Positions 1 through 32,485 of a DNA stretch of 32,485 bases are shown here, piece by piece; the first letter of the stretch is position 1, and the number at the start of each line of letters is the position of its first letter. Source of the DNA: Minwuia sp. (lineage in GTDB: Bacteria; Pseudomonadota; Alphaproteobacteria; Minwuiales; Minwuiaceae). The stretch lies in assembly GCA_029213165.1 (NCBI GenBank), contig JARGNO010000046.1, positions 1 through 32,485 on the forward strand. Direction: 5' to 3'. Made by a program: the position numbers and the translations under genes. Below the pieces are notes generated by a model that was not told the DNA's origin, ran no database searches, and saw only the letters and a list, made by a program, of their open reading frames with translations.

Positions 1-444
1 GAGGTGCAGGTCGTTCAGGCCGAAGTAAACCGATTGGACGCCATCCAGCGCCGCGATCTGTTTCAACGCTTCTGCGGAGGCCACGGTCTCGATCAGCGGC
101 ACCAGCGGCAACCGTCCGGCGAGGGCATCGCACATGGCCGCAACATCTGCGGTGCTGCGGATCATCGGCAGCATGACCTGCTGCACACCCGCGGCCAGGA
201 CCCCTGCAAGCTGTTCCGGGCCCAGGTCCGGCCAGGGGTCGGTACGGACCAGAATATGGGTATCTGGAAAGGCGTCGCGGTAGCGCCCGATGTCAGCCAT
301 CGACTGGGTGCTGATCCAGGTGCCACTGCCCTGACGCGCCTGCTTGCCGGCACGTTCCAGATCCAGGAACAGCCGGTCGACGCCGGCGTCATGTGCGGCC
401 CGCGCCATCTCCAGCGATTCCGGGATGAGCATCAGATGCATCAT
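1..444 (-). CDS. HpcH/HpaI-type aldolase/citrate lyase family protein (3' part missing)
   Basis: This is the N-terminal 148 codons of a TIM-barrel enzyme; the gene runs off the left edge. It starts with MMHLMLIPESLEMARAA, has a strand-plus-acid segment DRLFLDLERAGK near residue 25, a LVRTDPW strand near 65, LVPLIETVAS near 117 and FGLNDLHL at the edge. This layout is typical of HpcH/HpaI aldolases, which cleave or form C-C bonds at 2-keto acids with a divalent metal. The start codon overlaps the stop of the CBS-aminotransferase gene (ATGA), so translation is probably coupled. Proteins of this subfamily commonly sit in surface-polysaccharide clusters (family knowledge), which fits the neighbours. 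The natural substrate is unknown; a role in making or salvaging a modified sugar is inference. The frame is open throughout, and no full-length claim is possible. Confidence 0.8.
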   Translation of the reverse strand, partial: MMHLMLIPESLEMARAAHDAGVDRLFLDLERAGKQARQGSGTWISTQSMADIGRYRDAFPDTHILVRTDPWPDLGPEQLAGVLAAGVQQVMLPMIRSTADVAAMCDALAGRLPLVPLIETVASAEALKQIAALDGVQSVYFGLNDLHL

Positions 445-1922
445 GCGTCGAGCACCTGGCGCAGGGCGGCAATGACGCGATCCTGGTCTGCCTCCGACAT
501 GCCAGTGCCGGAAGGCAGGCAAAGCCCGGTCAGGAACAGCCGGTCACTGACCGATTGTTGCTCGTCGTGGGCGTAATAGGGGGCGTCCTGAAACAGCGGC
601 TGCATGTGCATCGGTTTCCAGACAGGCCGGGTCTCGATCTCGTGCTGCTGCAGCCGCCGCATGATGGCATAGGGGTGCAGGCCGATGGCGTCAGGATCAA
701 AGGTGCAGACGGAGAGCCAGCGGTTGCTGCGGCTCCAGTTCGGTTCCGGCATCCAGTCCAGGCCGGGCACATCGTGCAGCCCGTTGCGATAGCGCTCGAA
801 GATGGCCCGGCGCTGCTCCACCCGATCCGGCAGCAATCGGAGCTGCCCCCGGCCGATACCGGCCAGCACGTTGGAGAGGCGGTAGTTGTAGGCCATCTCA
901 CTGTGCTGATAATGCGCCGCCGGGTCGCGACCCTGTGTTGCCAGCCAGCGGGCACGTTCCAGTGCCTCCAGGTCGTCGCTGACCAGTGCCCCGCCGCCCG
1001 AAGTCGTGATGATCTTGTTGCCGTTGAAGGAATAGATGCCAAAGCGGGCGAAGGTGCCACTGGCCTTGCCCCGACAGGTCGCGCCGAGGCTTTCGGCGGC
1101 ATCCTCGATCAGGGGCACGTCATGGGCGGCGCAGATCCGACCGATGGCGTCATAGTCGGCGCTCTGCCCGTAGATGTTTACGCAGATCACGGCCTTCGGC
1201 AGCCGACCTTGCCGGTGTGCATCCTGCAGCGCCCGCTCCAGCGCGTCGGGGCTCATGTTCCAGCTTTCCGGTTCGCTGTCGATGAAGACCGGACTGGCGC
1301 CCTGGTACAGGATCGGATTGCAACTGGCGACGAAGGTCAGGCTGGAGCAGAAGACCGTATCGCCCGGCCCTACGTCGAGCAGCCGCAGCGCCAGGTGGAT
1401 CGCCGCGGTCCCGGAACTCAGTGCCACGGCGCCTCCAGCCCCTACCAGCTCTGCCAGTTCCCGCTCGAAGGAGTCCACATGCGGGCCGACAGGCGCGATC
1501 CAGTTGGTGTCGAACGCTTCGACGACCAGTTCACGCTCCTCCTCCCCCATGTGCGGGGCGGAGAGCAGGATCGGCGCCTCCATGCGTGACAGGTGGTACA
1601 GGCCGACTGGTCTTCCGGTCGCGTCCACGATGGGCAGGTGGATCAGCTTTCGGGCGGTCATGAGCTGGCGTGCCGCCGCGCGGGAAGTGCCCTCCGGCGC
1701 GGTCATCGGTACCACCGGCGTCATCCCCGACAATGCCTGGTCCAGGTTGTCGTGTGCCATGATCACCCGTCGGATATCGCCGTCGGTCACGACCCGGATC
1801 AGACTGTCAGTCGCATCGACAAGCAGAAGGCACCCGAGTCCCCCGGTATCCAGCCGCTGCAGGGCTTCGCGGACCGGTGTTTCCGGTCGGACCAGCAGCT
1901 TCCCGATATCCCTGATCATCAT
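441..1922 (-). CDS. CBS-domain pair fused to a DegT/DnrJ/EryC1/StrS (PglE/EpsN-like) sugar aminotransferase
   Basis: The predicted protein has 493 residues. Residues 1-120 form two CBS motifs (VVTDGDIRR near 45; the second ends near SRMEAP), of the kind found in front of sugar nucleotidyltransferases in nonulosonate clusters. From about residue 125 a PLP-dependent type I aminotransferase of the DegT family follows: SAPHMGEEE, the TNWIAPVGP signature shared with PglE/EpsN enzymes, the ALSSGTAAIH cofactor loop, PLIEDAAESLGA, and the lysine in SFNGNKIITTSGG that should bind PLP. Such enzymes aminate a nucleotide-linked 4-keto-6-deoxy sugar on the way to bacillosamine-like sugars. An in-frame extension to 2000 exists, but ATG 1922 is chosen: it overlaps the upstream stop by four bases, follows GGAG, and begins the CBS domain directly. 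The CBS part may sense a nucleotide; this is inference. Confidence 0.9.
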   Translation of the reverse strand: MMIRDIGKLLVRPETPVREALQRLDTGGLGCLLLVDATDSLIRVVTDGDIRRVIMAHDNLDQALSGMTPVVPMTAPEGTSRAAARQLMTARKLIHLPIVDATGRPVGLYHLSRMEAPILLSAPHMGEEERELVVEAFDTNWIAPVGPHVDSFERELAELVGAGGAVALSSGTAAIHLALRLLDVGPGDTVFCSSLTFVASCNPILYQGASPVFIDSEPESWNMSPDALERALQDAHRQGRLPKAVICVNIYGQSADYDAIGRICAAHDVPLIEDAAESLGATCRGKASGTFARFGIYSFNGNKIITTSGGGALVSDDLEALERARWLATQGRDPAAHYQHSEMAYNYRLSNVLAGIGRGQLRLLPDRVEQRRAIFERYRNGLHDVPGLDWMPEPNWSRSNRWLSVCTFDPDAIGLHPYAIMRRLQQHEIETRPVWKPMHMQPLFQDAPYYAHDEQQSVSDRLFLTGLCLPSGTGMSEADQDRVIAALRQVLDA

Positions 1923-3172
1923 GCCCGCTTCTCCGGATGACCGTGACGCACACAGGTGATGACCAGTGTCGCGACCAGAATGAACATGCAGATCCACCAT
2001 CCCAGCCAGATCGAATGTGCCGCACCGAACGCACCAAGCCCCATGGCGATCAGCGCTGTTGCCGCTGCGCGCTGGCGATTGGGCAGACGCAGGGCGCCAA
2101 GATGAAGTGCGGTGATCATCATGACCATCGCCAGGGCGCCGAGAAGGCCGATATCCTGCCAGACCTGCGCAAAGATCGAATGCGGATGCCAGAGGTGATC
2201 CAGCCTGTAATAGTCACCCGGCCCCGTGTAGGTCGCGTTCAGCCGCTCGAACTCCAGCCCATGTCCCAGAATCGGGTGATCGCGGACAGTATCGACGACT
2301 GCGGCCCAGATCTCGAAGCGTTCCAGCAGCTTGTACTCCAGCAGATTGGAGCCATCGATGCTGGCGAGCAGCACCGAGTTGATGGCCGGAAAGGCCAGCG
2401 GTGACAACAGCGTGAAACCGGCGGTCAGGACGAGCATGACCAGCACTCCGGACTGTCGCGCCAGGTGACAGAACGCATAGACCAGAATGCCGATGACGCC
2501 GATCAGTTGCGAGGTCTCGCTGATGGTCATGAAGGAGAACGCGAGGATCAGCATCAGCGCCAGCGGGAACATCCAGCCGGGGCGAAGGACCGTCATCAGG
2601 CTGGCGACCGCCAGGGTCATGACAACCCAGAAATCGTTGAACCGCGCCATGAACAGGTCCGGTGTCAGCGTCAATGCGGTCGTCAGCAGTCCATCCGGTG
2701 TGTCGAGATTGCGGGAGAAGACAGTCCTGATCCGCAGCAACAGGTGGTCGCTGAACAGATCGAAAAGGGCGATGGCGATACCGACGGCAATGCCTGCGGA
2801 GATGCCCCGGATGACCAGTCTGCGCGCGCCGGGGATCGTCAACGCCAGCAGCACGAGGGGAATGCCGGTGACGATGGCGATGGCGCTGCGGATCGCGAGT
2901 TCCTGCATGCGTGCGGCCTGGTCCGGCAGCGCGGACCAGAGCGGGCTCAACAGTCCCAGGACCATGACCGCCACCAGCCCGCCAAGCCCCAGCCTGACGG
3001 CCCGCTGTGAAAGTGCATTCGCGACCGCACCCCGATGTGTCAGCAGCCATGGCAGGGACAGGATCGCCGCTGCACCCGCAACCCAGGCGATGCCCCGGTC
3101 GGCCACGAATGCGAGCCAGGGTATCAGGAAAGCCGAAAGGCCGAGGCCCGTCAGGGCGAGAGAACGGTTCAT
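1919..3172 (-). CDS. O-antigen ligase / Wzy-type polysaccharide polymerase-like membrane protein
   Basis: The 417-residue protein is highly hydrophobic, with roughly ten to twelve membrane segments. A large extracytoplasmic loop carries RFEIWAAVVDTVRDHPILGHG followed by HPHSIFAQVWQDIGLLGA, the arrangement typical of the Wzy_C/O-antigen ligase family, which transfers or polymerises undecaprenyl-linked glycans at the periplasmic face of the inner membrane. Ligase (WaaL) and polymerase (Wzy) cannot be told apart here. It lies 9 bases after the thioesterase gene and its stop overlaps the aminotransferase start by four bases, so it is the second gene of a coupled operon. Its ribosome binding site is weak, consistent with coupling. 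Family is confident; acceptor and glycan are unknown. Confidence 0.85.
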   Translation of the reverse strand: MNRSLALTGLGLSAFLIPWLAFVADRGIAWVAGAAAILSLPWLLTHRGAVANALSQRAVRLGLGGLVAVMVLGLLSPLWSALPDQAARMQELAIRSAIAIVTGIPLVLLALTIPGARRLVIRGISAGIAVGIAIALFDLFSDHLLLRIRTVFSRNLDTPDGLLTTALTLTPDLFMARFNDFWVVMTLAVASLMTVLRPGWMFPLALMLILAFSFMTISETSQLIGVIGILVYAFCHLARQSGVLVMLVLTAGFTLLSPLAFPAINSVLLASIDGSNLLEYKLLERFEIWAAVVDTVRDHPILGHGLEFERLNATYTGPGDYYRLDHLWHPHSIFAQVWQDIGLLGALAMVMMITALHLGALRLPNRQRAAATALIAMGLGAFGAAHSIWLGWWICMFILVATLVITCVRHGHPEKRA

Positions 3173-3181
3173 GATGCCGCT

Positions 3182-3604
3182 TCAGGACTCGGGGGGCAGG
3201 GCATAGGTCCCGGTCACATGTGCAACCGGATCTGCCATGCCTTCGGAGAACAGCGATACGTCACCGACCGCCAGGCGGCGGCCCAGTTTCAGCAGCCGCA
3301 CCTCCGCAATGATATCCGCCGGGGTTGGCAGACGCAGGAAGTTCATCGTGATGGAGGTGGTGACGGATTGGGTCTTCGGCCCAACCATGGCCATGACCGC
3401 AACGTAGAGGCCGACATCCGCCATCCAGAACAGCGTGGGGCCTGAGACCGTGCCGCCGGGACGCAGATGAGACTCGTTCACCGGCATCCGCAGCCGTGCC
3501 GTCATGTCGCCCGCCTGCTCGATCACCATGCCCAGATGGCTGGACTGCGGGAACTCCCGCGCCAGCAGGTCCGTCAGTTCATCGGGTGTCATAACGGCGA
3601 CCAT
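3182..3604 (-). CDS. PaaI/YdiI-like hotdog-fold acyl-CoA thioesterase
   Basis: The protein has 140 residues, the normal size for a single hotdog domain. Visible family features are the ESHLRPGGTVSGPTLFWMADVG segment around residues 45-66, where the central helix and active-site turn lie, then SVTTSITMNFLRLP and the strand DIIAEVRLLKLGRRLAVGDV. These proteins hydrolyse acyl-CoA thioesters in the cytoplasm. The usual catalytic acid in the central helix is represented by the Asp of WMADVG. ATG 3604 is preferred because GGAG lies nine bases upstream; an internal Met at codon 5 is the alternative. It is the first gene of the surface-glycan operon (9 bases to the next gene) and divergent from mnmA. 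Its link to glycan synthesis is not obvious and it may just share the promoter. Confidence 0.85.
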   Translation of the reverse strand: MVAVMTPDELTDLLAREFPQSSHLGMVIEQAGDMTARLRMPVNESHLRPGGTVSGPTLFWMADVGLYVAVMAMVGPKTQSVTTSITMNFLRLPTPADIIAEVRLLKLGRRLAVGDVSLFSEGMADPVAHVTGTYALPPES

Positions 3605-3702
3605 GGGCCAGATCTCCGGCGATGTGAGCGTGTCATGCTGACTTGCCCGAGGGGGCAGGACCAGTCAAGCGCAACGGCTTCACCGTGATCTGTGGTCGCG
3701 GT

Positions 3703-3740
3703 GGTTTCACGAAGCGTCGAAACCGCCTATATGCAGCGCC
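3703..3740 (+). promoter_or_regulatory. Candidate mnmA promoter with small inverted repeat; possible leaderless start
   Basis: GGTTTC (3703-3708) and GAAACC (3719-3724) form a 6-base inverted repeat, followed by the -10-like TATATG at 3728-3733, only seven bases before the mnmA ATG at 3741. No Shine-Dalgarno sequence precedes that ATG. A transcript starting at the usual distance from this -10 would begin at or next to the ATG, giving a leaderless mRNA. The -35 match (TTTCAC at 3705-3710) is poor, so the call is tentative. Confidence 0.3.
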
Positions 3741-4880
3741 ATGCAGCTGGATCTGAACATTGCGAAGCCGCGTGCGGAAACCCGTGTGGTGGTTGCCATG
3801 TCCGGGGGCGTCGACTCCTCGGTCACCGCAGCGATGGTCAAGGCCGCTGGCTATGACACGGTCGGCATCACGCTGCAGCTCTACGACCATGGCGCAGCGG
3901 TGGAGCGGAAGGGGGCCTGTTGCGCCGGGCAGGACATCCTGGACGCGCAGCGCGTCGCTGACCGGATCGGCATCCCGCATTACGTGCTGGACTACGAGAG
4001 CCGGTTCCGTGATGCGGTGATCGACGATTTCGCCGACAGCTACCTGCGCGGCGAGACCCCGGTTCCCTGCATCCGCTGCAACCAGACGGTCAAGTTCCGC
4101 GATCTGTTGCAGACGGCGCGTGATCTGGGCGCGGACGCCCTGGCCACCGGGCACTATGTCCGGCGCGTTCAGGGCAGAGGCGGAGCCGAGTTGCGGGCGG
4201 CGGTCGATGACAGCCGTGACCAGAGCTATTTCCTGTTCGCCACCACGGCGGAGCAGCTTGAATTCCTGCGCTTTCCACTGGGCGACCTGCCGAAGTCAGA
4301 GGTCCGGCAACTCGCAGAGGCGTTCGACCTGCCCGTGGCCGCGAAGCCCGACAGTCAGGATATCTGCTTCGTGCCCAATGGCGACTATCGCCGCGTGATC
4401 GAGAAACTGCGCCCCGACGCGCGCGTGCCCGGCAACATCGTTGATCTCTCCGGGGTGGTTCTGGGACAGCACGACGGAATCATTGGCTACACCATCGGCC
4501 AGCGGAAAGGCCTGGGTCTGGGCGGAGAGACCGGTGGCCATACCGAACCGCGTTTCGTTGTCCGTCTGGACCCTGCCAGAGCGGAGGTCGTTGTTGGCCC
4601 ACGTGAGGCACTGGCCTGCGCCAGCCTGACAGTGAATGAGCTCAACTGGCTGGGGGACGAGCCGCTGGTTGCGGAGGGCAAGGCTGTCATGGCCCGTATC
4701 CGCAATACGGCGGCCGCTGTACCGGGGCGGTTGATCCCGGCGGGGAACGGCATGGCGACAATGCTGTTCGCTGCGCCGGAATTCGGTGTCTCGCCAGGTC
4801 AGGCCTGTGTCTTCTACGATGGTGACCGGGTGCTGGGTGGCGGTTGGATCGTGGAGGCGCAGAGCGCCATCGCGGCGTGA
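3741..4880 (+). CDS. mnmA: tRNA-specific 2-thiouridylase MnmA
   Basis: The 379-residue protein is the normal length for MnmA, which activates U34 of tRNA-Lys, -Glu and -Gln with ATP and inserts sulfur delivered by a persulfide relay. The PP-loop SGGVDSS is at residues 21-27. The catalytic cysteine pair is visible as Cys113 in IRCNQTVKF and Cys209 in SQDICFV, matching the Cys102/Cys199 pair of the E. coli enzyme. ATGHY (134-138) and DQSYFLF (160-166) are further family motifs, and a C-terminal beta-barrel follows the [10 protein letters not shown] segment. The start at 3741 gives the expected N-terminus but has no recognisable ribosome binding site. It is divergent from the glycan operon and 48 bases from the next gene. 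Identification is secure. Confidence 0.97.
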
Positions 4881-4928
4881 AACCCTGCCACGTCAGCGGC
4901 TGGGAAGGGGCCGGGGAGGGAGCGTGAA

Positions 4929-5735
4929 ATGTCCGTGCCGATTGCGTTCGACAGTCTGAAGACCATGAACCTGCAAGCAGTACGCGCGGCGATCCGCAGC
5001 GGACGCTACACCGGGCATACGGCCGGACTGGCCCCCGGCAGGCTGCAGACGAACCTGGCGATCCTGCCGGGCAACATGGCGCAGGACTTCCGTGAATTCT
5101 GCATGCGGAATCCCCGGCCCTGTCCACTTGTCGGCATGACGGGACCTGGTGACCCGAGGATGGTTTCACTGGGCGATATCGACCTGCGCAGTGACGTTCC
5201 CGCCTACAATATCTATCGCAACGGCGAACTGGCGGAGACCGTCTTCGATATTCACGATCACTGGCGGCAGGATCTGGTGGGCTTTGCGCTCGGCTGCTCC
5301 TTCACTTTCGAACATGCGTTGCGGGATGCGGGCATTCCCATGCACCACATCGATGCGGATCGGACGGTGCCGATGTACCGGACCAGCATTCCGACGGAGG
5401 CGGTCGGACCATTTGGTGGTGGCATGGTCGTCTCCATGCGCTGGATCGCGCCGGATCGGGTCGCGGATGCGCAGCGGATCACGTCAGCCTTCACCTGGGC
5501 GCACGGGGCACCAATCCATGTGGGCGATCCGGCTGGCATTGGCATCACCGACCTGAATGTGCCGGACTGGGGCGACCCACCTTGCGGGCCGGAGGGGGTG
5601 GCAGTCTTCTGGGCCTGCGGCGTGACCCCGCAGAATGCATTGACTGATGCACGACCGGATATGTGCATCACCCATACACCGGGCCGGATGCTGATTGCTG
5701 ATCTTGATGACCGGACAGATGCTGTCCTGAACTGA
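4929..5735 (+). CDS. DUF1445 family protein: putative hydro-lyase / D-glutamate cyclase
   Basis: The protein has 268 residues, typical for the family that includes Bacillus YcsI and the catalytic part of mammalian D-glutamate cyclase, which turns D-glutamate into 5-oxo-D-proline. Recognisable family segments are [15 protein letters not shown] near 19, LQTNLAILP near 40, [17 protein letters not shown] near 57, [13 protein letters not shown] near 124, the [17 protein letters not shown] stretch near 158, GDPAGIGI near 199 and [12 protein letters not shown] near 225. A purine-rich GGGGAGGGAG lies just before the ATG. Bacterial members are usually annotated only as putative hydro-lyase and few have been tested. 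The downstream fused oxoprolinase-like gene supports a role in the glutamate/5-oxoproline cycle; this is inference from context. Confidence 0.88.
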
Positions 5736-5840
5736 CGTATCAGCAGCATGGGGCACCTGTCTGGTGTGATTCGCTTTTTCGCCGACGACGGTCACCTGAC
5801 GATGGCGCCAGACATCATGCCATAGGGCGGTCGGGGCAAT

Positions 5841-5868
5841 TTGATCCCATCAGGCAGACATGTATGGT
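5841..5868 (+). promoter_or_regulatory. Candidate sigma70-type promoter for the oxoprolinase-like gene
   Basis: TTGATC (5841-5846) and TATGGT (5863-5868) are spaced by 16 bases in the 188-base gap after the DUF1445 gene. Each box matches consensus at four of six positions. The expected start near 5875 would exclude the earliest in-frame ATG at 5864 and fits translation from 5924. No terminator is visible in the gap, so read-through from the DUF1445 gene is also possible. Confidence 0.3.
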
Positions 5869-5923
5869 CCGGAACAGGCGTGCGGCATCTATGGTGGTCG
5901 CGCTGATGAGGGAGATGAGTTCC

Positions 5924-8900
5924 ATGTGGCAGTTCTGGGTCGATCGAGGTGGGACCTTCACCGATATCGTCGGGCGTCGCCCGGACGGATCGGTGGTGAC
6001 GCACAAGGTCCTGTCGGAGAATCCGGAACGCTACCGTGATGCAGCCGTGCAGGGCATTCGCGACCTGCTGGGTCTTGGCCCGGATGATCCCATCCCCTCC
6101 GACCGGATCGAGGCGGTGAAGATGGGCACGACCGTCGCCACCAATGCATTGCTGGAGCGGAAGGGCGACCAGTGCCTGTTTGTCACCAACCGCGGGTTCC
6201 GCGATGTGCTGCGCATTGGCTACCAGAACCGCCCCAACCTGTTCGCGCTGAACATCGAACTGCCGGAGATGCTGTACGACAGCGTGATCGAAGTGCCGGG
6301 GCGCGTCGATGCGGCAGGTGCGGAACTTGAGGCGCTGGACCTGAGTGCCGCACGGCAGGGCCTGCAGGCGGCATTTGATGACGGCATCCGAGCGGCGGCC
6401 ATCGTCTTCATGCACGGTTACCGCTATCCGGCACATGAGAAGGCCGTGGCCGATCTGGCGCGGGAGATCGGTTTCACCCAGGTGTCCACCAGTCATGAGA
6501 CCAGCCCGCTGATGAAGATCGTCAGCCGCGGCGACACCACCGTTGTCGATGCCTACCTGTCGCCGATCCTGCGCCGTTATGTCGATCAGGTGGCCGGTGA
6601 GCTTGGCGACGTGCGGCTGATGTTCATGCAGTCGAACGGCGGCCTGACCGACGCCAACCTGTTCCAGGGCAAGGACGCGATCCTGTCCGGCCCGGCAGGC
6701 GGAGTTGTCGGCATGGTCCGCACGGCGGAGATGGCGGGCTTCGGCAAGGTCATCGGCTTTGACATGGGCGGCACCTCCACCGACGTCTCCCACTATGACG
6801 GCACCTTCGAGCGTGCCTTCGAGACCAATGTCGCCGGTGTCCGGATGCGTGCGCCGATGATGCTGATCCACACTGTCGCGGCGGGTGGTGGCTCGATCCT
6901 GCATTTCGAGGATGGCCGCTATCAGGTCGGTCCGGACTCGGCTGGCGCGAACCCCGGACCAGCCTGTTATCGCAAGGGCGGGCCGCTGGCCGTCACCGAC
7001 TGCAATGTCATGCTGGGCAAGCTGCAGCCGGAGCATTTTCCGCATGTCTTCGGCCCGGATGGTGACGATCCGCTGGACGCCGAGGCGGTTCGCCAGAAGT
7101 TCGGTGAACTGACGGCACGCATCTCGGCGGAAACCGGCGACAGCCGGACACCGGAACAGGTGGCGGCAGGCTTTTTGGAGATCGCGGTCGAGAACATGGC
7201 CAATGCGATCAAGAAGATCTCGATCCAGCGCGGCTATGATGTCTCGAAGTACGTCCTGAACTGCTTTGGCGGGGCAGGGGGACAACATGCCTGTCTGGTC
7301 GCTGACAAGCTTGGCGTCGAGACCGTGCTGCTGCATCCGCATGCCGGTGTGCTGTCTGCCTATGGCATGGGGCTGGCCGACACGCGGGCACTGCGGGAAC
7401 GTGCGGTGGAACTGCCGCTGGACGCTTCAGGCGTGGCGGAGGTGGGCCGCATTCATGACGCGCTGGCCGCAGAGGCCGAGAAGGAACTGCTGGCGCAGGA
7501 GATTTCTGCGGACGTGATCGAGACCCGGCGCGGCGCGCTGGTGCGCTATGACGGCTCCGATACGGCACTCGCCATCGCGTTCGGCAGCCTGGAAGAAACC
7601 AGGCAGGCCTTCGAGACCGCACATCGCCAGCAGTTCGGTTTCACCAGCCCGGAGAAGACCATCATCGTGGAGGCGGCAACGGTCGAGGCCATGGCCCCGG
7701 GTGACGTCATCGACGATCCGGAAAGCGACGGCGTTGCCAATGAGCCGGATCGCATTGCCGAAGTCTCCGCATGGATGGCAGGCAAGGAACACCGTACCGG
7801 CGTCTATGACCGGGAGACGATGCAGCCCGGTGCCACGATCAGTGGCCCGGCGATCGTTCGCGAACCAACATCGACCACCATCATCGAACCGGGCTGGCAG
7901 GCCGAACTGACGGCGAAACGGCATCTCGTCGTCCGCCGTGTCGAGGCGCGCAGCAATGCCCGCGCCATCGGCACCGAGGCTGATCCCGTGATGATGGAGA
8001 TCTTCAACAACCTGTTCATGAACATCGCCGAGCAAATGGGCGTGGTTCTGGAGCGCACCGCCTATTCGGTGAACATCAAGGAACGGCTGGATTTCTCCTG
8101 CGCTGTCTTCGATGCAGGCGGCGAACTGATTGCCAATGCGCCGCACATGCCGGTCCATCTCGGCTCCATGTCCGAATCCATCAAGACAGTGGTGCGGGAG
8201 AACGCGGCGACGATGAAGCCCGGCGACGTCTACATGCTGAACGCGCCCTACAACGGCGGCACCCATCTGCCGGACGTCACCGTGATCGCGCCGGTCTATG
8301 ATGATGCCGGGACGGAAGTGCTGTTCTACACCGCATCACGCGGCCACCACGCCGACATTGGTGGCAAGACGCCGGGTTCAATGCCGCCTGACTCCACGAC
8401 TGTGGAAGAGGAAGGTGTGTTGCTGGACAACGTCTTGCTGGTCGATGGTGGCAAACTGCTTGAACAGGAGACCATCGACCTGCTGAGCTCCGGCAGATAT
8501 CCGGCCCGCAATCCGCACCAGAACATGGCCGATCTGGCCGCGCAGATCGCGGCCTGCGAGAAGGGGGCGCGCGAACTCGGACGCATGGTGGACGACTTCG
8601 GCCTGGACGTGGTGCGCGCCTACATGGGGCACGTGCAGGACAATGCGGAGGAATCCGTGCGTCGCGTCATCGACGTGCTGCACGACGGTGCGTTCAGCTA
8701 TCCGATGGATGATGGCTCCGTCATCCAGGTCAGGGTCAGCATCGACCATGCCGACCGCTCCGCCGTGATCGACTTCACCGGCACCTCGGAGACGCATCCG
8801 ACCAACTACAATGCGCCGACGGCAGTGGCCTATGCGGCCGTGCTCTATGTCTTCCGCTGTCTGGTGGATTCGGAAATACCGCTGAATGGTGGCTGTCTGA

Positions 8901-9508
8901 AGCCGCTGAAGGTGATCATTCCGGAAAAGTCGATGCTGCGTCCGGTCTATCCGGCAGCGGTCGTGGCCGGGAACGTGGAGACCAGCCAGTGCATCACCGA
9001 TTGCCTGTTCGGCGCGCTGGGGGTCATGGCCGCGGCGCAGGGCACGATGAACAACTTCACCTTCGGCAATGAGCGTCACCAGTACTACGAGACCATCTGC
9101 GGCGGGGCAGGGGCCGGGCCGGATTTCGACGGCACCAGCGCAGTGCATACCCACATGACCAACACCCGACTGACCGACCCTGAGGTGCTGGAATTCCGTT
9201 ACCCGGTGATCCTGCAGGATTTCCATGTCCGCAAGGGTTCGGGCGGCAGGGGCGCGCATCGCGGCGGTGACGGCACGGTGCGGCGGATCCTGTTCCGGGA
9301 AGCCATGACCGCCTCCTTCCTCTCCAGCCACCGCAAGGTCGCCCCGTTCGGCCTGAAGGGCGGGGAGGACGGTGACGTGGGCCGCAACTTCGTCGTCCGC
9401 GCCGGTGGCGAGACCGAACAGCGCCCCGGCTGGTCCATCGCCGACCTGAACCCCGGCGACGCCATCATCATCGAAAGCCCGGGAGGTGGTGGTTACGGGG
9501 CGGCGTGA
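5924..9508 (+). CDS. Fused hydantoinase A/B-type ATP-dependent hydrolase (5-oxoprolinase-like)
   Basis: The predicted 1194-residue protein joins both halves of the hydantoinase/oxoprolinase family in one chain, as in eukaryotic 5-oxoprolinase. The HyuA half starts [15 protein letters not shown], continues with [13 protein letters not shown], and has the ATP-binding [11 protein letters not shown] (about residues 280-290) and VAAGGGSI. The HyuB half begins near residue 685 ([12 protein letters not shown]) with [45 protein letters not shown] and the C-terminal [14 protein letters not shown] and ESPGGGGYG. These enzymes open a cyclic amide using ATP: 5-oxoproline, hydantoin or N-methylhydantoin. 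ATG 5924 is chosen from several in-frame starts (5864, 5915) because AGGGAG ends nine bases upstream and the domain begins at once. Substrate is not set by sequence; the upstream DUF1445 gene argues for 5-oxoproline. Confidence 0.93.
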
Positions 9509-9533
9509 GCGAGAGCTGCCTCAGAACTGGAAT

Positions 9534-9833
9534 TCAGTAGCCCTGGAAAAGGAAGTCCAACGCAGCGGATATCTCAGCGAATCTGTCCGAAAGACTTGTG
9601 ACAGGGTTGTGGAGCGAAGAGGCAGGAACGGTCGCTAGGAACTGGGGCATCATCAGATACTGCTTTCCGTCTATACTGAACTCCGGGTTCAGCTTGCGCG
9701 TAGGCAGCGGGGCATTGGATTTCTCGAGCAGTGGCACGACGACACGAGTGCTCATTTCGTCCAGCAGGTCTGCCTGAACATCCAGCAGGAGATTCCCGAT
9801 ACCGGGCCCCGGAAAGACTTCGTAACGCGCCAT
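9534..9833 (-). CDS. ccdB: CcdB-family toxin
   Basis: The protein has 99 residues, close to the 101 of F-plasmid CcdB, and aligns along its length: YEVFPGPGIGNLLLDVQADLLDEMSTRVVVPL (N-terminal sheet), YLMMPQFLATVPASSL in the middle, and a C-terminal helix ending ALDFLFQGY. CcdB binds the GyrA subunit of DNA gyrase and traps cleaved DNA; in the F-plasmid protein the final Trp-Gly-Ile is needed for killing. Here the equivalent end is Gln-Gly-Tyr, so the toxic tip has changed and activity or target may differ. The start codon overlaps the stop of ccdA by one base (TGATG), the normal antitoxin-first coupling. It ends 25 bases from the convergent oxoprolinase-like gene with no clear terminator between. 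Confidence 0.9.
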   Translation of the reverse strand: MARYEVFPGPGIGNLLLDVQADLLDEMSTRVVVPLLEKSNAPLPTRKLNPEFSIDGKQYLMMPQFLATVPASSLHNPVTSLSDRFAEISAALDFLFQGY

Positions 9834-10054
9834 CAGAACTGGCGAAACTCACTCAACGGTATGCCGTTCTTTTCAACCCATTCATTGTACGAACGGATCG
9901 CATCGGCGTTGTCGCGTCGCCAGGCCTCTTCGCGGGCTTTCCTGACAGCATCTGCGACTCCAGTTTCAGCTGCGAACGACATGTTCACCTTGAGAGCCTT
10001 GGCCTCGGCGACAAGGTCACTTTCCAGCGATAGGTTTGTACGAATCTTGGCCAT
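9833..10054 (-). CDS. ccdA: CcdA-family antitoxin
   Basis: The protein has 73 residues from ATG 10054. The N-terminal part (MAKIRTNLSLESDLVAEAKA) fits the ribbon-helix-helix DNA-binding region of CcdA, and the C-terminal part (REEAWRRDNADAIRSYNEWVEKNG ... FRQF) matches the CcdB-wrapping tail seen in CcdA proteins. It should neutralise CcdB and repress its own operon by binding upstream DNA with CcdB. A start four codons earlier (10066) is possible, but ATG 10054 is preferred because GGGGA lies about five to eight bases before it and the domain starts there. It is translationally coupled to ccdB. Chromosomal ccd pairs are known; whether this one is active is unknown. Confidence 0.9.
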   Translation of the reverse strand: MAKIRTNLSLESDLVAEAKALKVNMSFAAETGVADAVRKAREEAWRRDNADAIRSYNEWVEKNGIPLSEFRQF

Positions 10055-10079
10055 CGTAATCCCCATGATCGTTGCGCAA

Positions 10080-10109
10080 ATCTTATCCGTATCTTCTGTG
10101 GCAAGACAA
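10080..10109 (-). promoter_or_regulatory. Candidate ccdAB promoter
   Basis: On the minus strand TTGTCT (10109-10104) and TAAGAT (10085-10080) are separated by 18 bases, 14-26 bases upstream of the possible ccdA starts. Each box matches consensus at four of six positions. CcdA/CcdB autoregulation would be expected to act here, but no clear operator repeat stands out. Confidence 0.3.
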
Positions 10110-10143
10110 TAGATGCAAGGTCGCCGATGACCAGCGGAAATCC

Positions 10144-10202
10144 GGCAACTGCCTCAAGCGGCAACTGCCTCAAGCGGCAACTGCCTCCTCAAGCGGCAAC
10201 TG
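10144..10202. repeat. 16-base tandem repeat, about 3.5 copies
   Basis: The unit GGCAACTGCCTCAAGC occurs at 10144-10159 and 10160-10175, then as a 19-base version with a CTC insertion (10176-10194), then as a partial GGCAACTG (10195-10202). It begins directly after the stop codon of the dehydroquinase-like gene on the minus strand and lies between it and the ccdAB promoter. Copies are contiguous with no spacers. It looks like a slippage-generated array; copy number may vary between strains. Confidence 0.9.
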
Positions 10203-10667
10203 TCATCCAGAGCCAGCCTCATCCCCGATCATCCCGATCAGCGCCCGGACGGCGTGGCCGTAGCCGCGGGCGCCCAGACCGGCCAGGACGGCGGTGACCA
10301 CGCCGGACATGTAGGAGTGGTGGTACATCTCCTCGCGGCGATGGATGTTGGAGATGTGGAACTCGATCACCGGGCGGGGGAACATCTTCAGCGCGTCCAT
10401 GATGGCCATGGAGGTGAAGCTGAAGGCGGCCGGGTTGATGATCAGCCCGGCGGCGTTGTCCGTGGCCTCGTGAATCCAGTCGATCAGCTGCTGTTCGGAA
10501 TTGCTCTGGCGGAAGGTGAGGGGGACGTCACCCGCGGCTTCCCGGCAGATCACCTCGATCTCCGCCAGGGTGGTGTGGCCGTAGATCTCCGGCTCGCGGA
10601 TGCCGAGCCGGTTCAGGTTCGGGCCGTTCAGCACGTGAATGCCGGTGAAGTCGCCAATTGATGTCAT
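10203..10667 (-). CDS. Divergent type II 3-dehydroquinate dehydratase-like protein
   Basis: The 154-residue protein has the flavodoxin-like fold motifs of type II dehydroquinases: LNGPNLNRLGIREPEIYG (13-30), RQSNSEQQLIDWIHEA (53-68), IINPAAFSFTSMAIMDAL (76-93) and IEFHISNIHRREE (101-113). Type II enzymes dehydrate 3-dehydroquinate to 3-dehydroshikimate. The lid Arg24, Tyr29, the base-positioning Asn78, and Glu102/His104 are present. The substrate-binding His of the usual THTS motif is Phe84 (SFTS), an unusual change. It lies 35 bases downstream of dctM with a strong GGGGGAGA ribosome binding site, so it belongs to the TRAP transporter operon, not to the usual aroQ-accBC setting. It may be a catabolic paralogue acting on a quinate-like or other ring substrate; that is inference. 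Confidence 0.85.
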   Translation of the reverse strand: MTSIGDFTGIHVLNGPNLNRLGIREPEIYGHTTLAEIEVICREAAGDVPLTFRQSNSEQQLIDWIHEATDNAAGLIINPAAFSFTSMAIMDALKMFPRPVIEFHISNIHRREEMYHHSYMSGVVTAVLAGLGARGYGHAVRALIGMIGDEAGSG

Positions 10668-10702
10668 GACTCGGTCTCCCCCTTGAGCACCTTTGGTGCA
10701 AT

Positions 10703-12025
10703 CTACCCGAACTGTCTCGGCAACCAGACAGCGATTTCCGGGAACAGCATCAGGAAGACCAGTACCAGCAGTTCCAGTCCGATGAAGGGCAGGGCGGCGG
10801 CGTATATCTGGGTCAGCCGTATCTCCGGCGGGGCGACGCCCTTCATGATGTAGAGCAGCAGGCCGAAGGGCGGCGTCAGCAAGCTGATCTCCATGGCGAT
10901 CAGCATCATGACCATGACCCAGATCGGGTTCATGCCCAGATTGTCGGCGATCGGCAGGAAGAACGGCAGGGTCAGCAGCGCCATTGACACCTGGTCCATG
11001 AAGGCCCCGAGAAACAGCAGGATCAGCATCATCAGCGCCATGGCGGTGACCGGCGTCAGGTTCAGTCCGCCCACCAGTTGCAGCAGGCCACTTGTGGCAC
11101 CGGAGATCTGCAGCACCTGGGAGAAGGTGAGGGACCCCGCGATGATGAACAGGATCATGACGTTGATCCTGGCCGTTTCCGTCAGGGCCTTCTTCAGCCG
11201 CGTGAAGGTCAATTCGCCGTAGCAGGCGCAGACCAGCAGGGCGGCGACACAGCCCAGCGCCGCCGCTTCCTCCGGTGCCGCGACGCGGAAGAAGATGCTG
11301 CCCACCACCACCAGGAAGATGGTGAACAGCGGCAGCACATCCCGCACGAAGGGTCCCCAGCGGTCCCAGCCATGCGCGGTCTCCGGTTCATCATCCACCG
11401 GGGCGAGGGACGGGTTCATGCGGCACCGCGCCATGACATAGACCACGAACAGGATCGCCATCAGGATGCCGGGCAGGATGCCGGCGATCAGCAGGTCCTT
11501 GATCGACCGCTCCGCCAGGCTGGCCAGCAGCACGGCCAGCGCCGAGGGCGGGATCAGCATGGCAATGCCGCCGACCGCCATGATCGGCCCCATCGCCAGC
11601 TTCGGCTGGTAGCCGCGTTTCAGCATGTCTGGCAGCATCACGCTGCCCAGGATCGCCGTGTTGGCGATGGTGGAGCCGGAGAGGGAGGAGAACACGGTCC
11701 CGCCCGCGATGGAAACGACTGTCAGCCGCCCCGGCACCCGCGCGATCATGCGGTCGATGGCCTTGATCGCGCGGAAGGCGACGCCGGTCTGGAACAGGAT
11801 CTCGCCCATCAGGATGAACAGCGCCACGGGGACGAGGGAAAAACGGGATATGGCGAAGACATACTCGATCGGCATCACCGACAGACCGACCTCGCCCCGC
11901 ATGAAGATGTAGACGCCGACGATATTGGCGGCGAAGAAGGCAAAGACCACGGGCAGACCGAGAAACATCAGCCCGATGACGATGCCCAGCATCATGGCCA
12001 GCGCCCAGTACCATTCCATGATCAT
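10703..12025 (-). CDS. dctM: TRAP transporter large permease, DctM family
   Basis: The 440-residue protein is a 12-segment ion-transporter-superfamily permease. Family hallmarks include LGLPVVFAFFAANIVGVY near the N-terminus, GGTVFSSLSGSTIANTAILGS near 110, GIAMLIPPSALAVLLA near 150 and LLTPPFGLLLYIMKG near 385. It uses the sodium gradient to import an organic acid delivered by the periplasmic binding protein, in complex with DctQ. It lies downstream of dctP and dctQ in the same direction, separated from dctQ by an unusually long 256-base gap holding a hairpin repeat. The start has only a weak GGGA-like site; ATG ATC ATG offers two starts two codons apart. Family is secure; substrate is not predictable. 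Confidence 0.95.
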   Translation of the reverse strand: MIMEWYWALAMMLGIVIGLMFLGLPVVFAFFAANIVGVYIFMRGEVGLSVMPIEYVFAISRFSLVPVALFILMGEILFQTGVAFRAIKAIDRMIARVPGRLTVVSIAGGTVFSSLSGSTIANTAILGSVMLPDMLKRGYQPKLAMGPIMAVGGIAMLIPPSALAVLLASLAERSIKDLLIAGILPGILMAILFVVYVMARCRMNPSLAPVDDEPETAHGWDRWGPFVRDVLPLFTIFLVVVGSIFFRVAAPEEAAALGCVAALLVCACYGELTFTRLKKALTETARINVMILFIIAGSLTFSQVLQISGATSGLLQLVGGLNLTPVTAMALMMLILLFLGAFMDQVSMALLTLPFFLPIADNLGMNPIWVMVMMLIAMEISLLTPPFGLLLYIMKGVAPPEIRLTQIYAAALPFIGLELLVLVFLMLFPEIAVWLPRQFG

Positions 12026-12281
12026 GGCTGCGGGTCCCGGATTGAGAAGCGAGGGGACACAGGTGATCCATGACGCCGCCTGGCGATGATCGGTGCCGCC
12101 CTCACACCACGGCGGGCCCGCACTTGATGCGGGTGCCCACCTTGGAGCGCTTGAGCGGCACCATGGGCTGCCGGGTCAAGCCCGGCAGCGCCGAGGAATA
12201 GGGTGGCCAAGCCTGCGGACATCCGCCCGGACAGCTTGCCCAGGGTCCGCCAGGGGGCAGAAGGAAACTTCATGCCCACGG
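12026..12281. other. Gap between dctQ and dctM holding a palindromic repeat
   Basis: No gene was recognised in this GC-rich gap. GCTGCCGGG (12167-12175) and CCCGGCAGC (12181-12189) form a perfect 9-base stem with a 5-base loop. The centre, CGGGTCAAGCCCG, is the same core as in the hairpins upstream of dctP. It looks like a dispersed intergenic palindrome inserted within the transporter operon; it may alter dctQ versus dctM expression. Confidence 0.7.
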
Positions 12282-12803
12282 TCACAGCCCCTTGCTCACG
12301 CCGGCGTCCGCATCCGGGGCCGCGCCGCCGCGCAGCAGGCGGAACAGGAACTCGATGGCCAGCAGCGTGAAGCAGGTGACGAAGACGCTCAGCAATACCC
12401 ACTCCGGCATGGCGAAATACTTGTGCTGCATCGACTGGAACATCCAGGCGCTGTCCAGGCTGATCCAGCCATAGAACACCAGCACCAGGCAGACAGCGCA
12501 GCCGACAAGGTCCAGCAGACGCTCCAGCGCGCGGGCGAGCGGTAGGGGCAGACTGCCGACCAGCAGATCGACGCGGACGTGGGAACCCTGGCGCAGCACC
12601 CAGGGTGCGCCGAGGAACACGCCCGCGAACAGCAGATACTCGATGACCTCGTTCAGCCCCGACAGGTTGCCCCAGCCGAACAGGCGCAGCATCAGATCGA
12701 TGGAGATCGACAGCGCGAAGCCGCCGACAGTCAGCCCGACCAGCAGGCCAACCAGCCCATAGGCGGCCCCGAAGGCGCGGTCGATGGCGGCGAGGGCAGT
12801 CAT
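12282..12803 (-). CDS. dctQ: TRAP transporter small permease, DctQ family
   Basis: The 173-residue protein has four predicted membrane segments: residues 14-38, 50-68 (with IEYLLFAGVFLGAPW), 90-112 and 133-160. The GSHVRVDLL stretch after the second segment is typical of DctQ proteins. DctQ partners DctM in the inner membrane and is needed for substrate-binding-protein-dependent uptake. It lies 72 bases downstream of dctP. The ribosome binding site is weak. Identification rests on topology, length, the HVRVDLL motif and position between dctP and dctM. Confidence 0.9.
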   Translation of the reverse strand: MTALAAIDRAFGAAYGLVGLLVGLTVGGFALSISIDLMLRLFGWGNLSGLNEVIEYLLFAGVFLGAPWVLRQGSHVRVDLLVGSLPLPLARALERLLDLVGCAVCLVLVFYGWISLDSAWMFQSMQHKYFAMPEWVLLSVFVTCFTLLAIEFLFRLLRGGAAPDADAGVSKGL

Positions 12804-12875
12804 GTCACACGAATTCCGAACCGAAACAGGGGACCGTGCGACACGGCACGGTCCCCCGGATTTCCGCCCTGTCGG

Positions 12876-13859
12876 CTATTCCCTGGCAAACAGCGCACGC
12901 AGCTTCGCCGCATTTGCGGGACTGGTTTCCTCCAGCCCGGCCCAGCCGGCGTCACGCGCGGTATCCAGCCATTTCTTCCGGTCGTCCCCGGTGAAGGTGA
13001 TGATGGTGTACTGCTCCGCCTGTGAGGCCGTAGACTTCTGCACGGCGGTCTTGTCGACGCCGACCGCCTTCCGCTCCATCTGCATGACGATGGTGGAGAT
13101 CAGCGTCCGCGCCTTGTCACTCAACCCGTTCCAGCTCTTCAGGTTCACCAGCACATTGATGTCCGCATCATAGAAACCGGGATCGACGCGTGAGGCTGTG
13201 ACTTCCTCCCAGCCCGGCCGCATCCCGGTGATTGGCCAGCCAAAGCCGCCGACGGTGCCGTTCTCCATCAGGGCATAGATCTGCGCCAGGTTGGAATTCT
13301 GCGTGGTGGCGCCCAGCGCCTTGAAGAAATTGGTGTAGATCGGTGCCACGCGCAGGTGCAGGCCGGTCAGGTCCGGCTTGTCGATGGACTTGCCCTTGCC
13401 GAGGTACAGGTGAAACGGCGTGCCGTAGTGGATACGGCCCAGCGGTTTAAGGTTCTTGTTGCCGTGGATCTCCTCCATCAGCGCCCAGCCGCCGTTGGTG
13501 CGGATCTCGTCCGGTGTCCGCTCCAGCAGTTTCCAGGCATCCGCCTCCGGCACCACGTTCTGGTAGTAGGCACCGGTGCAGTTCACCAGGTCATAGACGC
13601 CCTGTGCCTGCTTCTGCACCATCGTGAAGGGGCTGCCTATGGCCGGTGCGCCGCCCAGGTAGTTGATCTTGACAGTCTTGCCGCCCTGTTCATTGATCTG
13701 TTTCACAATGCTTTCGAAGCGTTTGGAAAAGAACGAATTCTGCGGAAAGCAGCTTGCCGCGACCAGCTCTGTCTGGGCCTGTGCCGAGGTGGCACCGGCA
13801 AATGCGGCAAACCCAAGGGCCGCTGCAGTCACGAGACCGCGAATATCCGGATAGCGCAT
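12876..13859 (-). CDS. dctP: TRAP transporter periplasmic substrate-binding protein, DctP family
   Basis: The 327-residue protein begins MRYPDIRGLVTAAALGFAAF and has a classical Sec signal peptide with probable cleavage after SAQA (about residue 28). Mature parts fit the DctP fold: FESIVKQINEQGGKTVKINYLGG, a substrate-binding FHLYLGKGKS...LTGLHLRV segment with the expected Arg, and GTVGGFGWP. It captures the solute in the periplasm and hands it to DctQM. An in-frame extension to 14033 runs through an intergenic repeat and is rejected: ATG 13859 follows AGGGAGGGG and begins the signal peptide. It heads the TRAP operon. The ligand cannot be read from sequence; a carboxylated compound would be usual. 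Confidence 0.93.
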   Translation of the reverse strand: MRYPDIRGLVTAAALGFAAFAGATSAQAQTELVAASCFPQNSFFSKRFESIVKQINEQGGKTVKINYLGGAPAIGSPFTMVQKQAQGVYDLVNCTGAYYQNVVPEADAWKLLERTPDEIRTNGGWALMEEIHGNKNLKPLGRIHYGTPFHLYLGKGKSIDKPDLTGLHLRVAPIYTNFFKALGATTQNSNLAQIYALMENGTVGGFGWPITGMRPGWEEVTASRVDPGFYDADINVLVNLKSWNGLSDKARTLISTIVMQMERKAVGVDKTAVQKSTASQAEQYTIITFTGDDRKKWLDTARDAGWAGLEETSPANAAKLRALFARE

Positions 13860-13942
13860 TGGCTTCCCCTCCCTGTTTTTTTCTGTTCCCAAAACTATGA
13901 ACAGGGGCAGGGGGCAGCGCAAGGGCGCGGCGTGGTGAGCTC

Positions 13943-14009
13943 TGGGGCAGTTTGATGCTACCTCTCCACTCACCTCACTCACGACGCTCTCGGGCTTGAC
14001 CCGAGAGCC
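13943..14009. repeat. Intergenic repeat copy A with perfect hairpin
   Basis: This 67-base unit recurs at 14080-14146 with two mismatches. It ends in GCTCTCGGG (13986-13994), loop CTTGA, CCCGAGAGC (14000-14008), a perfect 9-base stem. It lies 84 bases upstream of dctP, in the 343-base gap (13860-14202) in which no gene was recognised. The hairpin core is shared with the dctQ-dctM gap. Confidence 0.9.
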
Positions 14010-14042
14010 CAGTCTCCCACGCTTGCGCGGCACTCCTGGGTA

Positions 14043-14059
14043 CCCGGGTCGAGCCCGGG
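14043..14059. repeat. Short palindrome between the two repeat copies
   Basis: CCCGGG (14043-14048) and CCCGGG (14054-14059) flank TCGAG, so the strand can fold as a 6-base stem. The surrounding pattern, with GGGCATGGCG after the stem, resembles small palindromic intergenic elements common in alphaproteobacteria. Confidence 0.6.
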
Positions 14060-14079
14060 CATGGCGCGTAGGGGGGAGA

Positions 14080-14146
14080 TGGGGCGGTTTGATGCTACCT
14101 CTCCACTCACCTCACTCACGACGCTCTCGGGCTTGACCCGGGAGCC
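14080..14146. repeat. Intergenic repeat copy B
   Basis: Second copy of the 67-base unit at 13943-14009, shifted by exactly 137 bases, differing at two positions (one in the hairpin arm, CCCGGGAGC for CCCGAGAGC). It ends 56 bases from the stop of the TauD-like gene. Together the copies make a direct repeat that could delete or expand by recombination. Confidence 0.9.
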
Positions 14147-14202
14147 GATCTTGATGGCCGCAGCGCAACGCAAGCAGGCGCCCGGAAACGGATACCTCCG
14201 CG

Positions 14203-15057
14203 TCAGGCGTCCAGCGGTTCACCTTCCAGCGTGATGCGGTGCATCTCCCGCCGTGCGCCGTGATAGTCATTGACGGCGTAGTGCCAGCTTGCCCGGTTGT
14301 CCCAGAAGGCGATGGAGCCCGGGGCCCATTGGAACCGGTAGGTATGTTCCGGCCGGGCTGCGTGGGCATAGAGCATGTCCAGCGGCGGCTGGCTTTCTTC
14401 CTTGGTCCAGCCCTCGAAGTGCAGGGTGAATCCGCCGTTGACGTACAGGGCATGCCTGCCGCTGATGGGATGGCGGATGATGACCGGATGAACCGCGTCC
14501 TGCTGTGCCAGTTCCGCATTGCCGAGACGGCCCTTGTATTCCGACCGCCGGTCAGCCTGTTCGCCGAAACGATGACGGCTGGAATGGACGGCGCGCATAC
14601 CGTGCAGCGTCCGCTTCAGACCGTCGGAGAGGCTGTCATAGGCCGCGTACATGTTGGCAAACAGCGTGTCGCCACCGCGTGTCGGCGTTTCCCGCGCCAG
14701 CAGCATCGATCCCATTGCCGGAATCTGGTCATAGGAATGGTCAGTATGCCAGCCACCACCGATATTGGCGGTCTGGTCCGCTTCCTTGACGACCAGGGCG
14801 ACCTTGTCGTGGGTGGGCAGGCGGGCGAAGAAGCGGTTGACGTTGATCTCTCCGAAAGCCTCCGCCGCAGTGATGTGCTGGTCAGGCGTAAGCTTCTGGT
14901 CACGGAAGAACAGGACGCAGTGATCGCCCAGGGCCTGACGCAGGACGCCGACGGTGTTGCTGCTCAGGTCATTGGCCAGATCGATGCCATGCACGAATGC
15001 ACCGACACCTCCGGGGCTGGGTTCGATATGAAACGGCTGTGCTGCTGTGTCGGCCAT
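14203..15057 (-). CDS. TauD/TfdA-family Fe(II)/2-oxoglutarate-dependent dioxygenase
   Basis: The 284-residue protein is the usual length for the TauD family. The iron-binding facial triad is visible: His104 and Asp106 in GGGWHTDHSYD and His259 in NRASWHYAVNDY. Arg274 in MHRITLEGE lies 15 residues after the distal His, as the 2-oxoglutarate-binding Arg does in TauD. Such enzymes hydroxylate taurine, alkyl sulfates, chlorophenoxyacetates or related acids, often releasing sulfite, sulfate or an alcohol. A GGGAGAG site precedes the ATG. It is 343 bases upstream of dctP on the same strand, so shared function with the TRAP transporter is plausible though a separate transcript is likely. No sulfonate ABC transporter is nearby; substrate is unknown. 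Confidence 0.93.
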   Translation of the reverse strand: MADTAAQPFHIEPSPGGVGAFVHGIDLANDLSSNTVGVLRQALGDHCVLFFRDQKLTPDQHITAAEAFGEINVNRFFARLPTHDKVALVVKEADQTANIGGGWHTDHSYDQIPAMGSMLLARETPTRGGDTLFANMYAAYDSLSDGLKRTLHGMRAVHSSRHRFGEQADRRSEYKGRLGNAELAQQDAVHPVIIRHPISGRHALYVNGGFTLHFEGWTKEESQPPLDMLYAHAARPEHTYRFQWAPGSIAFWDNRASWHYAVNDYHGARREMHRITLEGEPLDA

Positions 15058-15359
15058 GACTGGTCTCTCCCGATTGCCGCCCGGTTTCGTGCCGGGTCCG
15101 GTTTCGCTTTATTGCGCGTCTGCGAGAAGAATTTAACACAAGTGCATTAGAGTGGACAGCCTGAGATGCGCATGAGGGTATTGCCCAATTCACCGTGCAT
15201 ATCGAGAGAGGGATCGCGCCAGATGGCGGCAGGTTCAATTTATCGTATAATCAATATTATGGTAAAAAATAGCAGATTGGTTGGGGTTGGCTTGGACGGC
15301 CAGCCGCCCGTCTCCAGTATTCTCTGCCAGTGCCGCTTCACCCGCAGCCTCGCGGGAAA
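15058..15359. other. Gene-less stretch between the TauD-like and TPR genes
   Basis: No complete gene was recognised. The centre (about 15235-15275) is markedly AT-rich for this genome and contains TATAAT at 15246-15251 on plus, without a good -35. On the minus strand a short open stretch ending near 15154 translates to a protein-like tail (HGELGNTLMRISGCPL) with no start, perhaps a gene remnant. Promoters for the TauD-like gene probably lie here. Confidence 0.4.
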
Positions 15360-16562
15360 TCACTCCAGTTTCCCCCGCAGCGCCGCAAGCCGCCGTTGTG
15401 TAATCTCCAGATCACGTTGCAGCCCTGGATGCGACGGATTGCTCGTCGCAAGTGCTTCCGCAATCGGCAGGCTTCTTTCGTAGAGTTCAACCGCCCGCAG
15501 GATATCCCGAGCGCGTTCTTCCAGATCACCCAGCCGCTCCAGACTGACCGAAAGGTCCCGCTGCGCCTGAGCCGACCCCGGATTGGACGCCGCAAGCTGC
15601 TCCCGTACCTCCAGAGACCGTTCATGAGCCGCCCGCGCCGCAGCCAGATCACCCGCCTGAACCTCGACATCACCCAGCCGCTCCAGACTGACCGAAAGGT
15701 CCCGCTGCGCCTCCGCCGACCCCGGATTGGACGCCGCAAGCTGCTCCAGTAACTCCAGAGACCGTTCAAGAGCCGCCCGCGCCACACCGATGTTCCCTGA
15801 AACGAGGTGCAGTTGCCCGGACTCAGTATCGGCAATGAACATCTCCCGACCACTGGAAGCGGCTCTCCGGATTGTAGGAAGCAGATCAAGTGCGCCTACC
15901 AGATCACCTGCAATTCGCCTCTGGCGCGCCAGCAGGACTGCCATCCAGAAGTCATCCGGCTGCAGGTGATGAGCCTCCTCATAGGCGTGCAGGGCGCGGG
16001 CCGTGTCGAACCCGGCAACCAGATCACCGATCCGACGCCACTTCGCGGCACCTTCAGCGGTGGCGTTGCGTGCGTCCTGCTCCAGGCGCGCGACGGCATT
16101 TTCAACATTGCCATTTTCTGACGTGAGTTCCTCAACTGCAGCGCTGGCTTCAGGGTCAGGGTCGGCCACGAGATCCCGGACCGCATCTTTGCGCCGTTCC
16201 TGCTGCTCAGGGCTTGGCGCATCTCCCTCGGCCAATGCGTCGAGTTTCGCCTCGATACGTGCCTGTCTCGCTGCCAATTCCATGAGTTGTCTTGCGGTCG
16301 CCGGAGCATCTGGTTCATCGAACAGCTTTGAGACTGTCGCAATCGGGTCGGCGAACAGTTGTACAATGAACCTGTGACCCTGCGCAGTGTTCTTCACCAG
16401 TTCAGCGCCCTGATTGGCGAGCAAGAAGAGAACCAGACATACGACAACCAACCGTGCCCACCTCGGCAAGCGCCTGGCAGGTTCCTTCAGACCGTCGGGC
16501 AATTGCCTGATCCAGAAGCCATCCTGCCGAGTGGTCGTCTGTTGCAAGTCCTGATGCGCCAT
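15360..16562 (-). CDS. Membrane-anchored tetratricopeptide-repeat protein
   Basis: The 400-residue protein has one membrane segment at about residues 36-52 after a short N-terminal tail, a charged helical region (85-170), and TPR-like helices from about 172 to the end. The C-terminal part holds three repeats of about 48 residues (near 263, 311 and 359) sharing ERSLE..EQLAASNPGSA and AQRDLSVSLERLGD. The first two are almost identical in DNA as well as protein, which points to recent duplication. TPR arrays bind partner proteins; repeats of this LAxSNP...AQRDLSVS type occur in signalling and conflict-related multidomain proteins (family knowledge), but no enzymatic domain is present here. The orientation of the repeats relative to the membrane is uncertain. 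No function can be assigned. Confidence 0.8.
   Translation of the reverse strand: MAHQDLQQTTTRQDGFWIRQLPDGLKEPARRLPRWARLVVVCLVLFLLANQGAELVKNTAQGHRFIVQLFADPIATVSKLFDEPDAPATARQLMELAARQARIEAKLDALAEGDAPSPEQQERRKDAVRDLVADPDPEASAAVEELTSENGNVENAVARLEQDARNATAEGAAKWRRIGDLVAGFDTARALHAYEEAHHLQPDDFWMAVLLARQRRIAGDLVGALDLLPTIRRAASSGREMFIADTESGQLHLVSGNIGVARAALERSLELLEQLAASNPGSAEAQRDLSVSLERLGDVEVQAGDLAAARAAHERSLEVREQLAASNPGSAQAQRDLSVSLERLGDLEERARDILRAVELYERSLPIAEALATSNPSHPGLQRDLEITQRRLAALRGKLE
15525..15639. repeat. DNA copy of TPR repeat unit (second protein repeat)
   Basis: This 115-base stretch is nearly identical to 15669-15783, exactly 144 bases (48 codons) away, within the TPR gene. Only a few positions differ, so the duplication is recent or kept uniform by recombination. 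Confidence 0.85.
15669..15783. repeat. DNA copy of TPR repeat unit (first protein repeat)
   Basis: Partner of 15525-15639, encoding the first near-identical TPR unit of the membrane-anchored protein. Expansion or contraction in 144-base steps would keep the frame. Confidence 0.85.
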
Positions 16563-16596
16563 TCACCCCGCCCGAAAACTGGTGCCCGCACCTACC

Positions 16597-17178
16597 CTAC
16601 AACCTGCCTCCCGGCTGCACCATCCGCGTCGTCAGCAGCCGGGCCCCGGCGATGCCGCGCAGGCGGTGGCCCAGGGGGCGGAAACCGGCGCGGGTGAAGA
16701 CGGGGCGGGAGAGGCGGCTGGCGTCGGTGTCGAAGCGGGTGATGCCGTGGGTGCGGGCGTGGGAAAGGGCGTGGGCCAGCAGATGGCCGGCGATGCCGCA
16801 ACGGGTGGCAGCCGGATCGGTGAACAGCATGCGGACATGGCCGTCCTGCATGACCTCCGTGAAGCCCAGCACGACCTGCCCACCCTGCCCCTGATGGCCG
16901 CCCTGCCCCGCGCCCCGGAACCGCTGTCGCGCCGCTGCGCCGCCGGGGACCACGGCAACGAAGGTCCAGGTGGGCAGCATCCGGTTGCGGAATTGCCGCG
17001 TCGACAGGCGCGGCGTGGCCCAGGCGATCAGGGCCTTGCGCGGATAGGCGTGTCGTGCGCCTAGGCCGACGGCTCGCCGGTACAGGGCCGCAACCGCCGT
17101 GACATCATTGGCGCGGAAACGCCTGATCGCAATGGACAATCCGGCATCTGGAATTTCGGGCTGGAAAGATCTGGGCAT
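16597..17178 (-). CDS. GNAT-family N-acetyltransferase
   Basis: From ATG 17178 the protein has 193 residues. A GNAT N-terminal start (SIAIRRFRANDVTAVAALYRRAVG), a core strand VLGFTEVMQDGHVRMLFTDPAATRCGIAGHLLAHAL that holds the acetyl-CoA-binding RxxGIA turn, and the C-terminal RPVFTRAGF helix-strand are visible. These enzymes transfer acetyl groups from acetyl-CoA to amines; the substrate is not predictable. A glycine- and glutamine-rich stretch of about 25 residues after FVAVVPGG interrupts the fold and is unusual. An in-frame extension upstream to 17331 runs through a hairpin and is rejected. No strong ribosome binding site precedes the chosen start, so it is uncertain. It lies 34 bases upstream of the TPR gene on the same strand. 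Confidence 0.75.
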   Translation of the reverse strand: MPRSFQPEIPDAGLSIAIRRFRANDVTAVAALYRRAVGLGARHAYPRKALIAWATPRLSTRQFRNRMLPTWTFVAVVPGGAAARQRFRGAGQGGHQGQGGQVVLGFTEVMQDGHVRMLFTDPAATRCGIAGHLLAHALSHARTHGITRFDTDASRLSRPVFTRAGFRPLGHRLRGIAGARLLTTRMVQPGGRL

Positions 17179-17216
17179 GTCCGGACCGGTACAGATTGAA
17201 GCGGCCCTGACAATAA

Positions 17217-17254
17217 CAGGGCTCCGCCGGTTTGGGGATGACGACGGAGCCCTG
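17217..17254 (-). terminator. Perfect 10-base hairpin, terminator-like on minus strand
   Basis: CAGGGCTCCG (17217-17226) pairs perfectly with CGGAGCCCTG (17245-17254) around an 18-base loop. On the minus strand the stem is followed by TTATTGTC, weakly terminator-like. It sits 39 bases upstream of the GNAT start, between divergent genes, so no annotated transcript obviously needs it; it could end an unrecognised minus-strand RNA or act in the GNAT leader. Confidence 0.45.
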
Positions 17255-17672
17255 TCCAGGCACGAATGCCTGTCGGTTGGTGCTGCCCTTGCTTGTTGCC
17301 TGATCGGCGGCCCATCCAGGTAACGCGACACCGCGAGCGGCGGGAAAGATGCAGTGACCGGTCGGGGTGTGTTGCCCTGCGGACTGGGCTTCTGGCAGCG
17401 ATGTTACCGTATGTACGGCTGGCCGGTGATCTCTCCGGCCTGTTCGCATCGTGCCGACCGTTTCGGGTGCGGCAAGCGACGCTCGGTTTCTGTCATTGGT
17501 GTCTGCTGGCCCGTGAAGGCCTGACACCCTGTGTTCAGCAGGTCATTGCCTGGTTCGGTGGCGTCATTTTTCTAGCCTCCGCTTCATATGGTTTACGCTA
17601 CGTAATGTAGCATGATCCGCCAGGCCGCGACAATGCTTTCGTGTCCGGGGTTCCTGGCGCGGTCTGCTGGGC

Positions 17673-17701
17673 TTGAAACCCGCGCGGGCAGCCGCTATAA
17701 G
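17673..17701 (+). promoter_or_regulatory. Sigma70-type promoter for rpmI-rplT
   Basis: TTGAAA (17673-17678) and TATAAG (17696-17701) are separated by the ideal 17 bases. Four of six and five of six positions match consensus. Transcription should start near 17708, giving a leader of about 88 bases before rpmI. This is the best promoter match in the window and fits a highly expressed ribosomal protein operon. Confidence 0.7.
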
Positions 17702-17795
17702 CCGCGCTTCACCGGTCTTCCGGCAGGGCATGCCGCGTTGACCGTTCAGCAGATGGGGACTCATGTCCCGCATCATCCATCGAGAGAGGAAGCAA

Positions 17796-17993
17796 ATGCC
17801 CAAGATGAAGACCAAGAGCGGCGCCAAGAAGCGGTTCCGCCTTACTGCCACCGGCAAGGTGCGCATGCAGCAGGCGGGCAAGCGCCACGGCATGATCAAA
17901 CGCACCCAGAAGCAGATCCGCAATCAGCGCGGCACGACGATCATGTCGGAGTCTGATGCGAAGATCGTCAAGCAATACATGCCTTACGGCTGA
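17796..17993 (+). CDS. rpmI: 50S ribosomal protein L35
   Basis: The 65-residue, highly basic protein has the canonical L35 length and sequence, starting [17 protein letters not shown] and containing [15 protein letters not shown]. It binds 23S rRNA in the large subunit. ATG 17796 is chosen over an in-frame ATG at 17763 because it has GAGAGGAA just upstream and yields the family N-terminus. It is followed 20 bases later by rplT, the conserved arrangement. Confidence 0.98.
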
Positions 17994-18013
17994 CCTGAAG
18001 GAGACGCAGAGAA

Positions 18014-18388
18014 ATGGCACGTGTAAAGCGTGGCGTCGTCAGCAGGGCGCGCCACAAGGACATCCTGGAACAGGCCAAGGGCTTCCGGGGTCGCAGCAAG
18101 AACACCATCCGCATTGCCCGGGAACGGGTCGAGAAGTCACTGCAGTACGCCTATCGCGACCGGCGGGTAAAGAAGCGGAATTTCCGCGCCCTCTGGATCC
18201 AGCGCATCAACGCGGGCGTGCGCGAGCATGGCATGACCTACGGCGTCTTTATCGACGGCCTGAAGCATGCAGGCATCGAAGTTGACCGCAAGGTAATGGC
18301 CGACATCGCCGTGCGCGATCCTGCCGCCTTCAAGGTCCTGGTCGATCAGGCCCGGGCCGCCCGCGAGGCGAAGTACGCCGCCGAGTAA
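18014..18388 (+). CDS. rplT: 50S ribosomal protein L20
   Basis: The 124-residue protein has the L20 signature: [63 protein letters not shown] and a globular C-terminal domain. It is slightly longer than the usual 118 because of an Ala/Arg-rich tail. L20 is an early assembly protein of the 50S subunit and in several bacteria represses its own operon by binding leader mRNA; whether that occurs here is not visible. AGGAG precedes the start. pheS follows after 101 bases that contain alternative hairpins. Confidence 0.98.
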
Positions 18389-18421
18389 CAGACCGGCGGC
18401 TGACGCCTCGACTGATCTGGT

Positions 18422-18468
18422 GGAACAGGCCCTGACGGAAATCGGTCCGGGCCTGTTCCTGCCGGACC
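18422..18468 (+). promoter_or_regulatory. Mutually exclusive hairpins between rplT and pheS
   Basis: GGAACAGGCCC (18422-18432) pairs perfectly with GGGCCTGTTCC (18449-18459) around a 16-base loop. An alternative stem, GGTCCGG (18444-18450) with CCGGACC (18462-18468), uses overlapping bases, so the two cannot form together. The arrangement resembles an attenuator or an RNA processing/terminator site ending rpmI-rplT and tuning pheST. No uridine run follows either stem and no Phe-rich leader peptide was found. Confidence 0.5.
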
Positions 18469-18489
18469 CACAGCGAGCAGCGTTGAAAC

Positions 18490-19563
18490 ATGGATATCGA
18501 GAACCTTGAGGCCGAGCTGATCGGCCAGATCACGGGCGCCGCGAATCTTGGCGATCTGGAGGCGGCACGTGTCGCCACCCTGGGGAAGAAGAGCCGTCTG
18601 AGCGAGGTCATGCGTGGCCTGGGCAAGATGGACCCCGCCGAGCGCCAGCAGGTCGCCCCGCGCCTGAACGCGCTGAAGAACACCCTCAACCAGGCCATTG
18701 ATGACCGCCGCAGCGCCCTGAAGCGCGCGGAACTGGAAGTGCGCCTGGCAGCAGAACAGGTGGACATCACCCTGCCCGCCCGGCCCGAGGTCACGGGCCG
18801 CATCCATCCGGTCAGCCAGGTGGTGGACGAGATCACCGAGATCTTCGCCGACATGGGCTTCGCCATCGCCGAAGGGCCGGATATCGAGGATGATTTCCAC
18901 AACTTCACGGCCCTGAACTTTCCGCCTGCCCATCCGGCGCGGGACATGCACGACACCTTCTTCTTCGATACGAAGGAAGACGGGGAGCGGATGCTGCTGC
19001 GCACCCATACGTCGTCCGTGCAGATCCGCACCATGGAGACGCAGGACCCGCCACACCGGATCGTCATTCCGGGCCGTACCTACCGGTCCGACTCCGACAT
19101 GACCCATACCCCGATGTTCCATCAGATCGAGGGGCTGGTGATCGACCGGAACCTGCACATGGGGCATCTGAAGGGTACGCTGGAGGCCTTCAGCCGTGCC
19201 TTCTTCGAACTGGACGAGGTGCGGATGCGCTTCCGCCCCAGCTATTTTCCCTTCACGGAACCGTCCGCTGAAGTCGATATCGGCTGTTCCTTCGACAAGG
19301 GCCAGATCCGCATCGGTGAAGGCACCGACTGGCTGGAGATCCTGGGCTGCGGCATGGTGCACCCGAACGTGCTGCGCGCCTGCGGGCTTGACCCGGAGGA
19401 ATGGCAGGGCTTTGCCTGGGGCATGGGCATCGACCGCATCGCGATGCTGAAATACGGCATTCCCGACCTGCGTGCCTTCTTCGATTCAGATGTGCGCTGG
19501 CTGCGCCACTACGGTTTCCAGCCGACGGACATGCCGTCGCTGGGTGGGGGGCTGAGCCGATGA
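18490..19563 (+). CDS. pheS: Phenylalanyl-tRNA synthetase alpha subunit
   Basis: The 357-residue protein is a standard class II PheRS alpha subunit. It has an N-terminal coiled-coil arm (residues 1-90), motif 1 around [19 protein letters not shown], motif 2 [21 protein letters not shown], and motif 3 [18 protein letters not shown] near the C-terminus, with the [12 protein letters not shown] segment between. It forms the alpha2-beta2 enzyme that charges tRNA-Phe and holds the active site. Its stop overlaps the pheT start by four bases. The ribosome binding site is weak. Placement after rpmI-rplT is widely conserved. Confidence 0.98.
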
Positions 19564-21968
19564 AACTCACCCTTGGCTGGCTGAAGGATCATCTGGAAAC
19601 GGATGCGACCCTGGAACAGGTGCTGGAGAAGCTGACGGCCATCGGGCTGGAGGTGGAGAGCGTCACCGACCGCGCCGCCGAACTGGCGGACTACACGACC
19701 GCGCATGTCGTGGAGGCCGTGCCGCATCCGGATGCCGACCGCCTGCGCGTCTGCAAGGTCGACACGGGCAGCGGCATTGAACAGGTGGTCTGCGGCGCAC
19801 CCAATGCGCGGACAGGCATGAAGGGCGTCTTCGCCCGTTCCGGTCTGACCATTCCCGGCACCGGTCTGACCCTGAAACCGACGAAGATCCGGGGTGTCGA
19901 ATCCAACGGCATGCTGGTGTCGGAGCGGGAGATGGGGCTGTCGAACGAACATGACGGCATCATCGAACTGGCTGCCGACGCGCCTGTTGGCGTGCCGTTC
20001 GCCGGCGTCGTCGGACTGGATGATCCGGTGATCGAAGTGGCGATCACGCCGAACCGGCAGGAATGCCTGGGCATCCACGGCATTGCCCGTGATCTGGCGG
20101 CAGCCGGCCTGGGTATGCTGAAACCGTTCGACTGCACCCCTGTCGGCGGTGCCTTCCCCTCCCCCATCGGTGTGCGCTTCACCTTTGACGATCCCGCGAC
20201 TGCCGATGCCTGCCCGGTCTTCCACGGTTGCCATGTGCGCGGTGTGAAGAACGGGCCAAGCCCGGAATGGATGCAGCGCCGGCTGAAGGCAATCGGCCTG
20301 CGCCCGATCTCGACACTGGTCGATATCACCAATTTCGTCACCTACGACCTGGGCCGCCCGCTGCATGTCTTCGACGCCGACAAGGTTCAGGGTGACATCC
20401 AGGTCCGACTGGGGCGCAAGGGTGAGTCCTTTGTCGCCCTCGACGACAAGACCTATGAGATGGCGGGGACCGAATGTGTCATCGCCGATGATTCCGGCGC
20501 GCACGGCTTCGGCGGTGTCATGGGTGGCGCGGCCAACGGCTGCACGCCGGAGACGGTGAACGTCTTCATCGAAAGTGCCTGGTTCGACCCCGTGCGCACG
20601 GCACAGACCGGACGGCGGCACGGCATTGATTCCGATGCCCGGTATCGCTTCGAGCGTGGTGTCGACCCGGAAAGCGTTGCATGGGGTATCCATGTCGCCG
20701 CCCGTCTGGTGACGGAGCTTTGTGGCGGCGAAGCCAGCGACATCGTTCAGACCGGGACCATCCCGGACCAGTCACGCACCCTGCGCCTGCGCCAGAGCCG
20801 CATCGCGTCACTTGGTGGCGTGCAGGTGCCGGAGGCGGAAACACGCCGCATCCTGACCGCGCTCGGGTTCGGCGTCGAAGGTGCGGGGGAGGAGATGCAG
20901 GTCAGCGTGCCAAGCTGGCGCATCGACGTGGACGGAGAGGCGGATCTGGTCGAGGACGTGGTCCGCATCTTTGGTTACGACCATATCGAGACCATGCAGT
21001 TGCCGCGCCTCAGCGACGTGGCGACCCCTTCCCTGACAGCCGTGCAACGCAATGTGCGCACCGCGCGCCGGGCGCTGGCTGCGCGCGGCATGTATGAATG
21101 CGTGACCTGGTCATTCCTGCCCCTGGCGCAGGCGGAGCTCTTCGGCGGCGGAGACTCGACCCTGCGGCTCGCCAACCCGATCTCTGCCGACCTCGATTGC
21201 ATGCGCCCTTCCCTGCTGCCCAACCTGATCACGGCGGCCGCGCGAAACGCAGCCCGCGACAATGGCGACATTGCGCTGTTCGAGGTCGGGCCACAGTACC
21301 GCAGCGATGCGCCCGATGGGCAGGACAGGGTAGCCAGTGGTATCCGCCGGGGACGCACGGGTGAGCGTCACTGGGCCGCTGCACCACGTGCCGTGGATGC
21401 CTTCGATGCCAAGGCGGATGCCGAGGCCCTGCTGGGCGCCATCGGGCTCGATACATCGAAGGTTCAGATCGCACGCGGCGCTTCGCATTGGTATCACCCG
21501 GGCCGGTCCGGCGTCATCCAGCTGGGACCAAAACTGCGTCTGGCCCAGTTCGGCGAGATCCATCCGGCGGTGCTGGAGGAACTGGACATCAAGGGGCCGC
21601 TGGTCGGCTTCGAGGTCTTCATGGACGCGATCCCGCAGCCGAAGGCCGGTCGCAAGACGACGCGTCCGCCGCTGACTGTCTCCGACTTCCAGGCCGTGAC
21701 GCGCGACTTTGCCTTCGTGGTCTCACGCGATGTGGCTGTCGCCGACATGATCCGCGCCGCACGCGGGGCCGACCGCAACCTGATCACGGCGGTGGATATC
21801 TTCGATCTCTATGAGGGGGAGCGGATCGGCGCGGATGCCAAGTCCGTGGCCATGTCCGTGCGGCTGGAACCGATGGACCGCACCCTGACCGACAAGGAAA
21901 TCGATGCGGTCGCGGAGAAGGTTATTGCCAACATGGCCAAGTCGGTGGGCGCGACACTGCGCGGCTGA
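19560..21968 (+). CDS. pheT: Phenylalanyl-tRNA synthetase beta subunit
   Basis: The 802-residue protein begins [20 protein letters not shown], then has the tRNA-binding EMAP-like domain (about 40-150, [16 protein letters not shown]), the B3/B4 editing module, B5, the catalytic-like core and the C-terminal FDX-ACB anticodon-binding domain (about 705-802, starting near [17 protein letters not shown]). It binds tRNA-Phe and removes mischarged tyrosine. An in-frame extension to 19401 lies entirely inside pheS; the overlapping ATGA start at 19560 matches the family N-terminus. Translation is coupled to pheS. Confidence 0.98.
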
Positions 21969-22001
21969 GCCGATGCGCCTAGAGTTCAACAGGAAGACAT
22001 G

Positions 22002-22031
22002 CGGGCTGCCGAAGTCCTGACCGGCAGCCCG
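22002..22031. terminator. Hairpin between convergent pheT and thiolase genes
   Basis: CGGGCTGCCG (22002-22011) and CGGCAGCCCG (22022-22031) form a perfect 10-base stem with a 10-base loop, 33 bases after the pheT stop and 20 bases after the convergent thiolase stop. There is no clear T run on either side, so it may be a weak bidirectional terminator or a 3' end stabiliser. Confidence 0.55.
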
Positions 22032-22051
22032 TGTTCGTCATGGGGCCTGAC

Positions 22052-23257
22052 TCAGACCCGCTCCAGAACCACCGCGATGCCCTGCCCGACGCCGATGCAC
22101 ATGGTGCAGAGCGCGTAGCGGCCGCCGGTGCGGTGCAACTGGTTGACGGCTGTCAGGATCAGGCGCGCACCGCTGGCACCCAGCGGATGGCCCAGCGCGA
22201 TGGCACCACCATGCGGGTTCACGTGGTCCGCATCATCGGGCAGGCCGAGCTGACGGGTCACGGCCAGGGCCTGGGCGGCGAAGGCCTCGTTCAGTTCGAT
22301 GACATCCATATCTCCGATCGTCAGGCCCACCTGCGCCAGCACCTTCTCCGATGCTGGTGCCGGGCCAAAGCCCATGATCCGGGGCGGCACGCCTGCGGTC
22401 GCCATGCCGAGTATGCGCGCGCGCGGCGTCAGGCCGTTGCGGGCCGCCGCAGCTTCGGTTGCGATCAGCATGGCGCAGGCGCCGTCGTTCACGCCGGAAG
22501 CGTTGCCCGCCGTGACGGAGCCACCATCCCGGAACGGCGCGGGCAGCTTGGCCAGTGCCTCCAGCGTGGTACCGCCGCGAATATGCTCGTCGTCGGCGAC
22601 AATGACCGGATCACCCTTGCGCTGCGGGATCGTCACCGCCGCGATCTCTTCCGCGAAGATGCCATCCGCCTGTGACTTCGCCGCGCGCTGCTGGCTGCGG
22701 TAGGCAAAGGCGTCCTGATCCTCGCGCTTGATCTGGTAGTCGGCGGCCACGTTCTCCGCCGTCTCCGGCATGGAGTCGACGCCATACATCTTCTTCATCT
22801 GCGGATTGACGAAGCGCCAGCCGATGGTGGTGTCATACATCTGCGCGGAGCGGGAAAAGGCCGTGTCTGCCTTGCCCATGACAAAGGGCGCGCGGGTCAT
22901 GCTCTCGACCCCGCCACCGATCATCAGTTCAGCCTCGCCTGCCTTCACCGCGCGGGCTGCCGTACCGACAGCATCCATGGAAGAACCGCAGAGGCGGTTG
23001 ATGGTGGACCCGGGCACGCTCTCCGGCAGCCCGGCCAGCAGCGCGGCCATGCGGGCAACGTTGCGGTTGTCCTCGCCCGCCTGATTGGCGCAGCCGTAGA
23101 TCACGTCATCCACAGCCTCCCAATCGACAGCGGTCAGCTTCTCCTTCAGCGCCTTCAGCGGATGGGCCGCGAGATCGTCCGCACGAACGCTCTTCAGCCC
23201 GCCGCCAAAGCGCCCGAACGGCGTCCGTATTGCCTCACACACAAACGCTTCAGCCAT
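22052..23257 (-). CDS. pcaF: Thiolase, 3-oxoadipyl-CoA thiolase (PcaF)-like
   Basis: The 401-residue protein is a standard-length thiolase. The nucleophile is Cys90 in NRLCGSSMDAVG; His357 in GGAIALGHPLGASGAR and Cys387 in CTMCIGVGQG complete the catalytic set. Similarity to PcaF is strong at several segments: AIRTPFGRFGG, YGCANQAGEDNRNVARM, and DTTIGWRFVNPQMKKMYGVDSMPETAENVA. PcaF cleaves 3-oxoadipyl-CoA to succinyl-CoA and acetyl-CoA in the beta-ketoadipate and phenylacetate pathways; a general acetyl-CoA acetyltransferase role cannot be ruled out. AGAGGAA precedes the start. No other pca or paa gene is nearby. It lies 52 bases downstream of the fic gene. Confidence 0.88.
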   Translation of the reverse strand: MAEAFVCEAIRTPFGRFGGGLKSVRADDLAAHPLKALKEKLTAVDWEAVDDVIYGCANQAGEDNRNVARMAALLAGLPESVPGSTINRLCGSSMDAVGTAARAVKAGEAELMIGGGVESMTRAPFVMGKADTAFSRSAQMYDTTIGWRFVNPQMKKMYGVDSMPETAENVAADYQIKREDQDAFAYRSQQRAAKSQADGIFAEEIAAVTIPQRKGDPVIVADDEHIRGGTTLEALAKLPAPFRDGGSVTAGNASGVNDGACAMLIATEAAAARNGLTPRARILGMATAGVPPRIMGFGPAPASEKVLAQVGLTIGDMDVIELNEAFAAQALAVTRQLGLPDDADHVNPHGGAIALGHPLGASGARLILTAVNQLHRTGGRYALCTMCIGVGQGIAVVLERV

Positions 23258-23309
23258 CAGTCATTTCCTCTCGAATTTTCGGTGTCAGGTTCCTGAAGTA
23301 CAGTCGTGT

Positions 23310-23996
23310 TCAGGCTTCTTCGAAGCCATTGTCGGTATCGACTTGACCACCGGCCAGTCGGGTTGCTTCCACAAGCTGGTGTGCGAGCAATCCGGAAAGA
23401 TAATCCTCCAGTACGGAGAGATCGGGGGTGCCTGTCTCGGCGAGACCTTTGTCGGCCTGCTCCAGCCCGTCATAGTAAGGGTCCTTGTTGTCAGCAATCT
23501 GATCAGGAATTGTGATCCGCCCCGGAAGCATGCTGTCCAGCTTTATGCATAGGACAACATAAGACACCATGCGTGACGTCCGCCCGTTTCCGTCGGCGAA
23601 GGGGTGTATCCAGTTCAGCCGCCACAACAGATATGCGGCCAGATGCAGTGCCGAACCTTCTTCCCAATTGGTGTTCACATATTCACACATGTCATGCACC
23701 AGATCGCCAACAAGAAACGATTCTGGCGGTTCGTGACGACTTCCATGAATCTTCACAGGTGTGTTGCGATATGTTCCCGCCAGTGGATGAATCCCCTCCA
23801 GACACGCATGATTGAGTCTGATTACAAGACTGGACCGAAGTTTGAATGCGCGTTCGTTGTCGTGCACATAATCGCGCACGAAATCCATCGCCATGCCGAA
23901 CTGCCGTAAGCCATTCTCGGCTTCACGTCTGGCCTTCTGTTCAGGGTCGGTGATTATTTCCTGTTGTTGCGCTTCGCTGAAGCGTTCCACATCCAC
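23310..23996 (-). CDS. Fic-domain protein (probable AMP-transferase toxin)
   Basis: From GTG 23996 the protein has 228 residues. The full Fic motif HPFADGNGRTSR is at about residues 131-142, preceded by the target-binding flap region GTYRNTPVKIHGSRHEPPE (near 74). Fic proteins usually transfer AMP from ATP to hydroxyl side chains; class I toxins AMPylate gyrase and topoisomerase IV. An in-frame TTG at 24005 overlaps the stop of the small upstream gene (TTGA), but GAGGA lies nine bases before the GTG, so GTG is preferred. No inhibitory (S/T)xxxE(G/N) motif is seen inside the protein; the closest N-terminal segment (ARREAENG) lacks the Ser/Thr. Regulation therefore likely comes from the separate upstream antitoxin. 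Target is unknown. Confidence 0.9.
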   Translation of the reverse strand: MDVERFSEAQQQEIITDPEQKARREAENGLRQFGMAMDFVRDYVHDNERAFKLRSSLVIRLNHACLEGIHPLAGTYRNTPVKIHGSRHEPPESFLVGDLVHDMCEYVNTNWEEGSALHLAAYLLWRLNWIHPFADGNGRTSRMVSYVVLCIKLDSMLPGRITIPDQIADNKDPYYDGLEQADKGLAETGTPDLSVLEDYLSGLLAHQLVEATRLAGGQVDTDNGFEEA

Positions 23997-24001
23997 TGCG
24001 T

Positions 24002-24175
24002 TCAATCCTCAGGGTTCAGCTTTTCGTCTGCAGCAATCACCATCTCACGAGTTATTCTCTGATTCTCGATGTGCGTGTTCCCGTACACAAAGCTGCGACG
24101 CTGGTCACGGATTTCGTCCGGTGACATTCGGTGTTTTCGGGCGAGTTCCACCAACTTGTCGATCTCGTGTTTCAT
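24002..24175 (-). CDS. Small putative Fic antitoxin (class I-like, inhibitory-helix protein)
   Basis: This 57-codon gene directly upstream of fic encodes a charged helical protein: MKHEIDKLVELARKHRMSP, then SFVYGNTHIENQRITREMV and a short acidic tail. The NTHIEN segment (residues 33-38) fits the inhibitory helix of Fic antitoxins, (S/T)xxxE(G/N), in the common IEG/IEN form, except that Asn occupies the Ser/Thr position with Thr next to it. In class I systems such as VbhA-VbhT the Glu of this helix blocks ATP in the Fic active site. GGAG lies ten bases before the ATG, and its stop overlaps a possible fic start, so the two are coupled. The assignment is by motif and position only; homology to VbhA is not proven. 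Confidence 0.75.
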   Translation of the reverse strand: MKHEIDKLVELARKHRMSPDEIRDQRRSFVYGNTHIENQRITREMVIAADEKLNPED

Positions 24176-24293
24176 CAGCTTTCAACTCCAATTCCGTATC
24201 GGTGTCAGACTATCACCCAGACCCCACTGAGTCGCCATGGACGCATCGCAACCAACCCTCTCAAAGTGTCGCTCCTATGTGCACCAAAGCGAT

Positions 24294-25523
24294 TCAGGTC
24301 ACCCTGTCGCGCACATGGAACCGCGGCTGGTCCCAGGTGCGGCGGCGCAGGATGTCTTCCAGGATCGCGGCTGCCCCGACGACGTCTCCGTGCGACAGAT
24401 AGAGTGGTGTCAGACCGAAGCGGATCAGGTCCGGTTCCCGGAAGTCGCCGATTACCCCCCGTTCGATCAGGGCCTGCATGACGGCGTAGCCATCGGGACA
24501 GTGCCAGGACACCTGTGATCCTCGATTGTGATCGTCGCGGGGACTGGCCAGTTCGAGACCAAATTCACCAGCGAACCGTTCAATGCAGTCGATGAGGAGT
24601 CCCGAGAGGGACAGGGATTTCTGGCGGACCGCCTGCATGTCAATGTCATCCCAGACATCCAGTGCCGCGTCCATGGCCACCATCGACAGGATTGCAGGGG
24701 TGCCGACACGAAACCGGTCAATTCCCTCTGCCGGGCGATACTCGGGATCGAAGGTAAAGGGGGCGGCGTGTCCCATCCAGCCGGTCAGGCGGCTGCTCAC
24801 CCGGTTCTGGAGATCGGGGCGGACGTAGAGGAAGGCCGGTGCGCCCGGGCCACCATTCAGATACTTGTAGCCACAACCGACAGCGAAATCGGCCCCTGCC
24901 CCGGCAAGGTCGACCGGCAGGGCACCTGCTGAATGCGCCAGATCCCAGATGGTGACAACTCCGAGGCTGCGTGCCTTCGCGGTGAGGGTCGCCATGTCAT
25001 GCAGGCGGCCAGTGCGATAGTCGACCTGGGTCAGCATCAGCACACCGGTTTCCGGCGTCAGGGCGGCTGAAACCCGATCCGGTGCCACCGTTCTGAGAGC
25101 CCAGGCTTGTCCAAGCTGTCCCTGCGCGATGTACAGGTCGGTGGGGAAATTGCCGGTGTCGGAGAGGACCACCTGTCGCTCAGGCACCAATGCAAGGGCG
25201 GCTTGCAACACCTTGGCCAGATTGACGGATGTCGAATCGGCGCAGACCACAGAATCCTCCGGTGCGCCGATCAGTCCCGCGATCCGGTCGCCGATCCGGC
25301 GCGGCAGATCAATCCAGCCTGCCGTGTTCCAGCCCCGAATGAGTTGTTCGCCCCAACCACGCGAAACCGCGTCTGCTACCCGGTCCGCCACGTTGGTTGG
25401 CAGCACACCCAGGGAATTGCCGTCCAGATAGATCAGCCCGTCGGGAATGGTGAAACGGTCGCGGCAGCCGGCCAGTGGATCGGCGGCATCCAGTTCATCG
25501 GCGCGCTGTTTCAGGTCATCCAT
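24294..25523 (-). CDS. kynU: Kynureninase
   Basis: The 409-residue protein is the normal length for kynureninase, a PLP enzyme that cleaves L-kynurenine to anthranilate and alanine. Seen in order: IYLDGNSLGVLP (31-42), GWGEQLIRGWNTAGWIDLP (56-74), ADSTSVNLAKVL (95-106), DTGNFPTDLYIAQG (122-135), WDLAHSAGALPVDL (193-206) and the PLP lysine Lys220 in GCGYKYLNGGPGAPAF. No other kynurenine pathway gene is in the window. It lies 41 bases downstream of the hydroxyacid dehydrogenase gene on the same strand, so the two may be co-transcribed, though a metabolic link is not clear. Confidence 0.96.
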   Translation of the reverse strand: MDDLKQRADELDAADPLAGCRDRFTIPDGLIYLDGNSLGVLPTNVADRVADAVSRGWGEQLIRGWNTAGWIDLPRRIGDRIAGLIGAPEDSVVCADSTSVNLAKVLQAALALVPERQVVLSDTGNFPTDLYIAQGQLGQAWALRTVAPDRVSAALTPETGVLMLTQVDYRTGRLHDMATLTAKARSLGVVTIWDLAHSAGALPVDLAGAGADFAVGCGYKYLNGGPGAPAFLYVRPDLQNRVSSRLTGWMGHAAPFTFDPEYRPAEGIDRFRVGTPAILSMVAMDAALDVWDDIDMQAVRQKSLSLSGLLIDCIERFAGEFGLELASPRDDHNRGSQVSWHCPDGYAVMQALIERGVIGDFREPDLIRFGLTPLYLSHGDVVGAAAILEDILRRRTWDQPRFHVRDRVT

Positions 25524-25564
25524 TGCTGTCCAGACGTCTTCGCGAGTGGAATCGCTGCCCGGAC

Positions 25565-26551
25565 TCAGATGTCGGGCAGCACCCGGTCCGGCGGGGTGTG
25601 GCCGTCGACGAAGGTCTTGATGTTGATCAGCACCTTCTCGCCCATGTCCACGCGCCCCTCGATGGTGGCGGAGCCCATGTGCGGCAGCAGCACGACATTG
25701 TCGAGCGCCACCAGCTTCGGGTTCACCGCCGGTTCATGCTCGAACACGTCCAGCCCGGCACCGGCGATGTCACCAGCCCGCAACATGCGTGTCAGCGCAT
25801 TCTCGTCGATGACCTCTCCACGGGATGTGTTCACCAGATAGGACGTCGGCTGCATCAGCTTCAGCCGTCGCGCGGAAAGCAGGTGGTAGGTGGCCGGCGT
25901 ATGCGGGCAGTTGACGGAGATGATGTCCATCCGCGCCAGCATCTGGTCCAGGCTCTCCCAATAGGTCGCCTCCAGATCCTTCTCGATGCTCTCATGCAGG
26001 CGGCGACGGTTGTGATAGTGGATCGAAAGGCCGAAGGCGCGGGCGCGACGGGCGACAGCCGTGCCGATCCGGCCCATGCCGATGATGCCGAGACGCTTGC
26101 CCCAGATGCGGTGGCCCAGCATCTGCGTCGGTGACCAGCCCTGCCAGTCGCCTTCCCGCAATTTCCGCTCGCCCTCGGTCAGACGGCGCGGTACGGCGAG
26201 CAGCAGCGCCATCGTCATGTCGGCTGTGTCTTCTGTCAGCACACCCGGCGTGTTGCACACCGTGATGCCACGCTGGCGGGCGCCGGCCAGGTCAATGTGG
26301 TCCACGCCCGTGCCGAAGCTGGCGATCAGCCGCAGGTTCGGGTTGGCCTGGCTGAGGACGGCGGCATCGATCCTGTCGGTCACTGTGGGGACGAGGACGT
26401 CTGCAACCTTCACCGCCTCGATCAGCTCCGCCTTGGTCATCGGCGTGTCGTCGAGGTTCAGGCGGGTGTCGAACAGCTCCATCATCCGTGTCTCGATCGG
26501 ATCGGGCAGCTTGCGGGTGACAATGACCAGCGGCTTCTTGTTGGTGCTCAT
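25565..26551 (-). CDS. D-isomer-specific 2-hydroxyacid dehydrogenase (glyoxylate/hydroxypyruvate reductase-like)
   Basis: The 328-residue protein belongs to the D-2-hydroxyacid dehydrogenase family. The nucleotide-binding motif is LGIIGMGRIGTAVARRA; the catalytic Arg is in NTSRGEVID (or the preceding SFGTGVDHID substrate loop region for carboxylate binding), the Glu in FEHEPAVNP and the His in LLPHMGSAT. It reversibly reduces small 2-keto acids with NAD(P)H. Similarity looks closest to glyoxylate/hydroxypyruvate reductases, but substrate cannot be fixed. The start is ATG 26551; a TTG four codons upstream directly abuts GAGGGA and is less likely. It is divergent from the chorismate mutase operon and heads a probable two-gene unit with kynU. 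Confidence 0.9.
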   Translation of the reverse strand: MSTNKKPLVIVTRKLPDPIETRMMELFDTRLNLDDTPMTKAELIEAVKVADVLVPTVTDRIDAAVLSQANPNLRLIASFGTGVDHIDLAGARQRGITVCNTPGVLTEDTADMTMALLLAVPRRLTEGERKLREGDWQGWSPTQMLGHRIWGKRLGIIGMGRIGTAVARRARAFGLSIHYHNRRRLHESIEKDLEATYWESLDQMLARMDIISVNCPHTPATYHLLSARRLKLMQPTSYLVNTSRGEVIDENALTRMLRAGDIAGAGLDVFEHEPAVNPKLVALDNVVLLPHMGSATIEGRVDMGEKVLINIKTFVDGHTPPDRVLPDI

Positions 26552-26753
26552 GATGCTCGGCAATCCCTCGTGCGATACGGCGCTTGACGCTGGAGTATCA
26601 GCGGCTTCCTGCCTTGTCCAGCAATCACCGGACGTGCGGGCGTCACATGCCGCATCGAATTGTGTTTTCGGAATCCGTACTTGCCATTATCCTCCCGCGC
26701 CGCAGGGGAGACGGCTACAGGACAGCGTGGCCGTGCGAGCATGAGGGAGCAGT

Positions 26754-27629
26754 ATGGGCATGGCTGATGAAGCCAACGTGAGCCTGGACAAGCTGAGGGC
26801 CGATATCGACCGGATCGATCAGGACCTGCACGCCCTGTTGCGGGAACGTGCGGCGGTCGTGAAGCGCATTGGACTGGCAAAGCGGGCAGCCGGTGGTGCA
26901 GCGGCGCCAATCGTGCGCCCCGGTCGTGAGGCGAATGTCATCCGTTCCCTGGTTGCGCGCCACGATGGCGCAATGCCTGTCGCGTCGGTCGCACGCATCT
27001 GGCGTGAACTCATCGCCGATGCCTGTCAGATGCAGTCCCCGTTCCGCATCGCACTGCACGCGCCGGAGCGGTCCATCAGCCATTGGGACATGGTGCGAAA
27101 CCATTTTGGCACCATTGCCCCCATCATCCTGTGCGGCAGTGCACAGCGTGTCCTTCAGGAGCTTGAGACGCCGGGTACCATCGGCGTCCTGCCCTGGCCG
27201 GATCACGATGTTCCCTCCCCCTGGTGGCCGCATATGGCCACATCCGAACTTTCTGCCAGCATCGTAACCGCGTTGCCGTTCTTCGAGAGTGCCACGGGCC
27301 ATTTCGAGGATCGCAAGCTGATGGTCGTTGCGTCCTACCCGGCGGAGGAATCGGGCGACGACAGCAGCTATGTCGTTGTGCAGACCGATCCGGAACTCAG
27401 CCGCACACGTCTTGGTGGCCTGCTGGAGCGTCATGGCCTTTCCGGGCACGTGATGGCCACCAGCGGCCGGGAGGATGATTTCAAGCAATTGCTGGAGATC
27501 GAAGGGTTCGTAAGCCGCGACGATCCCCGCATTGCCGCGCTGGAGCAGCAGTCGGAAGGCCAGATCCACCGGGCCATCCCGATCGGCGCTGCGGCCCGAC
27601 CTGTCGGAATGCTCGACGGCAACGGCTGA
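26754..27629 (+). CDS. Chorismate mutase with C-terminal prephenate-dehydratase-like region
   Basis: The 291-residue protein starts with an AroQ-type chorismate mutase domain (residues 8-95): LDKLRADIDRIDQDLHALLRERAAVVKRIGLAKR carries the two Arg and the Lys expected in the active site, followed by GREANVIRSL and ARIWRELIADACQMQ. It converts chorismate to prephenate. The rest (about 98-290) is not a complete prephenate dehydratase: the dehydratase TxR motif is missing, yet segments such as GVLPWPDHDVPSPWW and a later DDSSYVVVQTD...LGGLLERHGL stretch recall a periplasmic-binding-fold and an ACT-like part. It may be a regulatory module. Two ATG starts lie two codons apart (26754, 26760) after GAGGGAG. 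hisC follows after 89 bases. Confidence 0.85.
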   Translation: MGMADEANVSLDKLRADIDRIDQDLHALLRERAAVVKRIGLAKRAAGGAAAPIVRPGREANVIRSLVARHDGAMPVASVARIWRELIADACQMQSPFRIALHAPERSISHWDMVRNHFGTIAPIILCGSAQRVLQELETPGTIGVLPWPDHDVPSPWWPHMATSELSASIVTALPFFESATGHFEDRKLMVVASYPAEESGDDSSYVVVQTDPELSRTRLGGLLERHGLSGHVMATSGREDDFKQLLEIEGFVSRDDPRIAALEQQSEGQIHRAIPIGAAARPVGMLDGNG

Positions 27630-27718
27630 CGCCACTCTGGACCCCGCGCCTTCGCAGTGCTATCGCGCCCCTGCACGGCCCTGATCCGTGCCACGGTGCT
27701 ATCCTGAGGTTTGCCGCC

Positions 27719-28810
27719 ATGACCACGCCAAAGCCACAACCCGGCCTGATGCAGATCACTCCCTACAAGGGCGGTGAATCGGAGCTTGAGGGGCTGGACA
27801 ACGTCCGCAAGCTGTCCGCGAACGAGACACCGCTGGGCGCCAGCCCGCGCGCCATCGCGGCACTGAAGGAAATGGCGGAGACGGTGCATCGCTATCCGGA
27901 TGGCGGTGCCGTGCGCCTGCGACAGATGCTGGGGCAGCGTTTCGGGCTTCCTGCCGACAATCTGATCTGCGGCAATGGATCGGACGAACTGATCGGCCTG
28001 ATCACCTCCGCCTATGCCGGCGCGGGGGATGAGGTGCTTTACAGCCGCCATGGCTTCCTGATGTACCCGATTGCCGCGATGGCGAATGGTGCGACCCCTG
28101 TCGCGGCGCCGGAGACCGACTTCTGCGCCGATGTCGATGCGCTGCTGGCGGCTGTAACGCCGCGCACCCGCATCCTGTTTCTCGCCAACCCCAACAACCC
28201 CACCGGAACCTACCTGTCCCGCGACGAGGTCGCGCGGCTGCGTGACGGCCTGCGTGACGACATCCTGCTGGTCATCGATGCGGCCTATGCCGAATACGTC
28301 GGCAAGAACGACTACGACTCCGGCGCGGCGCTGGTGGCCATGCATGACAATGTCATCATGACCCGCACCTTCTCCAAGATCTTCGGTCTGGCGGGGCTGC
28401 GGGTTGGCTGGGCCTATGCGTCGCCCGAGATCATTGGCGTGCTGCATCGCGCGCGTGGCCCGTTCAACACCAACCTGCTGGCGCAGGCGGCAGCGATAGC
28501 CGCGCTGGAGGATACGGCGCACCTGGATGCGGCACGGCAGCACAATGACCGCTGGCTGCCATGGATGACCGAGAAGCTGCAGGCACTTGGTTTTGATGTA
28601 CCGCCGTCCATCGGCAACTTCGTCCTTGCCCGTTTCCCCGGTGGCCCGGATCAGGCGAATGCGGCGGATGCCTATCTGCGCGCGCGCGGGATCATCCTGC
28701 GCCAGATGGGCGGTTATGGTCTGCCCGAAGCACTGCGCATCACCATAGGCACCAAGGCGGACAATGAGGCGGTTGTTTCGGCCCTGCAGCAGTTTCTGGC
28801 CGAGGGATGA
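27719..28810 (+). CDS. hisC: Histidinol-phosphate / aromatic aminotransferase
   Basis: The 363-residue protein is a class II-type PLP aminotransferase of the HisC group: KLSANETPLGASPRA (31-45), HRYPDGGAVRLR, GNGSDELIGLI, ANPNNPTGTYLS, and the PLP lysine in TFSKIFGLAGLRVGWAYA. It transaminates histidinol phosphate, and enzymes in this operon context often also use phenylpyruvate or prephenate for Phe/Tyr synthesis. The setting between chorismate mutase and tyrA supports an aromatic role (inference). Its stop overlaps the tyrA start by four bases (ATGA), giving coupled translation. Confidence 0.95.
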   Translation: MTTPKPQPGLMQITPYKGGESELEGLDNVRKLSANETPLGASPRAIAALKEMAETVHRYPDGGAVRLRQMLGQRFGLPADNLICGNGSDELIGLITSAYAGAGDEVLYSRHGFLMYPIAAMANGATPVAAPETDFCADVDALLAAVTPRTRILFLANPNNPTGTYLSRDEVARLRDGLRDDILLVIDAAYAEYVGKNDYDSGAALVAMHDNVIMTRTFSKIFGLAGLRVGWAYASPEIIGVLHRARGPFNTNLLAQAAAIAALEDTAHLDAARQHNDRWLPWMTEKLQALGFDVPPSIGNFVLARFPGGPDQANAADAYLRARGIILRQMGGYGLPEALRITIGTKADNEAVVSALQQFLAEG

Positions 28811-29751
28811 CAGGCTTCGTTCCGTTTCGGCGGCTGACCCTGATCGGGATCGGCCTCATCGCCTCGTCCATCGCACGCGCCGCGCGGGTCGACGGTTTGG
28901 CGGATGAGATTGTCTGCGCCACACCTGATGCGGATCATCGTGAACGCGCGTTGCGTTCCGGCCTCGTGGATCAGGCCTTTGCCAGTAATTCCGAGGCCGT
29001 CGCCGGGTCTGATCTGGTCATCCTGTGCACGCCGGTCGGTGTCATGGGAACGGTGGCTGCGGAAGTCGGACCCGCACTCGAAGCCGGTGCAATCCTCTCT
29101 GATGTCGGATCGGTCAAGGACGGTGTCGTTCGCGCGGTGGCGCCGCATGTACCACCCCATGCGCATTTCGTTCCTGCGCACCCGATCGCGGGCACCGAGA
29201 ATTCCGGGCCTGACGCCGGTTTCGCCAGCCTTTTCCGGGGGCGCTGGCTGATTGTCACGCCACCACCCGGATGTGATGCGGTAGCGACCGATCGCCTGAT
29301 CGGATTCTGGCAGGCGATGGGCGCACTGGTGGAGACCATGGACACGAAGCACCACGATCAGGTGCTGGCCATCACCAGTCATATTCCGCATCTGATCGCC
29401 TACAACATCGTCGGTACGGCGGATGATCTGGAGGCCGTCACCAAGTCGGAGGTGATCAAGTTCTCCGCCGCCGGTTTCCGTGATTTCACCCGCATCGCGG
29501 CTTCTGATCCGACCATGTGGCGGGACGTGTTCCTGAACAACCGGGAAGCGGTGCTGGAAATGCTCGGTCGCTTCACGGAGGATCTGGCCGCCTTGCAGCG
29601 GGCGATCCGCTGGTCGGATGGTGACGCCCTGTTCGAACTGTTCAGCCGCACCCGTGACATCCGTCGCGCCATCATCGACGCCGGTCAGGAAACCGACGTG
29701 CCTGACTTCGGCCGGCATGCGGTCGAGGAGCCGGACAAGCCTAAGGCGTGA
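28807..29751 (+). CDS. tyrA: Prephenate/arogenate (cyclohexadienyl) dehydrogenase
   Basis: The 314-residue protein is a TyrA-family dehydrogenase. The NAD(P)-binding motif near the N-terminus is LIGIGLIASSIARAAR, with Ala replacing the common second Gly of GLIGxS. Further hallmarks are DVGSVKDGVV, HPIAGTENSGPDAGFASLFRG and the catalytic His region TSHIPHLIAYN. It oxidatively decarboxylates prephenate or arogenate toward tyrosine. No separate ACT domain is present. It is the third gene of the chorismate mutase-hisC-tyrA operon, an arrangement frequent in alphaproteobacteria. Arogenate versus prephenate preference cannot be read from sequence. Confidence 0.96.
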   Translation: MTGFVPFRRLTLIGIGLIASSIARAARVDGLADEIVCATPDADHRERALRSGLVDQAFASNSEAVAGSDLVILCTPVGVMGTVAAEVGPALEAGAILSDVGSVKDGVVRAVAPHVPPHAHFVPAHPIAGTENSGPDAGFASLFRGRWLIVTPPPGCDAVATDRLIGFWQAMGALVETMDTKHHDQVLAITSHIPHLIAYNIVGTADDLEAVTKSEVIKFSAAGFRDFTRIAASDPTMWRDVFLNNREAVLEMLGRFTEDLAALQRAIRWSDGDALFELFSRTRDIRRAIIDAGQETDVPDFGRHAVEEPDKPKA

Positions 29752-29817
29752 CACTCGCAAGGCGGTCGCGGGCGCCCGCCGAAATGCAGATGCTGGCCAG
29801 CGTGCGAAACTCTAGAA

Positions 29818-31548
29818 TTAGTGCAATTGTGAAACGCGCCAAACTGTTGTCGCCAATTTTGCCAATTTCTTTTGGCGCTTGTCAATTTCCGTTACATTCC
29901 ATAGTTCGTCAAATTCAGATAATTTCAATGCATCAGAAATAGAACTTTTTCTATACTGATTTTTCTTTGATTCAAATGAGGAATTTCCAGCTAGACTATT
30001 TAATTTATCTTCAAGTAATATCATGTTGCCAATTCGATACACAGATGATTCAACATCCGCATCGGAGACTTCCGCCCAATCGTCGCCCGGATTTTCTGGA
30101 AGAACATGCTCAATAGTAATTTCTGGAGACGGCGGTGAAAAAGGCGTCCCAGAACTCTGGGCATCAAGCTTTGCCAATATGTATCTAACAATTTGTTTGT
30201 TTCTACTGCTTCCTGTATCAAAAACCTTTGTAGCAAAATTTGCTCGAAAAATTTCATCATTAGGATAAATTTGGCTCAGTTCCTTTAATATTTCATTGGC
30301 ATTTGTAAAAATTCCACTAGATATGCCAATGGCCACGCGCGAATATGTTCTCTCCTGTTCCGCAGCTTGAAGGTTGCTTATAACGTTGTAGCGGAATGTA
30401 ATATTCACTATCCCGCGCAAGACCACAGAAAAACCAGTTGGAATTTTCTCTCTCGTGGCCATCAAGAGCGCCAGCGGTTGTCTTACGCTGAACATTTTTA
30501 GAAGCTTTGCATTGTCCTTATCTTCGCCAGTCCAATTCGACTGATCAGGTTGCGTGAGGGACAAATAGGTTTCAAGTCCGTCTTCAAGTCCAGAAATTAG
30601 TTTGTAAGCATCTTCTCTATTTGAAATTTTGCGCTTGATAATCTTAAAAAGCTCGGACTGTCGGACAAAGGAGTAATTGGACCCCCAGTAGGTCCTAAGA
30701 TAAGATGTAATATTATCAGACTGTAATCGATCAAGTATGTCGGACCACCGACCTTCGACTTTGTCTAATTCGAAATCGTGTGTGGATTCTGAGGTGTCTC
30801 TATTTATTATTGAAAACAAATAATTTTTCAACAGATCCGGCGCAGAAAGCTTGACCCCTCGCGCATTCAGTGTTTCAAATACCTTATAAGCATTTAGTTC
30901 GTCATCAACAGTAATAACTGTAAAGAATAACCCCTGACTTACTTTATCAATTAATTCTGCAACCACACGTCCTTGATCAGAACTTTCTGATTTCCCAAAT
31001 TCGATGTAGTCGGAAATTTTCTTCAAAAACCACTCAGTTGCCTTTCTCATAGAATGCTCTGAAGATTTAAATCCACGGGCGGGCATCTCACGAAGTGTTG
31101 TCAAATATGTTTGATAATAATGATCGTTGTTTCTATTTAGAGACAATTTTGTATTTACAGAAAGTGATATCGTATCTAATTGACCGATATATGTTCTTCG
31201 AATTTCATTGAGTCGTGTCTCATTATTTTCTTGTTCGATTCCACCCTGTGCCAATTCTTTTATTTTTCGCATTCCAGCTAAAATAAAAAGAGACAATGTT
31301 GTAATTCTTTGTTGACCATCAATGATATCAAATGATCGATCAGGTGTGGGTTGTAAAACTAGATATCCCATATAATGTGCTTCTGTGCCTGGGTCATTGA
31401 TAAGATCTTGTATATCAGACCAAAGGTCCTCCCAATGCTCTTCTTTCCAACTATAATCTCTCTGAAATCGAGGAATTCTAAAAATGCTTCCCCCAGACAA
31501 TAATTGTCTATATGTCTCGTTTGCTGTATTGAAAATATTATTTGCCAT
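29818..31548 (-). CDS. GmrSD-like DUF262/DUF1524 protein (probable type IV restriction/defence nuclease)
   Basis: The 576-residue protein has an N-terminal DUF262 domain: IPRFQRDYSW (25-34) and DGQQR (77-81), the ParB-like nucleotide-binding and hydrolysis motif. A long helical middle part contains FETLNARGVKLSAPDLLKNY, also characteristic. The C-terminal DUF1524 domain shows an HNH-type nuclease pattern: TIEHVLPENP (His481), YRIGNMILLE, then LNSLAGNSSFESKK. Such fusions form GmrSD-type modification-dependent restriction enzymes and the SspE effector of phosphorothioate defence. GGAG precedes the ATG. The gene is far more AT-rich than everything around it and alone on its strand between tyrA and hflX, so it was probably acquired by transfer. 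No partner methylase or dnd/ssp gene is present in the window. Confidence 0.92.
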   Translation of the reverse strand: MANNIFNTANETYRQLLSGGSIFRIPRFQRDYSWKEEHWEDLWSDIQDLINDPGTEAHYMGYLVLQPTPDRSFDIIDGQQRITTLSLFILAGMRKIKELAQGGIEQENNETRLNEIRRTYIGQLDTISLSVNTKLSLNRNNDHYYQTYLTTLREMPARGFKSSEHSMRKATEWFLKKISDYIEFGKSESSDQGRVVAELIDKVSQGLFFTVITVDDELNAYKVFETLNARGVKLSAPDLLKNYLFSIINRDTSESTHDFELDKVEGRWSDILDRLQSDNITSYLRTYWGSNYSFVRQSELFKIIKRKISNREDAYKLISGLEDGLETYLSLTQPDQSNWTGEDKDNAKLLKMFSVRQPLALLMATREKIPTGFSVVLRGIVNITFRYNVISNLQAAEQERTYSRVAIGISSGIFTNANEILKELSQIYPNDEIFRANFATKVFDTGSSRNKQIVRYILAKLDAQSSGTPFSPPSPEITIEHVLPENPGDDWAEVSDADVESSVYRIGNMILLEDKLNSLAGNSSFESKKNQYRKSSISDALKLSEFDELWNVTEIDKRQKKLAKLATTVWRVSQLH

Positions 31549-31679
31549 TATTGCGCTCCGATATTGAAAATCCAGATTCTGTAAAATTCATGATAGACGA
31601 AAAATGGTTCTCGCGAGCGAAGAATTGAGATCTGATTGTCCAGCGTTATCCGATCAATGTTTGCTTTGCAGTTAGAATC

Positions 31680-32485
31680 TCATGTTCCGGGATGTTCCTT
31701 GGCCCAGCGGCCCGCATCGGCGGGGGACATGCGCACGGTGAGACGGATCGACTGTTCCCCGTCCTCCCGCGACAGGATCTCACCGTTCCGGTAGAGCCAG
31801 GCGAGTGACGCGCCATCGGCAGGGTCGACAGTCGTCGCGACCTCGACCTTGGTGCGGGCAATGCGTCGGGCGATCTCTGCCGCCAGGTCATCAAGTCCCT
31901 CCCCCGTGATGGCGGAGACGAGGACGCCGGGAAATTTCCGTGTGGCAGCTTCATCGGCCACTGCAAGCCGGGCCTCCGCATCCAGCAGGTCGATCTTGTT
32001 GTAGACCTCCACGATGCGGGGTGTGTCGCCGGGGTCGATGCCCAACCCCTCCAGCACACCAGCCACATCGGCGGCCTGAGCCTGGGTGTCGGGCTGTGCC
32101 GCATCGCGGACATGCAGGATGATGTCAGCCTCCACCACCTCCTCCAGCGTGGCGGAGAAGGCGGCGACAAGCTGTGTCGGCAGGTCAGCGACAAATCCAA
32201 CGGTGTCGGACAGGATCACCGGCCGCCCGTCGGAGAGGGTCACTGCCCGCATCGTCGGGTCAAGTGTCGCGAACAACTGGTCCTTCGCATAGACCTTTGC
32301 GCCGCTGAGGTGATTGAACAGCGTCGACTTGCCGGCATTCGTGTAGCCAACCAGCGCCACCACCGGAAACGGAACATCCTGCCGGGGTTTCCGGTGCAGG
32401 CCGCGGGTGCGCTTGACGTGTTCCAGGTCGGATTTCAGCCGCACGATGCGCTCATCGATCAGACGGCGGTCGATCTCGATCTGCG
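31680..32485 (-). CDS. hflX: GTPase HflX (5' part missing)
   Basis: This is the C-terminal 267 codons of HflX; the gene begins beyond the right edge. The edge carries the end of the HflX-specific helical domain (QIEIDRRLIDERIVRLKSDL...RTRGLHR), followed by the GTPase domain: G1 GYTNAGKSTLFN, G2 region FATLDPTMRAV, G3 DTVGF, G4 NKID and G5 SAITG. A C-terminal beta-rich tail ends AKEHPGT. HflX binds the 50S subunit and splits stalled or stress-arrested ribosomes. In alphaproteobacteria hfq is often just upstream, which would lie outside this window. The AT-rich defence island ends about 130 bases after its stop. Confidence 0.97.
   Translation of the reverse strand, partial: QIEIDRRLIDERIVRLKSDLEHVKRTRGLHRKPRQDVPFPVVALVGYTNAGKSTLFNHLSGAKVYAKDQLFATLDPTMRAVTLSDGRPVILSDTVGFVADLPTQLVAAFSATLEEVVEADIILHVRDAAQPDTQAQAADVAGVLEGLGIDPGDTPRIVEVYNKIDLLDAEARLAVADEAATRKFPGVLVSAITGEGLDDLAAEIARRIARTKVEVATTVDPADGASLAWLYRNGEILSREDGEQSIRLTVRMSPADAGRWAKEHPGT

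Follow-up and report, generated by a model that had tools for sequence, protein, structure and literature searches.

The window, meaning the whole analysed stretch of 32,485 nucleotides from Minwuia sp., carries on its minus strand a run of five genes that ends in a paralogue of type II dehydroquinase (DHQ; 10203..10667, minus strand). The run is headed by a TauD/TfdA-type dioxygenase gene (14203..15057, minus strand; PF02668, 220.6 bits), whose product scores 240 bits against the taurine dioxygenase equivalog, below the cut-off of 313. It continues on the same strand with the genes for the TRAP solute-binding protein DctP (12876..13859; PF03480, 59.6 bits), the small permease DctQ (12282..12803; PF04290, 75.5 bits) and the large permease DctM (10703..12025; PF06808, 257 bits), so the three components expected of a TRAP transporter occur together. 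An earlier, sequence-only reading had already placed a TRAP transporter and a TauD-like dioxygenase near the dehydroquinase, and both indeed share its strand, which that reading did not give. Intergenic gaps measure 343 bp between TauD and DctP, 256 bp between DctQ and DctM, and 35 bp between dctM and DHQ; the first two are long, and a single transcript for the entire run is a plausible prediction.

Several other features surround this run. A 54-base sequence occurs in two copies in the interval that separates the TauD-type gene from dctP (13850-14210, minus strand). A TPR-repeat protein of 400 aa is encoded at 15360-16562 (minus strand), and its counterpart at the same-genus locus L034 (1784-3529, 581 aa) has more repeats. 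Downstream of the dehydroquinase lies a CcdB-type toxin gene (9534-9833, minus strand; PF01845, 97 bits). Genes for a fused hydantoinase/oxoprolinase-type protein (5864-9508, plus strand) and a D-glutamate cyclase-type hydro-lyase (4929-5735, plus strand) are conserved convergent neighbours in the genus, and a second TRAP permease lies beside the oxoprolinase in two same-genus genomes, G002 and G004.

The dehydroquinase ORF starts with an ATG at 10667, has a purine-rich ribosome site and encodes 154 aa. Its product matches PF01220 with 170.1 bits (cut-off 23.3) and NCBIfam PRK05395.1-3 with 186.8 bits (cut-off 171). Against the aroQ equivalog TIGR01088 it reaches 165.0 bits, below the cut-off of 169.85, while the other DHQ copy of the genome scores 200.6. 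The predicted structure (pLDDT 88.9) has the type II dehydroquinase fold, and the best PDB match among those listed is the Streptomyces coelicolor enzyme (1d0i; Z 23.3, rmsd 1.7, 147 residues aligned, 51% identity). All 50 matches listed in the structure search are type II dehydroquinases, and the fold is thus uninformative beyond the family level. We place the protein in the type II 3-dehydroquinate dehydratase family, with dehydration of 3-dehydroquinate as its putative activity.

Residue numbers shift by a uniform 3 between the Mycobacterium tuberculosis enzyme (Mtb DHQ2) and that of the window, and the S. coelicolor alignment gives the same correspondence. Asn75, His81, Asp88', His101, Ser103, Arg108 and Arg112 thereby correspond to N78, F84, D91, H104, S106, R111 and Y115. 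N17, R24, Y29, N78, D91, E102 and H104 are all present. The sequence-only reading had pointed to the conserved Tyr29, Asn78, Glu102 and His104 and to a Phe in place of the THTS histidine, and on both points it was correct: residue 84 is Phe within an SFTS motif (codon TTC, 10416..10418, minus strand). Two features go beyond that reading, namely Tyr115 (codon TAC, 10323..10325, minus strand) at the position of Arg112, and Lys94 (codon AAG, 10386..10388, minus strand), which lies three residues after Asp91 and is invariant among the Phe84 enzymes described below. In Mtb DHQ2, His81 and Arg112 hold the C5 hydroxyl of the substrate and Asp88' holds the C4 hydroxyl (PMC6011038). Instead of the His/Arg pair the window's enzyme contains F84 and Y115, and both C5-hydroxyl ligands are replaced, not just one. 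Phe occurs at the His81 position in none of the aligned solved relatives of P0001 (three hits) or L120 (five hits), all of which have His. In a study in which 38 enzymes were assayed, His81 and Arg112 are not mentioned in the abstract, the first half of the Results or the Discussion (PMC4314829).

The two replacements occur together throughout a large group of sequences. Among the 150 unique DHQ sequences fetched, which are no random sample, positions 84 and 115 read F/Y in 88, F/H in 12, H/R in 47, T/R in two and M/R in one; Phe84 is never combined with Arg115, and His84 never occurs without it. As the sets were split by residue 84, the perfect separation at that position is by construction, but position 115 also separates them completely, with its neighbour 114 next best. 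Lys94 is present in 100 of the 100 unique F-type sequences and in 10 of the 47 H-type sequences, while N17, R24, Y29, N78, D91, E102, H104 and R111 are each found in 100 of 100 F-type sequences. A scan for related loci, from which the best 80 of 93 confirmed loci were kept, gave F84/Y115/K94 in all 80. For K94 and Y115 this count is partly by construction, since the scan seeds included stretches with these residues; F84 was absent from every seed, and its presence in 80 of 80 kept loci can be ascribed neither to chance nor to sequencing error. Of these best 80 of 93 loci, that of a MAG titled Minwuia thermotolerans is, among named relatives, the closest to the window, with 94% identity in DHQ.

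A phylogeny of the Phe84-type proteins, which had been proposed as a check, revealed a single origin. When 92 DHQ rows were placed in a tree without columns 84 and 115, which rests on few columns with a bootstrap that had not settled, a single branch (support 99/89) separated all 47 F rows from the others, corresponding to one F-H change. The F/Y sequences make up the main group, and the F/H sequences mostly form its sister group. The closest companion of the window's enzyme in this tree is a same-genus protein, followed by proteins from Roseobacteraceae, Paracoccaceae and Phyllobacteriaceae. Furthermore, at least two type II DHQ copies are encoded in each of the 21 F-type genomes of the class sample that were typed by residue, which came from the stronger matches (G266 may be another). 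The window's genome follows this pattern. Another contig carries a canonical H84/R115 aroQ, as the sequence-only reading had anticipated, beside an ORF that we assume to be accB; the F84 copy is thus an extra one.

The genomic surroundings of the F84 enzymes point to a catabolic role. QuiC is 3-dehydroshikimate dehydratase. In 64 of the 80 loci, some of which are shortened by contig ends, DctM lies directly upstream of the F84-DHQ. An AroE resembling quinate/shikimate dehydrogenase is found in 50 of the 80 and a QuiC-like gene in 43, with either of them in 51. A GntR regulator is present in 64 of the 80, and TctC was also seen. In addition, a family of ~230-aa proteins that neither Pfam nor NCBIfam recognises recurs in 13 of the 80 loci (for example L122, about 12180-12849, and L092, 9493-10188, which are 34% identical over 178 residues). 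The AroE representative L085 scores above the PRK12549 cut-off and matches 2nlo with 270 bits and 3jyo, a PDB entry named quinate/shikimate dehydrogenase, with 269, although with 286 bits it misses the 515 required by PRK14027, the quinate/shikimate dehydrogenase equivalog. The QuiC representative L079 gives a full-length match of 702 bits to NF042435 and aligns end to end, with 623 bits, to 5hmq, which we take to be Pseudomonas putida QuiC1 although the entry itself is named 4-hydroxyphenylpyruvate dioxygenase. None of the 387 genomes of the class sample and none of the 49 named F84 genomes has a match that reaches the 1200 bits set as the curated cut-off of NF042435, and the name QuiC consequently rests on full-length similarity.

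This association extends from loci to genomes. A QuiC-like gene scoring >400 bits is present in 16 of 21 F-type and in 20 of 366 other genomes (Fisher p 1.3e-14, a value overstated by the relatedness of the genomes), and 10 of the 13 families that have the F-type include a QuiC-like genome. Among the named F84 genomes, the QuiC profile finds a match with an E-value of at most 1e-80 in 40 of 49, in a search that covered the loci other than 28 Microvirga loci, L112, L113 and L045; some of these matches are partial, and the piece from G424, which spans only positions 317-625, may be HPPD. Four Thalassospira genomes are among the 40, and there QuiC lies away from the F84 gene. Seven F/H-type loci are flanked, to a distance of about 9 kb, by neither QuiC nor AroE nor TRAP matches, and for five of the seven (G110, G398, G337, G322 and G336) QuiC is located elsewhere in the genome. 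Three QuiC-AroE-TRAP clusters (L175, L176 and L191) have no dehydroquinase nearby; in two of the genomes concerned, G110 and G336, an F/H-type dehydroquinase occurs elsewhere, and the third is G266. QuiC, AroE or TRAP was nearby in 0 of 19 non-F control loci, a biased set that was hand-picked from the upper score list with loci seen beside QuiC left out (the twentieth, G336, proved to be F-type). Counted from the QuiC side, every match >400 bits being taken, the class sample of 387 genomes holds 38 QuiC-like genes in 36 genomes; a DHQ within ~9 kb is of the F-type for 10 of them and of the H/R-type for six, and 22 lack one, some of the stretches being truncated where a contig ends. That QuiC loci hold either type suggests 3-dehydroquinate as the substrate of both, and F- and H/R-type enzymes appear to serve the same step.

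In G006, a genome of the same genus, F84-DHQ, pcaH, pcaG and pcaB are consecutive, all three pca genes scoring above their curated cut-offs; a member of the ~230-aa family also ends this run. The window itself encodes a PcaF-type 3-oxoadipyl-CoA thiolase (22052..23257, minus strand; TIGR02430, 713.5 bits vs a cut-off of 597), the last beta-ketoadipate step, although the gene is not adjacent to DHQ and is circumstantial evidence. Elsewhere in the same genome, at C58, an AroE-like gene, pcaH and pcaG form a run; pcaG (234 bits) and pcaH (338 bits) exceed their cut-offs and, together with pcaF, show that genes of the beta-ketoadipate route are present. The AroE-like protein at C58, a second one in this genome, lies below the cut-off of every dehydrogenase model among the 25 of 28 matches listed (PRK12549, 114.8 vs 235). 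A profile search of the window's genome for QuiC returned an HPPD-like stretch and weak pieces only; the best match, of 152 bits, covers profile positions 292-502 in an HPPD-like frame that runs off the contig end. The membrane quinate dehydrogenase TIGR03074 reaches 118 bits there against a cut-off of 833. With QuiC absent from this search and both AroE-like and TIGR03074 matches under their cut-offs, no gene of the window's genome can be assigned to the steps before and after DHQ.

The sequence-only reading had also tied the dehydroquinase to the TRAP operon and named conservation of the gene neighbourhood as a check. The layout is indeed shared by two same-genus genomes: G001 (locus L034) has the same TauD-TRAP-DHQ arrangement, and G005 (L035) has it with an extra 212-aa ORF between dctM and DHQ and with the TauD match truncated where the contig begins. 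Three members of the genus carry an intact DHQ, namely the window's genome, G001 (94%) and G005 (79%). On the other hand, TauD-DctPQM is retained in G002 (88-97% identity), where dctM is followed not by a DHQ but by a CcdB-like gene 72% identical to that of the window, and G004 has fragmentary TRAP genes and lacks DHQ. The link between the dehydroquinase and the adjacent transporter is therefore loose. The transporter is also of a different type from that of most F84 loci. The nearest solved structure to the window's DctP is 4mnc/4mni (189 bits), presumably Polaromonas Bpro_4736 with benzoylformate, while the DctP type usual beside F84 enzymes, as in L042, is closest among solved proteins to 4pf6 (294 bits). 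Among the loci compared, the window's DctP type adjoins F84 dehydroquinases in its own genus only. Its relatives at 44-46% identity lie on a Sagittula and a Sulfitobacter plasmid amid cupin, fumarylacetoacetate hydrolase family and AMP-binding genes, in clusters that look like aromatic acid breakdown.

From these observations we favour, as the probable though far from certain explanation, a working 3-dehydroquinate dehydratase that belongs to a distinct, mostly catabolic clade and is kept beside the housekeeping AroQ to feed the protocatechuate/beta-ketoadipate route. Such an enzyme would convert 3-dehydroquinate to 3-dehydroshikimate and water, a step that leads on to protocatechuate and, beyond it, into the beta-ketoadipate pathway. 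The enolising Tyr29, the lid Arg24, the acid His104, Asn17, Asn78, Glu102, the trans Asp91 and Arg111 would act as in other family members; with the catalytic residues kept, the chemistry should be unchanged. At the C5 hydroxyl, His and Arg have given way to Phe and Tyr (to Phe and His in most of the sister group). Lys94 is located three residues past Asp91, whose Mtb equivalent reaches into the active site of the neighbouring subunit, and it may for that reason supply, from the neighbouring subunit, the positive charge lost with Arg. As F84 relatives occur mostly in bacteria that apparently degrade the plant acid quinate, the window's DHQ is probably a breakdown enzyme rather than part of a new pathway, and its copy most likely keeps 3-dehydroquinate dehydratase activity and feeds protocatechuate breakdown. 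The catabolic role suggested by the sequence-only reading, as opposed to shikimate synthesis, thus gains support from the QuiC-like and AroE-like neighbours and from the pca run of G006. Its proposal of an unknown compound, although not disproved, becomes unnecessary, as the usual partners of the clade are a quinate/shikimate-type AroE and a QuiC-like protein and the F84-DHQ of G006 heads pcaHGB.

The main rival of a catabolic 3-dehydroquinate dehydratase is an enzyme for an altered substrate, in which the F84/Y115/K94 clade would act on another 3-oxo cyclohexane carboxylate, with the C5 hydroxyl missing, inverted or substituted, delivered by the TRAP transporter. The selectivity of the change fits this idea: position 115 is the only other fully separating one, and 84 and 115 are precisely the C5-hydroxyl ligands (PMC6011038), lost together while the residues for the C4 hydroxyl, the carboxylate and catalysis are kept. 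Loci such as those on Ensifer pT173c and Sagittula p3 combine TRAP and F84-DHQ with no annotated AroE or QuiC nearby. However, AroE-like or QuiC-like genes accompany the enzyme in 51 of the 80 loci, QuiC-profile matches are found in 40 of the 49 genomes, and some QuiC loci of similar layout contain H/R enzymes, so that we consider an altered substrate unlikely. A bolder version, which we hold to be quite improbable, would make the clade substrate-switched, dehydrating a C5-altered 3-dehydroquinate analogue and giving ring acids of plants or algae a second way into protocatechuate breakdown; its purest form would be the TRAP-TauD-DHQ operon of the window's genus, where QuiC is lacking.

The remaining alternatives concern the window's copy itself. 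In this genus it could be a horizontally acquired passenger, perhaps active, that ends a TRAP operon for another aromatic acid and works outside that uptake system. Its nearest tree rows beyond the genus come from Roseobacteraceae, Paracoccaceae and Phyllobacteriaceae, where the enzyme adjoins a different TRAP family; G002 and G004 lack the DHQ, the 212-aa ORF of G005 separates it from dctM, and the plasmid-borne DctP relatives sit in apparent aromatic-degradation clusters. Its intactness in three genomes of the genus and its position in the window, with a ribosome site 35 bp after dctM, speak against this, and we regard the passenger origin as rather doubtful. Loss of catalysis, or a regulatory function, could be imagined from the absence of Arg112, which has been proposed to lower the pKa of the catalytic Tyr together with Arg108 (PMC6011038). 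However, a dead enzyme would hardly keep the eight residues that are invariant in all 100 F-type sequences, which makes this reading extremely improbable.

Compared with canonical AroQ (S. coelicolor 1d0i and Mtb DHQ2), the window's enzyme shares fold, length, catalytic Tyr, lid Arg, acid His, the carboxylate-binding Asn and Ser, and the trans Asp, but differs in His to Phe84, Arg to Tyr115, the invariant Lys94 and its TIGR01088 score. The QuiC-like and AroE-like genes of quinate/shikimate catabolic clusters are the usual neighbours of the F84 clade in other genomes, whereas QuiC is missing from the window's genome, which has a TRAP transporter of another type. The six H/R enzymes near QuiC (L162, L167, L169, L179, L182 and L188) have a similar neighbourhood and presumably catalyze the same reaction, but contain H84/R115, with Lys94 in one of the six. 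Among the titles and abstract openings listed in a search of the open-access literature, with most subscription journals outside its scope, none described a Phe/Tyr dehydroquinase clade or a TRAP-linked one.

Type II dehydroquinase has been studied extensively and is a drug target. A large natural clade that lacks both C5-hydroxyl ligands, retains the other residues and contains an invariant Lys constitutes a ready experiment on the roles of His81 and Arg112. In addition, the pair of residues at positions 84 and 115 may provide a simple sequence test that separates housekeeping copies from mostly catabolic ones, which currently receive the same name from annotation pipelines.
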